Origin: Weeksellaceae bacterium
GTDB taxonomy: Bacteria; Bacteroidota; Bacteroidia; Flavobacteriales; Weeksellaceae
Assembly: GCA_949788275.1 (NCBI GenBank)
Contig: OX460916.1
Coordinates: 1,116,001 to 1,180,000, forward strand
DNA length: 64,000 nucleotides
Direction of reading: 5' to 3'
Positions 1-64,000 of the stretch are shown in pieces; the first letter of the stretch is position 1, and the number at the start of each line of letters is the position of its first letter. The translations under genes were made by a program, and so were the position numbers. Under the pieces are notes generated by a model that searched no databases, was not told the DNA's origin, and saw only the letters and a program-made list of their open reading frames with translations.

Positions 1-209
1 CAGATGACTGAAACTTTATTTTCAAGTAATACTTTAAGGTTGTTAAAGGCTGTTTCAGGACTTGAAAACTCAATAGCCACTTCAACGCCTACTAGTTCAA
101 CAGCAGTAGGGGTATGGTTAATTTTTAAGACGACTTCGTGATTATGGTCCAGCAAAATTTGTTCAATTGCTTGTCCCATTTTTCCATATCCAATTAATGC
201 TACTTTCAT
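1..209 (-). CDS. dapB: 4-hydroxy-tetrahydrodipicolinate reductase, N-terminal part (runs off the left edge)
   Basis: Second step of the diaminopimelate/lysine branch in the cytoplasm: reduces the dapA product with NAD(P)H. Only the first 69 residues are in the window. They begin MKVALIGYGKMGQAIEQI, a Rossmann dinucleotide-binding start with the GxGxMG fingerprint, followed by AIEFSSPET, typical of DapB. The ATG lies four bases after the stop of the DUF5683 gene, so it is probably the last visible member of the leftward parA-parB-DUF5683-dapB unit. dapA is not nearby; it lies at 43.8 kb. Family assignment is confident; the C-terminal catalytic domain cannot be checked. Confidence 0.9.
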   Translation of the reverse strand, partial: MKVALIGYGKMGQAIEQILLDHNHEVVLKINHTPTAVELVGVEVAIEFSSPETAFNNLKVLLENKVSVI

Positions 210-213
210 GGTT

Positions 214-786
214 TTAAAATTTAAAATTAAACGACAATCCTAAAACAGGTTGAAGTGTGTTGTAATCTTGAATAACAGTAGGCCCGAAAGACATGGTCAT
301 ATCCGGATCTTTTCGAGTTGAGAATAAATGTGCATCAACCGTTGCATCTAAGATATTAAGAATATAGGCTAAGGCAGTAATCGCAACAAGATAGTCTCTA
401 TTTCGTTTTTGTTCATCCTGATAAACGGCTAATTGTTCAGCAGTCAGGTTATCGTATTCCGTAGGCAATCCTTCTCTTTTAGCGATATAGGCTTTTCGGT
501 ATTTTTTGTACAAACCATTGTAGTAGCCTGTAAAACCAACACCTGCACCAACTAATCCTAAGGCGATCGGCGCTTTCCATATCCGTTCGTTATAGACTTG
601 CCCTGCACCTGGTAAAAGAGCAGAATACAAAGAGGCGCGTAACGGATTCTTTTCCTTTAACACCAATTGTGGTGATGTGTTTTCTATTTGCATGGTGTTG
701 ACCACGACCAAGCTATCGGTTTTTATTTGACCAAAAGCCAGAGATGATAGAAGTGCTATTGAAAGCCAGGTAAGTTTATTGTTCAT
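214..786 (-). CDS. DUF5683 domain membrane protein
   Basis: 190 residues, function unknown. It starts with a hydrophobic signal-like segment (residues 1-19, ending ALLSSLAFG). The signature region SALLPGAGQVYNERIWK (about 54-70) is followed by a glycine-rich membrane span (about 72-88) and another hydrophobic stretch near 133-150. This matches DUF5683, a small membrane family that I recall between parB and dapB in Bacteroidota. Its start overlaps the end of parB by 11 bases, which implies translational coupling. The context suggests co-expression with chromosome partition genes, but there is no direct evidence that it takes part in partitioning. Confidence 0.8.
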   Translation of the reverse strand: MNNKLTWLSIALLSSLAFGQIKTDSLVVVNTMQIENTSPQLVLKEKNPLRASLYSALLPGAGQVYNERIWKAPIALGLVGAGVGFTGYYNGLYKKYRKAYIAKREGLPTEYDNLTAEQLAVYQDEQKRNRDYLVAITALAYILNILDATVDAHLFSTRKDPDMTMSFGPTVIQDYNTLQPVLGLSFNFKF

Positions 787-1672
787 TTAAGAAAATTCTA
801 AGGCGTTCAAACTCTTCATCTGAAGTGAAATTCAAAATGATTTTTCCTTTTCCGTTTTTAGCACGTTTAATTTCAACTTTGGTGTTCAGCGATTTAACCA
901 TGTCATTTAATGCGGTTTGATAAAGCGGGGGAAGTTCAACTTCTTTTACTTTATCGGGTTTTTGTTCACCGGTTTTAATGCTTTTAATCAGTTTCTCTGT
1001 ATCTCTTACCGAAAGATTGTTGCGTACAATTTTCTCATAGATATCAAATTGAAGATCGGCATCATCAATGGCCATTAGCGCACGTCCGTGCCCCATAGAG
1101 ATCATCCCGTCGCGAATGCCTGTTTGAATGATTGGATCCAGTTTAAGTAAACGCAGGTAATTGGTAATGGAAGAGCGGTCTTTCCCAACGCGTTTACTCA
1201 ATTCCTCTTGGGTTAGTTTAATCTCGTCGATTAATTGTTGGTAAGAGAGTGCGATTTCGATAGCATCTAAATCTTGGCGTTGAATATTTTCGACCAAGGC
1301 CATTTCAAGCATCTCTTGATCATTGGCTAAACGAACATAAGCTGGAATCGATTTCTTACCAGCTAACTCAGAGGCTCTAAAGCGTCTTTCACCCGAGATT
1401 AATTCATAATCGCCGTTTTCTTTTTTTCGAACCGTAATGGGTTGAATAACCCCTAAGGCGTCGATGGAAGCCACAAGTTCTTCCAAGGCCTTTTTGTCGA
1501 AATTTGAACGGGGTTGCCAAGGGTTAGCGGTAATTTTCCCCAAATCAATTTCGAGGATGTTCCCCACTAGCTTTTTAGCGCCTTCGTCTGACGCGGATCT
1601 TATCGTTGGTTCGTCTTTCAGTAAGGCTGAAAGTCCGCGTCCCAATCGATTATTTTTATTTGGCTTTGCCAT
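776..1672 (-). CDS. parB: Chromosome partitioning protein ParB
   Basis: 298 residues. ParB binds parS sites, loads as a CTP-dependent clamp and works with ParA to segregate the chromosome. Visible parts in order: basic N-terminus (NKNNRLGRGLSALL), ParB/Srx-like domain from about residue 40 with the nucleotide-binding box ISGERRFRASELAGK near 93-107, the following ENIQRQDLDAIEIA segment, a helix-turn-helix region (LTQEELSKRVGKDRSSITNY, about 153-172) and a C-terminal dimer domain. Normal length. It lies three bases downstream of the parA stop and overlaps the DUF5683 start. I looked for a parS palindrome around the operon and saw none. Confidence 0.96.
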   Translation of the reverse strand: MAKPNKNNRLGRGLSALLKDEPTIRSASDEGAKKLVGNILEIDLGKITANPWQPRSNFDKKALEELVASIDALGVIQPITVRKKENGDYELISGERRFRASELAGKKSIPAYVRLANDQEMLEMALVENIQRQDLDAIEIALSYQQLIDEIKLTQEELSKRVGKDRSSITNYLRLLKLDPIIQTGIRDGMISMGHGRALMAIDDADLQFDIYEKIVRNNLSVRDTEKLIKSIKTGEQKPDKVKEVELPPLYQTALNDMVKSLNTKVEIKRAKNGKGKIILNFTSDEEFERLRIFLNEQ

Positions 1673-1675
1673 TAT

Positions 1676-2449
1676 TTATTTGGTATCGTTATTATTTACT
1701 AAAAATTCTCGTGCTAAATTAAGGTAATTTTCGGCACCTTTACTCGCTGCATCGTACTGTATAATGGTTTCCCCAAAGCTAGGTGCTTCAGAAAGGCGCA
1801 CATTACGAGCAATAATTGTTTTGAAAACCATTTGAGGGAAGTGGTTATTGACTTCATCCAAGACCTGGTTCGATAAGCGCAAGCGCGAATCATACATTGT
1901 TAAAAGCAGTCCTTCGATATCCAGTTCTTTGTTATGGTGTTGCTGAATTCCTTTAATGGTATTTAAAAGTTTTCCCAAGCCTTCTAAGGCAAAGTATTCA
2001 CATTGGATAGGGATAATCACCGAATCGGCAGCGGTTAAGGCGTTCAGTGTAATTAAACCCAAGGAAGGCGCACAGTCAATAATGATATAATCGTATAAGG
2101 GCTTTATTTCGGCTAAAGCGTTCTTCAACATATACTCCCGATTGTCGTAATCGACAATTTCTATTTCAGCGGCGACTAAGTCTAAGTGAGCAGGGATAAG
2201 GTCTAAGTTCGGGGATTCCGTATGCAAGATGGCCTCACTGGCCAATGTTTGGTTTTCTAAAACCTCGTAGGTTCCTCGTTCAATCGTGTCCAAGTCGAAC
2301 CCCAATCCCGAGGTCGCGTTGGCTTGTGGATCAGCATCAACTAATAAAACTTTCTTTTCCAAAACGCCTAAAGAAGCTGCTAAATTAAGGGATGTCGTTG
2401 TTTTTCCAACGCCCCCTTTTTGATTGGCTATAGCAATGATTTTACCCAT
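1676..2449 (-). CDS. parA: Chromosome partitioning ATPase ParA (Soj type)
   Basis: 257 residues. Deviant Walker-A ATPase that binds DNA non-specifically when ATP-loaded and is stimulated by ParB. The motif KGGVGKTTTSLNLAASLG starts at residue 11, with the signature lysine. Walker A' (LLVDADPQANATSGLG) and Walker B (IIIDCAPSLGLITLNAL) follow in the expected order. No N-terminal DNA-binding domain is present, so it is the short chromosomal type. First gene of the leftward operon, with a TAnnTTTG promoter box 22 bases upstream. Confidence 0.97.
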   Translation of the reverse strand: MGKIIAIANQKGGVGKTTTSLNLAASLGVLEKKVLLVDADPQANATSGLGFDLDTIERGTYEVLENQTLASEAILHTESPNLDLIPAHLDLVAAEIEIVDYDNREYMLKNALAEIKPLYDYIIIDCAPSLGLITLNALTAADSVIIPIQCEYFALEGLGKLLNTIKGIQQHHNKELDIEGLLLTMYDSRLRLSNQVLDEVNNHFPQMVFKTIIARNVRLSEAPSFGETIIQYDAASKGAENYLNLAREFLVNNNDTK

Positions 2450-2470
2450 AATTATTGTTCAAAACGAATT

Positions 2471-2478
2471 CAAAAATA
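2471..2478 (-). promoter_or_regulatory. Promoter -7 box for the parA operon
   Basis: On the minus strand this reads TATTTTTG, an exact match to the Bacteroidota -7 consensus TAnnTTTG, 21 bases upstream of the parA ATG. No clear -33 TTG at the usual spacing was seen. Confidence 0.5.
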
Positions 2479-2616
2479 CAATTTTTAATGCATGGAAACC
2501 GTAAACTAAAAATAAATTTATAAACAATTCGCTGCTAAGTTGCCGATTAATATAAATAGAAAGGGACATAATCGTTCATTTTACCAATATTTTCAATTTT
2601 GAAACGTCTAAAAGTG

Positions 2617-2624
2617 TATATTTG
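2617..2624 (+). promoter_or_regulatory. Promoter -7 box for the speA leader transcript
   Basis: TATATTTG matches TAnnTTTG. A TTTTG lies upstream at 2597-2601, with a shorter spacing (15 nt) than usual. If used, transcription starts near 2631 and the speA mRNA has a leader of roughly 270 nt, long enough to hold the 2663-2800 reading frame and the hairpins described below. Confidence 0.45.
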
Positions 2625-2662
2625 TCGCGCATATTTTGCCTCAATTTTTATAAAAAAGTTAG

Positions 2663-2800
2663 ATGGGTGTTCACTTTTTATTCGAAACCACTTGGATAGG
2701 GAAAGCTCTAAGTGTTTTAGCTTTTAGACAAAGAAACGAATTACAGATATTTACTTTCCAAATACTACCTCGCAAAGTATCTTATGCGATACGTGTTTAG
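2663..2800 (+). CDS. Possible 45-residue leader peptide upstream of arginine decarboxylase
   Basis: ATG to TAG, 45 codons, starting about 32 nt after the predicted transcription start and ending 103 nt before speA. The peptide begins MGVHFLFETTWIGKALSV and continues LAFRQRNELQIFTFQI, then ends PRKVSYAIRV. It has four arginines, at residues 22, 24, 37 and 44. Its stop codon lies at the 5' edge of a possible hairpin pairing 2799-2808 with 2829-2837. A second hairpin with a short T-run follows at 2852-2876. From memory, the R-N-hydrophobic stretch resembles the ornithine-sensing SpeFL leader peptide of enterobacteria; this has not been tested. It may simply be a chance frame: codon evidence is limited and no strong ribosome-binding site is visible. 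Confidence 0.4.
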   Translation: MGVHFLFETTWIGKALSVLAFRQRNELQIFTFQILPRKVSYAIRV

Positions 2801-2851
2801 TACCTTTATTTTACCTTCAACATCAAACTAAAGTACTGGATAAAATTAGAC

Positions 2852-2876
2852 GATAAGCGCATGTGGCTTATCTTTT
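2852..2876 (+). terminator. Terminator-like hairpin in the speA leader
   Basis: GATAAGC (2852-2858) pairs perfectly with GCTTATC (2866-2872) around a 7-nt loop, followed by TTTT. It sits 27 nt before the speA ATG, so it could be an attenuator. The T-run is weak. A competing hairpin is possible just upstream (2799-2837). Confidence 0.4.
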
Positions 2877-2903
2877 GTATCACGTTAATTTATAAATCGT
2901 ATA

Positions 2904-4292
2904 ATGAAAACCAAATATATAGACCTTATTACTCAATCTTTTGATTTTCCTCAGGATGAATTCGACTTAGATGGAGAGTACCTTAAATTTAATGGCATCG
3001 ACCTGAAGTCTCTTGTAGAGGAACATGGAACACCTTTAAAATTTACGTACTTACCCAAAATATCAGAGAATATTCAGAAAGCCAAAAATTGGTTTGAACA
3101 AGCCCGAGAGGAGCTAGGGTATGAAGGGAGTTACAATTACTGCTATTGTACAAAGAGTTCACATTTTAAACATATCGTGAAAGAAGCGTTAAAGAATGAT
3201 ATTCACATTGAGACTTCGTCTGCCTTTGATGTGAACATTGTCGAAAACCTCATTGAAGAAGGATTAATGAATTCGGATCAATATGTTTTATGCAATGGTT
3301 TTAAACGCGAAGAATATGTCGAAAATATTGCCCGTTTGGTTAACAATGGTCATCGTAAAACGATTACCATTATTGATAATTATGAAGAGGTCGATCTTTT
3401 TTCGGAAGCCATCGAAGGGGATTTTGAAATCGGGATTCGAATTGCATCGGAAGAAGAACCAAAATTCGAGTTTTATACGTCGCGTTTAGGGATTGGGTAT
3501 AAAGACATTGTTCCTTTCTATCACAACATTGTAAAGCCTAATGAGCGCATTAAATTAAAGATGCTTCACTTCTTTATCAATACAGGAATTAAAGATACTT
3601 CGTACTATTGGAATGAATTAACCAAATGTTTACGGGTGTATGTAAATCTAAAGAAGGTTTGTCCTGAATTGGATAGCTTAAACATTGGTGGTGGTTTTCC
3701 GATTAAGAATTCGTTAAACTTCGAATACGACTATGCCTACATGGCGAGAGAAATCTTGGTACAGATTCAGGCCATTTGTGAAGAAGAGGGTATCCCTGTT
3801 CCGAATATTTTTACCGAGTTTGGAAGCTTTACCGTAGGTGAGTCGGGCGGAGTGATTTACAAAATCCTTTACCAAAAGAAACAGAATGACAAAGAATACT
3901 GGGATATGATTGATTCATCGTTTATGACGACTTTACCCGATTCTTGGTCGATTTCAAAGCGTTTCGTGATGCTACCAATTAATCGTTGGTATGATAAATA
4001 CGAGCGTGTCTTGTTGGGTGGACTAACCTGTGATTCGGACGATTATTACAATTCTGAACAGCATGTTAATGCCATTTACTTACCGAAGTATGATACGGCA
4101 AAGCCTTTGTACATTGGTTTCTTTAATACCGGCGCTTACCAGGATAATATTTCTGGATTTGGAGGAGTACACCACTGTCTAATTCCCCAACCAAAATATA
4201 TTCTGATCGATGAAGAATATAAAGCCACTGTTTATTCTGAAGAACAAAGCCATCAGAATGTGTTAACCACCTTAGGGTACAATTTAAAATAG
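2904..4292 (+). CDS. speA: Arginine decarboxylase, fold-III PLP enzyme
   Basis: 462 residues. Decarboxylates arginine to agmatine, the first step of the arginine-derived polyamine route. It is the shorter Bacteroidota form, not the 630-residue E. coli SpeA. The probable PLP lysine is Lys84 in YNYCYCTKSSHFKH. A glycine-rich phosphate-binding stretch (LNIGGGFPIKNS, near 260) and LGGLTCDSDDYYNSEQ (near 370), carrying the conserved CxSxD active-site element, follow. The downstream gene, 31 bases away on the same strand, is a deoxyhypusine-synthase homologue, supporting a polyamine role. Probably controlled through its long leader. A diaminopimelate- or ornithine-type specificity cannot be fully excluded from sequence. 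Confidence 0.88.
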   Translation: MKTKYIDLITQSFDFPQDEFDLDGEYLKFNGIDLKSLVEEHGTPLKFTYLPKISENIQKAKNWFEQAREELGYEGSYNYCYCTKSSHFKHIVKEALKNDIHIETSSAFDVNIVENLIEEGLMNSDQYVLCNGFKREEYVENIARLVNNGHRKTITIIDNYEEVDLFSEAIEGDFEIGIRIASEEEPKFEFYTSRLGIGYKDIVPFYHNIVKPNERIKLKMLHFFINTGIKDTSYYWNELTKCLRVYVNLKKVCPELDSLNIGGGFPIKNSLNFEYDYAYMAREILVQIQAICEEEGIPVPNIFTEFGSFTVGESGGVIYKILYQKKQNDKEYWDMIDSSFMTTLPDSWSISKRFVMLPINRWYDKYERVLLGGLTCDSDDYYNSEQHVNAIYLPKYDTAKPLYIGFFNTGAYQDNISGFGGVHHCLIPQPKYILIDEEYKATVYSEEQSHQNVLTTLGYNLK

Positions 4293-4323
4293 TTTAAAAA
4301 ATCATATTAAAATAGTTTATAAA

Positions 4324-5298
4324 ATGAGCAAAGGACCAATTAGTCAATTTATTGAACATCAATACAGACATTTTAACGCAGCAGCTTTAGTTGATGCAGC
4401 CAAAGGATATGAAAAACACCTAGAGGAAGGTGGGAAAATGTTAATCTCTTTAGGGGGAGCTATGAGTACGGCTGAATTAGGAATTTCATTGGCTGAAATG
4501 ATTCGTCAAGATAAAGTTCAGATTATTTCTTGTACAGGCGCTAACTTAGAAGAAGATGTAATGAACTTGGTAGCGCATTCGCATTACAAACGCGTACCTA
4601 ATTATAGAGATTTAACGAAAGAGCAAGAAAAAGAATTACTAGATAGTCACTACAACCGTGTAACCGATACATGTATTCCTGAAGAGGAAGCATTTCGTCG
4701 TTTACAATCGCATTTAGAAGATGTTTGGCATGCAGCTGAAGCCAAAGGAGAACGTTATTTACCACATGAGTATTTATACCAAGTTGTAAATTCTGGAATC
4801 TTGGAACAATATTACGAAATAGATCCTAAGGATTCTTGGATTGTTGCGGCTGCAGAGAAAAACCTTCCTATTATCTGTCCAGGTTGGGAGGATTCAACGA
4901 CCGGAAATATTTTTGCGTCGAATGTCATTAAAGGTAAATTACAAGCGAGTACCGTTAAATCGGGAATTGAATACATGATCTACTTAACCGAATGGTACCG
5001 CGCTAATTCAGCTGGTCGTGGTGTAGGTTTCTTCCAAATTGCAGGCGGTATCTCTGGTGATTTCCCTATTTGTGTTGTTCCAATGATGTATCAAGATTTA
5101 GAATGGGAAGATGTTCCTTTCTGGGCGTATTTCTGTCAGATCTCTGATTCAACTACATCATACGGTTCTTACTCGGGTGCAGTTCCCAATGAGAAAATTA
5201 CATGGGGTAAATTAGATGTTGATACACCTTCGTATGTAATTGAATCGGATGCCACTATTGTAGCACCTTTGGTATTTGCGTACATTTTAGGTCAGTAA
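4324..5298 (+). CDS. speY: Deoxyhypusine synthase-like protein, probable homospermidine synthase (SpeY type)
   Basis: 324 residues. Deoxyhypusine synthase family: NAD-dependent transfer of an aminobutyl group. Bacteria have no eIF5A, and a cyanobacterial homologue (SpeY) is known to make homospermidine from putrescine. The family's catalytic lysine is retained as Lys296 in ITWGKLD, next to the conserved SYGSYSGAVPNE. The NAD-site region ISCTGANLEEDVMNLVAHSHY (residues 68-88) is intact. It follows speA by 31 bases and ends before a terminator. sym-Homospermidine is the characteristic polyamine of Flavobacteria, which fits. Family is sure; the exact product is inferred. Confidence 0.82.
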   Translation: MSKGPISQFIEHQYRHFNAAALVDAAKGYEKHLEEGGKMLISLGGAMSTAELGISLAEMIRQDKVQIISCTGANLEEDVMNLVAHSHYKRVPNYRDLTKEQEKELLDSHYNRVTDTCIPEEEAFRRLQSHLEDVWHAAEAKGERYLPHEYLYQVVNSGILEQYYEIDPKDSWIVAAAEKNLPIICPGWEDSTTGNIFASNVIKGKLQASTVKSGIEYMIYLTEWYRANSAGRGVGFFQIAGGISGDFPICVVPMMYQDLEWEDVPFWAYFCQISDSTTSYGSYSGAVPNEKITWGKLDVDTPSYVIESDATIVAPLVFAYILGQ

Positions 5299-5320
5299 CT
5301 AGTTACAAAATACAAATACA

Positions 5321-5348
5321 AAAAGTCCTCTTCTAGAGGGCTTTTTTT
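5321..5348 (+). terminator. Terminator after speA-speY
   Basis: An AAAAGTCCTC arm pairs (with one G-U) with GAGGGCTTTT around a short loop, followed by seven T. It lies 23 bases after the speY stop. Confidence 0.8.
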
Positions 5349-5459
5349 ATTTGGAGTGGTGGAGGAGTCTTTAGTAAAAGAAGTTGTTAGTTGTTAGTCT
5401 TTAGTAAGGGGAGTACTTAGTACATCGTGAAATTACGCTATGAAATTTCCAATTCAACT

Positions 5460-5512
5460 TTAAACCTTAAACCTTAAACCTTAAACTAATAAACCTTAAA
5501 CCAATAAACCTT
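5460..5512. repeat. Short tandem repeat of TTAAACC
   Basis: A run of TTAAACC heptamers (at first perfect, then interrupted by TAA or AAT) fills about 50 bases between the speY terminator and the next element. A second low-complexity run of TTAGT-type words precedes it at 5385-5408. No gene is present in 5299-5766. Confidence 0.75.
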
Positions 5513-5534
5513 CTTTCTACGAACCTCCCCAATT

Positions 5535-5678
5535 CCGCAGCAGGGATTGAAGCAATTGTTTGAGCTTTTTTGGGTTCTCTAGCATGAATTGGTTATTCTT
5601 TTTTACCTCCCCAAAAAGCGAGTGCGAAAAGCCCGGCGCATACTTGCTGTTCTTAGAACTGCAAATATGCGGCTGCCC
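5535..5678 (-). repeat. Structured dispersed repeat, copy 1
   Basis: Read on the minus strand: closing arm GCAGC, a long 5' hairpin, linker GGGCTTTTCGC, second hairpin, linker TCAATCCCT, closing arm GCTGC. The second-hairpin arms are 5609-5619 and 5564-5574 (GCTTTTTTGGG against CCCCAAAAAGC, one mismatch) with a 34-nt loop. This copy has an enlarged 5' hairpin (5638-5652 against 5656-5670). It belongs to the same subfamily as copy 6 (56879-56971), sharing the stretch around GCAATTGTTTGAGC. Confidence 0.85.
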
Positions 5679-5766
5679 AAGAAAGAATAAGGCTTTAATT
5701 TTTGGATGAGGTTGTAATTTCCGAGCCTTTTTAAGTGAATAGGATGAATATTGATGAATTTAAGCG

Positions 5767-5774
5767 TATTTTTG
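5767..5774 (+). promoter_or_regulatory. Promoter -7 box for the Asp-box protein gene
   Basis: TATTTTTG, exact TAnnTTTG match, 16 bases upstream of the ATG at 5791. Confidence 0.5.
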
Positions 5775-5790
5775 CGGTCAATATTTACGT

Positions 5791-6153
5791 ATGGCAGATC
5801 AAATACATTTACAAAATAAAGAATATCTTCGCATTAGCCTTAAAAGCTATAGTCAGATTGAATATTCAAATAGTGCTGGAAAAGCATGGATGACGCATTT
5901 TAGAGGGAGTTACCAGATTGGTGAGTTCTTGGATTTACTAAAAGTAGATCGTCTTTTATTAGCTGTTACCACCAAAGGAATTTTTTACACCCGTAACGAA
6001 GGTCTTAAATGGGAGAAGCGTTTTTCGGGTAATGCAATGACTGGAACCATGGAGAAATTAACCTATGAAGATGGTGTAATTGTTTTACAAGCTGAAAACG
6101 GAACATTCTATTCGACCGATGATGGGCGTTCTTGGGGAAAAAACCCACGTTAA
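5791..6153 (+). CDS. Small Asp-box (BNR-like) repeat protein
   Basis: 120 residues, no signal peptide, so probably cytoplasmic. It has three evenly spaced Asp-box-like motifs: YSNSAGKAW (about 25-33), YTRNEGLKW (about 66-74) and the canonical YSTDDGRSW (about 107-115, matching S-x-D-x-G-x-x-W). Such motifs form beta-hairpin turns in sialidase-like propellers. Three repeats are too few for a whole propeller, so this may be a partial propeller that oligomerises or a decayed family member. Monocistronic between its own promoter and a strong terminator. No enzymatic function can be inferred. Confidence 0.7.
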   Translation: MADQIHLQNKEYLRISLKSYSQIEYSNSAGKAWMTHFRGSYQIGEFLDLLKVDRLLLAVTTKGIFYTRNEGLKWEKRFSGNAMTGTMEKLTYEDGVIVLQAENGTFYSTDDGRSWGKNPR

Positions 6154-6185
6154 TGCATAGCAGAAGATAGATACAATTATAGTTT

Positions 6186-6214
6186 AAAAAAGGCGCCTTA
6201 TAGGCGCCTTTTTT
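6186..6214. terminator. Bidirectional terminator
   Basis: Perfect hairpin: GGCGCC arms around a TTATA loop, flanked by six A on one side and six T on the other. It separates the rightward Asp-box gene from the leftward asnB gene and can serve both. Confidence 0.92.
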
Positions 6215-6231
6215 GGTCAAGGTTGGTTTGG

Positions 6232-7836
6232 TTAAACGGCACTCACTGTCTTTTCGTGTAAATGAGAAGCTCTTCCAGACGGGTCGCTATTGGCTTGCCA
6301 TTTCGGAATCCATTTCGAAACCGTTTTGGCCGCGCCATCACTAGGGAAGTGTGTATGAAATATTTCGCGCATATAATAAGCCTCTTTGGTTGTGGGGGTA
6401 TTAATGGGGTATTTTATATCGGCCAACAGCATTTCAGCATCGCTTACTTGCTGTTCACAATGGGCAATTAGAAAATCTATCCAGCTATAGCCCACGCCAT
6501 CTGAAAATTGTTCTTTTTGTCGCCATAAGATATGGGCTGGCAACCAAGGAGTCTCTTTATCGTCGAACGCTTTGCGTAAAATATGTTTTTCAATTTTCCC
6601 TTCGCTTCGGTTGGGTCTTTTTTCAGAAGGATCTATGGCCATGGCCACATCTAAAAAGTCTCTGTCTAAAAAAGGAACACGGGCTTCTAGGGCACAGGCC
6701 ATAGTCGATTTGTCTGCTCTTAAACAATCGGCTGTACTTAGACGTCCAACACGGTCGATGGTCTCTTTCTGAAATTCCTCTTCACTAGGAGCTTGGTGAA
6801 AGTATAAGTAACCTCCGAAAATCTCATCGGAACCTTCACCCGAAAGAACCACTTTAATGCCTTGTTCTCTGATGTACTTTGATAACAAATACATAGGGGT
6901 GCTTGCTCGTATAGAGGTAACGTCGTAAGTTTCTAAATGCCAGATTAATTGGTGAATGACTTCAAGTCCTTCTTCAACGGTGAAATGAACCGAGTGGTGA
7001 GTAGTTCCAATAAAATCGGCCACTTCTTTAGCCGCTAAACTATCGGGTGCAGAAGCATCTATCCCAATAGAGAACGAATGCAGTTCTTTTCCTTCTGCTG
7101 CTAAAAGTCTTGCGGTAATAGAGGCAATTAAACTACTGTCTAAACCACCCGATAATAAAACACCAATGGGCACATCGCTCATTAGCCGTTTCTTTGTGGC
7201 ATGCACCAGTGTATCTTGAAGGCGTTTTAAATCGCCCTTTTCTTTGCACACCGCATAGTCTTGCCATAGGGGTTGATAATACTTCACAAAGCCTTTTTCT
7301 TTTGTAAAATAATGGCCGGGCGGGAAAGGCGTTACATCCATCACCTGATCTTCGATCACTTTCAACTCGGAAGCGAAGTAATAGGCCCCATCAGTATCTT
7401 GACCATAATAAAGCGGTTTAATACCAATGGGATCGCGAGCGACCATAAAATAATCTTCTTTCATCACCATAAAGGCAAAGTCACCGTCGAGTAAGCCACA
7501 AATATCCTCGCCGTATTTCTCGAATAAATGAACAATAATTTCACTATCTCCTTTTGTTCTAAAAAGAACATCGGGGCAATGGGTCTGCTTTAAGTCGATA
7601 TGGTTATAGATTTCACCATTATGAACAAGGTAAGTTGTGTTAGTGCCTTTAATCGGTTGCTTACCGGTATTTAAATCGACAATTGACAAACGCTCATGCG
7701 TTATCATGCCGTCACCTTGAGTATTTAATTGAAACCCTTGTTCATCGGGACCGCGATGCTTCATGCGTTTGCTTAATCCCAATACGTGTTGTGTATCTAA
7801 CTCTTTTTTATCGAATATGCCTAAAATTCCACACAT
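6232..7836 (-). CDS. asnB: Asparagine synthase B, glutamine-hydrolysing
   Basis: 534 residues. Makes asparagine from aspartate using ATP and glutamine amide nitrogen. The glutaminase domain begins MCGILGIF; Cys2 is the catalytic N-terminal nucleophile after Met removal, which fixes the start. RHRGPDEQG and LSIVDLNTGKQP are typical glutaminase motifs. The synthetase domain has the ATP pyrophosphatase loop GVLLSGGLDSSLIASI (near 225) and LSGEGSDEIFGGY (near 335). The C-terminal DPSGRASHLHE matches the E. coli AsnB type. Slightly shorter than E. coli AsnB (554). Stand-alone gene. Confidence 0.96.
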   Translation of the reverse strand: MCGILGIFDKKELDTQHVLGLSKRMKHRGPDEQGFQLNTQGDGMITHERLSIVDLNTGKQPIKGTNTTYLVHNGEIYNHIDLKQTHCPDVLFRTKGDSEIIVHLFEKYGEDICGLLDGDFAFMVMKEDYFMVARDPIGIKPLYYGQDTDGAYYFASELKVIEDQVMDVTPFPPGHYFTKEKGFVKYYQPLWQDYAVCKEKGDLKRLQDTLVHATKKRLMSDVPIGVLLSGGLDSSLIASITARLLAAEGKELHSFSIGIDASAPDSLAAKEVADFIGTTHHSVHFTVEEGLEVIHQLIWHLETYDVTSIRASTPMYLLSKYIREQGIKVVLSGEGSDEIFGGYLYFHQAPSEEEFQKETIDRVGRLSTADCLRADKSTMACALEARVPFLDRDFLDVAMAIDPSEKRPNRSEGKIEKHILRKAFDDKETPWLPAHILWRQKEQFSDGVGYSWIDFLIAHCEQQVSDAEMLLADIKYPINTPTTKEAYYMREIFHTHFPSDGAAKTVSKWIPKWQANSDPSGRASHLHEKTVSAV

Positions 7837-8028
7837 AGTAATCGTTTTATTATTTGTTTATTTTCTATTGCAAATGTTATAATTATGTTTAAAAAAATAA
7901 ACTAAATAGTCTATTTGGTTATGTAATTCCGTTTTTAAATGGTTATTTATGTAAAAAATAAACTTTATAGGTTGAATATTCCCGCTTTCGTTTCAAATTT
8001 TATTATTTCTTTCGGAACGAATATTGCC

Positions 8029-8036
8029 TAAATTTG
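8029..8036 (+). promoter_or_regulatory. Promoter -7 box for the DUF493 gene
   Basis: TAAATTTG, exact TAnnTTTG match, 15 bases before the ATG at 8052, implying a very short leader. Confidence 0.5.
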
Positions 8037-8051
8037 TAAAAAGATTCAAAA

Positions 8052-8381
8052 ATGAGTGATGATAACAACAATGTTCATTTTCAGCAAATGGATGACAGTG
8101 CCGATAATGAAAAAGATTTCTACAAAGTATTTAAAGAGCGTTTAAACGACGTACAAGGCTTTCCGAGTGATTACATCTTTAAATTTATCTATCCTTCTGG
8201 AGAAGAAACCATGGAGGCTATTAAGGCTATATTTGCAAATGCGAATCCGGCTTATGAATATAAAGCATCTAAAAATAGAAAGTACACGTCGATTAGTGTT
8301 ACCATCTATGCTATTGATGCCGATCAAGTGATTCAATTCTATAAAGACATCTCCGAAATTAAAGATGTTATTATGTTGTAA
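8052..8381 (+). CDS. DUF493 family protein (YbeD-like)
   Basis: 109 residues. The acidic N-terminus (MSDDNNNVHFQQMDDSADNE) is followed by an ACT-like alpha/beta domain: DFYKVFKERLNDVQGFPSDY, then YKASKNRKYTSISVTIYA and DQVIQFYKDISEIKDVIML. This is DUF493, related to E. coli YbeD, a small regulatory-looking domain without a proven role here. Stand-alone; its 3' end runs into a repeat-rich region containing a reverse-complement partner of the 14-mer array. Confidence 0.8.
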   Translation: MSDDNNNVHFQQMDDSADNEKDFYKVFKERLNDVQGFPSDYIFKFIYPSGEETMEAIKAIFANANPAYEYKASKNRKYTSISVTIYAIDADQVIQFYKDISEIKDVIML

Positions 8382-8507
8382 TGGCTAGAGGAGAGATGTT
8401 AGGTAAAAGATATTAGATATTAGACGATAGATGTTAGATGATTTTGGTATCTGATATCTGACATCTCAAATCTACTATTTTCTATATATTTATCTCCTCA
8501 TTCTAGT

Positions 8508-8703
8508 ATCTAAATACTAACGTCTAAATACTAACGTCTAAATACTAACGTCTAAATACTAACGTCTAAATACTAACGTCTAAATACTAACGTCTAAATA
8601 CTAACATCTAAATACTAACATCTAAATACTAACATCTAAATACTAACATCTAAATACTAACATCTAAATACTAACATCTAAATACTAACGTCTAAATACT
8701 AAC
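8508..8703. repeat. Tandem array of a 14-bp unit, 14 copies
   Basis: Fourteen consecutive copies of RTCTAAATACTAAC. Unit 1 and units 8-13 carry A at the first position; units 2-7 and 14 carry G. The blockwise distribution suggests expansion by slippage or unequal exchange. No spacers, so not CRISPR. Two upstream copies of AGATGTTAG (8394-8402, 8429-8437) are the reverse complement of the A-type junction (CTAACATCT). Confidence 0.95.
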
Positions 8704-8723
8704 AGCTAACTTCTAACTCATTT

Positions 8724-8838
8724 GGGCGCCTCCCTACGGGTCAGGCTATCCGCTCCCAATTTTTGCAGCCACTTAATTTCGTTATTAACCTGTTATCCGT
8801 ATAGGCTGCAAAAGATTTCCGCTTCTATCCTTGGCGCG
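8724..8838 (+). repeat. Structured dispersed repeat, copy 2
   Basis: Closing helix GCGCC/GGCGC; 5' hairpin CCC-TAC-GGG; linker AGGCTATCCGCTCCCAA; second hairpin TTTTGCAGCC (8761-8770) with GGCTGCAAAA (8804-8813) and a 33-nt loop; linker CTATCCTT. It lies immediately after the 14-mer array. Confidence 0.88.
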
Positions 8839-8961
8839 ATACGCTCGTTTAAAATCTATCAAAATTTAACTTCTACCACCTTCTAAATACTCATACCTTC
8901 ATTTAGTTTTAATAGGGTAGGGGTATAAACCTGCTACCTTCTATCTATCATCTATCATCTC

Positions 8962-9180
8962 GCATCTATATCAAGCATCAGTTAAAAGATTATTTGCATC
9001 GACTCATTTTTATGTAATTTCTAAAATCTCACGTCTCATATCTATTATCTCACATCTATATCAAGCGTCAGTTAAAAGATTATTTGCATCAACTAAAATC
9101 TTATATCTCACATCTCGCATCTCACATCTATTTCAAGCATCTAGTTAATCCATTATTTGCATCAACTCATTTTTACTAAT
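8962..9180. repeat. Three imperfect direct repeats of about 60-70 bp
   Basis: The core CATCTATATCAAGC, then a GTTAAAAG-type segment, then ATTATTTGCATC and (in copies 1 and 3) ACTCATTTTTA occurs at about 8962-9023, 9052-9093 and 9124-9180. Copy 3 is the most diverged. Spacers are rich in ATCTCACATCT words, similar to the degenerate sequence at 8450-8500. No reading frame is supported in 8839-9578. Confidence 0.75.
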
Positions 9181-9234
9181 TTCTATTGTCTCAAATCTCA
9201 CATCTAATACCCAATAATAATTAATTGTAACTGA

Positions 9235-9250
9235 TTACAAACGTTTGTAA
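9235..9250. promoter_or_regulatory. Perfect 16-bp palindrome resembling a LacI/GalR-type operator
   Basis: TTACAAACGTTTGTAA is a perfect palindrome with the central CAAACGTTTG typical of LacI-family operators such as the PurR box. A second, looser inverted repeat (TAAACGA/TCGTTTA, 9248-9254 with 9261-9267) overlaps its right edge. No intact gene starts within 450 bases, and no LacI-family regulator is in the window. Confidence 0.35.
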
Positions 9251-9578
9251 ACGACTAATATCGTTTAATGTGCTGTATTTAAGCGATATATTTTTTGCTT
9301 ATAAAATCATTTAGACGATTTTTTATAGTTGATAACCAAAATAGGGATGAATAGCTATATAAAGAATGGGCCATTTAGGGCTACTTTTTGTGGGTAAACC
9401 ATGCATAAATAGGTCTTGTTAAAGGAATTGTTGAGGTATATTTTTATATTCTACATCAGAATCTTTTTAGGATAGTTATATTTGAGGAATACAATCCTGA
9501 ATGGATAAATGATTTAAAATCAACAGAAGGCTGTTGCAATTGATGGGTTTATTAACCCTAAGATTGCGCCTATTCTTT

Positions 9579-9634
9579 CGTATACAACTTAGCTCTTATA
9601 TGGATAGACATTATCGTGGTCAGAAGATTGGATA
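9579..9634 (+). pseudogene. Probable relic of a GNAT acetyltransferase
   Basis: The frame reads RIQLSSYMDRHYRGQKIG followed by a stop. This is the acetyl-CoA-binding signature seen in GNAT enzymes (compare LEIQRIYVLKEFHGKRIGQ in the intact gene just downstream). Upstream sequence around 9531-9575 has only scraps (GFINPKIAPI) in another frame. It looks like a decayed paralogue of the 9706 gene, but the match is short. Confidence 0.35.
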
Positions 9635-9705
9635 AGAACGAATAGGAGCAAGAGAGAATACAGAATGGCTTAGTCAACGAATTAAATTAAATATAAATTG
9701 AACCA

Positions 9706-10227
9706 ATGGAAATAAGAAAAGTGACACTAAACGAGGTTGAACAACTACAACAGATAGGCAGACAAACATTTTCAGAAACATTTTCTTCAAGTAATACAAA
9801 AGAGAATATGGCTACTTATTTATCAGAGGGTTTCTCCAACGAAAAGCTAAGAGAAGAATTGAAGAATGAACACTCTGAGTTTTATTTTGCTTCATCTGAA
9901 AACGAAGTCATTGGATATTTGAAAGTCAATTTTGGACAATCGCAAACAGAATTGCAAGATGACACAGCACTTGAGATTCAAAGGATTTATGTTTTAAAAG
10001 AGTTTCACGGCAAAAGAATCGGACAAATGCTTTATGAAAAAGCGATCGAAATTGCCAAACAGAAAAACACGTACTACATTTGGTTAGGTGTTTGGGAAGA
10101 TAATCCAAGGGCAATTAGCTTCTACAAGAAAAATGGTTTTGTTGAATTCGATAAGCATATTTTCAAATTAGGCGATGATGAACAAACCGATATAATGATG
10201 AAATTAATATTAGAAGAGCGGATTTAG
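9706..10227 (+). CDS. GNAT acetyltransferase, PaiA-like
   Basis: 173 residues. GNAT fold: N-terminal IRKVTLNEVEQLQQIGRQTFSETF; the FYFASSENEVIGYLKVNFG beta-hairpin (about 64-82); the acetyl-CoA loop EIQRIYVLKEFHGKRIGQMLYEKAIEIA (about 94-120), with a Q/R-x-x-G-x-G/A-like pyrophosphate site in variant form (FHGKRIG); and LGVWEDNPRAISFYKKNGF at the C-terminal part. The DTFSETF-type start and ENPRAISFYKKNGF resemble PaiA spermidine/spermine N-acetyltransferases. Polyamine substrate is inferred from that resemblance only. Lone gene after a long repeat-rich gap, next to a GNAT relic. Confidence 0.8.
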   Translation: MEIRKVTLNEVEQLQQIGRQTFSETFSSSNTKENMATYLSEGFSNEKLREELKNEHSEFYFASSENEVIGYLKVNFGQSQTELQDDTALEIQRIYVLKEFHGKRIGQMLYEKAIEIAKQKNTYYIWLGVWEDNPRAISFYKKNGFVEFDKHIFKLGDDEQTDIMMKLILEERI

Positions 10228-10473
10228 TCAAATAATAGCGCTAAAATGAAGTTTTGTAGCGAATAATTCAAAGCTTATTTTTTGACGATTTCAATTTTTC
10301 ATGCTTTATACAATAGGTCTTTCACTGATTAAAAAATACAATAGATGCAGGTATTAACGAAGTAAAGAATATCCGATAAACATACAATGATGAGGTTTAA
10401 AGAGGTGAATTTAATCCTTATACGATGCATGAAAAGAACGGATTCCTATGCTAATAATTTTAGAATTAAACAT

Positions 10474-10504
10474 AAAAAAGGAAGTTCAACGACTGAACTT
10501 CCTT
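10474..10504 (-). terminator. Terminator of the PepSY membrane protein gene
   Basis: GGAAGTTCA/TGAACTTCC arms with a 5-nt loop. On the minus strand they are followed by six T. About 75 bases after the stop at 10578. An open frame on the plus strand across it (10387-10584) is therefore rejected. Nothing else is seen in 10228-10577. Confidence 0.85.
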
Positions 10505-10577
10505 TGGGGTTATTGATATCATTAATATTATTCAATTGCGTACTTAAAGTCTCAAATCAAATGCACATAGATGGATA

Positions 10578-11729
10578 TTACTGACGAACTAAACCGTTTT
10601 CTTTTTTCTTTTTTTTCTTCCGCTTATTCCACCAGATAAATGTCCCTGTAATGGGTAAGGAAGTTGCGATTAAACACGAGATAAAATAAATAATTTCAGA
10701 CCATAGACCGTAGAATTCTCCTGTGTGAATTGGGCGAATAAGGCTGGCTATTTTGGTATTGAGTGGTTTATCAGCATAAAGATCTTTCTTTAATAGACTT
10801 CCATTCTGATCGAAGATTAATTTATCGTTTAAATAGGATGATGCTGCATCATCGCTGTATTTAGTAACAATGTAAGTGTCGCTTGGTTTTGAAGGAAATG
10901 AAATACGTGTTGTTCCTTTATAGTCTAACGTTTTGTTTGTAAGGTCTAAAATTCCATCGGGTGACATTTTAGCCAAGTTTTGAATCGTATCCGATTTGAA
11001 TTTTTTATCAGCACCACGATCAAATACTTTTGCACCTAAAACGGCAGAAGCTCCATCTTTATACCATTCAAAAGACCAACATAATCCTGTTAAAGACATC
11101 ACTAAAACAACGAGAAAAGTATAGAAACCTAATACATTATGTAAATCGTGATTTAATCGTTTCCAACGCGCATTGGTTTTAATCTTAAAACCAGGTTTCC
11201 ACACTTTCCAGCTCGCTTTTATTTTTTTAGGAATCCATAAAATTAAACCCGATAGGGTTAAGAAAATTAAAATGATGGTAGAAGTCCCCACAATAGGTCG
11301 ACCGATATCTTCATTCATCAACCAACGGTGCATTTTAAAGTTGAACATATAGAACTCATCATACCACGTTTTATCAATGCTGTGTACTTCACTGCTGTAT
11401 TGATCCAAGACAAAGTTGGTTCCGCGACGATCTTCTTTTGATGTTTTAAGATTAAGTTTGTAAGGCTTATCAGCAGCAGAAGGAATGGTGATTGAATTTA
11501 TCTTTCCTTTATCCAGTGCTTTAATATCCTTCGATAATTCTTCAAGATTTTTGACTGGTAAAGCCGTATTTATCTCAATAGGTGTTGCCAATTGAGCACG
11601 TATCGATTCGTTAAACGTTAACAAAGTCCCCGTAAGGCACGTAATAAAAATAATAATTCCACTACCCAAGCCTAGCCATAAATGCAGATCATTGAAAAGT
11701 TTTCGTACAGAGAAAGTCTTTTTGCTCAT
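10578..11729 (-). CDS. PepSY-associated membrane protein (PiuB/iron-uptake type)
   Basis: 383 residues. PepSY-associated transmembrane family, often found with siderophore or heme uptake; some members are inner-membrane ferric-siderophore reductases. The N-terminal motif FNDLHLWLGLGSGIIIFITCLTGTLLTF contains the first span (about 15-37) and a conserved histidine. Other spans lie near 145-165, 197-217 (LHNVLGFYTFLVVLVMSLTGL) and 342-364 (RPIHTGEFYGLWSEIIYF before it). The C-terminus is strongly basic, WNKRKKKKKKENGLV. Monocistronic with its own promoter and terminator. No TonB receptor is adjacent, so the substrate is unknown. Confidence 0.85.
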   Translation of the reverse strand: MSKKTFSVRKLFNDLHLWLGLGSGIIIFITCLTGTLLTFNESIRAQLATPIEINTALPVKNLEELSKDIKALDKGKINSITIPSAADKPYKLNLKTSKEDRRGTNFVLDQYSSEVHSIDKTWYDEFYMFNFKMHRWLMNEDIGRPIVGTSTIILIFLTLSGLILWIPKKIKASWKVWKPGFKIKTNARWKRLNHDLHNVLGFYTFLVVLVMSLTGLCWSFEWYKDGASAVLGAKVFDRGADKKFKSDTIQNLAKMSPDGILDLTNKTLDYKGTTRISFPSKPSDTYIVTKYSDDAASSYLNDKLIFDQNGSLLKKDLYADKPLNTKIASLIRPIHTGEFYGLWSEIIYFISCLIATSLPITGTFIWWNKRKKKKKKENGLVRQ

Positions 11730-11747
11730 TGTTTTTTAATTTCCGAG

Positions 11748-11755
11748 CAAAAGTA
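11748..11755 (-). promoter_or_regulatory. Promoter -7 box for the PepSY gene
   Basis: Reads TACTTTTG on the minus strand, exact TAnnTTTG match, about 18 bases upstream of the ATG at 11729. Confidence 0.5.
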
Positions 11756-11797
11756 ACCTTTTTATTTAAACTTAATAAAAATAAGGAAAACTTTTTT

Positions 11798-12724
11798 TTA
11801 CGAATTTAGGTAGGTATCGCAATAGGCTTTAATTTGATCAACTTCTGTGGCTGAAAACCACTGAACATCGACATCTTTCTTAAACCAGGTCATTTGGCGT
11901 TTAGCAAAACGGCGGGTATTCTTTTTAATTTCTTCCAGGGCAAATTCCAATGAAATCTCACCGTCAAAGTAAGCAAACAACTCACGGTATCCAACGGTCT
12001 GTAATGCATTTAGATGTCTTAAAGGGTAGAGGGCTTTGGCTTCTTCCAATAAGCCTTCTTCCATCATCAGATCAACCCGATGATTAATACGGGCATACAT
12101 TTCTTCGCGTGGAAGTTCTAAACCTATTTTTAAGGTTTTAAATGGTCTATTCGCTGCTTTTTGGTTTCGAAAGGAAGAAAAAGGCTTTCCAGAACCTCTA
12201 AAAACTTCGAGTGCTCGCGTTACACGTTGTGGATTGAGTAGATTCACTTCCGCATAATAGGTAGGGTCAACCCGAAGTAACTCCTCTTGGAGAAGCACGA
12301 GTCCGTCTTGTTCCAGTTCGGCATTCAGTTGCGCACGAATAGCAGGATCTATCGTCGGAAATTCATCTAAGCCACTGCTAACGGCTTTTTCATATAAACC
12401 CGAACCACCAACCATAACACAGCAATCAGCCTTCTGATAATAATTGGTCAAGAAAGCGATAGCATCGCGTTCAAAATCACCCACTGAGTAATCGGTGTCA
12501 ATGGAAAGGTTTTGAATAAAATGGTGGGGGACACGTGCTTGTTCTTCAGCCGTAGGAACGGCAGTACCAATGCGCATTTCTTGATAGAATTGGCGGCTAT
12601 CGCACGAGATTATTTCAGTGCCTATATGTTCGGCTAATTCAATAGCAAGGCCCGTCTTGCCAATGGCAGTTGGGCCTACTACAGAAAGTAATCGTTTATT
12701 ATTTGATAATTTTTGCATCTTCAA
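11798..12724 (-). CDS. miaA: tRNA dimethylallyltransferase
   Basis: 308 residues. Transfers a dimethylallyl group to A37 of tRNAs that read codons starting with U. The P-loop SVVGPTAIGKTGLAIELA (about 14-31), SCDSRQFYQEMRIGTAVP (about 39-56) with the catalytic aspartate region, GGSGLYEKAV (about 101-110) and LNPQRVTRALEVFRGSGKPFS are all family signatures, as is QTVGYRELFAYFDG near 241. The C-terminal FAKRQMTWFKKD is present, so the protein is complete. Its start overlaps the 3' end of the YkvA-family gene by 26 bases, implying co-transcription. Confidence 0.96.
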   Translation of the reverse strand: MKMQKLSNNKRLLSVVGPTAIGKTGLAIELAEHIGTEIISCDSRQFYQEMRIGTAVPTAEEQARVPHHFIQNLSIDTDYSVGDFERDAIAFLTNYYQKADCCVMVGGSGLYEKAVSSGLDEFPTIDPAIRAQLNAELEQDGLVLLQEELLRVDPTYYAEVNLLNPQRVTRALEVFRGSGKPFSSFRNQKAANRPFKTLKIGLELPREEMYARINHRVDLMMEEGLLEEAKALYPLRHLNALQTVGYRELFAYFDGEISLEFALEEIKKNTRRFAKRQMTWFKKDVDVQWFSATEVDQIKAYCDTYLNS

Positions 12725-13052
12725 AGGTGTCGTACACAGTTTGTGTCATTTCCCATTTTATAAATTTAAAGATCTCTTTTTTAACGAACTTCATACCAAA
12801 CAGTAGAATTCCGAAATCATCGATTAAACCAAATGGGCCAAATAAGGCTTCGGGAATTAAATCGATTGGAGAGATGATATAAAATAAGGATAAACCTGCC
12901 ATAAACAGATTTTTATAACTTGGTTTATATTCTCCTGTTCGTGTTTTGGTTAGCATTCTAAAAAAAGCACTCACTTTTTCACTAAAGGTTTTATCTTGCT
13001 GCATTTCTACAGCTGCAGCACCTGCTATTTTAAATAATCTTGACTTTTTCAT
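12699..13052 (-). CDS. YkvA/DUF1232 family small membrane protein
   Basis: 117 residues from the chosen ATG (MKKSRLFKIAGAAAVEM). An upstream in-frame ATG at 13097 would add 15 unlike residues and lies at the putative -7 region (TACTTTG-like, near 13085), so I prefer the inner start. The DUF1232 core is LFMAGLSLFYIISPIDLIPEALFGPFGLIDDFGILLFGMKFVKKE: a hydrophobic segment followed by SPIDLIPE and a second hydrophobic segment, as in YkvA. Role unknown. It overlaps miaA by 26 bases. Confidence 0.8.
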   Translation of the reverse strand: MKKSRLFKIAGAAAVEMQQDKTFSEKVSAFFRMLTKTRTGEYKPSYKNLFMAGLSLFYIISPIDLIPEALFGPFGLIDDFGILLFGMKFVKKEIFKFIKWEMTQTVYDTFEDAKIIK

Positions 13053-13113
13053 GTTGTTACAGTTCTTATGTACTATGTAATACAAAGTAAGTGCCAAGTT
13101 TTAAATTGGCAGT

Positions 13114-13722
13114 CTAGAGTACTTTAATTTCAAAGACTTTTTCATGGGCTAAATAGCCTTCTAATATATCTTTGGAATGAATCTTAGCAACACCCACAGG
13201 GGTCCCGGTATAGATTAAGTCGCCCTTTTTTAGGGTGAAATACTTAGAGCATTCAGCGATTAAGGTATCGATCTTAAAGATCATATCTTGGCTATTTCCT
13301 TCTTGTGCAAGGGTTTGGTTTCGGTCTAGACGAAATGACAAATTGTCTAAGTCGTAATTTTCTTTGGGATAAAAATCACTTGCAAACGCTGATCCATCAA
13401 ACGCTTTAGAAATTTCCCATGGAAAGCGCTTCTCCTTTAAGACCGTCTGAACATCGCGGGCCGTAAAATCAATACCCAATCCAATTTCACTGTAGTAGCG
13501 ATGGGCGAATTGAGGTTGAATCATTTTTCCGACACGGTCAATTTTAATTACGATTTCGGTTTCAAAATGGACTTCGTTGGTAAAAGCTGGAATTACAAAA
13601 GGCATGTTTTTTCGTAAGATAGCCGAATCGGGCTTCATAAAAAACATGGGTGAATCGGGGATATCGTTGTTTAATTCTTTGGCATGTTCGGCATAGTTAC
13701 GGCCTACACAAATAATTTTCAT
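13114..13722 (-). CDS. Fumarylacetoacetate hydrolase family protein (FAHD1-like)
   Basis: 202 residues, about the minimal length for the FAH catalytic domain. The start MKIICVGRNYAEHAKEL and MFFMKPDSAI are typical of acylpyruvate hydrolases/oxaloacetate decarboxylases. The metal ligands are visible as HFETEIVIKI (about 55-64) and the later GIDFTARDVQ; AFDGSA (about 109-114) and YTGTPVGVAKI (near 171-181) complete the fold. It probably cleaves a small 2,4-diketo acid or decarboxylates oxaloacetate in the cytoplasm. Exact substrate not determinable. Lies in a run of leftward genes, 40 bases after the exonuclease gene. Confidence 0.85.
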   Translation of the reverse strand: MKIICVGRNYAEHAKELNNDIPDSPMFFMKPDSAILRKNMPFVIPAFTNEVHFETEIVIKIDRVGKMIQPQFAHRYYSEIGLGIDFTARDVQTVLKEKRFPWEISKAFDGSAFASDFYPKENYDLDNLSFRLDRNQTLAQEGNSQDMIFKIDTLIAECSKYFTLKKGDLIYTGTPVGVAKIHSKDILEGYLAHEKVFEIKVL

Positions 13723-13762
13723 ACGTTGTAATTATCGATTTAATAAGAAAAAATGGGCTTTA

Positions 13763-14521
13763 TTAGAAGCTTGAACTTAGTTTGATGCGCGTAAATACTT
13801 TCTTGGTATATAAGGGAAAATCGGCATTTTGTAACCAATTATAATACCCTGGATCTTTACGGAATACTTCCGCCACATTTTGTCCTTTGTATTTTCCAAA
13901 TCCAATGTTTTCATCGCCTTGTTCGTCAATCAATATAAAACCAGCTAAATCGGCCGTTTTGCGTTGAGAAGAAAATTCGCTTAAAAATTTATTATCATTT
14001 TCTAACTCATCGTATTTTTCAATTTGAGCCATCAAAACCTCATAGGTAGCCATGGTATCTGCTTCGGCTGAATGGGCATCGACTAACTCTTTACCACAAT
14101 AATGCTTATATGCCGCAGACAAGTTTCTTGGTTCCATTTTATGGAAGATAACTTGCACATCAATCGGGCGATGTTTTCCAAGGTCAAAATCGAAGCCATT
14201 GCGTAACAGTTCTTCTGCCAGTAGAGGAATATCGAAGCGATTCGAGTTGAATCCCGCTAAGTCAGAATCCTTAATCATGCCCATAATCTGAGGGGCAATT
14301 TCTTTAAACGAAGGCGCATCGGCCACATCTTCATCACTAATTCCATGAATTAGGGTTGTTTCTGGAGGTATAGGCATTCCAGGATTCACTTTCCACGTTT
14401 TGGTTTCTGTAGTACCATCGGTAAAAGCTTTCACAATACAAATTTCAACAATACGATCCTTTGCAATGTTGATTCCTGTTGTTTCTAAATCGAAGAAACA
14501 TATATTTTTAGTTATTTTCAT
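13763..14521 (-). CDS. DEDDh 3'-5' exonuclease (DNA polymerase III epsilon-like)
   Basis: 252 residues. Exo I: CFFDLETTGINIAKDRIVEI (about 9-28) with the Asp-Glu pair. Then IHGISDEDVADAPSF, LAGFNSNRFDIPLLAEELL (Exo II, about 92-110) and DAHSAEADTMATYEVL (Exo III, H-x4-D, about 148-163): a complete DEDDh set. The C-terminal IGFGKYKGQNVAEVFRKDPGYYNWLQ resembles the C-terminal domain of exodeoxyribonuclease X-type enzymes, so it is probably a stand-alone repair nuclease. Its ATG overlaps the pssA stop by four bases. Confidence 0.88.
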   Translation of the reverse strand: MKITKNICFFDLETTGINIAKDRIVEICIVKAFTDGTTETKTWKVNPGMPIPPETTLIHGISDEDVADAPSFKEIAPQIMGMIKDSDLAGFNSNRFDIPLLAEELLRNGFDFDLGKHRPIDVQVIFHKMEPRNLSAAYKHYCGKELVDAHSAEADTMATYEVLMAQIEKYDELENDNKFLSEFSSQRKTADLAGFILIDEQGDENIGFGKYKGQNVAEVFRKDPGYYNWLQNADFPLYTKKVFTRIKLSSSF

Positions 14522-15258
14522 TTGATAATTTCTTTTTTAAATAAGATCGAAGTGATGATATAAAGGGCAATTACAAAAGGAATGGCCGTAATTTTTAAGG
14601 CGATTACCAATCCAAGTGTAATAAGTAGAAAAATATATTTATAGTAATTTTCTTTCCAACCTAAGCCTTTAAATTTTAAGGCAAATAACGGCATATCAAC
14701 AATAAGGAAAACACTCATTACGATACAAATAAGTGGTAATACATAAAGGTCGATGCTTGGGCTAATTAAGGTGCCGTTTGTAAAGTAAATAGAGAATATC
14801 GAAAAGATAAACAAGGTATTCGACGGTGTGGCTAATCCCTTAAAATAAACAGTCTGCTCTTCGTCTAGGTTAAATTTCGCTAAACGCAAGGCCGAAAAAG
14901 CCGGTATAATGAATGCGAACAAAGAAAGCGCAGATAATTTCAAAAAACCATTATCATAGATATACTCATTGGCATAATGATTAAATACACTAAACATCAT
15001 CAAACCGGGAACTACGCCAAAGGAAACACAATCGGCTAAGGAGTCTAATTCTTTCCCAATGGGACTCTCCACTTTCAATAAACGAGCCGTCATTCCATCT
15101 AGAAAATCGGCTACTAAGGATACCAGCATCAATACCATTACAATGGTTATAATTTCATCCGTGGCTTGTCCATTGCTCGAAATCAAAAATATAGAGGATA
15201 GAACACCACAACTTAAGTTGAATAGAGTCAGGTAATTCGGAATGGTGAATAATTTCAT
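14518..15258 (-). CDS. pssA: CDP-diacylglycerol-serine O-phosphatidyltransferase
   Basis: 246 residues, integral membrane. Makes phosphatidylserine, the precursor of phosphatidylethanolamine. The CDP-alcohol phosphotransferase motif is complete: DFLDGMTARLLKVESPIGKE followed by LDSLADCVSFG (about 51-81), giving D-G-x2-A-R-x8-G-x3-D-x3-D. About seven hydrophobic spans are visible. The start MKLFTIPNYLTLFNLSCGVL matches the family. It shares an ATGA overlap with the exonuclease gene downstream. First gene of the leftward group ending near miaA. Confidence 0.95.
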   Translation of the reverse strand: MKLFTIPNYLTLFNLSCGVLSSIFLISSNGQATDEIITIVMVLMLVSLVADFLDGMTARLLKVESPIGKELDSLADCVSFGVVPGLMMFSVFNHYANEYIYDNGFLKLSALSLFAFIIPAFSALRLAKFNLDEEQTVYFKGLATPSNTLFIFSIFSIYFTNGTLISPSIDLYVLPLICIVMSVFLIVDMPLFALKFKGLGWKENYYKYIFLLITLGLVIALKITAIPFVIALYIITSILFKKEIIK

Positions 15259-15327
15259 AGAATTAAATTTCGCCTACAAAAATACAAACATTATGTTCTC
15301 AATCGGTATAAAACACAATAAAACCTT

Positions 15328-15335
15328 TATTTTTG
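15328..15335 (+). promoter_or_regulatory. Promoter -7 box for the PorV-like gene
   Basis: TATTTTTG, exact TAnnTTTG match, 27 bases before the GTG start at 15363. Confidence 0.5.
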
Positions 15336-15362
15336 AGTTTTATTAGACGTAATTAAATCCTT

Positions 15363-16460
15363 GTGAAAAAAGCCTTTTATATCTTAAGCTTCCTAGCATC
15401 AGCAACTGCCTTTAGTCAGACTGCTAGAAAGTATTCCAACGAATTTTTATCCATCGGTGTCGATGCCAGAGCTTTTGCCATGGGAAATGCGGTCGTTGGT
15501 CATAGCGGTGATGCCAATTCGGCTTATTGGAATCCTGCTGGATTAACGGAGGTCAATTGGGATATTGAAGCTTCGGCCATGCATGCCGAATATTTTCAAT
15601 CCATTGCGAAATATGATTACGCTGCCGTTGCTTTTCCTTTGCGAAATAATGCCACCGTGGCTTTCTCTTTGATGCGCTTTGGTGTGGATGATATTTTGAA
15701 TACAACCGAATTAATCGATAACCAGGGAAATATCAATTACGATAAAATTAGTAAATTCTCAACAGCTGATTATGCGTTAACCATGTCTTATGCTGGTTAC
15801 TTCTTAGGTAACAAGAATATTCAGGTGGGAGCCAATGCTAAATTGATCTACCGTCATATCGGAAAGTTTGCCACAGGATTTGGGTTTGGACTAGACTTAG
15901 GTCTACAATACCGCAACGAACAAGGTTTCTTTGCCGGTGTAATGGCGCGGGATATTACCACCACGTTTAATGCATGGAGCATTCATTACGATAAAGTAAA
16001 GGAAATTGTGGTCGACGATCCTTCAAATACCGATGAACCGACTATTCTAAACGATCTACCGGGTGAAAATATAGAGATCACTTTGCCTAAATTGCAATTT
16101 GGTATTGGTCAAAAATTCGAACTAAACGACCGTTGGTCATTATTGGGGGAGTTCGATTTAAATATGGAGTTTCAACAAACAAATGCCGCTATTTCGGGGA
16201 AAGGATTCAGTATCTCTCCAGCAATTGGGGCTGAGTTAGGCTATGATGATATGATTTTTGTTCGGGGTGGATTAAATAATCTTCAAAAAACATCCCAATT
16301 CGACGGCAAAGATAAAACCACCATCCAACCCAATGTTGGGGTAGGGTTTAAGTACAAAGGAATTTCAATCGATTATGCATTTACCAACTTTGGAAATGGC
16401 GGTGTCGGTCTTTATTCCAATATATTTTCTGTCCGTTTCGAATTGGCCGAATGGCGATAA
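15363..16460 (+). CDS. PorV-family outer-membrane protein (putative T9SS protein PorV2)
   Basis: 365 residues, beginning with GTG rather than ATG; the signal peptide MKKAFYILSFLASATAFSQ starts right there, so the GTG is likely correct. The mature protein has the PorV/FadL-like start NEFLSIGVDARAFAMGNAVV and SGDANSAYWNPAGLTEV (about 50-66), followed by alternating barrel strands to the terminal FSVRFELAEWR. This matches the PorV2-type relative of the type IX secretion shuttle PorV; the classical PorV is at 62.9 kb. It is an outer-membrane barrel, and a role in T9SS substrate handling is inferred. Confidence 0.8.
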   Translation: MKKAFYILSFLASATAFSQTARKYSNEFLSIGVDARAFAMGNAVVGHSGDANSAYWNPAGLTEVNWDIEASAMHAEYFQSIAKYDYAAVAFPLRNNATVAFSLMRFGVDDILNTTELIDNQGNINYDKISKFSTADYALTMSYAGYFLGNKNIQVGANAKLIYRHIGKFATGFGFGLDLGLQYRNEQGFFAGVMARDITTTFNAWSIHYDKVKEIVVDDPSNTDEPTILNDLPGENIEITLPKLQFGIGQKFELNDRWSLLGEFDLNMEFQQTNAAISGKGFSISPAIGAELGYDDMIFVRGGLNNLQKTSQFDGKDKTTIQPNVGVGFKYKGISIDYAFTNFGNGGVGLYSNIFSVRFELAEWR

Positions 16461-16493
16461 TGTTCCCGTCATAGGAACCAATTGTATTTGTGG

Positions 16494-16519
16494 GGTTATT
16501 CTTTGAATAGCCTTTTTTT
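16494..16519 (+). terminator. Terminator after the PorV-like gene
   Basis: GGTTATTC pairs with GAATAGCC (one G-U) around a 3-nt loop, followed by seven T; 34 bases after the stop. The rest of 16520-16961 is AT-rich, with one copy of the CTATAGACTATATTA repeat and no gene. Confidence 0.8.
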
Positions 16520-16737
16520 ATGCTCAATAGTTACCTTTTATCTCTATAAAAAGGAGTAGAGGAGTGCGCTCTTATTCGTATGTATTTTACTCAAGCCGAG
16601 TAATTGATCGCATTTTTCTAATGAAAGTATTTATTGAGTATACTTCTTTAAGTATGTTCATTATCAATCACTAAACGATAAAATTTAAAAAGAAATCAAC
16701 TTCTGTTCATTGCAGAATATACGCTATTCATCTTTTA

Positions 16738-16766
16738 ATAGTCTATATAAATAATATAGTCTATAG
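16738..16766 (-). repeat. CTATAGACTATATTA short repeat, copy 1
   Basis: On the minus strand: CCTATAGACTATATTA followed by TTTATATAG. Two near-identical copies lie at 50837-50867 and 51341-51371 on the plus strand. AT-rich and partly self-complementary (CTATA/TATAG). Confidence 0.6.
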
Positions 16767-16961
16767 GTTCAATGGGAATAGTAGGCTTAAAGAAAAAGTG
16801 TCTAAAGAAAATGAGAACAAGTTGGATTTTAGGTGATTTCCATTTTTTTTGAGCGGGGGTTGACAATTGGAGTTTAACTTATTATAAAAAAACATAACTC
16901 ACTTATTCCTATGTTGTTATGTTTATTGTTATTTTAGAACAATCATCTCAACGAATGAACA

Positions 16962-17549
16962 ATGAGACAATTATGTATATTAAGTTTGTTTTTACCCATA
17001 CTGCTTTTTGCACAAGGTAAAAATCCTTGGTTTGTTGAATTTCAGATTGGTATAGCCAATATTGACTACGGAACCAAACAGATCGCAACAACGACTGGAG
17101 CAAATATTGGTAAACACCTTCGTTTAAACAATCATGTAAAGCTTTCGGCAGGGTTAGAATCGCAGCGAATTTTTTCTCCGGCTAACATACAATCGGAAGC
17201 ATATTTTACGCAGGCCCATTTTTTGTCGATTCCGATGGATGTTAAATTTTTCATGAAAAATGATCAAAGTGACCATAATTTGTTCGTAGGAGTGGGGATC
17301 AATAATCAATACAATATCCACATGAAATCAGAAGCAAAGGATCTATCAACGATTCGATCCAACGATAATGGATTTAATTTTGGGTATCACTTTCGTATGG
17401 GCTATTTAGCGAAATTGACCAATGCACTTCGATTTTCCATAGGTTGTAAAATGGCTGCTGATGGTTTTCAATCGGGTTATAAGAAAGGACAAGTTCTTAA
17501 AATAACCGAACAAAACACCTTTGGTTTAGCGCTTTATGGCTTGTTCTAA
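16962..17549 (+). CDS. Predicted outer-membrane beta-barrel protein
   Basis: 195 residues. Signal peptide MRQLCILSLFLPILLFAQG, cut near residue 18. The rest alternates polar and hydrophobic residues as in an eight-strand barrel: WFVEFQIGIANIDYG, HVKLSAGLESQRIF, FLSIPMDVKFFM (the LSIPMDVKF strand is typical of the PorT/OMP_b-brl_2 group), NLFVGVGINNQYNI and the terminal NTFGLALYGLF ending in phenylalanine. Single gene between a 500-base gap and an oppositely oriented oxidoreductase. No ligand is inferred. Confidence 0.75.
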   Translation: MRQLCILSLFLPILLFAQGKNPWFVEFQIGIANIDYGTKQIATTTGANIGKHLRLNNHVKLSAGLESQRIFSPANIQSEAYFTQAHFLSIPMDVKFFMKNDQSDHNLFVGVGINNQYNIHMKSEAKDLSTIRSNDNGFNFGYHFRMGYLAKLTNALRFSIGCKMAADGFQSGYKKGQVLKITEQNTFGLALYGLF

Positions 17550-17567
17550 TCCAAAGCCTAGTCGTTG

Positions 17568-18773
17568 TTAACGCCTAAACCTAAAGTAGGGTGCTAATGG
17601 ATGCGTTTTTCCTTTCAGCATGGAAGCGACAAGCGCCATACCGATCACCGAAAACGTAATGCCATTGCCCCCAAATCCGAGTACAAAGTAGGTGTTTTTG
17701 AAATCGGGGTGATCACCGATATAAGGCAAACCATCTTTGGTTTCTCCGAATGTACCGGCCCAGACAAAATCTAAATTAAATGCATAGTAGGGTAAAATCT
17801 TATGCAATTGTTTTTGGAGTTTTTCTGATTTGTGATTGAGAAGCTTGTCGCGTTTTGTGGCATCGACAAAGTCTTCGTCTTCACCACCGATTAATAACCG
17901 ACCATCGTCGGTTGTACGCATATAAATATAGGGGTTAGCCGTGTTCCAAAATAATGTATTGTCGATCGCTTTTAATTCACTGGGTGTTTGTTCACTCACC
18001 ATGGCATAAGTAGAAATCAGATTTACGAAGGAATCTTTGATGAGTTCGACACTTTCAAAACCGGTACAATAGATGATTTTTTTAGCTTTAATGGTGCTTC
18101 CATGTTCGGTGTGGATAACAACACCTCTGTTCGTTTCATCGACGGTTTTAATATCTGTTTTATCGTAAATGGCTAAGCCTTTTTGATGGTTATAGGCTAA
18201 GAGATCATGCGCTAAATGAAAGGCATCGATATTTCCACCTTGCGAAGAAAGTATGCCACCATAGGTATTGGCTAAACCATACTTTTTTTCAATTTCATCA
18301 GCATCCAACCATTGTACGGGGAATTCGTGTTTCTTTCGCGCTTCAAATTCTTGTTTTAACCACTTAATATCCTTCTTAAAGGCAGCAAAATAAAGGGATT
18401 CTTTCTTTTTGAAGCCACAGGTTGAACCGATAGTTTTCACAATTTTACCCAAGTCGTCAATGGAATCATAGCAGGCTCGGTAGCAAGCTACGGCAGCCTC
18501 TTCACCAATTTGTTCGATCAACTGATACAGAGGAACGTCAATCTCGTACTGCAACATAGAAGTCGTTGCCGACGTACTGCCATTGGCGACTTCACGACGA
18601 TCGATAAGCACGGTTTGATAGCCCATTGCGATGCATTGATGAGCGATTAAACTGCCTGTGATTCCGCCACCAACCACCACAATTTCGGTTGTTATATGGG
18701 TTTGTAAAGATGGGTACGAATGAATTAATCCGTTTTTAACCAGCCAGAAAGGTTCATTGGACTTAAGTTTCAT
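17568..18773 (-). CDS. FAD-dependent oxidoreductase (DAO/glycine oxidase-like)
   Basis: 401 residues. The dinucleotide-binding fold is TEIVVVGGGITGSLIAHQCI (about 29-48), with GxGxxG and then VLIDRREVANGSTSATTSML (about 55-74), the DAO flavin-contact motif. The C-terminal GDHPDFKNTYFVLGFGGNGITFSV (about 356-379) is the second FAD contact. Related proteins often carry a C-terminal Rieske [2Fe-2S] domain; none is present here, where the protein stops at FRFRR. The probable reaction is oxidation of an amino acid or amine. The substrate is unknown, and neighbours give no clue. Confidence 0.82.
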   Translation of the reverse strand: MKLKSNEPFWLVKNGLIHSYPSLQTHITTEIVVVGGGITGSLIAHQCIAMGYQTVLIDRREVANGSTSATTSMLQYEIDVPLYQLIEQIGEEAAVACYRACYDSIDDLGKIVKTIGSTCGFKKKESLYFAAFKKDIKWLKQEFEARKKHEFPVQWLDADEIEKKYGLANTYGGILSSQGGNIDAFHLAHDLLAYNHQKGLAIYDKTDIKTVDETNRGVVIHTEHGSTIKAKKIIYCTGFESVELIKDSFVNLISTYAMVSEQTPSELKAIDNTLFWNTANPYIYMRTTDDGRLLIGGEDEDFVDATKRDKLLNHKSEKLQKQLHKILPYYAFNLDFVWAGTFGETKDGLPYIGDHPDFKNTYFVLGFGGNGITFSVIGMALVASMLKGKTHPLAPYFRFRR

Positions 18774-18886
18774 AACATAGGTATTGGTTCAATCTGATAC
18801 CTATCCAAGTTGATGCCATAAATGATGGGCGAAATCATTTCGCCCACAGGTTATTGTCGTTGTCTTATTTTATAGAAATTTGTTGA

Positions 18887-19717
18887 TTAAACGATGGGTA
18901 GATTTTTATCCTTCCCCCATTCAGACCATGAGCCATCATAGACTTTAAAGTTCTCGAAACCAGCAAGGTTGGCTGAAAAAGCTAAAATGGAGGCCGTTAC
19001 GCCTGAGCCGCAACTGTAAATTTGCTCCTGTTGCGGACGGGTTAAGGTGCTGAATAAGTGGTGTAATTCGTCAACCGATTGTAACTGATTATCGTGATAA
19101 AGTTGGTCGAAAGGTAAGTTTTTAGAATGGGGGATATGGCCTTTTCGTAAACCCAAACGAGGTTCTTCGACTAAAGCGTTAAAACGAGCAGCCGAGCGGG
19201 CATCGATAATGGTTGAACGAGGATCGTTGATTCGATCGAGGATGGTTTCTTTGGTGGCGATCACATCTGGATTGATTTCCGCTATAAAGTCGCCAATGGT
19301 TTCTGAGATGTGATAGGTGGTAGTGATGGAAAATCCATTTTGCTCCCAAGCAGGAAGTCCCCCTTCTAACACATAGACTTCATGATGGCCCATGGCTTTA
19401 AACATCCACCACACACGTGGGCTAGAATATACTCCCCAGCGATCGTAACAAACAATGATTGAATTTTGGTCGATGCCTAACAATTGTGCTTCTTTAGTAA
19501 AAACCTCAGCAGAGACCAATGTATGGGGTAATTCGTTGGTGGTATCGGAAAAACGATGTTCAAGATCGAAGAAACGGCTGTTCGGGATAAGCGCTAACGG
19601 TTGGTCTTTGATGGATTGTCCTACTTTATCGATGGTACAATCTAACATAATTATTTGCGGGTTATCGCTATGTTGGTTGAGTTCGTTGACGGTAAGGAGT
19701 GGGGAATTAAAATACAT
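18887..19717 (-). CDS. sseA: Thiosulfate/3-mercaptopyruvate sulfurtransferase
   Basis: 276 residues with two rhodanese domains. The N-terminal one (IIMLDCTIDK to VYVLEGGLPAWEQNGF) is inactive; the C-terminal one carries the catalytic cysteine in YSCGSGVTASILAFSANLAG (near 238). The CGSGVT loop is the form found in 3-mercaptopyruvate sulfurtransferases. DRWGVYSSPRVWWMFKAMGH and IDARSAARFN match the family. Cytoplasmic, with no signal peptide. Monocistronic with a terminator about 1 kb upstream side for the opposite border; thiosulfate preference cannot be excluded. Confidence 0.9.
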   Translation of the reverse strand: MYFNSPLLTVNELNQHSDNPQIIMLDCTIDKVGQSIKDQPLALIPNSRFFDLEHRFSDTTNELPHTLVSAEVFTKEAQLLGIDQNSIIVCYDRWGVYSSPRVWWMFKAMGHHEVYVLEGGLPAWEQNGFSITTTYHISETIGDFIAEINPDVIATKETILDRINDPRSTIIDARSAARFNALVEEPRLGLRKGHIPHSKNLPFDQLYHDNQLQSVDELHHLFSTLTRPQQEQIYSCGSGVTASILAFSANLAGFENFKVYDGSWSEWGKDKNLPIV

Positions 19718-19762
19718 GGGTTAATTTTTATTAAAAATAGGAAATAATTGGCCTAGGCCACT

Positions 19763-19795
19763 AAAAAAAGCCCGTAAAATACGGGCTTTTTAATT
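19763..19795. terminator. Bidirectional hairpin terminator upstream of sseA
   Basis: AGCCCGT/ACGGGCT arms with an AAAAT loop, seven A before and five T after. It lies between sseA (leftward, starting at 19717) and pafA (leftward, ending at 20055), so on the minus strand it terminates pafA transcription, downstream of repeat copy 3. Confidence 0.82.
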
Positions 19796-19885
19796 TTTCT
19801 GAACTAATTTTTCGTTGTGCACCATTCATCGATGGATTTCGAATTAAACTCGTTTTTTCAAATCGAACAAATAAACGTTGTTTTA

Positions 19886-19936
19886 AGCGCTAAAATTAGC
19901 ATTGTTCGATGTAGAACAATGCTAATTTTTGGCGCT
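19886..19936. repeat. Long near-perfect inverted repeat abutting structured repeat copy 3
   Basis: 16 bp of perfect pairing (19892-19907 with 19914-19929) around a 6-nt loop, extended after a small bulge by AGCGC/GCGCT (19886-19890 with 19932-19936). It overlaps the 3' border of copy 3 by six bases. Copy 6 has a similar extra hairpin at the same side. Confidence 0.85.
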
Positions 19937-20045
19937 GCGGCAGGGATAGTAGCGGCATCCTTTGCTGCCACCTTTATTTTCCATAAACCGAGATGTTTTT
20001 GCAGCAAAGATAGAGCGGATAGCCCGGCGCGTAGCGGCCGCCCCC
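19931..20045 (-). repeat. Structured dispersed repeat, copy 3
   Basis: On the minus strand: closing helix GCGGC/GCCGC, 5' hairpin region GGCCGCTACGCGCC, linker GGGCTATCCGCTCTAT, second hairpin CTTTGCTGC/GCAGCAAAG (20001-20009 with 19960-19968) with a 32-nt loop, linker CTACTATCCCT. Lies in the gap between pafA and sseA. Plus-strand open frame 19817-20050 over it is not a gene. Confidence 0.88.
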
Positions 20046-20054
20046 AATAAAAAA

Positions 20055-21701
20055 TTAGGGATGGTTGATGACTTCGGCTACAGGTTGTCCTATATTTCCG
20101 TTGGGTTCTTCTATTTGCAATAAGGCCGCAACTGTTGGTGCGATATCGGTCATGTGAACACGGTTATAGTTTTTACCTTGTTTGATGCCCCAGCCCATTA
20201 AGACAAATGGGATATGGGCATCATAGGATCCCCAAGTTCCGTGGGTTGTTCCGCCGGCGTCTTTTTTACCGCTATACCATTGAGGTTCTAAGACATATTG
20301 GATAATTCCACTGCGTTTACGGTTGAAACCGTTTACCATACGTTCTTTTAGCAAGGCAGGTATAGCGGTTTCTCCGATGCGATCCATATCGGCAACAAAC
20401 GAAACACCGTCGACAGATTGCATAAAGTGAACAATGCTTTGACGGATGGCCATTTCGTCTAATTTTTCGGATTTAATGGCGGTATAATCTAAATGTATCT
20501 GGTAATTGGTTAATGAACGAACTAATTCTTTGTTTCCGAATTTAGTTTGTAAGAAAGTGTTTAATTCTTTTTTGGTAGCCGAAGAGTTGAAATAGCCTGC
20601 ATTTCCTTTTTGATCTTGAAAGAATTTAGGGTTATGGGCACCACCATGATCGGCGGTTAAGAAAACAAGGTAGTTTCCTTTTCCGACGGTTTGATCGAGT
20701 TTGGTTAGCATTTCGCCTAAATCTTGATCTAAACGAAGGTAGGTATCTTCAATTTCTACCGAGTTTGGTGCGAATTGGTGGCCCACATAATCGGTAGATG
20801 AGAAACTAACGGCAAGGAAATCGGTAATTCCGGCTTCGTTTTGACCTAATTTTTCATTTTCTAAGATAGCCAAGGCAATATCTTTGGTTAATGTATTCCC
20901 GTAAGGAGTAGAACGAATAAGTCCTAAACCGTTGTCTTTTTTAAGTTTGGCTAGGTTATATGGGAAAACCGAATGCTCTTGTCCTTTATAGGTTTGCTCG
21001 TAATTGTTTTTATCGGCAATACTTTGTTTATAAGTATTGATGGGATAAAGGGGTTTCCACTCTTTAAGGTATTTATCGGTTAATTTTTTATCGTTGAATT
21101 TGTTTAACCAACCTGGAAGTTCGTTCATATAGAAGGTACTGGTTACCCAGTTTCCGGTATCACCGTCGAACCAAAAAGCGGCATCGGCAAAATGACCAGC
21201 GGGTAAAATTCCACCACGATCTTTAATCGATACGCCATATACCTTTGAACGGAAATTGGTTGCCAATTTCAATTGGTCGGTTACAGTAGACGTTAACAAA
21301 TTCTTGGGTGACATTTGCCCCACCTTTCCGGTTCCACCAACGGTTTGAACAGAATCGTCTTGGGTACAATACATGCTTTGACCAGAATCTTGCATGATAA
21401 AATCGTTTCCTGTAATGCCGTGAATAGCCGGAACACTCCCTGTGTAAATTGTACTATGGCCTATAGCGGTATAGGTCGGTAAATAAGGAATGTAGGTGTT
21501 TTCGTTAGAAAAACCTTCGTTTAATAAACGATTGAATCCGTTTTGGGTATAACGATCTTGGTAGCGGTATAAGTAATCCCAACGCATTTGATCCACAACA
21601 ATTCCAACGACTAATTTCGGTTTAGATGTATTGGTCTGAGCGAACCCTGAAAGGCTCCCAAATAAACACAATACACTTAAAAATGTTTTATTGAATTTCA
21701 T
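20055..21701 (-). CDS. pafA: Alkaline phosphatase PafA
   Basis: 548 residues. Secreted/periplasmic phosphate monoesterase of the alkaline phosphatase superfamily. The signal peptide MKFNKTFLSVLCLFGSLSGFAQ is followed by KLVVGIVVDQMRWDYLYRY with the first metal-ligand aspartate. The nucleophilic threonine is in YLPTYTAIGHSTIYTG (about 73-88), the active-site Asn in GITGNDF, and the Lys-Arg pair of PafA in SIKDRGGILPAGH (about 158-170). Metal ligands TADHGGAHNP and THGTWGSYDAHIPFVLMGWG follow. The closest known relative by eye is the Elizabethkingia PafA. It lacks a visible Pho-type regulator nearby. Confidence 0.93.
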   Translation of the reverse strand: MKFNKTFLSVLCLFGSLSGFAQTNTSKPKLVVGIVVDQMRWDYLYRYQDRYTQNGFNRLLNEGFSNENTYIPYLPTYTAIGHSTIYTGSVPAIHGITGNDFIMQDSGQSMYCTQDDSVQTVGGTGKVGQMSPKNLLTSTVTDQLKLATNFRSKVYGVSIKDRGGILPAGHFADAAFWFDGDTGNWVTSTFYMNELPGWLNKFNDKKLTDKYLKEWKPLYPINTYKQSIADKNNYEQTYKGQEHSVFPYNLAKLKKDNGLGLIRSTPYGNTLTKDIALAILENEKLGQNEAGITDFLAVSFSSTDYVGHQFAPNSVEIEDTYLRLDQDLGEMLTKLDQTVGKGNYLVFLTADHGGAHNPKFFQDQKGNAGYFNSSATKKELNTFLQTKFGNKELVRSLTNYQIHLDYTAIKSEKLDEMAIRQSIVHFMQSVDGVSFVADMDRIGETAIPALLKERMVNGFNRKRSGIIQYVLEPQWYSGKKDAGGTTHGTWGSYDAHIPFVLMGWGIKQGKNYNRVHMTDIAPTVAALLQIEEPNGNIGQPVAEVINHP

Positions 21702-21824
21702 AGCTCTAATAACTTTGTGAGGTAAATGTACGGTTTTATCTGTTGAAGCATTTTAACAAATTATTAAAAAAACCGCTAGAATTCACTATCTTTCTACAAA
21801 CAAACCTTTTAAAAACCGAAAAAG

Positions 21825-22244
21825 ATGAGTATAACCGTAGCTATTTCTGCCCAATTAAATGCGCCGATTCAAAAAGTTTGGGAGGCGCTTACCGATTCGA
21901 AAGCGATGAAAGAATGGTATTTCGACATCGATGATTTCCGGCCCGAAGTAGGGCATACGTTTGAGTTTTACGGTGGTGCCTATCTGCATCGTTGTACTGT
22001 ACTGGAAGTGGTTAAATATAGAAAGCTGGTGTATAGTTGGTCATATCCGCTCTATACGGGCGAATCTATTGTGCACTTTTTAGTGGATATGTTAGATGAA
22101 GAAACCACAGAAGTAACGTTATTGCATCAGGGAATTGAGTCTTTTCCGGCGGATGATTCTAATTTTTCAATGGCTAGTTTTCATGCTGGCTGGGAAGAGA
22201 TTATCCATTTAGGGTTAAAAAAATATGTAGAACATGATGAATAA
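21825..22244 (+). CDS. SRPBCC/AHSA1-like domain protein
   Basis: 139 residues. START/SRPBCC fold of the Aha1-C (activator of Hsp90) type: VAISAQLNAPIQKVWEALTDSKAMKEWYFD at the N-terminus, TFEFYGG in the middle, LVYSWSYPLYTGESIVHFLV, and the amphipathic helix FHAGWEEIIHLGLKKYVE at the end, the typical GW...L pattern. It binds hydrophobic ligands in relatives; ligand unknown here. It overlaps the next gene by 11 bases, so the two are probably translated as a pair. Confidence 0.85.
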   Translation: MSITVAISAQLNAPIQKVWEALTDSKAMKEWYFDIDDFRPEVGHTFEFYGGAYLHRCTVLEVVKYRKLVYSWSYPLYTGESIVHFLVDMLDEETTEVTLLHQGIESFPADDSNFSMASFHAGWEEIIHLGLKKYVEHDE

Positions 22245-22824
22245 TGAATGGGAAGATGAGCTAAAGGAGTTGAAAGACCTTTTGGATTCGACCTCGATGA
22301 TTGCCGAAGTAAAATGGGGATTGCCTGTCTATACCTACCAAAATAAGAATGTAGTAGGCATCGGTGGTTTTAAAAATTATTATGCCCTTTGGTTTTTCTC
22401 GGGTTCCTTAATGGAGGATCCTTCATCTGTCCTTATAAATGCCCAAGAAAGCAAGACCAAAGGATTGCGTCAATGGCGTTTTAAATCGGGTGATATCCTC
22501 AATCATAAAATGATCTTGCGTTATGTAGAAGAGGCTTTACGCGTGGTTGAGTCGGGTGCTAAAATTAAGCGTTCGGTGGCGTTAAAGATGGAACTGCCTT
22601 CGGTTTTTGAAATGGCTTTTCAGACCTCATCGCTAGCCCGTGAAAAATTCAATGAACTTTCGGTGAGTAAGCAAAATGAATATATTCATTACATTAATGA
22701 AGCTAAAAAAGAAGAGACGAAGATGAGTCGAATGATGAAGATACTGCCGAGTATAGAAGCGGGAATTGGCTATTTTCAGCATTATAAAAAAGCGGCTGAA
22801 GCTTATAAAATTTCTAAGGCATAA
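22234..22824 (+). CDS. DUF1801/YdeI-like protein
   Basis: 196 residues. The N-terminal DUF1801 domain has VKWGLPVYTYQNKNVVGIGGFKNYYALWFF (about 28-57), a form of the YdhG fold that shares a frataxin-like shape. The C-terminal part (FNELSVSKQNEYIHYINEAKKEETKMSRMMKIL, about 147-179) matches the YdeI/OmpD-associated helical segment, where LS..KQ.EY...I..AKK.ET...R is the signature. Function uncertain. Pairing with an AHSA1-like gene is a common Bacteroidota arrangement. Ends at a strong terminator. Confidence 0.82.
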   Translation: MMNNEWEDELKELKDLLDSTSMIAEVKWGLPVYTYQNKNVVGIGGFKNYYALWFFSGSLMEDPSSVLINAQESKTKGLRQWRFKSGDILNHKMILRYVEEALRVVESGAKIKRSVALKMELPSVFEMAFQTSSLAREKFNELSVSKQNEYIHYINEAKKEETKMSRMMKILPSIEAGIGYFQHYKKAAEAYKISKA

Positions 22825-22849
22825 AAAAAGGAACCTCGTCAGGTTCCTT
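22823..22849. terminator. Bidirectional terminator
   Basis: AAGGAACCT/AGGTTCCTT arms with a CGTC loop, preceded by a run of A. It separates the DUF1801 gene (rightward) from a small membrane gene (leftward, ends at 22871). Confidence 0.8.
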
Positions 22850-22870
22850 ACATCTTTTGTTTGTTTCTTG

Positions 22871-23077
22871 TTATTTTTTGAATAACACGGTAATCCCTTC
22901 TTGATTTGGTAAAATCGGACGAGGATCTTCTGCAGTAACAATACCTGATTTTTCTTTTCTAGTGTTAGCTAAAAAAGGTGGTATCCAAGCCATTGCTATG
23001 GTTGAGAAGAAAATAATTCCCCAAAACCCACATAGTGCTACGACTAAAAATAATAAGAAACCTAAAAACTGAATCAT
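22871..23077 (-). CDS. Small single-span membrane protein
   Basis: 68 residues from the ATG (MIQFLGFLLFLVVALCGFWG); an alternative GTG at 23098 adds seven residues without benefit. One or two hydrophobic segments cover residues 1-32 (IIFFSTIAMAWIPPFL included). The tail is soluble, KEKSGIVTAEDPRPILPNQEG. I do not recognise a family. Divergent from fumC, sharing its 110-base intergenic region. Confidence 0.55.
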   Translation of the reverse strand: MIQFLGFLLFLVVALCGFWGIIFFSTIAMAWIPPFLANTRKEKSGIVTAEDPRPILPNQEGITVLFKK

Positions 23078-23165
23078 GATTTTTAATTTTATTATCACAA
23101 ATTTAACATTATTATTTAAATCTGAAACTAATACTTATCACATTTCTTACAAATGTTATTTTTCT

Positions 23166-23173
23166 TAAGTTTG
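23166..23173 (+). promoter_or_regulatory. Promoter -7 box for fumC
   Basis: TAAGTTTG, exact TAnnTTTG match, 40 bases upstream of the fumC ATG. Confidence 0.45.
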
Positions 23174-23213
23174 TAAGAATTAAATTTAATAAACCGTTTT
23201 AATCAAAATACAG

Positions 23214-24611
23214 ATGGAATACAGAATTGAAAAAGACACCATGGGTGACGTGAAAGTCCCTGCGGATAAATATTGGGGTGCACAAACAGAACGCTCAAGA
23301 AACAATTTTAAAATTGGTGCTTCAGGTTCTATGCCTCACGAAATAATTGAAGGATTTGCTTACTTAAAAAAAGCGGCTGCTTATGCCAATGCTGAATTGG
23401 GTGTTTTACCCGTAGAAAAGCGTGATGCCATTGCGGCGGTTTGTGATGAAATTTTAGCAGGTAAATTAGATGATCAATTCCCATTGGTTATTTGGCAAAC
23501 AGGTTCTGGAACACAATCGAACATGAACGTGAACGAAGTGGTTGCTAACCGTGCGCAAGTATTAGCTGGTTTTAAAATTGGAGAAGGAGATCCTGTTTTA
23601 GGAGCAAATGACGATGTAAACAAATCGCAATCTTCCAACGATACGTACCCAACTGGAATGCATATTGCAGCTTATAAAGCAGTGGTTGAAGTAACCATTC
23701 CAGGTGTTGAACAATTGCGCGATACGTTAGCCAAGAAAGCAGAGGAGTTTAAAAGTGTTGTTAAAATTGGTCGTACCCACTTGATGGATGCAACGCCATT
23801 GACCTTAGGACAAGAAATTTCGGGTTACGTGGCTCAATTAAATTATGGGATTAGAGCGGTTCGCAATACCTTGGCTCACCTTTCTGAGGTTGCTTTAGGA
23901 GGAACGGCTGTAGGTACAGGACTGAATACGCCGAATGGGTATGATGTTCTCGTGGCTAAATACATTGCTGAATTTACAGGACATCCGTTTGTAACGGCTG
24001 AAAATAAATTTGAAGCGTTAGCAGCACATGATGCGATTGTTGAAACACATGGTGCATTGAAGCAATTAGCGGTTTCATTAAATAAAATTGCGAATGATAT
24101 TCGTATGTTGGCTTCAGGACCACGTTCAGGTATTGGTGAGATTCATATTCCTGAAAACGAGCCAGGGTCTTCGATTATGCCAGGAAAAGTAAACCCAACG
24201 CAATGTGAAGCATTGACGATGGTGGCTGCTCAGGTGATGGGGAACGATGTGGCAATTACCATTGGTGGTACACAAGGTCATTACGAACTGAATGTATTTA
24301 AACCATTAATGGCTGCTAACTTCTTGCAATCGGCTATTTTATTAGGTGATGCTTGTGTTTCTTTTGACGAACATTGTGCACAAGGCATTGAGCCAAATTA
24401 CCAACGTATTGAAGAATTGGTTTCTAATTCGTTAATGTTAGTAACGGCTTTAAATACAAAAATTGGTTATTATAAAGCTGCTGAGATTGCGCAGACGGCC
24501 CATAGAAATAACAGTACTTTAAAAGAAACAGCTATGGCTTTAGGTTACGTTACCGCTGAAGAATTTGACGCGTGGGTGAAACCAGAAGAAATGGTGGGAA
24601 CTTTAAAATAA
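23214..24611 (+). CDS. fumC: Class II fumarate hydratase
   Basis: 465 residues, the standard length. Converts fumarate to malate in the TCA cycle without an iron-sulfur cluster. [19 protein letters not shown] at the N-terminus; [20 protein letters not shown] (about 97-116); [22 protein letters not shown] (about 184-205) with the catalytic His; and the family signature [15 protein letters not shown] (about 317-331) with the catalytic serine loop. AspA shares this fold, but [17 protein letters not shown] is the fumarase form. Single gene with its own promoter and terminator. Confidence 0.96.
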
Positions 24612-24633
24612 ATCGAATTTTTCGATAATTCCG

Positions 24634-24662
24634 ATCCACTTTCGAAAGAAAGTGGATTTTTT
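24634..24662 (+). terminator. Terminator of fumC
   Basis: ATCCACTTTC/GAAAGTGGAT perfect arms with a GAAA tetraloop and six T. Confidence 0.92.
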
Positions 24663-24728
24663 ATGGCTTCACAGGCAAGAAGATTTAACCAAAGTGGAGA
24701 ATAAATTTTAAACTTTCATAAGATTCAT

Positions 24729-24736
24729 TATCTTTG
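24729..24736 (+). promoter_or_regulatory. Promoter -7 box for ffh
   Basis: TATCTTTG, exact TAnnTTTG match, 21 bases before the ffh ATG. Confidence 0.5.
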
Positions 24737-24757
24737 TAAACCTCAAAAATTATCAAC

Positions 24758-26128
24758 ATGTTTCAAAGTCTTCAGGATAAACTAGACAAAGCATTACATA
24801 CCTTAAAAGGTAAAGGACAAATTACAGAAATTAACGTAGCAGAGACCGTAAAGGAGGTTAGAAGAGCCTTGGTTGATGCCGATGTAAGTTATAAAGTGGC
24901 GAAAGATTTTACCGACACGGTAAAAGAAAAAGCATTAGGACAAGATGTATTAACCACCTTGAACCCAAATCAGTTAATGGTGAAAATTGTTCACGATGAA
25001 TTGGCTGAGTTAATGGGAGGAGAAACCGTTGAATTAAAGATTGATGCCCAACCAACGATTATCTTAATCGCCGGTCTTCAAGGATCAGGTAAAACAACCT
25101 TCTCTGGGAAATTAGCTAATTTCTTAAAAACAAAACATAACAAAAAGGTTTTATTAGTGGCTGGTGACGTTTATCGTCCAGCGGCAATTGACCAATTAAA
25201 GGTGCTAGGTCAACAAATTGATGTTGAAGTATACGCCGATACCGAAAATAAAAATCCAGTTGAGATCGCCGAAAATGCATTGGCTCACGCTAAGCAGGCT
25301 GGTAAAAACGTTATTATTATTGATACCGCTGGTCGTTTAGCCATCGATACCCAAATGATGGAAGAGATTCGCCGTGTTCACGCCACCGTGAAACCGACCG
25401 AAACGTTGTTCGTTGTGGATTCGATGACGGGGCAAGATGCTGTAAACACAGCGAAAGCCTTTAACGAAGTTTTAAATTACGACGGAGTTGTCTTAACCAA
25501 ATTAGATGGTGATACCCGTGGTGGAGCTGCGTTAACAATTCGTACCGTGGTTGATAAACCGATTAAGTTTATCTCGACCGGTGAGAAAATGGAAGCCCTG
25601 GATATTTTCTATCCTGAACGTATGGCCGACCGTATTCTTGGAATGGGGGATGTGGTCTCTTTGGTAGAACGCGCACAAGAGCAGTTCGACGAAGAAGAAG
25701 CAAAACGTCTACAAAAGAAAATAGCTAAGAATAACTTTGATTTTGATGATTTCTTAAAACAAATTCAACAAATCAAACGCATGGGGAACATGAAAGACCT
25801 TATAGGTATGATTCCTGGTGCTGGTAAAGCATTAAAAGATGTGGAAGTAGATGACAATGCTTTTAAAGGTGTTGAAGCCATTATTCATTCAATGACAAAG
25901 AAAGAACGCCAAAATCCTACTATGATTGATAATTCGCGTAAGAAACGTATTGCCGCTGGTTCGGGTACAAGCTTACAAGAAGTGAATCAATTATTGAAAC
26001 AATTCTCGGAAATGGGGAAAATGATGAAATTCATGAACTCTTCTGGTGGAAAGAAAATGATGGAGTCAATGGCTAAAAATATGCCTGCAGGTGGTCCTGG
26101 AAATATGCCAGGGATGCCCGGAATGTAA
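24758..26128 (+). CDS. ffh: Signal recognition particle protein Ffh
   Basis: 456 residues. GTPase that with 4.5S RNA targets nascent membrane proteins to FtsY. The N domain (MFQSLQDKLDKALHTLKGKG) is followed by the G domain with G1 IAGLQGSGKTTFSGKLA (about 105-121), VAGDVYRPAAIDQLKVL, IDTAGRLAID (about 187-196), TKLDGDTRGGAAL (about 247-259) and FISTGEKMEALDIFYPERMADRILGMGD. The M domain has the methionine-rich helices and ends GGPGNMPGMPGM. No SRP RNA gene was spotted in this window. Confidence 0.97.
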   Translation: MFQSLQDKLDKALHTLKGKGQITEINVAETVKEVRRALVDADVSYKVAKDFTDTVKEKALGQDVLTTLNPNQLMVKIVHDELAELMGGETVELKIDAQPTIILIAGLQGSGKTTFSGKLANFLKTKHNKKVLLVAGDVYRPAAIDQLKVLGQQIDVEVYADTENKNPVEIAENALAHAKQAGKNVIIIDTAGRLAIDTQMMEEIRRVHATVKPTETLFVVDSMTGQDAVNTAKAFNEVLNYDGVVLTKLDGDTRGGAALTIRTVVDKPIKFISTGEKMEALDIFYPERMADRILGMGDVVSLVERAQEQFDEEEAKRLQKKIAKNNFDFDDFLKQIQQIKRMGNMKDLIGMIPGAGKALKDVEVDDNAFKGVEAIIHSMTKKERQNPTMIDNSRKKRIAAGSGTSLQEVNQLLKQFSEMGKMMKFMNSSGGKKMMESMAKNMPAGGPGNMPGMPGM

Positions 26129-26140
26129 TAAAATAGAAAA

Positions 26141-26189
26141 GTATATACTAGAAAACGCCAAGCAATGCTTGGCGTTTTCTAGTATATAC
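26141..26189. terminator. Very long perfect inverted repeat after ffh
   Basis: Two perfectly complementary 23-base arms (26141-26163 and 26167-26189) separated by only AAT, starting 12 bases after the ffh stop. The inner part, GAAAACGCCAAGC and its complement, ends in TTTTC and so can act as an intrinsic terminator; the outer ten pairs go well beyond what termination needs. Confidence 0.85.
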
Positions 26190-26270
26190 GATAATCGAAT
26201 TGGTTGTTCGGAATTATAGACTAGCATTCTATTTAAAATTGGCTATCTCCTTTTCTATTCATTTTTATAG

Positions 26271-26313
26271 AAAAAAACCCTTGTTTATAAGTCATAACAT
26301 ATAGACAAGGGTT
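26271..26313 (-). terminator. Terminator of copA
   Basis: AACCCTTGT (26276-26284) pairs with ACAAGGGTT (26305-26313) around a 20-nt loop. On the minus strand it is followed by seven T. It lies 45 bases after the copA stop. Confidence 0.75.
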
Positions 26314-26358
26314 GAATAGATGAGTTCGAAATTCTAATTCCTATAAGGGTATAAGAAC

Positions 26359-28761
26359 TTAAATTTTCTTATACTTTAACAATAAGCTATTACTAACCAC
26401 ACTCACACTACTTAGGGCCATTGCTGCACCAGCAATCATTGGATCTAATAAGAAACCATTGATAGGATACAAGACCCCAGCTGCAATAGGAATACCAATT
26501 ACATTGTAGATAAATGCCCAGAATAAATTCTGACGAATGGTTTTCACGGTATGGTGTGAAAGATTAATGGCTTGTACAATTTTGGTTAGATCCCCACCAA
26601 TTAAGGTAATTTGAGCTACATCGATAGCGATGTCAGAACCGTTCCCCATAGCCACACTTACATTCGCTTGTGCTAAGGCAGCTGAGTCATTTATCCCATC
26701 ACCAACCATGGCGACAATTTTTCCTTGTTCTTGGAGGTTTTGAATGATCTTCATTTTATCTTCCGGAAGTGCATTTGCAACAACGTGATCGATACCGGTT
26801 AATGACGCGATATGCTTGGCTGAATTTTCATTATCTCCGGTGACCATATACACTTCAATGCCTTTGGCATGAAATTGACGAATGGCTTCGGTTGATGATT
26901 CCTTAATTTGATCTGAAATCCCGATGAGTGCCAAAACCTTTTGATCATTACCAAAAAAAGATGTGGTATAATTCTTTGTTTTAAAGGTGTTCATCAACGC
27001 TTTGTGCTCTTCTGAAATACAAAGACCTAATTCTTCAATCCAATCCAACTTACCAACATAGTAAGTCGTTCCTTCGTGTACTGCTTTCAATCCTTTCCCA
27101 CTCACATCATTCACTTCAATGGAAGCAATGGCCGTTTGAACACCCAGGTGATCAACAATGGATTTGGCCAAGGGGTGATGGCTATTTTTTTCGATCTCGC
27201 TCAATATTGCTTCTGCACCCGTTTCCAACCAAACCAATTCTTGTACCTTAGGTTTTCCTTCGGTGATGGTTCCTGTTTTATCCAGAATCATCACATCAAT
27301 TTTGTTGGCCAACTCTAAACTTTCGGCATTTTTAATCAAAATTCCTTGTTCAGCACCTTTTCCCATACCAACCATAATAGCGGTAGGCGTTGCTAAGCCA
27401 AGGGCACAAGGACAGGCAATCACTAAAACCGTTATCATGGCCAATAAACCAAGCGTAAAGGCATTTTCTTGGCCAAATATTAACCAAGTAACCAAAGTTA
27501 ATACCGCAATAACAAGTACAATGGGTACAAAAATACCGGCAATTTTATCTACTAATTTCTGTACAGGTGCTTTTGAACCTTGGGCATTTTGAACCGCCTG
27601 AATAATTTGAGCCAAGACCGTATCTTTTCCAACCTTCACCGCTTCGTATTGTATCGCCTGATTCTGGTTGATGGTACCAGCAAACACCAATTCATCAATG
27701 GTTTTCTCTACCGCAATAGGTTCTCCTGTTAATGAACTCTCGTCAAAGAAGCTAGCCCCTTGGGTAATTCGACCATCCACCGCAATTTTCTCACCCGGTT
27801 TAGCCAACAGAATATCGCCTAACACCACCTCGTTTATTTTAACCTCAACCGTTTGTCCTCCAGCAATTCGTTGAACCGTATTGGGTTGTAAACCAATTAA
27901 TTTCTTAATGGCAGAAGATGTATTGCCTTTGGCGTTTTCTTCCAATAGTTTTCCCAATAAAATGAACACAATAATAATCCCAGCAGCTTCAAAATAAACA
28001 TGCCCATGGATTCCTCTCGCCGTCCAAAACTCAGGAAACAAGGTGTTAAATACACTGAAAATATACGCCACTGAAGTACTTAGAGCCACCAAGGTATCCA
28101 TGTTGGCCGATTTGTTCTGGAGTTGTTGCCAAGCGCCAATAAAAAATTGTTTACCAAAAATAAATAAAATTGGTGTGGCTAGGGCCCACATGATATAGTT
28201 GGCATAGGGCATATCCATAAAGAACATTCCAATAATAAAAAGTGGAATTCCTAATATAACAGCCCACGTCACATTGGTTTTTAATTGTTGATGCTTTTTG
28301 ATTTGTAGTGCCTCTACATCGATTCGGTCTTCGGAATCAGTCGGAATCACCAAATCGTAACCAACGCCTTGCAAAGCCGACTTTAATTGTTCGGGTGATG
28401 TTAAGGTTGGTATATATTTAATTTTCCCTTGACCATTGGCATAATTCACCTCTGCATCAACTACGCCCGATTGACGTTTAAGATTCGCCTGCGAACTCGT
28501 TGCACATGAAGCACAAGTCATGCCTAAAATAGGATAAGATTCTTCGACGAAGTTATAGGTCAAACCCACTGCATCCAAAGCTTGATATACTTTAGGAGCC
28601 GCTTTAAACAACTTAGGAGATGAAAATTCGATAGTATTATTGGTCGTGTCTAATTTCAGATCTTCAATAAAATCAATCGCCTTAAGCGTTGATTCTAATT
28701 CGGTGATCGCCTTATAATGATTCAGCCCATTAATAGGTAAGACAATATGTTGTATAGCCAT
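26359..28761 (-). CDS. copA: Copper-translocating P1B-type ATPase
   Basis: 800 residues from the preferred ATG (MAIQHIVLPINGLN); seven extra residues are possible from 28782. The first N-terminal metal-binding-like fold (residues 1-70) has lost its CxxC; the second keeps it in LGMTCASCATS (Cys83, Cys86). Then eight predicted spans, LTGEPIAVEK actuator loop, the CPC transport motif VIACPCALGLATPTA, DKTGTITEGKPKV phosphorylation site, the NSHHPLAKS HP motif and MVGDGINDSAALAQANVSVAMG. This is a Cu(I) exporter in the inner membrane. The adjacent HMA-AraC gene is a plausible regulator. Confidence 0.95.
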   Translation of the reverse strand: MAIQHIVLPINGLNHYKAITELESTLKAIDFIEDLKLDTTNNTIEFSSPKLFKAAPKVYQALDAVGLTYNFVEESYPILGMTCASCATSSQANLKRQSGVVDAEVNYANGQGKIKYIPTLTSPEQLKSALQGVGYDLVIPTDSEDRIDVEALQIKKHQQLKTNVTWAVILGIPLFIIGMFFMDMPYANYIMWALATPILFIFGKQFFIGAWQQLQNKSANMDTLVALSTSVAYIFSVFNTLFPEFWTARGIHGHVYFEAAGIIIVFILLGKLLEENAKGNTSSAIKKLIGLQPNTVQRIAGGQTVEVKINEVVLGDILLAKPGEKIAVDGRITQGASFFDESSLTGEPIAVEKTIDELVFAGTINQNQAIQYEAVKVGKDTVLAQIIQAVQNAQGSKAPVQKLVDKIAGIFVPIVLVIAVLTLVTWLIFGQENAFTLGLLAMITVLVIACPCALGLATPTAIMVGMGKGAEQGILIKNAESLELANKIDVMILDKTGTITEGKPKVQELVWLETGAEAILSEIEKNSHHPLAKSIVDHLGVQTAIASIEVNDVSGKGLKAVHEGTTYYVGKLDWIEELGLCISEEHKALMNTFKTKNYTTSFFGNDQKVLALIGISDQIKESSTEAIRQFHAKGIEVYMVTGDNENSAKHIASLTGIDHVVANALPEDKMKIIQNLQEQGKIVAMVGDGINDSAALAQANVSVAMGNGSDIAIDVAQITLIGGDLTKIVQAINLSHHTVKTIRQNLFWAFIYNVIGIPIAAGVLYPINGFLLDPMIAGAAMALSSVSVVSNSLLLKYKKI

Positions 28762-28838
28762 AATGAATAATTTAAAGTACAAAGTACGGTCTATTACCCG
28801 ATTGGTGTATTACATTATTTTCGAAAACCCTTACATCA

Positions 28839-29420
28839 TTAGCTAACGTCGGTCAGGTTTTGACGGTCAGAGTCTTGTTTGTCTTTGTACTGTGAAGGGG
28901 TAAAGCCGGTTAATTTTTTAAACTGATTACTAAGATGAGCTACATTAGAATAGTGAAGTGAATGTGCGATCTCTTTAATCGACATTTCGCCATAACTCAG
29001 CAACTCCTTTGCCCGCTCTATCCGTTGGGCTATGTAATACTTCTCAATCGTCGTATTTTCATTTTCAGAAAACAACGTACTTAACGCCTTATAATCCTTC
29101 TTGAATTTTTCGCTTAAAAAAGTAGATAGATTCATTTTTAGCATTTCATCTTGGTGATGAACCAATTCAATAATACTCGTTTTAACCTGCTCAATTAATT
29201 GAGAATCATTGTCGTTAAGTAGGGCAAAACCATCTTCAAGTAAAGCTTTCGACAAATTGCTTATTTGATTAGAATCCAGACTATTGCCTTTTAATTCTAT
29301 TTTCCCTAGATCGATGGATTCAATCGGAATTTCCAATTGATCAACGATTTTTTGAACCGCCGTAATGCAACGCGGACAAACCATATTTTTAACAAAAAGA
29401 ATAGATGAAGACTGATTCAT
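28839..29420 (-). CDS. AraC-family regulator with N-terminal HMA-like metal-binding domain
   Basis: 193 residues. N-terminal HMA-like fold: SILFVKNMVCPRCITAVQKIV with a CxxC (Cys15, Cys18), then a ferredoxin-like remainder to about residue 75. The C-terminal AraC helix-turn-helix pair begins near 100: IAQRIERAKELLSYGEMSIKEIAHSLHYSNVAHLSNQFKKLTGFTPSQYK, the standard two-HTH layout. The combination suggests a cytosolic copper sensor that controls the divergent or downstream copA, which lies directly downstream on the same strand. Metal identity is inferred from the neighbour. Confidence 0.88.
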   Translation of the reverse strand: MNQSSSILFVKNMVCPRCITAVQKIVDQLEIPIESIDLGKIELKGNSLDSNQISNLSKALLEDGFALLNDNDSQLIEQVKTSIIELVHHQDEMLKMNLSTFLSEKFKKDYKALSTLFSENENTTIEKYYIAQRIERAKELLSYGEMSIKEIAHSLHYSNVAHLSNQFKKLTGFTPSQYKDKQDSDRQNLTDVS

Positions 29421-29456
29421 AAGGCAATAATTACATTCAAAAATACAAAAAAAAGA

Positions 29457-30761
29457 CTAGCTTTTAACCAAAGCTTCTTTATAGGTTTTCAAGGCACGAT
29501 CCCTTGCAAAAGCATGCTCAACCATCGGGGTTGGATACGTAAGTTCGTTTAATTCAGGAATCCATTTCCTACAAAATTCGTGTGTCGCATCAAATTTTTT
29601 GGTTTGTTCCGCTGGACTAAAAACGCGGAAATAAGGGGCAGCATCACAACCACAACCAGCAGCCCATTGCCAATTCCCATTATTAGCGGCTAAATCATAA
29701 TCGTCTAATTTCTGAGCAAAATAGGCTTCACCCCAACGCCAATCAATTAAGAGATGTTTCGTTAAAAAACTGGCCACAATCATTCGAACCCGATTATGCA
29801 TAAAACCAGTTGCATTTAAAGAACGCATGCCTGCATCAACAATCGGATAGCCCGTATTTCCCGAACACCACCGCTCAAATTCCGCTTCATTATTTCGCCA
29901 TTGTATAGCCTCATAAGCGGGTTTAAAGCATTGAGTTTGTACATGGGGGAAATGATAAAGAATCTGCATAAAGAAATCCCGCCAAATCAATTGCTTCAAC
30001 CATGTTTCATTACAAGCCAATGCATGTTCTACACACGCACGTATAGAAATTGTCCCAAACCGTAAAGCTAGACCACTATGTGTCGTTTGGTCTAAAATCG
30101 GATAATTTCTCACCTCCTCGTAATGAGACACCTCAAAATCGGTCACGTCCAAAGGCATAAACACGCAAGCGGTTTTTTCAAATCCCAAGCTATTCAACGT
30201 TGGTAGGGTCTGCGTTTTTTGGTAAAGGCAATCGGCACTTAAACGAATGGGGAAACCACGGTAATGCTCCTTCGTTAGTTGTTTTCTCCAAAGATTAGCA
30301 AAGGGCGTATAAATGGAATAGGGTTTCCCATCGCTTTTAACCACCTCATCTTTAGCGAAAATAACTTGATCTTTGTAGGCATGCCATTGCATTTCATTTT
30401 CGGTTAAAAAAGCCGCAACCTTTTTATCTCTCGCCCTTGCTGCAGGTTCATAATCTTCATTAGCAAAAACATGTTCTACGCAATAATCAGTCGATAGTTT
30501 TTTAAAGATGATCAAAGGATCACCGATAAACGACAAAATGCCCGATCCATATGCACTCAAAGTGGTGTTCATACTTTCCAACGCCTGATGAATATAATCT
30601 ACCCGTCGATCGCATTTATCGTCTAAATCATCGAGAATTTGTGGATCAAAAATAAAAATTGGAAGTACAGGAATTCCTTGTTGCAAAGCCCAATATAAGC
30701 CTGCATTATCTTCTAAACGCAAATCTCTTCTAAACCAAAAAACAGCAACTTTCTCTTTCAT
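29457..30761 (-). CDS. phrB: Class I deoxyribodipyrimidine photolyase / cryptochrome
   Basis: 434 residues from MKEKVAVFWFRRDLRLEDNAGLYWAL. The open frame extends 70 codons further upstream, but that extension reads through structured repeat copy 4 and is not plausible protein. The DNA photolyase N-terminal Rossmann domain carries the WFRRDLRLEDN start. The FAD-binding helical domain shows RFGTISIRACVEHAL, LIWRDFFMQILYHFP, GNTGYPIVDAGMRSLNATGFMHNRVRMIVASFL and NNGNWQWAAGCGCDAAPYFR, with the DNA-contact and FAD-pocket residues. Light-driven repair of pyrimidine dimers is the likely role; a photoreceptor role cannot be excluded. Confidence 0.92.
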   Translation of the reverse strand: MKEKVAVFWFRRDLRLEDNAGLYWALQQGIPVLPIFIFDPQILDDLDDKCDRRVDYIHQALESMNTTLSAYGSGILSFIGDPLIIFKKLSTDYCVEHVFANEDYEPAARARDKKVAAFLTENEMQWHAYKDQVIFAKDEVVKSDGKPYSIYTPFANLWRKQLTKEHYRGFPIRLSADCLYQKTQTLPTLNSLGFEKTACVFMPLDVTDFEVSHYEEVRNYPILDQTTHSGLALRFGTISIRACVEHALACNETWLKQLIWRDFFMQILYHFPHVQTQCFKPAYEAIQWRNNEAEFERWCSGNTGYPIVDAGMRSLNATGFMHNRVRMIVASFLTKHLLIDWRWGEAYFAQKLDDYDLAANNGNWQWAAGCGCDAAPYFRVFSPAEQTKKFDATHEFCRKWIPELNELTYPTPMVEHAFARDRALKTYKEALVKS

Positions 30762-30846
30762 AAATAGATGGTATAAAAAAACACCTTTTAAATGAAAGAT
30801 GCCCTGTAAATTTAAGCATTTATATGCAGTATTTAATTTCTTTTTA

Positions 30847-30955
30847 GGGCGCCCCCTTCGGGCGGGCTTTCCACTATATCTTTGCCACAAGAAAATCCGA
30901 TAACCAAAGAAAATTGGGATGTGTGGCAAAGGATGCCGTTTCAATCCCTGGCGCG
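30847..30955 (+). repeat. Structured dispersed repeat, copy 4
   Basis: Closing helix GCGCC/GGCGC; 5' hairpin CCC-TTCG-GGC; linker GGGCTTTCCACTATAT; second hairpin CTTTGCCACA/TGTGGCAAAG (30880-30889 with 30922-30931), 32-nt loop; linker TCAATCCCT. Oriented against the flanking leftward genes. Confidence 0.88.
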
Positions 30956-31009
30956 AAATCCGGTTACCCAATGAAAAGAGGGGTCGTTAATCTTAGCGTT
31001 TTTCAACGG

Positions 31010-32158
31010 TTATTTTGGTAAATGGGGCGCTCTCATTTTATATTGATTCGCTTCCAAGCTTCGCAAAAAAGCTTCCAATGCATCAATTTCACTTGTTTTT
31101 AACCCCAAACGTTGAATGATGGGGGATGTTTTTGGAAATAAACTATCCTGTCGCTCTAACTCAGTTCTGGGTTGAAAGTGAAACATTCCGGCATTGTACA
31201 TATTCAACACCCCACGAATATCTGGAAATAAACCATTATGCATATAGGGCGCATTTTGAGAAACTTCCCTTAGGGAAGGCGTTTTAAATTCGCCCACATT
31301 CTTTGCCAATTTAGTGGTGTTATAAAATCCTAAGTCTTCATATTCTCGCCCATAATAGGTCAAGCCAATGTTATGAAACTGATTGTCTGAAAAATAAGCC
31401 GTGTTATGACAGTTAATGCAACGCGCTTTGGTTCTAAAAAGATGTAAACCTGTAACTTCTTGATCGGTTAGTTGTTTTGAATCCCCCGCTATAAATTTAT
31501 CAAAACGGGTTTTTGGGCTTAACAAGGTGCGTTGAAAGGTGGCCAAAGCCATAGTTATCCGTTCATTGGTTACTTTCTCATTCCCAAAAGCCTCTTTAAA
31601 GAGTATTTTATAGCCCTTGATTTGTGCAACTTTCTTGGTTGCAAAATCGATGTGGTGATTCATTTCTTTGGGATCTTTAATCGGAAATTCGGCTTGTTCT
31701 TCTAAGGTAGTGGCTCTTCCATCCCAGAACATCACTTTCGCATAAGCAACATTCATTAAACTCGGCGAATTCCGGGCACCTAATTGTCTATCCTCACCGT
31801 AAGGGACTCTTCGGGCATCGCCCCAATTTAATTCGGGATCGTGGCAACTCGCGCAAGCTATTTGTTTCGATTTAGATAGGCGTGGATCAAAAAATAAGGT
31901 TTTTCCTAATTCAGCTTTTTCTATCGAATAGGGGTTGTCACTAGGAAACGGAACAGGCCCAAGACTTCCAATGTCTTCAAAACCAGCATCAAGTATATGT
32001 TGATCCACAGAAGGAGCTGGCCATTGTGTACGATCAGTACTGCTGTATAGATTTCTTAATTGATCAATACTGTGCCCTTGATCGATCATTTTTTGAGGTG
32101 AATAGGCTAAAAAAACGCCTATACACCCTAATCCAAGTAATGGGAGTATCTTCTTCAT
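31010..32158 (-). CDS. Di-heme cytochrome c peroxidase (MauG family)
   Basis: 382 residues, exported: the N-terminal MKKILPLLGLGCIGVFLAY is a signal or anchor. Two c-type heme motifs, CASCH (near residue 102, in KQIACASCHDPELNWGD) and CINCH (near 247, in KARCINCHNTAYFSD), give the two heme-binding halves. NSPSLMNVAYAKVMFWDGRATTLEEQ and TPSLREVSQNAPYMHNG are family signatures. It probably reduces hydrogen peroxide in the periplasm with electrons from a c-type cytochrome. No mauA/B-type cluster is adjacent. Monocistronic between repeat copy 4 and the Rhs relic. Confidence 0.92.
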   Translation of the reverse strand: MKKILPLLGLGCIGVFLAYSPQKMIDQGHSIDQLRNLYSSTDRTQWPAPSVDQHILDAGFEDIGSLGPVPFPSDNPYSIEKAELGKTLFFDPRLSKSKQIACASCHDPELNWGDARRVPYGEDRQLGARNSPSLMNVAYAKVMFWDGRATTLEEQAEFPIKDPKEMNHHIDFATKKVAQIKGYKILFKEAFGNEKVTNERITMALATFQRTLLSPKTRFDKFIAGDSKQLTDQEVTGLHLFRTKARCINCHNTAYFSDNQFHNIGLTYYGREYEDLGFYNTTKLAKNVGEFKTPSLREVSQNAPYMHNGLFPDIRGVLNMYNAGMFHFQPRTELERQDSLFPKTSPIIQRLGLKTSEIDALEAFLRSLEANQYKMRAPHLPK

Positions 32159-32296
32159 TTTATGTAAATAGATGACAAAGCTATTTTAAAATCTACCCAA
32201 TAGCAATAGGCTATGTTAAAAAAATGGGGTGAATAGATTATTTGAGTTGAATAAATAAAAGGAAAAATTGTTAACCTAGCCTTTTACCAAAGTTGA

Positions 32297-32446
32297 TATT
32301 CAATAGGCATCTATATCCACATGAATGGGCGTTTATATGATCCTACTCTAAGGCGTTTCCTTAATGTCGATGAAAACATTCAAGATCCTTTCAATACACA
32401 GAACTACAACAAATATGATTATGTACTGAATAATCCAATGCTTTAG
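32297..32446 (+). pseudogene. Rhs repeat-associated core fragment
   Basis: From 32297 the frame reads YSIGIYIHMNGRLYDPTL, then RRFLNVDENIQDPFNTQN, then YNKYDYVLNNPML before a stop. HMNGRLYDP...F...D...DP...QN.NKY.Y..NNP is the hallmark of the Rhs core end, just before the variable toxic tip. A stop lies immediately upstream (32294), so the giant repeat part is missing. It is a fragment of an Rhs/YD-repeat gene, broken at both ends. Confidence 0.85.
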
Positions 32447-32507
32447 CACAAAATACCTTGTCTATGATTCAAGGTGGTATTTCTATCAAGTTTTTGCTGC
32501 GGCTGGT

Positions 32508-32828
32508 GGGGGGAAATAGCAGGTGATTTTGGTAAAAGTTTTGAAGGAATGATTACCTTTAGTGCAATTTCTTGAGGTGCAGGTATATATCTTACAGGTG
32601 GTACTGTTGCTGGGCTCAATGATGTCTTACATAATAGTTTTAATAATCCTCTTGGAAAAAAATATATAGCTAATGAATTGTACAACAATAACATATAAAG
32701 CTTTAAATTATGGAGGTGCAAAAATGGGAGCTCCTCAAACACCTGCAGGTATGCTCAATAACTTTAAACAAGATCAATATATAAAAAATGGTTTTAATCC
32801 AGGTTTAGCTGGTCCTAAACTAGAATAA
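32508..32828 (+). pseudogene. Degraded C-terminal tip of the Rhs gene
   Basis: After a frame change the sequence reads GDFGKSFEGMITFSAIS, stop, GAGIYLTGGTVAGLNDVLHN, SFNNPLGKKYIANELYNNNI, then in another frame TYKALNYGGAKMGAPQTP and AGMLNNFKQDQYIKNGFNP to a stop at 32826-32828. The pieces together resemble an Rhs tip: a glycine-rich membrane-like segment and a short novel C-terminus. At least two frame breaks and one stop are present. A 51-codon open piece (32673-32828) remains. The toxic activity of the tip, if any, is not recognisable. Confidence 0.6.
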
Positions 32829-32832
32829 TTTT

Positions 32833-33072
32833 ATGAAAATATTAAGAATAATTTTAGTTATATTATTTACCGTTTCTGTATTATCATATATGGACTCTAT
32901 GGTATCTGATAAGTATGAGACTCAATTGGAGGGATTTGAGACTACTTCAATTCAAAGGCATAATGCGGAAAAACTAAAGCATAAACTTAGTTTAAAAAAA
33001 CGTATTTCTTTATCAATCATTGTAGTTTCAGGTTTTTGTTTTATTATAAGTTTTCAAATAAAAAAGACTTGA
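32833..33072 (+). CDS. Small two-span membrane protein, possible Rhs-associated immunity protein
   Basis: 79 residues. Spans at about 2-19 (KILRIILVILFTVSVLSY) and 57-75 (RISLSIIVVSGFCFIISFQI), separated by a polar stretch rich in Lys, Glu and His. Intact, starting four bases after the stop of the Rhs tip relic. Immunity genes sit at exactly this place in Rhs loci, so it may be an orphan immunity gene. No family is recognised, and this function is only positional inference. Followed by a possible terminator hairpin (AGGCTTTA at 33092-33099 with TAAAGCCT near 33124-33131). Confidence 0.5.
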   Translation: MKILRIILVILFTVSVLSYMDSMVSDKYETQLEGFETTSIQRHNAEKLKHKLSLKKRISLSIIVVSGFCFIISFQIKKT

Positions 33073-33217
33073 TATAAAATTACTAAAAAAAGGCTTTAAT
33101 ACTGTTTATGATTAGTAAAGTAGTAAAGCCTTATGCAGCTACATCTTGTGGTATGTCTCAATTTGTTTTAAACAGCGATGTCCTTACCGTTGTAGCCAAA
33201 CGGCCGCCCTAAAACGA

Positions 33218-33847
33218 TTAGATTCTAGTAATTAGTTCATCGAGTGGTTTACGGACTTTTTTTAGAGGGTGTAACCAATCATTCTCATGGTCTCTGTAGC
33301 CCAACGGAAGAATTACACATGATTTTAAGCCTTTATCATTTAAGTGCAATAGCTTGTCTAGAGCTGCATTATTAAAGCCTTCCATGGGTGTAGCATCTAC
33401 TTTAAGTTCAGCAGCGGCTGATATAGCTACCCCAAAGGCAATATACGCTTGTTTGGCTGCGTGATGATGTTGTTGCTCTTCGGTCCAACTCAGCAGGGTG
33501 TTTTTTAATAAGCTCACATAATCTTCTGTTGCAGAATCAGGAAGACCGCGTTCTTTATTGGTGTAAGCAAAAACCTGATCAATACGCTCTTCGGTATAGT
33601 GATCCCATGCCGCAAATACCAATAGGTGTGAGGCATCGACTACCTGAGCTTGATTAAATGCAATGGGCAATATTTGTTGTTTTACCGCTTGATCGGTAAT
33701 TACAAAGACTTGGTAGGGTTGTAAGCCCGATGATGAAGGTGCTAATTGTATCGCTTGGATAATTTGATCCACATCGGTTTCAGAAACGGTTTCACCGTTT
33801 AATTTTTTTGTTGCATAGCGCCATTGTAAGGCATTCAGTAATTCCAT
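33218..33847 (-). CDS. NAD(P)H-dependent nitroreductase (NfsB-like)
   Basis: 209 residues. FMN-containing nitroreductase fold: MELLNALQWRYATKKLNGET, with the FMN phosphate-contact RYATK; LAPSSSGLQPYQVFVITD (about 36-53); AYIAFGVAISAAAELKVDATPMEGFNNAALDKLL (about 136-169); and the terminal LPLGYRDHENDWLHPLKKVRKP. The PMEGF segment and length match the NfsB/YfkO group. It may reduce quinones or nitroaromatics in the cytoplasm. Divergent from the MFS exporter gene at 34140, sharing a palindrome-rich 290-base control region. Confidence 0.88.
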   Translation of the reverse strand: MELLNALQWRYATKKLNGETVSETDVDQIIQAIQLAPSSSGLQPYQVFVITDQAVKQQILPIAFNQAQVVDASHLLVFAAWDHYTEERIDQVFAYTNKERGLPDSATEDYVSLLKNTLLSWTEEQQHHHAAKQAYIAFGVAISAAAELKVDATPMEGFNNAALDKLLHLNDKGLKSCVILPLGYRDHENDWLHPLKKVRKPLDELITRI

Positions 33848-33967
33848 GTGGGTAGTTTTAGTTGATTGATATCACTATCAAATTTACGAAAAATACACTA
33901 ATCTATCCTTATAGTTGTTAACGAGGTTATGGAGAACTGATTAAATTCAGGAATTCTTTTATTAAAT

Positions 33968-34085
33968 CCTAAGATAATCGGTAAAATAGTCATTACCGAT
34001 GACCTTATACCAGTCTTAGGATGACCTTACTAAGTCCACGCATAGTCATTGACTATCCTATAGATAGCTTTTAACAATAGCTATC
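33968..34085. promoter_or_regulatory. Cluster of inverted repeats between nitroreductase and MFS exporter
   Basis: Nested pair: CCTAAGA/TCTTAGG (33968-33974 with 34014-34020) enclosing ATCGGTAA/TTACCGAT (33977-33984 with 33993-34000). Then ATAGTCA-T-TGACTAT (34042-34056) and GATAGCT/AGCTATC (34063-34069 with 34079-34085). All lie upstream of the MFS -7 box, so they could be operators for a regulator; no regulator gene is adjacent on this side. Confidence 0.4.
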
Positions 34086-34109
34086 GTGTTTCGCTGGGTT
34101 GCTTTGGCG

Positions 34110-34117
34110 TAGTTTTG
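34110..34117 (+). promoter_or_regulatory. Promoter -7 box for the MFS exporter
   Basis: TAGTTTTG, exact TAnnTTTG match, 22 bases before the ATG at 34140. Confidence 0.5.
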
Positions 34118-34139
34118 CAAATTCTTTAAAAGAGTGATT

Positions 34140-35330
34140 ATGGTGAAGGAACAAAAAAATAACTTCTTATTTTTTGCCTACTTAGCAGGACTAAGTATTG
34201 TCGGGTTTTTAGCAACGGATATGTATCTACCTGCATTTGATAAAATGCGAATCGATTTAAATACAACAAAAAGTAATATTAGTGCAACGTTAAGCTTGTT
34301 TTTGGCGGGCTATGCTATCGCTCAACTGGTTTGGGGACCAATATCAGACAAGCTTGGAAAACGGAAAACCATCTTAATGGGGTTGAGCATTTTTATGGTA
34401 TCCTCTTTTTTGATTTTCTTTACGGAGAGTGTGATGGCTTTATTAGCATTGCGATTGGTGCAAGCGATTGGTGTTTGTGCAGCGGCTGTTAGTTGGCAAG
34501 CGCTCGTCATAGAACGCTATCCTGCCAATGAGACCAATAAAGTTTTTGCATCTATATTACCCTTGGTGGCTTTATCTCCAGCGCTAGCACCTTTATTAGG
34601 TGCTTTGTTGTTGAATTATTTTAATTGGCGCTCAATTTTTATAACCTTAGCGATCATTGCTTTTTTACTGATTGTATACACCTGGACTTTAAAAGATGTA
34701 AAGGTTGCTGAAAAATTGGATGTTAAAGACAACCTCGATACTTCTGATAAACCTAAAAAAGGCTATATCACCTTACTAAAATCGAAACGCTACACAGGGA
34801 ATGTTTTAATCTATGGTCTAAGTTCTGCCGCATTTTTCGCTTGGCTTACCGGATCACCTTTTTTCTTGAAAGAAATGGGGTATACCGAAAGTGAAATTGG
34901 ATTAAGTTTTGTACCACAGACCCTTGCATTCCTCGTTGGTGGTTATGGTTATCGGGCATTATCGAGTAAAATTGAAGGGAATAAAATATTGCCTTATTTG
35001 TTGATATTAAATGGAGTAGGGGCCTTAATGATTTTCTTGATCCCGATGTTGATGAAGCCTAGCTTAGGGTTGTTGTTATTTCCGTTTTGTCTGATGGCCT
35101 TATCAAACGGTGCTTGTCATCCGATTGTGGTACCCGATGCCTTAAAAACAGCGCCTGATAATTTAGGTAAAGCGGCAGGAATGCAAAATACGATTCAATT
35201 GGGACTTTGTTTTATAGCCAGTACGGTTGTTTCTATTTTTGCAAAAGATGCTTTACTGATTACAACCATTGTAATGGTGAGTACCGTCCCGTTAATGTTT
35301 TTGGCTTACCGATTAAAAGTGAGTAAGTAA
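34140..35330 (+). CDS. Bcr/CflA-type MFS multidrug exporter
   Basis: 396 residues from ATG (MVKEQKNNFLFFAYLAGL); a GTG two codons earlier is the alternative. Twelve predicted spans. MFS motif A lies after span 2 as VWGPISDKLGKRKTILMGL (about 61-79). The N-terminal FLATDMYLPAFDKMRIDLNTT and LRLVQAIGVCAAAVSWQALVIERY (motif C-like proline/glycine pattern) are the drug:H+ antiporter 1 (Bcr/CflA) signatures. Proton-driven export of drugs from the inner membrane is the likely role. Ends at a long perfect terminator. Confidence 0.88.
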   Translation: MVKEQKNNFLFFAYLAGLSIVGFLATDMYLPAFDKMRIDLNTTKSNISATLSLFLAGYAIAQLVWGPISDKLGKRKTILMGLSIFMVSSFLIFFTESVMALLALRLVQAIGVCAAAVSWQALVIERYPANETNKVFASILPLVALSPALAPLLGALLLNYFNWRSIFITLAIIAFLLIVYTWTLKDVKVAEKLDVKDNLDTSDKPKKGYITLLKSKRYTGNVLIYGLSSAAFFAWLTGSPFFLKEMGYTESEIGLSFVPQTLAFLVGGYGYRALSSKIEGNKILPYLLILNGVGALMIFLIPMLMKPSLGLLLFPFCLMALSNGACHPIVVPDALKTAPDNLGKAAGMQNTIQLGLCFIASTVVSIFAKDALLITTIVMVSTVPLMFLAYRLKVSK

Positions 35331-35350
35331 CTATAAACCCCTTTCGCGGT

Positions 35351-35402
35351 AATCGTCTTTAGTGATCCTATTTCTGAATCACTAAAGACGATTTTTTTTT
35401 GA
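35351..35402 (+). terminator. Terminator of the MFS gene
   Basis: Sixteen perfectly paired bases (35351-35366 with 35378-35393) around an 11-nt loop, followed by T residues. It also lies downstream of the leftward LuxR gene (end 35415). Confidence 0.92.
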
Positions 35403-35414
35403 AACAATTTCCCA

Positions 35415-36146
35415 TTAAAATGGGTCGTTGATATAACGACCATCCCACTTAATTCGTTTATGGTACTGGCATGCGGCTGATATTTGTGCCATATTCGTTG
35501 CTTTAAACCGGTGAAACATTTTTCGTCGGTGAAATTTTACCGTAGCCGATGAAACCGATAGTTTCTGAGCAGTTTTTTGAATATCAAGACCTTGTTGGTA
35601 ATAGTAAAGAATGTGGTACTCTCGCTCGGATAAAAAGGGCTTTTCCTTTAACATCCATCGATTAGTCTTTATATCGTACTCCTTTACTAAAGAGCTTTTC
35701 TTAAGGAACAGTTGAATATTCCCACTCGTGCTACGGTTGGATTTATTTATAAAACCGATCAGTGTTTTTAATCCGCCCGACGTTGTTAGTTGAAAGGGGA
35801 GAAATTGTACGTGAAGGAGTTGTTTTCTTAATAGTTGATGTTTAAAATGAATATCCATTGTAAAAACAGCTATTTTTCGCTCTTGGATTGGTAACTCCTT
35901 ATAACCGTTGATACCAATGTCCATAGCTCTCAAATAGAATTCAACTTCCTCTTCTACAATTTGATTCAGCGGAAAATTACTTTGATTTTCGGAATTAAAC
36001 GATGAAATTTTTGAACAATAAATCGTTTGCTTATCCACACAATCGTACAGAAATAGGCTGGAATTTGTTAGTTCAGTTGTTGCCTCTATGAATTTGCTCA
36101 AAGAAGTATCTTTTAATGCGGATAGAATAGGGGACTCTCTTTTCAT
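35415..36146 (-). CDS. LuxR-type transcriptional regulator
   Basis: 243 residues. The C-terminal LuxR/GerE helix-turn-helix is clear: FLSEREYHILYYYQQGLDIQKTAQKLSVSSATVKFHRRKMFHRF (about 175-218), with the usual SERE, GL-K-A/L-S--TVK pattern. The N-terminal 170 residues (FIEATTELTNSSLFLYDCVDKQTIYCS and onward) look like a PAS-like sensor, but I do not recognise a ligand. No receiver-domain phosphorylation site. Divergent from a small outer-membrane protein gene at 36289, which it may control. Confidence 0.8.
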   Translation of the reverse strand: MKRESPILSALKDTSLSKFIEATTELTNSSLFLYDCVDKQTIYCSKISSFNSENQSNFPLNQIVEEEVEFYLRAMDIGINGYKELPIQERKIAVFTMDIHFKHQLLRKQLLHVQFLPFQLTTSGGLKTLIGFINKSNRSTSGNIQLFLKKSSLVKEYDIKTNRWMLKEKPFLSEREYHILYYYQQGLDIQKTAQKLSVSSATVKFHRRKMFHRFKATNMAQISAACQYHKRIKWDGRYINDPF

Positions 36147-36241
36147 AAATCGATCATTAAAAAAGTGCTTTATAAATATAAATAATTAATTGACAATGCC
36201 TTATGCTAAAGTATAGTTTTTTAAGACGGATTGATATTCTA

Positions 36242-36249
36242 TACTTTTG
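36242..36249 (+). promoter_or_regulatory. Promoter -7 box for the outer-membrane protein gene
   Basis: TACTTTTG, exact TAnnTTTG match, 39 bases before the ATG at 36289. Confidence 0.5.
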
Positions 36250-36288
36250 GTTAGTATAAACGACGAGTTTTATGCTTAATTTTCTTTT

Positions 36289-36855
36289 ATGAAACATTTC
36301 TTATCTACACTCGCTATTTTCATCGTTTCAGTCAGTCAGGGTTACTCTCAAGAAAAAAATCCACGTTTTAGTTTGAAGACAGAACTAGGTCTTTTCAAAA
36401 GCAGTTATTCTTTAGGTGATAGAGCAAACATCTATGTACAAACGGGCTTTGGATATCAACTTCCTAAGAACTTTTGGATAAATTTGGATGTAGCAACCAC
36501 ATCGACCACTGGCACCTATGAATCGAACCACTTCAGTGATAAGACCAGTAGTTATTCTAATTTTATGATTATACCGACAATTTCAAAAGATTTTGGTCGT
36601 AAAAATTTTCTATTTTCCCCCTCAGTTGGGCTTTTGTATATTCATGAACGAGTGGAACATCCAACCCTTAAAACACCCTTATCACCATCAATGCTAAAAG
36701 AAACCGATCATTCGCTCGGTATTTATGTCAACATTGCGTTTAAACAGCGTTTAATGGATCGCCTTTTTGTGGGCATTAATGCCAAGAGTTATGCATTGAC
36801 TTATCTCGATATTGAATCGTTTATGATAGGCCCCTCGTTAACCGTTAATTTCTAA
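36289..36855 (+). CDS. Predicted outer-membrane beta-barrel protein
   Basis: 188 residues. Signal peptide MKHFLSTLAIFIVSVSQGYSQ. The rest shows barrel-type alternation: RFSLKTELGLFKSSYSL, IYVQTGFGYQLPKNFWINLDVATTS, FMIIPTISKDFGRKNFLFSPSVGLLYI, and the terminal FMIGPSLTVNF, ending in phenylalanine as in BamA substrates. Ligand unknown. It shares its upstream region with the divergent LuxR-type regulator. Single gene. Confidence 0.75.
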   Translation: MKHFLSTLAIFIVSVSQGYSQEKNPRFSLKTELGLFKSSYSLGDRANIYVQTGFGYQLPKNFWINLDVATTSTTGTYESNHFSDKTSSYSNFMIIPTISKDFGRKNFLFSPSVGLLYIHERVEHPTLKTPLSPSMLKETDHSLGIYVNIAFKQRLMDRLFVGINAKSYALTYLDIESFMIGPSLTVNF

Positions 36856-36951
36856 GGTCAAGGAAGAAGGAGTCTCAAAAATCAAAGCATATGTTTTGAT
36901 TTGTTTTCATAAATCAATAGCTTTAGCTCATCAGAAAATAATGCGTTCATT

Positions 36952-37683
36952 ATGAAAAATAAGTTAGTTATCCTAGCAATTGCCATGGCCACAATGGCTT
37001 TTGGTCAAATAAAGTTTCCCGCTGTTAGTAATCATGTCGAGTTAGAACAAACCATTGGACTAACAAAAGTGGAAGTGGAGTACCATCGGCCAAATACCAA
37101 TAACCGCGTTGTATTTGGTAATTTAGTTCCGTATGGCCAAGTATGGCGTACAGGGGCTAATAACAATACGGTGGTGGAATTTGATACCAACGTTATTATT
37201 GAAGGGAAACCGCTGGCAAAGGGAAAGTATTCGCTATACAGTATCCCCAACAAAGACCGCTGGGATATTCTTTTTTATAAAACAACCGATAATTGGGGAA
37301 ATCCCAATGAATGGAACGAAAATTTAATTGCCCTAAACGTTTCAGTTAAACCGATTGCCCTAAAAGAAAAAGTAGAATCGTTTGATATTAATTTTGAAAA
37401 TGTAACCACCGATGGTGCCGTTTTAACCATTAAATGGGATACGACCAAGGTAGAGGTTCAAATCCTAACGCCCACACATCAGATCGTTATGGAGTCGATA
37501 AAAAATCAGTTGAATGCACAGTCTTCATCACGCGATTTTTATAATGCGGCCAATTATTACTTCTTAAAAAATGAAGACATCAAGAAAGCCCAAGAATGGA
37601 TTAATAAAGCCATTAAAACCGACGTTAAGGCGCCAAGCTATTATTTCGACTTGAAAAAAGCGATCGATGCTAAGAATAAATAG
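36952..37683 (+). CDS. DUF2911 domain secreted protein
   Basis: 243 residues. Signal peptide MKNKLVILAIAMATMAFGQ. The DUF2911 core is VEVEYHRPNTNNRVVFGNLVPYGQVWRTGANNNTVVEFDTNVII and LAKGKYSLYSIPNKDRWDILFYK (about 45-112), diagnostic for this Bacteroidota family. The C-terminal part (SSRDFYNAANYYFLKNEDIKKAQEWINKAI, about 183-212) looks like a single TPR-type helix pair. Periplasmic or surface, role unknown. Ends at a terminator. Confidence 0.88.
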   Translation: MKNKLVILAIAMATMAFGQIKFPAVSNHVELEQTIGLTKVEVEYHRPNTNNRVVFGNLVPYGQVWRTGANNNTVVEFDTNVIIEGKPLAKGKYSLYSIPNKDRWDILFYKTTDNWGNPNEWNENLIALNVSVKPIALKEKVESFDINFENVTTDGAVLTIKWDTTKVEVQILTPTHQIVMESIKNQLNAQSSSRDFYNAANYYFLKNEDIKKAQEWINKAIKTDVKAPSYYFDLKKAIDAKNK

Positions 37684-37704
37684 GTTATTTTAAACCGTAA
37701 CCAT

Positions 37705-37751
37705 AAAGGCTAAGACTATGTATAAATAAAATACCTTGTCTTAGCCTTTTT
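37705..37751 (+). terminator. Terminator of the DUF2911 gene
   Basis: AAAGGCTAAGAC (37705-37716) pairs perfectly with GTCTTAGCCTTT (37738-37749) around a 21-nt loop, followed by T residues. Confidence 0.85.
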
Positions 37752-38115
37752 AATTGCCATCTAATGGAAGAAGGTATCATTTCAAACCGTATTGTTATTA
37801 TGTTAAATAGAAAACTTGATTAAATATAGCAGATGGGTTTGGTTAGGAAGTAAGGTTTAAATTGTTTTCAGCTTTCAGCAATATTTACAGTTGGTTCTAA
37901 TTGTCCATTATGAATTGTTGGGTAAGCATAGTAGCTTTCACTTGAACATTAGGCTGATAAAGGTTATTGAAACCTTATGAATAAAAACCTTAGACTTCTC
38001 CAGAGATATTCTTTTACTAAATAAAGCGAATCCTAGAACACTAGATAGAGTTAACGTGAACGTTAACGCATCCTCGGCAAAATTGTCACAGTTATAATCT
38101 CTCAATCTATATAAG

Positions 38116-38142
38116 GTATGTATGTATGTATGTATGTATGTA
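38116..38142. repeat. GTAT microsatellite
   Basis: About 6.75 perfect copies of GTAT in 27 bases, within a 1.38-kb gene-free stretch (37684-39063). Tetranucleotide repeats of this kind can vary by slippage; no reading frame or promoter is seen immediately beside it. Confidence 0.85.
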
Positions 38143-38275
38143 GTAAAGGTTTTATTTTAATGAACATTGTATAGATCATCTATTACAATGATTACAATGA
38201 ATAGTTCCAAAGGTGTATGAACAATACAATTCAAAAGAGGGATCGTTATACCTACTACTATGGCTTCTTCTTATC

Positions 38276-38333
38276 TACTTAACATAATATATATTATAGG
38301 ACATAGTCCTAATAATCTTTATTATGTTAAGTA
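38276..38333. repeat. Nested palindrome
   Basis: Outer arms of 14 perfectly paired bases (38276-38289 with 38320-38333) enclose an inner hairpin TAGGAC/GTCCTA (38297-38302 with 38306-38311). The remainder of 38334-39000 shows no gene that I can support. Confidence 0.75.
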
Positions 38334-39021
38334 AGAGTTTAAAGGCCTCTATATAGGGTATATAACAAACTCAGTATAAACAAATATTCTATTGTTGGTA
38401 TGGAGCTATTTTTTATTCAGTGTTGTGGCTATAGCAATTCGTTTCATTGAAATAGTCTATAAAGAATAAAGTGATCATAGATAATTATAAGTTTGCAGCA
38501 CTAGACTTAAATTATCCATCGATGGTTGTGCTACGGCTATCATCATAAAGATTCCCTTCAATATATAAATGCATTTATATATTTCTCACACCGCTTCCAA
38601 AATATCCGCTGTTAATAGGCCTAAACTTTAGCAATGGGCCTTCTGTGTACGTTTATGATCCTTTTAATGGAAAGAAACATCACCTTATGAATATGTTTTA
38701 TCATTCATAACCAAACCTTCTATGGTAAACACGACTAGCGCCTCTATCAGGCTTAACAACTAAAAATTTACACACAGGCTATTTAACATAATAACATTCG
38801 TTGTCGCCGACAATCAGTTCGGTATTTTTAGTACACTAATACTAAACTACACCACAAGATGAATGATCGCTAGAATCATTGCCTGCCTATCTATATTGAA
38901 CTAGATAAAGATGATGGTTCCTAATCGATTAGTACAAATCCCTACTTAAACAATAATGCTTAATATAGTAAACATGGTATTATATCATTGACTTGTCGTT
39001 GTTTGTATTTTTATAAAATTC

Positions 39022-39029
39022 TAGATTTG
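39022..39029 (+). promoter_or_regulatory. Promoter for the 39064 gene
   Basis: TAGATTTG (TAnnTTTG) with a TTG at 38999-39001, spacing 20 nt, the canonical Bacteroidota arrangement. Confidence 0.55.
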
Positions 39030-39063
39030 CACGAATTACCAATAACCTTAACCTCTATACCTA

Positions 39064-39723
39064 ATGTTGAATTATAAGATAAATGGAATAAGAAATATTC
39101 TTCTTCCATTAGGGCTCATTGCCCCTATTTTTGTTTTTAGTGCATCCATCCAAGACACACGACCGTTAAATGCTGTCGATACACTTCGCTTTACCGCTGC
39201 TCACCGAATGACCAACGAAGAGACAAGCCACCTTAGACCAATTAAAAACTTAGGAGAATTGGTTGTTCTTGACGAAATTGTTCTTGACGAAGCGAAAGCC
39301 TATGCCATTTCGGGTATTGATTTTACGATTCAAAAAGAAAATCATGATTATATGTGCAGTGAAAATGAAATTGCATTACGACCATTACTTTACAGTTCGA
39401 TTAATCACATACCCTATCAACCCATCCTAAACAATGAAGATTTTACAGTAAAGGTAAATAACAATAACCAAATTCGGTTTACCTTTAAAAAGCCTGTACT
39501 TATTATAGAAAAAGAAACTATTTTTATTGGCTTTCGTTATTCTGAAGAAATCAAAAATTGCGAATTTAAACATGCTACCTATTCCTTTTTAGCGGGGGAA
39601 ACAGCAAATCGAAATAAAGTTCTCTTTATTCAGTACCAACCGGGTGTTTTTCATCCACTTCAGCACTTTACCAAACCTGAAGCTGGTGGATCCACTTTGC
39701 TGTATTCTATTTATTATGAATAA
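39064..39723 (+). CDS. Predicted exported protein of unknown function
   Basis: 219 residues. The N-terminal hydrophobic segment ILLPLGLIAPIFVFSASIQ (about 11-29) looks like a signal sequence. The rest is soluble and strand-rich: FTAAHRMTNEETSHLRPIKNLGELVVLDE, then FTVKVNNNNQIRFTFKKPVLIIEKETIFIGF, then VLFIQYQPGVFHPL. The EIVLDEAKAYAISGIDFTIQ segment recalls a carboxypeptidase-like surface domain only weakly. I do not recognise a family. Own promoter; convergent with the candidate toxin-antitoxin pair. Confidence 0.6.
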   Translation: MLNYKINGIRNILLPLGLIAPIFVFSASIQDTRPLNAVDTLRFTAAHRMTNEETSHLRPIKNLGELVVLDEIVLDEAKAYAISGIDFTIQKENHDYMCSENEIALRPLLYSSINHIPYQPILNNEDFTVKVNNNNQIRFTFKKPVLIIEKETIFIGFRYSEEIKNCEFKHATYSFLAGETANRNKVLFIQYQPGVFHPLQHFTKPEAGGSTLLYSIYYE

Positions 39724-39756
39724 ATAAAGGATAAGCGAGATGGTTCGCTTTCTATT

Positions 39757-40035
39757 TTAATCAAATTCAATAGCAAGTATCCGATTCAGTTGCTCCAATT
39801 GTTGGGGCGTAAATTCATGGGTACCACTCAACCATTGATTAAATTCAGCTTGCTTGACTTTTAAGCGCCTTGAGAAGGAATTTATCGGATAATCCTTTTG
39901 CATGATCGCATCGATCGTCTTGCTAGCAATTAACATCGATCTTTTTGCATGCACTTCAGATTCTGATGGTATATCCTTAACAAAATGCAGAACAACCGGG
40001 CTTTTAAATACTCTAACGGCTTTTGTATTTTTCAT
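39757..40035 (-). CDS. Helix-turn-helix protein, candidate antitoxin
   Basis: 92 residues. The C-terminal half is a lambda-repressor-like HTH: SRRLKVKQAEFNQWLSGTHEFTPQQLEQLNRILAIEFD (about 55-92), with the QWLSGTHEFT turn typical of XRE-type antitoxins. The N-terminal part has ASKTIDAIMQKDYPINSF. Its start overlaps the end of the upstream 172-residue protein by 23 bases, i.e. toxin-first (HigBA-like) gene order. The role as antitoxin is inferred from the pair. Confidence 0.7.
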   Translation of the reverse strand: MKNTKAVRVFKSPVVLHFVKDIPSESEVHAKRSMLIASKTIDAIMQKDYPINSFSRRLKVKQAEFNQWLSGTHEFTPQQLEQLNRILAIEFD

Positions 40036-40531
40036 AGTTAATGGGGATAAAGTGATGAAAAGGTGAAATAGAAGGTTGTTCTAAATCAACTACGATTTGT
40101 GAATGCTCTATCTGCGAATGCAATGAATTGGCTAATTGAAGCGTACGGTTTTTACCAATATTCAATAAATTAAGATCACTTTTAGAACGTGTTAATCGTG
40201 TAACAGCTCCACCACTACCATAAATCACAATGGAAGTTCCTAGTCGTATACAATACAGTCTAAGCTTATCTGTTTGTGAATAATACAAGGTATGCATGCC
40301 AACATGTGTAAGGCCTGATACCTCTTTGAAAAAAGAAGACCTCGCTCCTATTTTTTCGTTGCTCATGGCTTGAATTCGACTGAAAATATGAATTAACTCG
40401 GCTTTATGGTGAAAAACATTTTCATGAATAAATTTATCCAATAAAGTAAATCCCATGGCTACATCTAGAAATGTATAAACCCCTAGTTCTGTACTCGAAA
40501 ATTCTTGCAGTTTAACCAACTCTAGTTTCAT
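40013..40531 (-). CDS. Candidate type II toxin, paired with an HTH antitoxin
   Basis: 172 residues from ATG (MKLELVKLQEFSSTELGVYTF); a TTG seven codons upstream is possible but weaker. The central part, KLRLYCIRLGTSIVIYGSGGAVTRL (about 94-118), has the R-hydrophobic-strand then V-x-x-G-G pattern of RelE/HigB-like (Gp49-type) folds, in which the toxin core is a beta sheet. The preceding helical part (AELIHIFSRIQAMSNEKIGARSSFFKEV) matches companion proteins I remember beside XRE antitoxins in Bacteroidota. Overlaps the antitoxin candidate. Toxicity untested. Confidence 0.6.
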   Translation of the reverse strand: MKLELVKLQEFSSTELGVYTFLDVAMGFTLLDKFIHENVFHHKAELIHIFSRIQAMSNEKIGARSSFFKEVSGLTHVGMHTLYYSQTDKLRLYCIRLGTSIVIYGSGGAVTRLTRSKSDLNLLNIGKNRTLQLANSLHSQIEHSQIVVDLEQPSISPFHHFIPINYEKYKSR

Positions 40532-40713
40532 GGGCCTGATGTAAATATTCAACCGAGGTCAATATACTAAATTACAGAGCCATAATAAAGTTGTTGGAAC
40601 TACTTAAAATACTTTCAAAACGATTTTAATTCCTCATTAATACTTAAATGGTGATGTTTAAATGAATGGTGATCAAATAAACGCTGCATTCATACCATTT
40701 AGTGATGATTCAC

Positions 40714-41262
40714 TTACCCGTTGAACAAGGAATGAATTCGTGCTTTAAATTCGTCTAATTTTTCAGTGAGTTCCTTCGAGTAGATCGAGTCTATAACCAC
40801 GTTTTTTTCTTGGTCAAAATTCTCATAAAAACGAGGTAAGGAAAAGGTATCAACAATATCCGCCTTAAAAGTAGGGAAAACAGATTGGGCCTGTTTCATT
40901 GCATTCCCACCTCCATAACCTCCAGGCGATGTCGACATTAAAAACATCGGTTTCTGTTGTAAAAAATTCATATCGATTCGTGAACACCAATCGAGCAAGT
41001 TTTTAAACACAGCCGTAAAATTGCGATTATGTTCAGAAACAGAACAAATGATCGCATCGGCTTCCTGAATTTGTTGAATAAAATTAAACGCCTGGGCTGG
41101 TTTTCCTAATTTTTCTTCATCGATGGAAAACATAGGAAGTGCATAATCTCGCAGATCGAGTACGTTGATTTGATCTTCTTTAAAATGGGTTAAGGCATAG
41201 ACCACCAATTGTTTGTTGATGGATGTAGATGAACTACTACCTGCAAAGGCAACTATCTTCAT
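40714..41262 (-). CDS. NADPH-dependent FMN reductase family protein
   Basis: 182 residues. Flavodoxin-like: FAGSSSSTSINKQLVVYAL at the N-terminus is the FMN phosphate loop, then LPMFSIDEEKLGKPAQAFNFIQQIQEADAIICSVSEHNRNFTAVFKNLLDWCSR (about 43-98), with the SVSEHNRN variant of the family's TPEYN motif, and MLMSTSPGGYGGGNAMKQAQ (about 108-126). It likely reduces quinones, azo compounds or flavin with NAD(P)H in the cytoplasm. Co-oriented with a small GNAT 16 bases upstream. Confidence 0.87.
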   Translation of the reverse strand: MKIVAFAGSSSSTSINKQLVVYALTHFKEDQINVLDLRDYALPMFSIDEEKLGKPAQAFNFIQQIQEADAIICSVSEHNRNFTAVFKNLLDWCSRIDMNFLQQKPMFLMSTSPGGYGGGNAMKQAQSVFPTFKADIVDTFSLPRFYENFDQEKNVVIDSIYSKELTEKLDEFKARIHSLFNG

Positions 41263-41278
41263 AAGCTATTGGGTGTTA

Positions 41279-41596
41279 TTAACTGTTTTCAAATCCTGTA
41301 AAGTCGGCGGTCACAATTCTTTTCCATTCGGTATGGCGCTTAATGTAAGCAAAAACATAAGGACATAAGGGAACCAGCTGATAGGCGTTTTCTTCTAAGT
41401 AGTTTAAGGTTTTTTCGACCAAAGCCTTAGCGACTCCTCTACCCGATAATTCTTCAGGACTTTCGGTATGAATCAATTTAATAATTTGATCATCTTCTTG
41501 GAAGTCAATGAACGATATAAATCCATCGACTTCAAGTTCAAATCGTTGTTTTTCATTGTTCTTATACAAGGGTAATTCATGGTATTCCTCTTTCAT
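41279..41596 (-). CDS. Small GNAT-like acetyltransferase (YidJ/GCN5-related type)
   Basis: 105 residues. The short GNAT (PF14542-type) fold: ELEVDGFISFIDFQEDDQIIKLIHTESPEELSGRGVAKALVEKTLNYL (about 20-67), with GRGVAKAL as the acetyl-CoA pyrophosphate loop, then LVPLCPYVFAYIKRH (the conserved CPY motif). No substrate is known for this group. It precedes the FMN reductase gene by 16 bases on the same strand. Confidence 0.85.
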   Translation of the reverse strand: MKEEYHELPLYKNNEKQRFELEVDGFISFIDFQEDDQIIKLIHTESPEELSGRGVAKALVEKTLNYLEENAYQLVPLCPYVFAYIKRHTEWKRIVTADFTGFENS

Positions 41597-41891
41597 TTTA
41601 CTCGTTTTTGTTTTATGCTTATTGTATCAAATTTCAAGCCTCAAATACCTTAGTCCCTTTTTAGTCCCCTAAAAATTTACGCTAATTGCTAAAATAAATG
41701 ATATTCGATGGTTTAAGAATAGTTTATTATCTATTTTCATTTTTGCCGACATAAATTTTTTAACAATTCATATGAATAAGCATTATTTAATGTCACAAAT
41801 GAAGTCCGTAAGAACAGCTTACCCCCTGCGCGTAATTTAGCTATGATTTCAGCAGCAGCAAATAAAACAGTTTAATTCTATTAAGTAGTAT

Positions 41892-41925
41892 AAAAAAACC
41901 CATTCGAATAGTGAATGGGTTTTAA
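41892..41925 (-). terminator. Terminator of the 5'-nucleotidase operon
   Basis: AAACCCATTC (41896-41905) pairs with GAATGGGTTT (41913-41922) around a 7-nt loop, with a T-run on the minus strand. It lies 20 bases after the stop at 41944. The remainder of 41597-41891 holds no gene I can support. Confidence 0.85.
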
Positions 41926-41943
41926 TTTTTAGGTTATATCTAT

Positions 41944-42876
41944 CTATACATGTGCAGTAACGCCCATATCATTTAACTGGTGCAAGGAATACCCTTTTAC
42001 TTTGCCTTTTTGGAAATAAAAGTCCAATCGCCCTAAATACAATCCTGCCCAACCGACCTGATTAATAATCACGGGTTTATTACGCGCATTTTGATGGACT
42101 TCGGGTGCTGGCAAGAACGTATGGGTGTGTCCACCGATGATTAAATCGATATCACTTGTTCTTTGTGCAAATTTTGTATCACAAATCTTCTCTGAATTTT
42201 CGTAATTATACCCAATATGAGACAAACAGATAATTAAGTCACAATGGTGTTCCTGTTTAAGAATACGGGTCATATCTTGAGCGACTTCAACGGGGTCTAA
42301 GTATTTGGTTTCTTTATAGCATTTGGGATCTACTAACCCGTATAATTCTACGCCAACGGCAAATATCCCTATTTTAATCCCCTCTTTTAAAATGATTTTA
42401 TAAGGTTTAAAAGCGCCATCCAATAGCGTATTGGAAAAGTCATAATTAGAGGATAGGATATCAAAATTGGCATGAGGTAATGCTTTTTGAAATCCTTCCA
42501 AACCATTGTCATATTCGTGATTCCCGATGGTTCCCGCATCATACCCCATTTTAGACATCAGCTTATACTCCAATTCGCCTCCAAATAGATTAAAATAAGG
42601 AGTGCCTTGGAAAACGTCCCCTGCATCTAAAAGAAGTACATTCTTTTCTTGTTGCCTAATCTGATGAATCATGGTTGAACGACGTGCAAAACCTCCCTTA
42701 TCTGAAGTCACTTCATTTTTAGAAATCTCGAAAGGCTCTATACGGGAGTGTTGATCGTTCGTATGTAAAATGGTAATCTTTTTTATATCCGGTGCACTCG
42801 CCCACAATGGAATAGTTGGTAATAAAGTGATGGCTGCTGCAGCCGAAGACTTTTTAATAAATTCTCTTCTTTCCAT
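41944..42876 (-). CDS. 5'-nucleotidase metallophosphatase domain protein (Tat-exported)
   Basis: 310 residues. The N-terminus MERREFIKKSSAAAAITLLP has a twin-arginine motif followed by a hydrophobic stretch, so export by Tat is likely. The calcineurin-like dinuclear-metal site is complete: ILHTNDQHSRIEP, LLDAGDVFQGTPYF, IGNHEYDNGLEGF, ICLSHIGYN and LIIGGHTHTFLPAP. The usual C-terminal nucleotide-binding domain is absent from this protein and is encoded by the upstream gene (42876-43613), whose stop overlaps this start by one base. It is therefore one half of a two-gene 5'-nucleotidase. Confidence 0.9.
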   Translation of the reverse strand: MERREFIKKSSAAAAITLLPTIPLWASAPDIKKITILHTNDQHSRIEPFEISKNEVTSDKGGFARRSTMIHQIRQQEKNVLLLDAGDVFQGTPYFNLFGGELEYKLMSKMGYDAGTIGNHEYDNGLEGFQKALPHANFDILSSNYDFSNTLLDGAFKPYKIILKEGIKIGIFAVGVELYGLVDPKCYKETKYLDPVEVAQDMTRILKQEHHCDLIICLSHIGYNYENSEKICDTKFAQRTSDIDLIIGGHTHTFLPAPEVHQNARNKPVIINQVGWAGLYLGRLDFYFQKGKVKGYSLHQLNDMGVTAHV

Positions 42877-43613
42877 TACTTAATAATTCTTTTATTTGTA
42901 TTAACCTTTACTGCGGGGTTATTCTCAAAATAAGCCAGTAATAAATCGCGGTGCTTAAGATTTAAAATTTCGGCATGGGATGCTTTTTGCAAAAAGAACA
43001 TGCTATCACCTCCGTTAAATAAATAATCGGTTGTTGCTAATCGGTAGGTTTTATTCAAATCCAATGGCTGCCCATTAACTTTAATATCGTTGATAGAAGA
43101 TGCTTCAATACCAGCTATGGGATGCCCCACATGGGCTTTTAATAAAAAATCTACCATTTCTTGAACAACACTCCCCTTGACATCCAACACATAGACTTCA
43201 TTATCAAAAGGCATTAATTCAAAGATGTTTCCCACGGTTAAATCACCGGCATTAAATGTACGTCGTAACCCTCCGTAATTGATTAAGGCCATATCCACCG
43301 TTCCTCTATTTTCTTTCTGATACAAATCGGCCGTGTATCCTTGCGTTATATCGGCAACCAGGTTGCAAAGTGAGCAATTAAAACCATCTTTTAGCAAGTC
43401 GACGGACGTATGGGCTAGAACGCGATCCATTTTGGCCTTAAGTTCATTTTTATAAGGCTGAATCATCGCACTAATTGCTAGATCTTCTGAAACCTGATGG
43501 GTAATATTCGTATTGGGAATATACTCAGGTGTTAGTTTCTGATAGACTTTCGTACCACAAGAGGTAAGTAAAATCATAGAAACAACAACAAGATTATTTT
43601 TTAGAAGTTTCAT
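42876..43613 (-). CDS. 5'-nucleotidase C-terminal domain lipoprotein
   Basis: 245 residues. The lipobox ILLTSCGTK gives a lipid-anchored cysteine at residue 19. The body is the nucleotidase C-terminal domain: NLVADITQGYTADLYQ, LINYGGLRRTFNAGDLTVGNIFELMPFDNEVYVLDVKG (about 109-146), which contains the substrate-binding NxGGxR motif, and TDYLFNGGDSMFF near the end. The catalytic metal domain is missing and lies in the next gene. Together they could hydrolyse nucleotides in the periplasm. The first gene of the two-gene unit. Confidence 0.9.
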   Translation of the reverse strand: MKLLKNNLVVVSMILLTSCGTKVYQKLTPEYIPNTNITHQVSEDLAISAMIQPYKNELKAKMDRVLAHTSVDLLKDGFNCSLCNLVADITQGYTADLYQKENRGTVDMALINYGGLRRTFNAGDLTVGNIFELMPFDNEVYVLDVKGSVVQEMVDFLLKAHVGHPIAGIEASSINDIKVNGQPLDLNKTYRLATTDYLFNGGDSMFFLQKASHAEILNLKHRDLLLAYFENNPAVKVNTNKRIIK

Positions 43614-43793
43614 TATTGATTACTTTTGGAAATTGAATTGTTATTTGGACAAATTTGGGAATAAATTTTTAGTTATATCATCCATTGATCGGATTATTTA
43701 GACCAAATGAAATCTAATTTTCACAAATGCTTGACTATTTGTGGAATATTCACGAGATTTATAAAAGCTATTATTATTTTAAATAAGCAGACA

Positions 43794-44672
43794 ATGAAAG
43801 AATTAATCGGGACAGGTGTTGCATTGGTCACACCTTTTCATCAGGATGGACGTATCGACTTCCAAGGTTTGGAAAATTTAGTTGATTACTCTATCCAAGG
43901 AGGCGTTGAGTTTTTAGTGCTTTTAGGGACAACAGCAGAAGCTGCTACACTATCGAAGCAAGAAAAAGAAGAGGTGATTAAGGTGATTAAGCAGACAAAT
44001 GCTGGGCGTGTACCCATGGTTCTAGGAATTGGAGGAAACAATACCGCTGAGGTTGTTGCAGAATATGCAACCACTGATCTTAGCGACTACGTAGCCATTT
44101 TAACGGTATCTCCTTATTATAATAAACCTTCTCAAGAGGGAATTTACCAGCATTACAAAACAATTGCTGAATCAACAGACCAAAATATCATCTTGTATAA
44201 CGTCCCAGGACGCACTGGTTCAAATATCGATGCTGCAACAACCATTCGGTTGGCCAATGAATTTAAAAACATTGTAGCGGTTAAGGAAGCTTCTCCGAAC
44301 TTTTTACAGTCGATGGATATTCTTCGAATGAATACACGCGAAGATTTCTTAATTCTTTCAGGTGATGATGAATTTGCCTTACCGATGACCTTAGCAGGTG
44401 GCTCTGGTGTTATTTCCGTTATTGGCCAAGGATTACCTGCACCATTTACAGCCATGATTCGCGACGGGTTATCTCGTAACGTAGATAAGGCTTATTCAGC
44501 CCACAATGCATTAGTTGATATTACCCGCGCCATCTTTGAAGAAGGTAATCCTGCAGGAATTAAGGCTGTTCTGGCGAGCAGAGGTATTTGTGAGCCTTAT
44601 ACAAGACTACCGTTAATGCCCGCTACAGAAGCATTAACAACAAAAATCAATCAATTATTAAACGAATTTTAA
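43794..44672 (+). CDS. dapA: 4-hydroxy-tetrahydrodipicolinate synthase
   Basis: 292 residues from ATG (MKELIGTGVALVTPFHQDG); an earlier in-frame ATG at 43707 would add 29 residues with no match to the family. Condenses pyruvate with aspartate semialdehyde. Class I aldolase: LLGTTAEAATLSKQEK (about 43-58), the tyrosine of ILYNVPGRTGSNI (about 135), the Schiff-base lysine in IVAVKEASPNF (about 164), and LSGDDEFALPMTLAGGSGVISV. dapB is far away at the left edge. Followed by ferritin after ten bases. Confidence 0.95.
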   Translation: MKELIGTGVALVTPFHQDGRIDFQGLENLVDYSIQGGVEFLVLLGTTAEAATLSKQEKEEVIKVIKQTNAGRVPMVLGIGGNNTAEVVAEYATTDLSDYVAILTVSPYYNKPSQEGIYQHYKTIAESTDQNIILYNVPGRTGSNIDAATTIRLANEFKNIVAVKEASPNFLQSMDILRMNTREDFLILSGDDEFALPMTLAGGSGVISVIGQGLPAPFTAMIRDGLSRNVDKAYSAHNALVDITRAIFEEGNPAGIKAVLASRGICEPYTRLPLMPATEALTTKINQLLNEF

Positions 44673-44682
44673 AATACATACC

Positions 44683-45192
44683 ATGATTAAAGATAAAATA
44701 TTAGACGCCTTAAATAAACAGATTAAGTTAGAAGGCGATTCATCTCAATTGTATTTAGCAATGGCATCGTGGGCTGAGGTTAAAGGTTTAGAAGGAAGTG
44801 CAAACTTTTTATACGCCCATGCTGACGAAGAACGCACCCATATGCTAAAACTTGTGAAATTCATCAACGAGCGTGGTGGAAAAGCCTTTGTTCCGCAGAT
44901 TGAAGAGCCAAAACAAGACTTCGCTAGCTTAAAAGATGTGTTTACGGCTATTCTAAATCACGAAATTTTTGTTTCGGAATCCATTAATGATATTGTAGGC
45001 TTAACCCTTGAAGAGCGCGATTATACCACACATAACTTTATGCAATGGTATGTTTCTGAGCAAATTGAAGAAGAACGCCTAGCTCGTACGATCCTTGATA
45101 AATTAAATATGATTGGTGAAGATAAAGGTGGATTGTATTTGTTTGACCGTGACATCGTTAGCATGGATGTCGCTGCAAATACGACCGCATAA
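44683..45192 (+). CDS. ftnA: Ferritin (FtnA type)
   Basis: 169 residues. 24-mer iron-storage protein with no heme. Ferroxidase ligands fit: Glu17 in IKLEGDSSQLYLAM, Glu49/Glu50 and His53 in HADEERTHMLK, and EQIEEERLARTIL in the fourth helix. The length is that of bacterial ferritins. It follows dapA by ten bases, so they may be co-transcribed. No Fur box was identified. Confidence 0.95.
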   Translation: MIKDKILDALNKQIKLEGDSSQLYLAMASWAEVKGLEGSANFLYAHADEERTHMLKLVKFINERGGKAFVPQIEEPKQDFASLKDVFTAILNHEIFVSESINDIVGLTLEERDYTTHNFMQWYVSEQIEEERLARTILDKLNMIGEDKGGLYLFDRDIVSMDVAANTTA

Positions 45193-45259
45193 ACATAATA
45201 TTAACAAAGAGTAAGATTTTAATAATTTTATTTTTTATACATTAGTCATCGATTTTTAT

Positions 45260-45267
45260 TAAATTTG
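45260..45267 (+). promoter_or_regulatory. Promoter -7 box right against the bamD start codon
   Basis: TAAATTTG, exact TAnnTTTG match, ending only four bases before the bamD ATG (45272). If used, the transcript would begin at or just before the ATG, i.e. be leaderless. Confidence 0.5.
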
Positions 45268-45271
45268 CACC

Positions 45272-46120
45272 ATGTTAAAAAAACTAACCTTACTAGTTTT
45301 GATCGGCGCTTCCTTGACATCTTGTAACAAGATGTACAATCAAGCGATGAAGAGTACAGACAAAGACGAAATTTATACAATTGCAAACCAATTGTACAAT
45401 GAAGGGAAACTAAGTCATGCAATTGAATTGTATGAACGTATCTCTACCTCTTTTGTTGGAACGGAAAAAGCCGCTGAGATTGCTTACAATACAGCTGAAG
45501 CTAATTTCAAAGACAAAAGTTACCGTCTTGCTGGCCACTTGTTCAAAAACTTTGCAGGCTCTTATCCAATGGATTCGCGCGCAGAAGAAGCATTATACCT
45601 TTCGGCCTATTCCTATTACCAGGATTCACCGAAATATAATTTAGATCAAACCAGTACTTACAGTGCAATCAACGAATTACAAGGGTTTATTAATACTTAC
45701 CCTGAGTCAGCACACGTTGTAGATGCCAATAATTACATCTCTGAATTACGTAAAAAGCTTGAGCTTAAATCATTTGATATCGCTAAAGTGTACTACAAAA
45801 CAATGAAGTATAAGGCAGCCGGTATTGCTTTTGATAATATGATTGATGAATACCCTGATTCTCAACTAAGAGAAGAAGCGATGATGTATTCCCTTCGTTC
45901 AAAAGTAGAATTGGCCATTAACTTTAGCCGTTTAGAGAGTAAAGACTTACGTTTACAAGAAGCGCGTACGCAATACCGTCAGTTTGTAAAGTATTACCCG
46001 GAAACAAAATTTAAATCAGAAGCTGATAAATTAGTCAATGATGTTGAGAAAGACCTTGCCAAAACCAAGGAAATTCTTGCTCAAATAGAACAGACCAAAT
46101 TAACAGCAAATAATCAATAA
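45272..46120 (+). CDS. bamD: Outer membrane protein assembly factor BamD
   Basis: 282 residues. Lipoprotein partner of BamA in the outer-membrane insertion machine. The signal and lipobox MLKKLTLLVLIGASLTSCNK give Cys18. TPR-like repeats follow: EIYTIANQLYNEGKLSHAIELYERIS, AEANFKDKSYRLAGHLFKNFAGSYP, ALYLSAYSYYQDSPKYNLDQTSTYSAI and VYYKTMKYKAAGIAFDNMIDEYPDS. Length normal. It leads a rightward operon with rpoZ, coaBC, porD and recN, an order that is conserved in Flavobacteriia. Confidence 0.93.
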   Translation: MLKKLTLLVLIGASLTSCNKMYNQAMKSTDKDEIYTIANQLYNEGKLSHAIELYERISTSFVGTEKAAEIAYNTAEANFKDKSYRLAGHLFKNFAGSYPMDSRAEEALYLSAYSYYQDSPKYNLDQTSTYSAINELQGFINTYPESAHVVDANNYISELRKKLELKSFDIAKVYYKTMKYKAAGIAFDNMIDEYPDSQLREEAMMYSLRSKVELAINFSRLESKDLRLQEARTQYRQFVKYYPETKFKSEADKLVNDVEKDLAKTKEILAQIEQTKLTANNQ

Positions 46121-46139
46121 ATAACTAAATTCTTTTAGC

Positions 46140-46463
46140 ATGAATTTTAAAGATATCGGTGCATCAACCACTACAGAAACGTATAACCGTACAAAAATCG
46201 AAGAGAAAACTGGAAACATTTACGAATCGATTGTCATTATGGGGAAAAGAGCAGAACAAATCAACCAAGAAATGAAATCAGAATTGATTCAAAAATTGGA
46301 TGAATTCGCTGCCCATACCGATTCATTGGAAGAGGTATTCGAGAATAGAGAGCAGATTGAAGTATCTCGTTTTTACGAAAGACTTCCTAAAGCTACTTCT
46401 ATTGCAGTAAGAGAATGGTTAGATAATGATGTTTATTATAGAAATCCAAATGAGGATAAATAA
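46140..46463 (+). CDS. rpoZ: RNA polymerase omega subunit (Rpb6-like)
   Basis: 107 residues. The Bacteroidota omega/Rpb6 form: ASTTTETYNRTKIEEKTGNIYESIVIMGKRAEQINQEMKSEL (about 8-49). The NIYESIVIMGKRAEQI helix is the part that clamps the beta' C-terminus. Followed by a lineage-specific C-terminal region ending REWLDNDVYYRNPNED. Its stop TAA shares its last A with the coaBC ATG, consistent with tight co-translation between bamD and coaBC. Confidence 0.9.
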   Translation: MNFKDIGASTTTETYNRTKIEEKTGNIYESIVIMGKRAEQINQEMKSELIQKLDEFAAHTDSLEEVFENREQIEVSRFYERLPKATSIAVREWLDNDVYYRNPNEDK

Positions 46464-47662
46464 TGTCTATCTTACATAGTAAAAAAATTTTATTGGCAGT
46501 TTCTGCCGGAATAGCGGCCTATAAAGCCGCTTTTCTTGTTAGAGAGCTCATCAAGCGCGGTGCTGAGGTTAAAGTAATTATGACTCCTGATGCACAAAAC
46601 TTTGTTACACCACTCACTCTTTCTACCTTATCGAAAAACCCAGTTGAATGGGCGTTTTTTGGTGAAAAAGGCGATTGGAATAATCATGTAGACTATGCGT
46701 TATGGGCCGATTACCTTATTGTTGCTCCATGTACAGCGAATACCCTTTCAAACATGGCCGATGGGACATGCGACAACCTAGTTTTAGCCACTTTTTTATC
46801 AGCAAAATGCCCAGTCTACTTTGCGCCTGCCATGGATTTGGATATGTACCAACATCCAACGACAAAGCAAAATATACAAACGCTTGAAAAACAAGGCGCA
46901 ATTTGTATCCCAGCGGAAGCCGGTGAATTAGCCAGTGGATTAGTTGGCGAAGGCCGTATGGCTGAACCAGATCATATTGCCACTTTCCTTGAAAATCATA
47001 TCACCCAAAACTTGCCTTTATTCGGTAAAAAAGTCCTTATTTCCGCGGGTCCTACATACGAAAACATAGACCCTGTACGTTTTATAGGGAACTATTCTTC
47101 GGGTAAAATGGGATTTGAATTAGCAAAAACCGCTTTTAAACTCGGTGCTGAGGTTATTCTAGTAGCAGGCCCTAGCCACGAATCCGTAAATGGATTTGCC
47201 ATTCAACGTGAAAATGTAGTTTCAGCGAGAGATATGTATACAGCTATGCACCAGCATTTTGAAAGTGCAGATATTGTCGTAATGTCAGCGGCTGTTGCAG
47301 ATTACCGACCAAAAGAAATGGCCGTTCAAAAAATAAAAAAAGAAAATGACGATGATATGACCATTGAATTGGTTAAAAATCCCGATATTTTACAGTCTTT
47401 AGGACAACTAAAAAAACACCAATTATTGGTGGGTTTTGCGCTAGAAACGAACAACGAAGAAGAATACGCTCAACGAAAATTGGCTAAAAAGAATCTCGAC
47501 TTTATTGTTCTAAATTCTTTACAAGATAAAGAAGCCGGGTTTCAAAAAGATACCAATAAAATTACTATTATTGATAAAAATTTATCGGCGCGTAAATTTG
47601 ATGCAAAATCAAAAAAAGACGTCGCATTCGATATTTTTAATGTCATTCTTGAAAAACTATAA
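46463..47662 (+). CDS. coaBC: Bifunctional phosphopantothenoylcysteine decarboxylase/synthase
   Basis: 399 residues. Two steps of coenzyme A synthesis. The CoaC flavoprotein half: KILLAVSAGIAAYKAAFLVRELIKRG (about 8-33), LIVAPCTANTLSNMADGTCDNL and YFAPAMDLDMYQHPT, the Bacteroidota variant of the PxMNxxMW motif. The CoaB half from about residue 188: KKVLISAGPTYENIDPVRFIGNYSSGKMGFELA, VVMSAAVADYRPKEM and LVKNPDILQSLG. Both catalytic parts are present and full length. Begins within the rpoZ stop codon. Confidence 0.96.
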   Translation: MSILHSKKILLAVSAGIAAYKAAFLVRELIKRGAEVKVIMTPDAQNFVTPLTLSTLSKNPVEWAFFGEKGDWNNHVDYALWADYLIVAPCTANTLSNMADGTCDNLVLATFLSAKCPVYFAPAMDLDMYQHPTTKQNIQTLEKQGAICIPAEAGELASGLVGEGRMAEPDHIATFLENHITQNLPLFGKKVLISAGPTYENIDPVRFIGNYSSGKMGFELAKTAFKLGAEVILVAGPSHESVNGFAIQRENVVSARDMYTAMHQHFESADIVVMSAAVADYRPKEMAVQKIKKENDDDMTIELVKNPDILQSLGQLKKHQLLVGFALETNNEEEYAQRKLAKKNLDFIVLNSLQDKEAGFQKDTNKITIIDKNLSARKFDAKSKKDVAFDIFNVILEKL

Positions 47663-47665
47663 AAA

Positions 47666-48568
47666 ATGAAAAAAATAACCTCTGTTTTCTTTTCTGTTTG
47701 TTTGGCCGCGAGTTCATTCGCTCAAAATATAATTGCCGATGTTAAAGTGGATTACTCCCAAGTACAAGGTTCTAATACACAAGTGTATCAGACCTTAGAA
47801 CGTTCTTTGGTTAATTTTATTAATTCAACAAAATGGACTGATGACCGATTAAAAACCCACGAAAGAATAGAGGCTAATTTTGTTATTCTTATTTCTAAAA
47901 AAGAATCGAATAGGTATACGGCAACCTTACAAATTCAATCGAGAAGACCCGTATTTAATTCAACTTACTACACGCCTATTCTTAATTTGAATGACCGGAA
48001 TTTTAGTTTTGAATACCAAGAATTCGAAGAATTAATTTTTAACGACCGTAAATTCAGTGGTAAAAACTTAACCGATGTGATTACTTTCTACATCTATGTT
48101 ATGTTGGGCTATGATGCCGATACTTTTCAACGCGAAGGCGGAACGGCTTATTTTACAACAGCACAAAAGATTGCTAATAACGGTCAAAGCTCTCGTTTTT
48201 CGGGATGGAGCGATATGGATGGAATGCAATCCCGTACTCCCCTTATTAACAATATATTAAAAGCAGATAATAAGGCATTGCGTAATATCTATTACCAATA
48301 CCATCGTTTGGGATTAGATGTGATGTCTGAAAATGAATTACGCGGAAAGAATACGATTGGTAATGCCTTATTAACCTTAGACTTTTACCAAAACGGAAGT
48401 TATAGCCAGTTTTACCCTTTAGATATTTTTATTACCGCTAAAAAAGACGAAATCAGTAAAATCTTTGGTGGTGGTGCCCCTTCGGCTGTAAACATAGAAA
48501 AAGTAAAAGAAATTTTCAATAGCATAGCACCTGCTAATTCACAAATTTGGAATAACTTGAAAAAATAG
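47666..48568 (+). CDS. porD: DUF4835 protein, type IX secretion PorD
   Basis: 300 residues. Signal peptide MKKITSVFFSVCLAASSFAQ. The body has the DUF4835 features NIIADVKVDYSQVQGSNTQVYQTLERSLVNFINSTKWTDD (about 21-60), ERIEANFVILISKKESNRYTATLQIQSRRPVF and IYVMLGYDADTFQREGGTAYF. This family is annotated as PorD of the type IX secretion system; its periplasmic role is not defined. The position between coaBC and recN is conserved in Flavobacteriia. Confidence 0.85.
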   Translation: MKKITSVFFSVCLAASSFAQNIIADVKVDYSQVQGSNTQVYQTLERSLVNFINSTKWTDDRLKTHERIEANFVILISKKESNRYTATLQIQSRRPVFNSTYYTPILNLNDRNFSFEYQEFEELIFNDRKFSGKNLTDVITFYIYVMLGYDADTFQREGGTAYFTTAQKIANNGQSSRFSGWSDMDGMQSRTPLINNILKADNKALRNIYYQYHRLGLDVMSENELRGKNTIGNALLTLDFYQNGSYSQFYPLDIFITAKKDEISKIFGGGAPSAVNIEKVKEIFNSIAPANSQIWNNLKK

Positions 48569-48570
48569 TT

Positions 48571-50226
48571 ATGTTAAAAACACTACGTGTAAATAACTTC
48601 GCCATTATAGATCAATTAGAAATTGATTTTCATCATGGCATGACAACCATAACTGGAGAAACTGGAGCCGGAAAATCAATTTTATTAGGGGCCTTGAAAT
48701 TGGTGCTTGGTGACAGAGCCGATTTAAAGTCCTTAAAAAATGAACACGAAAAATGCATTATCGAAGCAGTTTTTGTTATTGATACCTTGAATCTAAAAGA
48801 TTTTTTTAGTGAACACGATTTAGATTACGAAGATGAAACTATCCTGCGAAGAGAACTTTTACCTTCGGGTAAATCGCGCGCATTTATCAATGATACGCCC
48901 GTTAAGATTTCCATCTTACAAGATCTTTCCGAACGCTTAATCGATATCCATTCTCAGTTTAATACACCCAAAATATTTGAACCCGACTTTCAACTTTCGA
49001 TGCTCGATATTTATGGTGAAAACCATTCTTTATTAAAGACGTTTAAAGACAAGTTTTTAGATTACTCGGCGACTAAAAAGAAAATAAAAAATGCCCAAGA
49101 TTCCCTGGAAAATCAATCCCAAGATCTTGAATACAAACTACACCTTTGGGAAGAATTAAGTAATGCTTCTCTTCGCGAAGGAGAATTAGAAGAGCTGGAA
49201 AATGAAATAAAATCATTGGCCAATGTCGAAGAAATATTAGCCACCCTCAATGAGTGTTATCAATTTCTAGATCATCCAGAAATGGGCATCATTAGTCAGC
49301 TAAATGAAGCGAGTAATAAACTCAATAAACTGACCGATTATTCCAACGACCTCCTTCTACTCTATGAACGAATGATTTCTTCAAAAATAGAACTGCAAGA
49401 CATCGTTAATGAACTACAAATTCGAATAGACGAAACCGAACTCAATCCAGAACGATTGGTTGAACTTAATGATCGATTCGATTTATTGCATCGCCTATTA
49501 AGAAAACACAATGTTCAAACAATAACTGAATTAACCCTCGTTCGTGAACAATTGGAAACCGAAACCTCTGGCTTCGATAATCTAAGCGATCTTATCATTC
49601 AGTTAACAAAACAACTGAATGTTCTGTCGGATGAATTAGAACGAATGAGCATTAAAATCCGGAAAAATAGAAATGGTTCTATAGAAACCATTCGGAAAAA
49701 TATTCTATCTACGCTGAGTCATTTGGGAATGGAGAATTCACAACTGATTATTCAATTGCACGAAACACCCGATTTTACAATTAGTGGAAAAGATGTCGTT
49801 GAATTTCTATTCAGTGCCAATAAAGGAATGGAACCCCGTGTTTTTGAAAAATCGGTTTCTGGTGGTGAACGTTCTCGTTTAATGCTAGCTATTAAAAAAT
49901 TATTAGCCACTCACCAACATTTACCAACGTTAATTTTAGATGAAATCGATACAGGTATTTCCGGAAAAGTAGCCAATGAAACAGGTAAGGTAATGCACAA
50001 CATGGCAGAAAATATGCAACTTTTAGTTATTACCCATTTACCCCAAGTTGCGGCCAAAGGCCATTACCAGATCAAAGTTTACAAAGAAATCGTTAACGAT
50101 GTAACACAAACCAACGTTATTCAACTAACTGATAATCAGCGCTTAGAAGAAATAGCACAAATGATTTCTGGTGCAGATATTACTGATGCTGCCCTCCATC
50201 AGGCAAAAGAACTGATGTACGTATAA
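48571..50226 (+). CDS. recN: DNA repair protein RecN
   Basis: 551 residues. SMC-like ATPase of double-strand break repair. Walker A: TTITGETGAGKSILLGALKLVLGDR (about 27-51). The middle is coiled coil (about 170-210 and 310-360, rich in Glu, Leu, Lys). ABC signature VSGGERSRLMLAIKKLLA (about 428-445), Walker B LILDEIDTGISGKVA and the H-loop LLVITHLPQVAAKGH. Length normal. Last gene of the bamD operon, followed by a terminator. Confidence 0.95.
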   Translation: MLKTLRVNNFAIIDQLEIDFHHGMTTITGETGAGKSILLGALKLVLGDRADLKSLKNEHEKCIIEAVFVIDTLNLKDFFSEHDLDYEDETILRRELLPSGKSRAFINDTPVKISILQDLSERLIDIHSQFNTPKIFEPDFQLSMLDIYGENHSLLKTFKDKFLDYSATKKKIKNAQDSLENQSQDLEYKLHLWEELSNASLREGELEELENEIKSLANVEEILATLNECYQFLDHPEMGIISQLNEASNKLNKLTDYSNDLLLLYERMISSKIELQDIVNELQIRIDETELNPERLVELNDRFDLLHRLLRKHNVQTITELTLVREQLETETSGFDNLSDLIIQLTKQLNVLSDELERMSIKIRKNRNGSIETIRKNILSTLSHLGMENSQLIIQLHETPDFTISGKDVVEFLFSANKGMEPRVFEKSVSGGERSRLMLAIKKLLATHQHLPTLILDEIDTGISGKVANETGKVMHNMAENMQLLVITHLPQVAAKGHYQIKVYKEIVNDVTQTNVIQLTDNQRLEEIAQMISGADITDAALHQAKELMYV

Positions 50227-50232
50227 ATTATG

Positions 50233-50262
50233 AACGCATTGTACTCACAATGCGTTATTTTT
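50233..50262 (+). terminator. Terminator of the bamD-recN operon
   Basis: AACGCATTGT/ACAATGCGTT perfect arms with an ACTC loop and a T-run, six bases after the recN stop. Confidence 0.9.
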
Positions 50263-50405
50263 GAATTAAATCTATACATTATGTTAAGCCCAATCTTTAA
50301 CACAGACAACAAAACAAGGTAATCCCTCTTATACAGCCGTTTTGGGTTGTTCATTTATAATTTGAATACGCAAAAAATTTATCCTTTATTTACGATTTAT
50401 TTTTT

Positions 50406-50520
50406 GGGCGCTCCCTTTCAGGTCAGGCTATCCGTTCCCAATTTTGGCAACAAGTAAATTACATATTCTTTTGAAAATCTCGAAGTTGTTGCCAAAGATT
50501 TCCACTGCTATCCTTAGCGC
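50406..50520 (+). repeat. Structured dispersed repeat, copy 5
   Basis: Closing helix GCGCT/AGCGC (a compensatory pair relative to copies 2 and 4); 5' hairpin CCT-TTC-AGG; linker AGGCTATCCGTTCCCAA; second hairpin TTTGGCAAC/GTTGCCAAA (50443-50451 with 50488-50496), 36-nt loop; linker CTGCTATCCTT. The rest of 50263-51395 shows no gene. Confidence 0.88.
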
Positions 50521-50836
50521 AACATCTCGGTTATTTTGAACACGACTACAAAGTTGAAATATCCTTTAACAATTTAATTATTTTAAGAGAAGGTATTGAA
50601 TCGCAGACTAGCAGCACTCCTCCATCCAGATAGATTAAAGAAAAATGATATCCTTTCGCTCGCTTAAATCAACTATTTTAAACCCAACTTAATCGACTAA
50701 TTTCAATTAAACATTTCACAGTTTGATTTTAATCGTCTCCGTCCAATTCCTATTCACCGAAAAAAATTCGGATTTAAATCATAATCCATCTTGCCCCATT
50801 TTTCTATAGACAAATTTACCCTTGTCTTATTTCTCT

Positions 50837-50867
50837 ATTATACCTATAGACTATATTACTTATATAG
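50837..50867 (+). repeat. CTATAGACTATATTA short repeat, copy 2
   Basis: ATTATACCTATAGACTATAT then TACTTATATAG; it is nearly identical to the copy at 51341, about 500 bases away, and to the minus-strand copy at 16738-16766. Confidence 0.6.
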
Positions 50868-51340
50868 GGGTTAATATCTCGTTTATTGATTGTATGATGA
50901 TCGACGGTCAATCTCGTTGTTCTGTATCACATCTTAATTAGCGCTATTAAAAAGATGAAATTCTATTTTGAAATGGTATTTTGATAGGAGAACAAAATCA
51001 ATAAAAATTTCAGATGGATTTGAAAAGATCAACGACATGCTCGATTCTAAGCTACAGCTCCTATCCTACCCTTTTCCCATAACTTCACTTATACCGTTCT
51101 AGCATCCCAAATGGTTTTGATTGATGGCATTATTATATGGGATATCTAGAGACGGAGTATATTCATCTTAACACGATGAAAAAACCAAGTTGTTAAACGT
51201 TGAAAATGAATTCAATCAATACTAGACTATGCGGGGATGTATATTGCATAGTAGCGATACACAAATAATTTTGGAGTTTTCCATGCATCATCGGTTTCAC
51301 CATCTCTTTTTAAAATTATTTTGCTTCTAACATATACCCT

Positions 51341-51371
51341 ATTATACCTATAGACTATATTACATATATAG
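51341..51371 (+). repeat. CTATAGACTATATTA short repeat, copy 3
   Basis: Same core as copy 2 with one change in the tail (TACATATATAG). Lies 25 bases before the terminator of the nucleoside phosphorylase gene. Confidence 0.6.
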
Positions 51372-51395
51372 AGTGAATTTCGCTAAAATTTGAAC

Positions 51396-51423
51396 AAAAA
51401 AAGTCCCAACGCAATGTTGGGAC
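51396..51423 (-). terminator. Terminator of the nucleoside phosphorylase gene
   Basis: GTCCCAAC/GTTGGGAC perfect arms with a GCAAT loop, followed on the minus strand by seven T. Confidence 0.9.
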
Positions 51424-51448
51424 CTGTATGATTTACAAAAAGGAAAGC

Positions 51449-52321
51449 CTATTTAGTCAATTTATCTAAAGCATATTCAATCATTTGATCAACCGCTTGA
51501 TAAGCATCTTTACTAAATTCCCCTAAAATACGATTGGCAACAATGGCATTAATCGACAAAGCTTCATGCCCCATCATAGCGGCTAGACCATAAATAGCAG
51601 AAGTTTCCATTTCGAAATTGGTGATTCTTAAATCACGGTGACGAAATGAAGTCAGTTGTTCGTTAATATTTATGGGATTTGGTTCAAGACGTAAGAAACG
51701 TCCTTGTGGTCCATAAAACCCACAGGCAGTTGCTGTTACACCTTCGGTTGTTTGCTCCGATTTTAACAAATCCATTAAACGATCGGAACCTTTAACCAAG
51801 TACGGACGTGATTTATTGGCCGACCAATTGGTGTGTTGAATAAAAGCATTTTCTGCCTCAGCATCCATCACCGATTCGCTTCCTACATAATAATGTAATA
51901 AACCATCCAACCCTAAGCCATGTGAACCAATCACAAAACTATCGATTGGAATATCGGCTTGCAAAGCTCCGGAAGTACCGAAACGAACAAAAGATAATGG
52001 TTTAAAGTCTTTTTTGGTTTCACCCGTAGCCAAGTCAATATTGGCCAAGGCATCTAATTCTGAAAAAACAATATCAATATTATCGGTTCCCATTCCAGTA
52101 GAAATAACGGTTAAACGTTTTCCGTTCAAAGTTCCAGTATGGGTAACGATTTCTCTTTTAGAGGCTTTATGTTCTATGCTATCAAAATGGCGAGACACGC
52201 GTTCAACGCGATTCGGATCACCAACTGTGATCACTAAATCAGCTAAATGTTCTGGTCGAATATTACAATGGTAAATGCTTCCGTCTGCATTCAATACTAA
52301 TTCTGATGATGCTTTACTCAT
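51449..52321 (-). CDS. Nucleoside phosphorylase (uridine phosphorylase-like)
   Basis: 290 residues. PNP/UDP phosphorylase family: phosphorolysis of nucleosides for salvage in the cytoplasm. LVITVGDPNRVERVSRHFD (about 29-47) is the phosphate-binding start, TVISTGMGTDNIDIVFSELDAL (about 73-94), RFGTSGALQADIPIDSFVIG (about 112-131), and FEMETSAIYGLAAMMGH (about 238-254), the ribose-contact ExE motif. The C-terminal half is closer to uridine phosphorylase than to purine enzymes, but the base is not certain. Confidence 0.85.
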   Translation of the reverse strand: MSKASSELVLNADGSIYHCNIRPEHLADLVITVGDPNRVERVSRHFDSIEHKASKREIVTHTGTLNGKRLTVISTGMGTDNIDIVFSELDALANIDLATGETKKDFKPLSFVRFGTSGALQADIPIDSFVIGSHGLGLDGLLHYYVGSESVMDAEAENAFIQHTNWSANKSRPYLVKGSDRLMDLLKSEQTTEGVTATACGFYGPQGRFLRLEPNPININEQLTSFRHRDLRITNFEMETSAIYGLAAMMGHEALSINAIVANRILGEFSKDAYQAVDQMIEYALDKLTK

Positions 52322-52385
52322 AGTATTTTTTTTAAAAATGATTATTCAATATAAGGCGAAAAAGGGTTTAATAAAAAAAAACTTA

Positions 52386-52712
52386 TTAACCTCCTACTCG
52401 TTTGACTTTGAAACCTTTTTCTTTCAAGTAATCCATTATCTTATTGCGGTAATCGCCCTGAATAATGATTGATTCGTCTTTAAAAGATCCACCAACGCCT
52501 AAAAATGTTTTTATTTCTTTGGCTAATTGCTTGAAATCATCATCGGCGCCTGTATAGCCTTCGATAATGGTCGTTGCTTTTCCTTTTCTTTTTTCGTATT
52601 TACAAATTAAAGGATCATCTTGCATCCATAGCTGGTTTTCTACTTCCTGTGTTTCTTCTTCTTCAGCAATATGATCCGGAAATAAGTTTTTCAATTGATC
52701 CTGTAAATCCAT
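52386..52712 (-). CDS. SUI1/YciH-type translation factor
   Basis: 108 residues. SUI1 (eIF1-like) domain at the C-terminus: EKRKGKATTIIEGYTGADDDFKQLAKEIKTFLGVGGSFKDESIIIQGDYRNKIMDYLKEKGF (about 40-101); the GKATTIIEG loop and LGVGGSFKDESIIIQGDYR (K-G-x2-G-x-K-D/E pattern in variant form) identify it. E. coli YciH is the bacterial relative and is thought to favour initiation fidelity. The N-terminal 39 residues are acidic. Lone gene between the phosphorylase and HAD genes, all leftward. Confidence 0.88.
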   Translation of the reverse strand: MDLQDQLKNLFPDHIAEEEETQEVENQLWMQDDPLICKYEKRKGKATTIIEGYTGADDDFKQLAKEIKTFLGVGGSFKDESIIIQGDYRNKIMDYLKEKGFKVKRVGG

Positions 52713-52746
52713 GATAGTTTTAGTTTAAGACAAAGATAAAAGTTTT

Positions 52747-53406
52747 TTATGAAATTAATTCTTGGATATACACGGTATTAATTCGATTAAAATCATCCGT
52801 TATCCAATCCGCTTTCGATAAATCTTGGTGATGCGTATTCTGACTTTCGTAACCTAAACAAAATAAACCAGCTGCTTTAGCCGCCTCTACTCCATTGGTG
52901 CTGTCTTCAATAACCAAGCACGCTTCAGAAGGATGAATAGAGCGATTGGCCGCTTCAATAAATATGGCGGGATGGGGTTTAGATTGGGGAAATTCTTCAC
53001 CAGAGAGTTGGTGCGTAAAATAAGAAGCAAGATTAAAACGAGCCACAACACGATCAATAGTTGAACGAGAAGCAGAAGAAGCTAAAATTAATTCGAATCC
53101 ATTTTCCCACAAATGAACAACCAATTTTTTTACGCCATCGATCATTTCTAAATCGGGCTTTGTATCAAACGATTCATTAAAAATTGATCGCTTTGCTAGC
53201 ACTAAGGCCTCCACATCTTCACTTAGTTCGAAAGCATCTTTTAAATAACCATAGACATTTTTCGTCGATTGCCCTGTAAAAGTTGCGAACAATTCTTCGG
53301 ATACCTCGATTCCAAGTTGTTCAAAATGTTTAAAATAAGCATATGTATGAACAGGTTCCGTATCAACTAACACACCATCCATATCAAAAATAACCGTTTT
53401 TATCAT
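52747..53406 (-). CDS. HAD-superfamily hydrolase (beta-phosphoglucomutase-like)
   Basis: 219 residues. HAD motif I: IKTVIFDMDGVLVDTEPVH (about 2-20) with both aspartates; motif II LILASSASRSTIDRVV (about 105-120); the lysine in FPQSKPHPAIFIEAA; motif III ACLVIEDSTNGVEAAKAAGLFCLGY (about 171-195). The helical cap follows motif I (subclass I), as in beta-phosphoglucomutase and 2-deoxyglucose-6-phosphatase. Substrate not determinable. Cytoplasmic. Confidence 0.88.
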   Translation of the reverse strand: MIKTVIFDMDGVLVDTEPVHTYAYFKHFEQLGIEVSEELFATFTGQSTKNVYGYLKDAFELSEDVEALVLAKRSIFNESFDTKPDLEMIDGVKKLVVHLWENGFELILASSASRSTIDRVVARFNLASYFTHQLSGEEFPQSKPHPAIFIEAANRSIHPSEACLVIEDSTNGVEAAKAAGLFCLGYESQNTHHQDLSKADWITDDFNRINTVYIQELIS

Positions 53407-53582
53407 CTATTTATTCCTAATTTTTCTGCTATTAATAAAAAATAAAGGTAAGAAATTTTATTGGGTATCTTCTGTAAATCACTGCTTAAGCTGGATTCGT
53501 TATTTAGAATGAGATAAAATAAAATATTAACGTAAATTTAGCATAGTCTTTGAATTAGGTTCGATATATAACAAAAATTTAG

Positions 53583-54050
53583 GTGATGAAAAAACTACTA
53601 TTTGGTGCTGCTTTGGCATTCGGATTGATGAACGTGAATGCGCAAGAGTATAAAAGTGCATTGGGAGTTGTATTTGATTTAGGAGACGGTGAAACCTTAA
53701 TTGGTCCACAATACAAACATGCTTTTGGCGGAAATGGAGCTGGTAATGTACAAGTTATGTTCGGTGATCATATTACAACCGTTGGTGCAGATTATACGTA
53801 TAACCAATCATTTTCGGGAACCAATGGTCTTGGATGGTATGTAGGTATTGGACCACAATTATCTTTTATCGATCATGGACATGATGATAAGACTTATTTT
53901 GCGATTCGTCCGCAAGTTGGTTTAGAATTCAAAATTCCTTCAGCACCAATTGCAATGCATTTCGATTGGAAACCTTGGTGGAATTTAACCAATGATTCAA
54001 ACTTTGAAGCGAGCCGCTTCTCTTTGGGATTGAAATACGTTATTAAATAA
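53583..54050 (+). CDS. Small predicted outer-membrane or secreted protein, parent of a 178-bp duplication
   Basis: 155 residues. Signal peptide MKKLLFGAALAFGLMNVNAQ. The rest alternates as in a small beta barrel: SALGVVFDLGDGETLIGPQYKHAF, NVQVMFGDHITTVGADYTYNQSF, LGWYVGIGPQLSFIDHG and the terminal FEASRFSLGLKYVIK. I do not recognise a family. Its last 45 codons, stop and terminator (53918-54095) occur again at 56584-56760 on the other side of the leftward receptor gene, 99% identical. Confidence 0.65.
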   Translation: MMKKLLFGAALAFGLMNVNAQEYKSALGVVFDLGDGETLIGPQYKHAFGGNGAGNVQVMFGDHITTVGADYTYNQSFSGTNGLGWYVGIGPQLSFIDHGHDDKTYFAIRPQVGLEFKIPSAPIAMHFDWKPWWNLTNDSNFEASRFSLGLKYVIK

Positions 54051-54095
54051 TATAAAAAAAGCCTTTATCGTGATAAAGGCTTTTTTTATTGGAGT
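53918..54095 (+). repeat. 178-bp direct repeat, left copy
   Basis: Covers the last 45 codons of the 53583 gene plus its terminator (GCCTTTATC/GATAAAGGC arms with a T-run at 54054-54087). The right copy at 56584-56760 differs by one C/T substitution and one A in an A-run. The two bracket the leftward outer-membrane receptor gene. Confidence 0.95.
54054..54087. terminator. Bidirectional terminator after the 53583 gene
   Basis: AGCCTTTATC/GATAAAGGCT with a two-base GT loop, flanked by A-run and T-run; repeated in the right copy at 56720-56753. Also serves the leftward receptor gene ending at 54134. Confidence 0.85.
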
Positions 54096-54133
54096 TAGGA
54101 ATAACAGGGCGTATGGTAAACTATTCCTTTCTA

Positions 54134-56434
54134 TTATTTCCTATTTACATTTTTCTTAGTACCATCTACTTTGATCTTGTCTCCTGAACTGAATGTATAC
54201 CGAATGCTTAATCCTAATTGGCGACTATCCTTGTATTCATCATTCTTCTTTTCAATTGATGATAAAACATTCATACTTTTCTCTGCGCTTCCTCGGAATA
54301 AATCCTTTATAAAAAACTGAAAATTAAGTTTATTACTTATAAACGATTTGTTATATGTTAAATCGAATGCATGGCGAGGCTTTGTCGTTGTATAAAGTTG
54401 ATTGTTTTTAAAAAAATACCTAAAACCACCATCAATTCTATTCGTTTTTGTCATCGTATAAGAAGTGGAAATATTGAAAAAACGAAAGTGATTTCTTATT
54501 TTTTCCGATTGTTCTTCTAAACGAAAATAACCTAAAGCGTAATAAATTAATGGTGTAACAACAATATCTTTCCTTTTATAGTTATACGAAAATGTAAAGT
54601 CTGCTTGAGATTTTTCTTTGATATTTATGTATTGATTAATAACTAATCTTGGATCTGAATCATCGATTCTTTGTAAAACATCTATGCTATTATTATAGAT
54701 AGAATAAGTTGCGGTTAACCTCCAAGCCTTGTAAGAAAAAGTAGATGATAATAAATCTCGCATTACAGATAACAATTCGGAATCCCCTACTCTAGCAAAG
54801 TATTTATTATGATAAATCAAGTTAGGACTTAACATATACCCTGTTGGTCGTGTTATTGATTTATTATAAGACATTTGGACATTGGCTTTTTTAAAGTCCT
54901 TTCTCAATGAAAATGAAGGAAATAAATCGTAATAATTCTTATATAAATTTGAAGTTGTTTCACCCCGTAATCCAATCTGATAAGAAAAATATTTTGTTTT
55001 ACCTAAAACAGACACGTAATGAGCAAAGACCTTTTCCGAGTAGTCAAATTCATTTTCTCGATGATTTACAACCTCTCTGTTCTCTTCATTGTCCATCGTA
55101 TAATAAAGTAGTCCTATAGACAGATTGGTTTCTCCTACTATTTTTCGATCATAATCTAAACTGATGTTCGGTAAATATACTTTCCGTAAGATTCTTTGGG
55201 TAAATTCAGGTTGACGAATAGTGTGGACTTCATTGGTTAGAAACTGTTCATTTCGAGTAGTGTATCTATTATAATTTAACTCTAAACGCAGATTTTGTCC
55301 TAATGAATCCAATTTTTTGTTAAAATAGAGTGATGTTGTATAATATTTCCCATCTATATTTAAATGATTTCTATTGTTGAAGGTAGAGCCTTGATCATTA
55401 TTATTGTATAAATTGACAATGGAATTTACAAGATTATCGAATTTCATGGTATTGTACTTTACTGCAGCTCCTATATAAGTGTTAGGGTTTATATCATATT
55501 GAAGTTCTATATTGAGATTGAATGGCTGTAAATCAATTATTGATTTATTATTTTGTTCCTGAAATTCATTCATCATTTTATAATAAATTTCACTGTTTTG
55601 TTTGTTATAATCTTTATTTATGCCATAACTAAGAAATATATTTGAAGAAATTTTACCTCTTTTAAGCTGGGAAAAAATATTAAAGTCTTTATCGGAATAA
55701 ATTCCCTGAGAATAAGTCATCTTAGGATTAAGACTAAATCCATCCAATAAAGGTTGATCTAAAATAATGTTTAAAATTTTACCAGCATTAGATGCAGAAA
55801 ATTTTGCGTTTGCATGAATGATTTCTATTTTATTTATAGCCTTATTATCTAGATTCTTTAGAAAATCCATCATCTCTTTTTGAGAGTTAAAATTTATATT
55901 TCGATTATTAATTTTCAGAGCGCTAATGGTTGCTCCATCGTAAAGTATTCTATCATTAATGATAGCTATACTTTGTATTTTACCCAAAATTGAAAGAGCA
56001 TTGTCTCCTTCAAAAATCTGTTGTTGTTTGACATTGATTGTTGTCTTGTCTACACGGTCTATGATTATTTTTCTAATTGCAGTAATTTCAATGGCATCTA
56101 ACCCCACTCCTTCATCTACTTCTATGCTTCCCAAATCTATATCTTGATTCAGTTCCAGATTTTTATTGAAAAAATATTTTCCAAATTGCTGAATGGATAT
56201 AGTATAATTTCCTTGCTCAACCTGAAGTGAAAACTGACCTAAACTATCGGAATAAATAGGTTTAAGAAATAACGTATCGTTTTTAGAAACATGAATATTC
56301 ACAAACTCTATAGGTTGATTGTTTTTATTCACCACTTTGCCTGTTAATATATATTGTTGACTGAATAGAGTACGGCCCAAAAAAGTAAAAGCTATTATTG
56401 ATAACAGTAGAGCTATTTTTCTGATCCTTTTCAT
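54134..56434 (-). CDS. Outer-membrane beta-barrel receptor (TonB-receptor-like) with carboxypeptidase-type N-terminal domain
   Basis: 766 residues. Signal sequence in the first 27 residues. The carboxypeptidase-regulatory-like domain: YILTGKVVNKNNQPIEFVNIHV...SLGQFSLQVEQGNYTISI (about 28-83). Then a plug-like region (VGLDAIEITAIRKIIIDRVD and NALSILGKIQSIAIINDRILYDG, about 110-180), and a long barrel of alternating strands to the end. Matches the OMP_b-brl_3 (TonB-receptor-like) group. Ligand unknown; there is no partner SusD. The gene is more AT-rich than its neighbours and lies between two copies of a 178-bp repeat, which suggests late arrival. Confidence 0.82.
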   Translation of the reverse strand: MKRIRKIALLLSIIAFTFLGRTLFSQQYILTGKVVNKNNQPIEFVNIHVSKNDTLFLKPIYSDSLGQFSLQVEQGNYTISIQQFGKYFFNKNLELNQDIDLGSIEVDEGVGLDAIEITAIRKIIIDRVDKTTINVKQQQIFEGDNALSILGKIQSIAIINDRILYDGATISALKINNRNINFNSQKEMMDFLKNLDNKAINKIEIIHANAKFSASNAGKILNIILDQPLLDGFSLNPKMTYSQGIYSDKDFNIFSQLKRGKISSNIFLSYGINKDYNKQNSEIYYKMMNEFQEQNNKSIIDLQPFNLNIELQYDINPNTYIGAAVKYNTMKFDNLVNSIVNLYNNNDQGSTFNNRNHLNIDGKYYTTSLYFNKKLDSLGQNLRLELNYNRYTTRNEQFLTNEVHTIRQPEFTQRILRKVYLPNISLDYDRKIVGETNLSIGLLYYTMDNEENREVVNHRENEFDYSEKVFAHYVSVLGKTKYFSYQIGLRGETTSNLYKNYYDLFPSFSLRKDFKKANVQMSYNKSITRPTGYMLSPNLIYHNKYFARVGDSELLSVMRDLLSSTFSYKAWRLTATYSIYNNSIDVLQRIDDSDPRLVINQYINIKEKSQADFTFSYNYKRKDIVVTPLIYYALGYFRLEEQSEKIRNHFRFFNISTSYTMTKTNRIDGGFRYFFKNNQLYTTTKPRHAFDLTYNKSFISNKLNFQFFIKDLFRGSAEKSMNVLSSIEKKNDEYKDSRQLGLSIRYTFSSGDKIKVDGTKKNVNRK

Positions 56435-56583
56435 TATATCTACCTATATTTCTCTTACCAAATAAAATTAATTTAAATTAAATAACCAAATTTTTTTTAT
56501 ATTATTTAAAGATTAATAAGCTATAAATCAACACATTATAATAACAAAACACCTTAATTACCGTAAGATAAACTACTCCTGTA

Positions 56584-56760
56584 TGGTTTAGAATTCAAAA
56601 TTCCTTCAGCACCAATTGCAATGCATTTCGACTGGAAACCTTGGTGGAATTTAACCAATGATTCAAACTTTGAAGCGAGCCGCTTCTCTTTGGGATTGAA
56701 ATACGTTATTAAATAATATAAAAAAGCCTTTATCGTGATAAAGGCTTTTTTTATTGGAGT
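56584..56760 (+). pseudogene. Duplicated 3' fragment of the 53583 gene with its terminator
   Basis: Right copy of the direct repeat. It encodes the same 44 residues from GLEFKIPSAPIAMHFDWKPW to the stop, but has no start codon or signal sequence, so it is a non-functional fragment. The adjacent sequence (56435-56583) is AT-rich and has no match to the parent gene. Confidence 0.9.
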
Positions 56761-56828
56761 AACACAAACAATTAGATATAGGTGTATACACCCCCTTATT
56801 CATCTTAAACAATAATTAGTTTATAAAC

Positions 56829-56875
56829 ATTTTTGCCATTTCTATGTTTTTTTAAAACATAGAAATGGCAAAAAT
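56829..56875. repeat. 22-bp perfect inverted repeat abutting structured repeat copy 6
   Basis: Arms of 22 bases (56829-56850 with 56854-56875) around TTT. It ends four bases before copy 6. The arm core is TTTGCCATTTCTATG. Compare the similar hairpin beside copy 3 (19886-19936). Confidence 0.9.
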
Positions 56876-56878
56876 TTA

Positions 56879-56971
56879 GCGGCAGGGATAGAAGCAATTG
56901 TTTGAGCTTTTTGGTGAAGTGAAACGGAAACAAAAAGCGAGTGCGGATAGCCCGGCGCGTAGCGGCCGCCC
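56879..56971 (-). repeat. Structured dispersed repeat, copy 6
   Basis: On the minus strand: closing helix GCGGC/GCCGC, 5' hairpin region GGCCGCTACGCGCC identical to copy 3, linker GGGCTATCCGC, second hairpin GCTTTTTG/CAAAAAGC (56931-56938 with 56906-56913) with a shorter 17-nt loop, linker TTCTATCCCT. Shares the GCAATTGTTTGAGC stretch with copy 1. Confidence 0.85.
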
Positions 56972-57017
56972 ATAAAAAAACCATCCAATAGAAATTGAAT
57001 GGTTTTTAAATAATTGG

Positions 57018-57236
57018 TTATTTAGCAATTTCCTTTTTCGCTAAATTTTTGTAATATTTTTTCTGAATGTAATCGGCTGCTAAGGTGACTCCTATTCCTC
57101 CTATTACACCATAAATGGATCTTTTACCTAATAACTTGGCTATGGTAACACCTGTTGTAGCGGCTGTTACAAGCAAACCCGTCTTTGAGCCTTGGCCCTG
57201 ACTTTTGCTAACTGAATTCATTATATTCTTTAACAT
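57018..57236 (-). CDS. Small glycine/alanine-rich membrane protein
   Basis: 72 residues. Polar N-terminus (MLKNIMNSVSKSQGQGSKTG), two hydrophobic stretches (LLVTAATTGVTIAKLLG and IYGVIGGIGVTLAADYI, about 21-37 and 42-58) and a basic tail KKYYKNLAKKEIAK. Similar in size and layout to the next gene, 17 bases upstream on the same strand. I recognise no family. Probably an inner-membrane protein. Confidence 0.55.
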   Translation of the reverse strand: MLKNIMNSVSKSQGQGSKTGLLVTAATTGVTIAKLLGKRSIYGVIGGIGVTLAADYIQKKYYKNLAKKEIAK

Positions 57237-57253
57237 GCTATTCTATTTAGTGG

Positions 57254-57508
57254 TTAATGTTTGGCTATTTTTTTGACTTGGTCAATTTCTTCTTCAATTT
57301 CTTCGTACACTTTTTCTACCATTGTAGACGGTTTAAACAGTGCATACGCAATAAGTCCTAATCCTACTCCAATAATAGCGCCCGCTTTCTGATCTTTATC
57401 GATTGCTTTGGCAACAGCAATTCCGGCTGCCGCAGAAGTAGTTACAATGGAAACGGTATTTCCAAAATCTTTAGTTTTCGAATCAAATACGTCTAATAGG
57501 TTATTCAT
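57254..57508 (-). CDS. Small glycine/alanine-rich membrane protein with acidic coiled tail
   Basis: 84 residues. Segments TVSIVTTSAAAGIAVAKAI and AGAIIGVGLGLIAYALF (about 18-36 and 42-58) are hydrophobic; the C-terminal EKVYEEIEEEIDQVKKIAKH is a likely amphipathic helix. The hydrophobic parts resemble those of the 57018 protein (VTTSAAAGIAVAKAI against VTAATTGVTIAKLLG), so the two may be distant paralogues in one operon. Function unknown. Divergent from ligA. Confidence 0.55.
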   Translation of the reverse strand: MNNLLDVFDSKTKDFGNTVSIVTTSAAAGIAVAKAIDKDQKAGAIIGVGLGLIAYALFKPSTMVEKVYEEIEEEIDQVKKIAKH

Positions 57509-57607
57509 CGTCGTGGGTTTTTTAAGTTATATAATGCTTATTCAATAGTCGTACCTAAAATTAGGTTACTTCCGCTGAAAGAACAAAAATCAGCCCAAGA
57601 TTTTAAT

Positions 57608-57615
57608 TATCTTTG
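57608..57615 (+). promoter_or_regulatory. Promoter -7 box for ligA
   Basis: TATCTTTG, exact TAnnTTTG match, 18 bases before the ligA ATG. Confidence 0.5.
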
Positions 57616-57630
57616 TGGGGCAATCTTTAG

Positions 57631-59628
<1,998 letters not shown>

Positions 59629-59629
59629 A

Positions 59630-60187
59630 ATGGAATCAGGAATACTTGCCATTGTTTTATTAGGGGTTGTTATTTTAATACTAATCCCCTTTATCTATTT
59701 TGGCGTTAAAGCCTTTGGTTATCCACGGTTAGCGTGGGTAATAGGCCTCGTTTTAGGCCTAATTGTTCTTATTCCGATGATTAAATACGGGTATCGAAGT
59801 CAGATGTACGATCAAGAAGAGGCTAAAAAAGACTTACAAAGTGCAGGCATAGTCCCCAAGAATGGCTTAAAAATTATACACAATGAAATTAGTGGATATA
59901 AGCACTTGCAGCAACAAGCCATTTTTATACTGGACACAGTCGATATTAACAAAGCCATTAAACGCATAGAATCTAACCCAAATTATATTATTTCGCCCAA
60001 GCGTTTAAACCTGAAAGAAGAAATAAAGCAACGGAACTTTGGAACTATTCAACGGGTGTATCGTTATAAGAATAACTTTATTGTTGAGCAACTCATTCAG
60101 ACAGATGAATACACCATTAAAGCTACTGAAACTATTTTGAAAAAAAATATAGACACCGTTTACTACAAAAAACTAGAAGAGTTTTAA
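59630..60187 (+). CDS. Membrane protein of unknown function, co-transcribed with ligA
   Basis: 185 residues. Two N-terminal spans (ILAIVLLGVVILILIPFIYFGV and LAWVIGLVLGLIVLIPMI, about 5-26 and 35-52) and a soluble C-terminal part of about 130 residues: KIIHNEISGYKHLQQQAIFILDTVDINKAIKRIESNPNYI. The start follows the ligA stop by one base. No family recognised. Followed by a strong terminator. Confidence 0.65.
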   Translation: MESGILAIVLLGVVILILIPFIYFGVKAFGYPRLAWVIGLVLGLIVLIPMIKYGYRSQMYDQEEAKKDLQSAGIVPKNGLKIIHNEISGYKHLQQQAIFILDTVDINKAIKRIESNPNYIISPKRLNLKEEIKQRNFGTIQRVYRYKNNFIVEQLIQTDEYTIKATETILKKNIDTVYYKKLEEF

Positions 60188-60192
60188 ACACC

Positions 60193-60224
60193 AAAACCTG
60201 ACCTTAATAAGTCAGGTTTTTTTA
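60193..60224 (+). terminator. Terminator after the ligA unit
   Basis: AAACCTGAC/GTCAGGTTT perfect arms, an 8-nt loop and a run of seven T. Confidence 0.9.
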
Positions 60225-60234
60225 TTTATTTTTT

Positions 60235-60346
60235 GGACGCCCACTGCGTGCCGGGCTATTCGTTCCCAATCTTGGCAGCAGGAACTAAAGGTATGTATGA
60301 GCATTTCGATAAGCTGCCAAGGATTTCCACTGCTATCCCTGGCGCG
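60235..60346 (+). repeat. Structured dispersed repeat, copy 7
   Basis: Closing helix CGCC/GGCG; 5' hairpin CAC-TGC-GTG; linker GGGCTATTCGTTCCCAA; second hairpin CTTGGCAGC/GCTGCCAAG (60271-60279 with 60313-60321), 33-nt loop; linker CTGCTATCCCT. It sits between the ligA-unit terminator and the OsmC gene stop. Confidence 0.88.
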
Positions 60347-60360
60347 AATCAGCGAAGAAA

Positions 60361-60762
60361 TTATGCTCTATTCGCAAGGATTAATTCCGTTTCAATGGTA
60401 TGCCCTTTTTCCAAGAGTTTATGAATAGGACAAGCATTAGCAACACTCATTAAACGAGTTTTTTGTTTTTCATCAAACTCGCCTTCAATCTTAACCAATC
60501 GATGAAACGTGGTTCCTTTGGTATCCATTTCAAATGAAACCTCCACATCGACGCTGCCATGGGCCCATTCTTTATGCGACATATACATACGCAGTGTAAT
60601 GGAAGTACATGCCCCTAGGGAAGCCCCTAAAAGTTCAGATGGCGTCATAGCGGTATCTAAACCTCCTTTATCAATAGGCTCATCTAAATCAATTAAAAAA
60701 CCTCTGGTCGTAGCTTTGGTTTTAAACGGTTCTTTTTCAGAAGTAATCTTAATGTTTATCAT
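60361..60762 (-). CDS. OsmC family protein
   Basis: 133 residues from ATG (MINIKITSEKEPFKTKATTRGF); the 75-codon upstream extension lies inside the pirin gene and is not used. Thiol peroxidase-type fold: GACTSITLRMYMSHKEW (first reactive cysteine, near residue 57) and NACPIHKLLEKGHTIETEL (second cysteine, near 118). Many relatives reduce organic hydroperoxides. Its start overlaps the pirin stop by 14 bases, so the pair is probably co-translated. Confidence 0.88.
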   Translation of the reverse strand: MINIKITSEKEPFKTKATTRGFLIDLDEPIDKGGLDTAMTPSELLGASLGACTSITLRMYMSHKEWAHGSVDVEVSFEMDTKGTTFHRLVKIEGEFDEKQKTRLMSVANACPIHKLLEKGHTIETELILANRA

Positions 60763-61645
60763 TTCGTAATGTAATTTTTGGTGGTAGAGGGATAAATTCT
60801 GTTTCATGGGGCACTTTTGGAAAACGCTGATGTTCCCAATCGTCTTTAGCCTGTTCAATCGTTTCGCGAGAAGAGCTAACGAAATTCCAAAAGATATGGC
60901 GTTCTTCTGGAAAAGGTTCCCCACCAAAAATATAGAGCGTTGTACCTTGTTGGGCTTCAAATTCACATAGCGTAGTATCCTTTGCAATCAAAATTTGCCG
61001 AGGACCATATGTATGCCCATCATCTTTAATAGCCCCTTCTAGGATATAGAGCGCCGATTCACCATAGAGATCATTCCCAATAGCTACCTTTCCATCTTTT
61101 TTCATTTTAATCTCTATAAAATAAAGAGGAGAATAAACAGGAACGGGTGATTCTAAACCAAAAGCCTTACCCGCAATCAATTTATAATGGGCGGTCTCAT
61201 CTTCCCAAGTCGGTAAAGCTTCCGCTTCAACATGGGAAAAATTAGGATCAATCTGTTCTAGTGCTTTAGGTAAAGCTACCCAAATTTGCAAGCCGTGGAG
61301 CATTTTATCGGTAGTCCGTAAATATTCTGGTGTACGTTCCGAATGAACAACACCTTTCCCGGCCGTCATCCAATTCACAGCCCCTTCTTTAATTTCAACA
61401 ACCGTTCCTATACTATCCCGATGCATAATTGCGCCTTCAAAAAGATAGGTTAAGGTAGAAAGCCCAATATGAGGATGGGGAGCAACATCCAGATTTTGAT
61501 AATCTTTTAGTTTTGCGGGCCCCATATGATCAATAAAAACAAATGGACCTACCGAGCGCTTCTGACGAAAGGGCAATAAGCGACCAACCATAAAGTTGCC
61601 GATATCAGCTGCCCGTTCTTCAATAATTAATTCAATATTCGACAT
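60749..61645 (-). CDS. Pirin family protein
   Basis: 298 residues, two cupin domains. The metal-binding residues are in HPHIGLSTLTYLFEGAIMHRD and GVVHSE (about 57-77 and 99-104: two or three histidines and a glutamate), consistent with quercetinase-type pirins. The N-terminal RRLPFRQKRSVGPFVFIDHMGP-like part (VGRLLPFRQKRSVGPFVFIDHMGPAK, about 20-45) is a signature. A quercetin 2,3-dioxygenase or regulatory role is possible; substrate unknown. Followed directly by the OsmC gene, with which it probably forms a stress-response pair. Confidence 0.9.
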   Translation of the reverse strand: MSNIELIIEERAADIGNFMVGRLLPFRQKRSVGPFVFIDHMGPAKLKDYQNLDVAPHPHIGLSTLTYLFEGAIMHRDSIGTVVEIKEGAVNWMTAGKGVVHSERTPEYLRTTDKMLHGLQIWVALPKALEQIDPNFSHVEAEALPTWEDETAHYKLIAGKAFGLESPVPVYSPLYFIEIKMKKDGKVAIGNDLYGESALYILEGAIKDDGHTYGPRQILIAKDTTLCEFEAQQGTTLYIFGGEPFPEERHIFWNFVSSSRETIEQAKDDWEHQRFPKVPHETEFIPLPPKITLRNDKH

Positions 61646-61965
61646 GGATATAAATTTTATATAAAACTAGGTCGATTCTATGACCTCAACATTGATCTAA
61701 GATAATAAAATAAAGCGATACCCTATGACTTGAAGCGAACATTGAACTTTCAGAATACTAAAAACAATCATGCTTTCTAACCAACGGTGTGCATAAGGTA
61801 GACTCACCGCAACAACCTACACAAACGAATAGCGTAGAAACAATACTCATTTTTACTTAATTATCTTCAAATAATTGTAAACATCCTTTATTGAAGTATT
61901 ATCGAGTTCTTGATTAAATTTTAGTTTGTATGAAAAGCAATAATTTTGCAATAAATTATAAACCA

Positions 61966-62808
61966 ATGAAAAAACTATTTATCTCATTCGCTTTATTTTG
62001 TTTATCACAAGCAAATGCACAAGTAGGAATAAATACAGACTCTGCACATCCAAGTGCAGCCTTAGAAATTGCACATCCAAGTAAAGATCAAAAAGGCGGT
62101 TTACTAATACCCACTGTATACCTTAAAAATAGAACAGATGGAGCACAAACTTCTGAAATGCCTGCTACAGGCGATATAAAAGGACCTGCCAAAGGATTAG
62201 TCGTTTATCATTTCGATGACGGTAGACCGAATAGTAGACGATCAATGGTTGATGGACTTTACGTTAATCTAGGTGAACCAGAAAGTCCAAATTGGAGTTT
62301 AATGTCTTTTCCCTATTCACCACATACCACCTTCATTCAAATGACCTATGGAACAAATGATCGAGAAACATTGTATGATAAAGGAAGTGGGCTGGTTACA
62401 GGAGATGGCTATTGCTTTGGCGGAGATGACTTTCGGATCACACCTCCTTACCGAGGAGCATTTAACTATATGCTCGAAGTACGATTAGAATCGGATTCAT
62501 CGGAGGCAGGACATTATATACTGGAAAGTACGATACATGAATACGACGGTAATAACGCAAATCCTGGTGGTACTCCAGTGCAACGCGTTACAGCCTTGCC
62601 ATTTTATAGAGAAGATAGATTACCCGGATTTGTAAACACAACATCTATATTGATGCCTTTTGATCCGATCTATGCTAAAAGCAATTTTAAGGTCTGTATA
62701 AAAATAAAAGAAATCTACCCGCAGCGCGATATTCTGAATAACGTAAAGATCTCGCGATTTGGCTTAACCGCCTCACGAGTTGAGACTGTAGGTGCTTTTT
62801 CTGATTAA
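61966..62808 (+). CDS. Predicted secreted protein of unknown function
   Basis: 280 residues from the second in-frame ATG; a signal peptide MKKLFISFALFCLSQANAQ starts there, so the first ATG (61930) is not preferred. The mature start QVGINTDSAHPSAALEIAHP is a frequent opening of Bacteroidota surface and tail-like proteins. The rest is strand-rich with GDIKGPAKGLVVYHFDDGRP and TYGTNDRETLYDKGSGLVTGDGYCFGGDDFRI. No T9SS C-terminal signal is visible. Lone gene, convergent with porV. The preceding 61646-61965 has no gene I can support. Confidence 0.65.
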   Translation: MKKLFISFALFCLSQANAQVGINTDSAHPSAALEIAHPSKDQKGGLLIPTVYLKNRTDGAQTSEMPATGDIKGPAKGLVVYHFDDGRPNSRRSMVDGLYVNLGEPESPNWSLMSFPYSPHTTFIQMTYGTNDRETLYDKGSGLVTGDGYCFGGDDFRITPPYRGAFNYMLEVRLESDSSEAGHYILESTIHEYDGNNANPGGTPVQRVTALPFYREDRLPGFVNTTSILMPFDPIYAKSNFKVCIKIKEIYPQRDILNNVKISRFGLTASRVETVGAFSD

Positions 62809-62812
62809 TATA

Positions 62813-62844
62813 AAAGGGAGAAAAGTATATACTTTTCTCCCTTT
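62813..62844. terminator. Perfect 32-bp palindrome, bidirectional terminator
   Basis: AAAGGGAGAAAAGTAT directly followed by its reverse complement, with no spacer. Located between the convergent 61966 gene and porV; A- and T-rich ends allow termination in both directions. Confidence 0.88.
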
Positions 62845-62885
62845 GTATTGTTAAGGACAAACCATCCTTTATATGATTAACGAGT

Positions 62886-64000
62886 TTAGTAATCGTAATT
62901 ATTTTGGGTTTCACCACCAAAGTTCCAAGCCACACCAAAGCGAAGGGTATTCTCTAAGGCATTATTGGTTTTAGACATTGGAATTAAGTAAGAGAAATCA
63001 ATACCAAATGAATTGTATTTTAAACCAGCTCCTAGTGTAAGGTGTTGGCGATCTCCTTTCATAGGACTCTCATGAAAATATCCAGCACGAATAAATAGCG
63101 CATCGTTATATGAATACTCTGCTCCTACCGAATACATAATCTCTTTCATTTTCTCACTTCCACCACCTGGTGCTTTACCAAAAGAGCTAAAGATTCCATC
63201 CATAACCCCTTTATTAGGGATATAACGAACACCTTCTTCATCATATTCCGGCGTAGGAACTAAAAGTTTAGAAAATTCCGTACTAACACCTACTTTATTA
63301 AAATCATCAAATTTAAAGTCATATCCTACCCCTAAACGTAAAGTTGTCGGTAGGTAAGCCGAATTTTCTTCTGAATTTGAATAATCTAGTTTAGGGCCAA
63401 TATTCGCTATTTGAAAACCAGCACGAAGCTTTCCATCAAAATTATTGGTACTCATGGTCTCCGACTGATAATATCCTGCAATATCTACCCCAAAAGTATT
63501 TGCTGGTTGTACTGTTGCATCGTTGATACCATTGAATAAATCAGAACGTATAAAACGACCAGTAACAGCCATCGAGTAATTATCTGATAAACGTAAACCA
63601 TATGATAAATCAATAGAGAACTCATTGGGTTTAGCCATCCCTTCATTTTGAATTTGACCAGTAGCCGCATTTAGGCTATTCAATTCAATTTCACCAATAT
63701 TAAAGTAATAAATACTAGCGGCTAACGTACTCCGTTCATCCGTTCCTAAAAAGGTAAAATAACTCGCATTTAATAAAAAGACATCGCTCGTTAATGAACT
63801 CATATACGGAGTATAGGTGAAAGCAACGCCTGAATAATCCTTACTAAATGGATATTTTGCTGCATTCCAGTACTGAGAAAAGTTATCTGGGGATGTAGCA
63901 ACCCCTTGATCTCCTAAACCACCTGCTCGAGCATCTGGAGAGATACGAAGAAACGGAGCTCCAGTAAGAATAGGATTCGGTTCATCTTTTCTCTCTTGAC
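62886..64000 (-). CDS. porV: Type IX secretion outer-membrane protein PorV, C-terminal part (runs off the right edge)
   Basis: At least 371 residues are visible, N-terminus outside the window. PorV is the outer-membrane shuttle/attachment component of the type IX secretion system and links substrates to the cell surface. The visible part begins with the mature-start motif GAPFLRISPDARAGGLGDQGVATSPDNFSQYWNAAKYPF, the classical PorV hallmark, then YSGVAFTYTPYM and barrel strands to the last residues FGVAWNFGGETQNNYDY. Annotations starting at the internal ATG (63803) would be truncated. PorU and other T9SS genes would be expected upstream beyond the edge. Confidence 0.94.
   Translation of the reverse strand, partial: QERKDEPNPILTGAPFLRISPDARAGGLGDQGVATSPDNFSQYWNAAKYPFSKDYSGVAFTYTPYMSSLTSDVFLLNASYFTFLGTDERSTLAASIYYFNIGEIELNSLNAATGQIQNEGMAKPNEFSIDLSYGLRLSDNYSMAVTGRFIRSDLFNGINDATVQPANTFGVDIAGYYQSETMSTNNFDGKLRAGFQIANIGPKLDYSNSEENSAYLPTTLRLGVGYDFKFDDFNKVGVSTEFSKLLVPTPEYDEEGVRYIPNKGVMDGIFSSFGKAPGGGSEKMKEIMYSVGAEYSYNDALFIRAGYFHESPMKGDRQHLTLGAGLKYNSFGIDFSYLIPMSKTNNALENTLRFGVAWNFGGETQNNYDY

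Follow-up and report, generated by a model that had tools for sequence, protein, structure and literature searches.

A conserved short open reading frame ahead of speA in Flavobacteriales as a candidate translational attenuator

The speA gene in the DNA analysed here (the window, 64,000 nucleotides from a Weeksellaceae bacterium) is preceded by a 45-codon open reading frame (ORF) whose coding frame and C-terminus are conserved by comparison with related genomes, and in several lineages the end of this leader ORF is complementary to the speA start region. The probable mode of control, in our view, is translational attenuation, with speA turned on by a ribosome that pauses at the leader stop codon. 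As long as the ORF end is free of ribosomes, its last codons (UUAUGCGAU) would base-pair with the start region of speA and keep the start codon hidden; once a ribosome halts on these codons or on the stop codon, the pairing strand would be covered and the speA start freed, such that the stall would correspond to the ON state. Most simply, the conserved C-terminus V-x-Y-A-I-R-V-stop would be the part that slows termination, probably in concert with a pathway metabolite, for example arginine, agmatine, ornithine or a polyamine. What we infer in this model is that the ribosome stalls, which way control runs and what the ligand is. The features of the window are as follows.

2617–2624, forward strand: predicted promoter −7 element TATATTTG of the Bacteroidota-type TAnnTTTG, read from the sequence.
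2663–2800, forward strand: leader ORF, an ATG frame of 45 codons plus stop, product MGVHFLFETTWIGKALSVLAFRQRNELQIFTFQILPRKVSYAIRV.
2777–2800, forward strand: conserved C-terminus V-x-Y-A-I-R-V-stop, a candidate arrest motif from its invariance in the genus and like endings in other genera.
2782–2790, forward strand: UUAUGCGAU, the ORF-end strand of a predicted 9-bp duplex with the speA start region at 2896–2904.
2799–2837, forward strand: hairpin beginning on the leader stop codon (2799–2808 with 2829–2837) in the predicted minimum-energy fold.
2852–2876, forward strand: terminator-like hairpin followed by four T (GATAAGC-GCATGTG-GCTTATC-TTTT), found by scan and specific to the window.
2896–2904, forward strand: AUCGUAUAA, the speA start region with the A of the ATG included, predicted to be hidden by pairing with 2782–2790.
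2904–4292, forward strand: speA, a fold-III decarboxylase of 462 aa (Pfam PF02784, NCBIfam and best PDB hits).
4324–5298, forward strand: deoxyhypusine-synthase-like gene, 31 nt past speA (PF01916, E 1.4e-38).

Transcription probably starts near position 2630, and given the −7 box at 2617–2624 the leader of ~270 nt predicted by the first-pass annotation is plausible; TATATTTG also precedes the leader ORF in most members of the genus. The same annotation had described an intact 45-codon ATG frame with four arginines and a stop at the edge of a hairpin, and these are indeed present in the window, with arginines at residues 22, 24, 37 and 44 and a stop codon that overlaps the 2799–2808/2829–2837 pairing. 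The speA product matches the NCBIfam arginine decarboxylase family under the curated cut-off and its best PDB hits are arginine decarboxylases; the enzyme appears most like this group, with arginine as substrate assigned from homology only. Together with the deoxyhypusine-synthase-like gene, speA likely forms one polyamine operon.

The window species groups with Empedobacter brevis in one genus (the E. brevis speA is 91% identical to that of the window), which was sampled in 14 genomes, Empedobacter or very close, the window species included. An ORF of exactly 45 codons, with zero indels, lies ahead of speA in all 14, and the frame thus survived the test of conservation in close relatives on which the first-pass annotation had staked its reading. 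The spacer from the ORF stop to speA varies from 65 to 106 nt across these genomes (speA ATG counted in). The residues M1, F7, K14, L35, V39, Y41, A42 and R44 are invariant, and the C-terminal consensus is V-x-Y-A-[IL]-R-[VL]-stop. Pooled over the genus, pN/pS is 0.49 in the ORF frame and rises to 0.86 and 0.94 when the frame is shifted, and in two sub-clades pN/pS of the ORF is 0.069/0.316 and 0.119/0.292. A profile of the peptide finds a single strong match per genome in the genus (E 1e-24 to 1e-27), every one before speA, and the second-best match reaches only E 0.04. Because its length is constant, selection acts in frame and the profile match before speA is unique, the leader ORF is judged to be a genuine coding sequence tied to speA, conservation also being the ground on which we take it to be translated. 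The leader frame lies far beyond chance.

Outside the genus, leader ORFs of a comparable kind but with diverged sequences occur. The related Vaginella and Moheibacter carry shorter frames ending FYALRV or SLRV. In the remaining sampled genera of the window's family (loci L026–L052) the speA leaders are short and the ORF is absent; these loci show a promoter-like box shortly upstream of the speA start, the leader having been lost or never present. The speA leaders of Flavobacteriaceae carry an ORF too, in three main types, of which the Flavobacterium type ends in ...EKLQIIYANIRV, the Flagellimonas/Aquimarina/Kordia type in ...TVFEFRI and the Winogradskyella/Lacinutrix type in ...SQHxYGFVPTTxxQIQV. 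Across the related genera and Flavobacteriaceae the diverged ORFs end mostly in [hydrophobic]-[R/Q]-[V/I]-stop. A single rule recovers a leader ORF at 96 of the 116 loci of these groups; shuffling the upstream sequence would yield 5.3 of 116, and control clades without a long speA leader yield 3 of 64 loci. The controls weigh more than the raw count, since the rule was drawn up after the endings were known. The off-frame control gives pN/pS of 0.40 in frame versus 1.31 and 1.20 for the Winogradskyella type and 0.29 versus 1.41 and 0.95 for the Flavobacterium type, with a weaker result for the Flagellimonas type (0.76 versus 1.04 and 1.14). Lengths in different genera span roughly 18 to 58 codons and the place before speA is constant; in the sampled other orders of the class such an ORF is mostly absent. 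The shared position and ending suggest that all leader types may have a common ancestor.

Two further observations concern variants of these ORFs. In the Winogradskyella/Lacinutrix type (L059, L077, L082 and similar loci) often only a TTG or GTG is found near the expected start, and these ORFs may begin at a non-ATG codon. A sub-type in L069, L073, L096, L127 and L132 ends W[AP]LLP[IL]IV-stop, and in L069, L096 and L127 the ORF-end TGTTGCC is complementary to GGCAACA immediately before the speA start.

In the window, the predicted pairing of 2782–2790 with 2896–2904 comprises 9 bp, and UUAUGCGAU falls within the codons for S-Y-A-I. A corresponding helix, 6 pairs or longer, is predicted in 12 of the 13 other genus members; a mismatch breaks part of it in L004, and in L015 a mismatch at one of its ends shifts it. 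The pairs change at the third position of codon 42 (T-A or G-C) and the first position of codon 43 (A-T or T-A); this covariation is suggestive, not conclusive, because in one sub-clade these two positions are unpaired in many members. Other lineages reach the same pairing via unrelated sequences, e.g. GTGTTCATT/AATGAACAC in Moheibacter (ORF end/speA start) and TTCGAGTTT/AAACTCGAA and TTAGAGTTT/AAACTCTAA in Flavobacterium, with up to 15 bp in the Flagellimonas type. Between the two strands, most genus members have a predicted hairpin after the stop, its sequence differing among them, and in the modelled fold hairpin 2799–2837 probably acts as a structural spacer, drawing the pairing strands together. 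The folding energy of the whole leader in the window is ordinary (z 0.07 versus shuffles).

To model a ribosome at the ORF end, we computed how much energy it takes to open the speA start when 34 nt of the ORF end, roughly what a ribosome at the stop would cover, are masked and when they are left free, with dinucleotide shuffles for comparison. Across 96 loci the mask improves start accessibility by a median of 2.57 kcal/mol versus 0.20 kcal/mol in shuffled sequence, and across 63 loci thinned to <70% identity by 2.72 versus 0.15 kcal/mol (Wilcoxon p 2e-8, the loci being mutually related so that p values over them are not those of independent observations). When the mask is slid along the leader, the pooled gain is highest at the ORF stop and close to zero farther upstream; for the Flavobacterium type, the single highest value comes from the most downstream positions, which adjoin the start itself. 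The gain is weak for the window alone (1.34 kcal/mol, p 0.05; 0.75 kcal/mol with longer context), becomes smaller with longer context in Moheibacter and Vaginella, and is absent at several Winogradskyella-type and some Flavobacterium loci. Sequestration of the downstream start by the ORF end is thus found for the group of loci and weakly for the window alone. In Flavobacterium johnsoniae, structure at the start region is known to tune initiation (PMC6847099).

The same helix could serve plain translational coupling that is ligand-free, in which passing ribosomes melt the helix, speA output tracks leader translation and the ORF end is kept mainly for RNA pairing. The helix does account for part of the ORF-end conservation, synonymous change within the sub-clades is lower in the leader ORF (pS about 0.3) than in speA (0.45–0.59), and in Salmonella translation of orf34 helps to open a structure masking the speF start (PMC6386406). 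Such coupling, however, requires no specific peptide, whereas the C-terminal amino acids are kept despite synonymous change where the pairing varies, as in the Flavobacterium QIIYANIRV (pN/pS 0.29), and we regard it as rather unlikely. Rho-dependent control, in which a ribosome at the leader stop shields Rho-loading RNA as at tnaC and speFL, has precedent in TnaC (PMC8429421) and in orf34 of speF (PMC6386406) and could act with the helix; it leaves the repeated pairing of ORF end and speA start unexplained, however, and as the explanation of the locus we hold it to be quite improbable.

Transcription attenuation, as proposed in the first-pass annotation, would have the position of the leader ribosome set whether hairpin 2852–2876 terminates, and would read arginine or polyamine supply. 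The hairpin is present between leader and speA, with 7 bp and a TTTT run, but has only three G-C pairs and its counterpart is absent from all 13 other genomes of the genus; terminator-like sites in the scan number 2 versus 1.2 expected, which is not significant. A conserved intrinsic terminator before speA was rejected as a candidate, this hairpin occurring in the window only. Supply sensing through arginine codons fares no better, as only R44 of the four arginines is invariant, and simple arginine-codon sensing is disfavoured because in many relatives from Flavobacteriaceae the peptide ends QIQV and lacks a terminal arginine. This reading is therefore very improbable indeed, and what stands of the leader-peptide control first proposed for speA is the conserved leader peptide and control linked to its stop codon, without the arginine-codon supply reading and the terminator. 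That the ORF product is a small trans-acting protein merely neighbouring speA would agree with the purifying selection on the ORF, yet conservation is mostly C-terminal, length is variable against a constant place before speA and no Pfam or NCBIfam family matches the product, which makes this extremely doubtful.

Many Flavobacteriaceae leaders contain a further element, in which RNA structure and coding sequence coincide. In the Flagellimonas and Winogradskyella types the N-terminal half of the leader peptide carries RKS[TY]xKA...RIL.LTS, and its coding RNA forms a covarying fold of ~60 nt with an outer stem GGAAGUC...GACUUCC, an inner hairpin and conserved CAAAAGC and ACCGAAU (examples at L107:2289-2351, L131:2277-2339, L062:2270-2332 and L085:2294-2356). 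In the alignment, where half the rows have the inner hairpin offset by one base, 88.9% of cells are paired, 7 pairs are changed on both sides and the covariation score is unreached by shuffles. The corresponding covariance model, R1, gives a single strong hit in most of the 13 genomes tested, located at speA where positions were checked, and a second strong copy in both Kordia genomes. In Kordia algicida this second copy lies within a short ORF (L188, about 314-376 of the reverse complement) and precedes a small-protein gene plus a RimK-like ATP-grasp gene; in Kordia sp. it lies at L068:1887-1949 on the minus strand, before a gene for a small secreted-looking protein, and the leader ORF there ends IYIRA-stop. 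R1 was not found in the window or in the genus loci searched, and an order-level scan was empty in the sampled genera, to which that result applies. The fold corresponds to no Rfam family and might act as an aptamer or cause pausing.

We tentatively propose that the speA leaders of Flavobacteriaceae, and of some members of the window's family, are new ribosome-arrest leader peptides that would sense a metabolite of the arginine-to-polyamine pathway at termination and free a speA start codon that lacks a Shine-Dalgarno site, with fold R1 in the same ORF perhaps a second sensor in many Flavobacteriaceae. Metabolite-sensing leader peptides of polyamine genes, SpeFL and MdtU, have been described from Gammaproteobacteria, and a conserved polyamine-synthesis leader in Flavobacteriales would extend the known cases to bacteria with mRNAs lacking Shine-Dalgarno sites. 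The speA leaders would offer a natural test of start-codon sequestration under such conditions, as well as a set of fast-evolving peptides with only a short C-terminal motif in common, and sensing of arginine or polyamine levels in Flavobacteriales becomes a testable question. Rfam 15 gave no gathering-score match in the window leader, with only chance-level hits up to E 10, and no match in 20 related speA leaders. A published description of a Bacteroidota speA leader was not found in the literature searched, which was thin on subscription journals.

Among the known classes, the speA leader has the conserved short leader ORF of a translational attenuator, its translation being deduced from conservation; it has neither the arginine run nor the conserved intrinsic terminator of a trp/his-type transcription attenuator. 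In ErmCL-type macrolide-inducible leaders, the helix that hides the downstream start is opened when a ribosome stalls on the leader ORF; the stall there is drug-dependent and inside the ORF, a Shine-Dalgarno site is sequestered and the gene class is another. The proposed speA attenuator thus shares with the ErmCL type the leader stall that opens a start-hiding helix and differs from it in these other respects. The TnaC leader of tnaCAB arrests at termination (PMC8429421) and, like the speA leader, has a penultimate arginine before the last residue and stop, a likeness of one residue position; unlike the speA leader, it acts in tryptophan sensing and Rho protection. The conserved penultimate arginine recalls by analogy both TnaC and the Arg-ending SpeFL. 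At SpeFL/orf34, where ribosome position at the stop alters mRNA folding (PMC6386406; PMC7815308), the leader peptide likewise precedes a polyamine-synthesis decarboxylase. The speA leader differs in having no conserved consecutive arginine codons and in its downstream gene, which is fold-III arginine-decarboxylase-like and not speF (ornithine decarboxylase); PF10940 (SpeFL) had no match over the cut-off in the 14 genus genomes and none at the speA leader, whereas exactly 1 of 14 control genomes passed the cut-off. The vague resemblance to SpeFL seen in the first-pass annotation accordingly falls away, as the FRQRNELQIFTF region is also unconserved in the genus. The nearest described design is the mdtU uORF of Escherichia coli mdtJI, which is conserved mostly at its C-terminus, the RNA of this part having a predicted pairing with the downstream ribosome-binding site (PMC7815308). 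The mdtU uORF differs in that it belongs to Gammaproteobacteria and precedes a spermidine exporter gene, mdtJI, rather than a biosynthetic enzyme, and in that an involvement of spermidine and Rho has been demonstrated, whereas the speA leader is known from sequence and belongs to unrelated hosts. Both leaders nonetheless stand before a polyamine-related gene, are conserved at the C-terminus and have an ORF end predicted to pair with the downstream start region.
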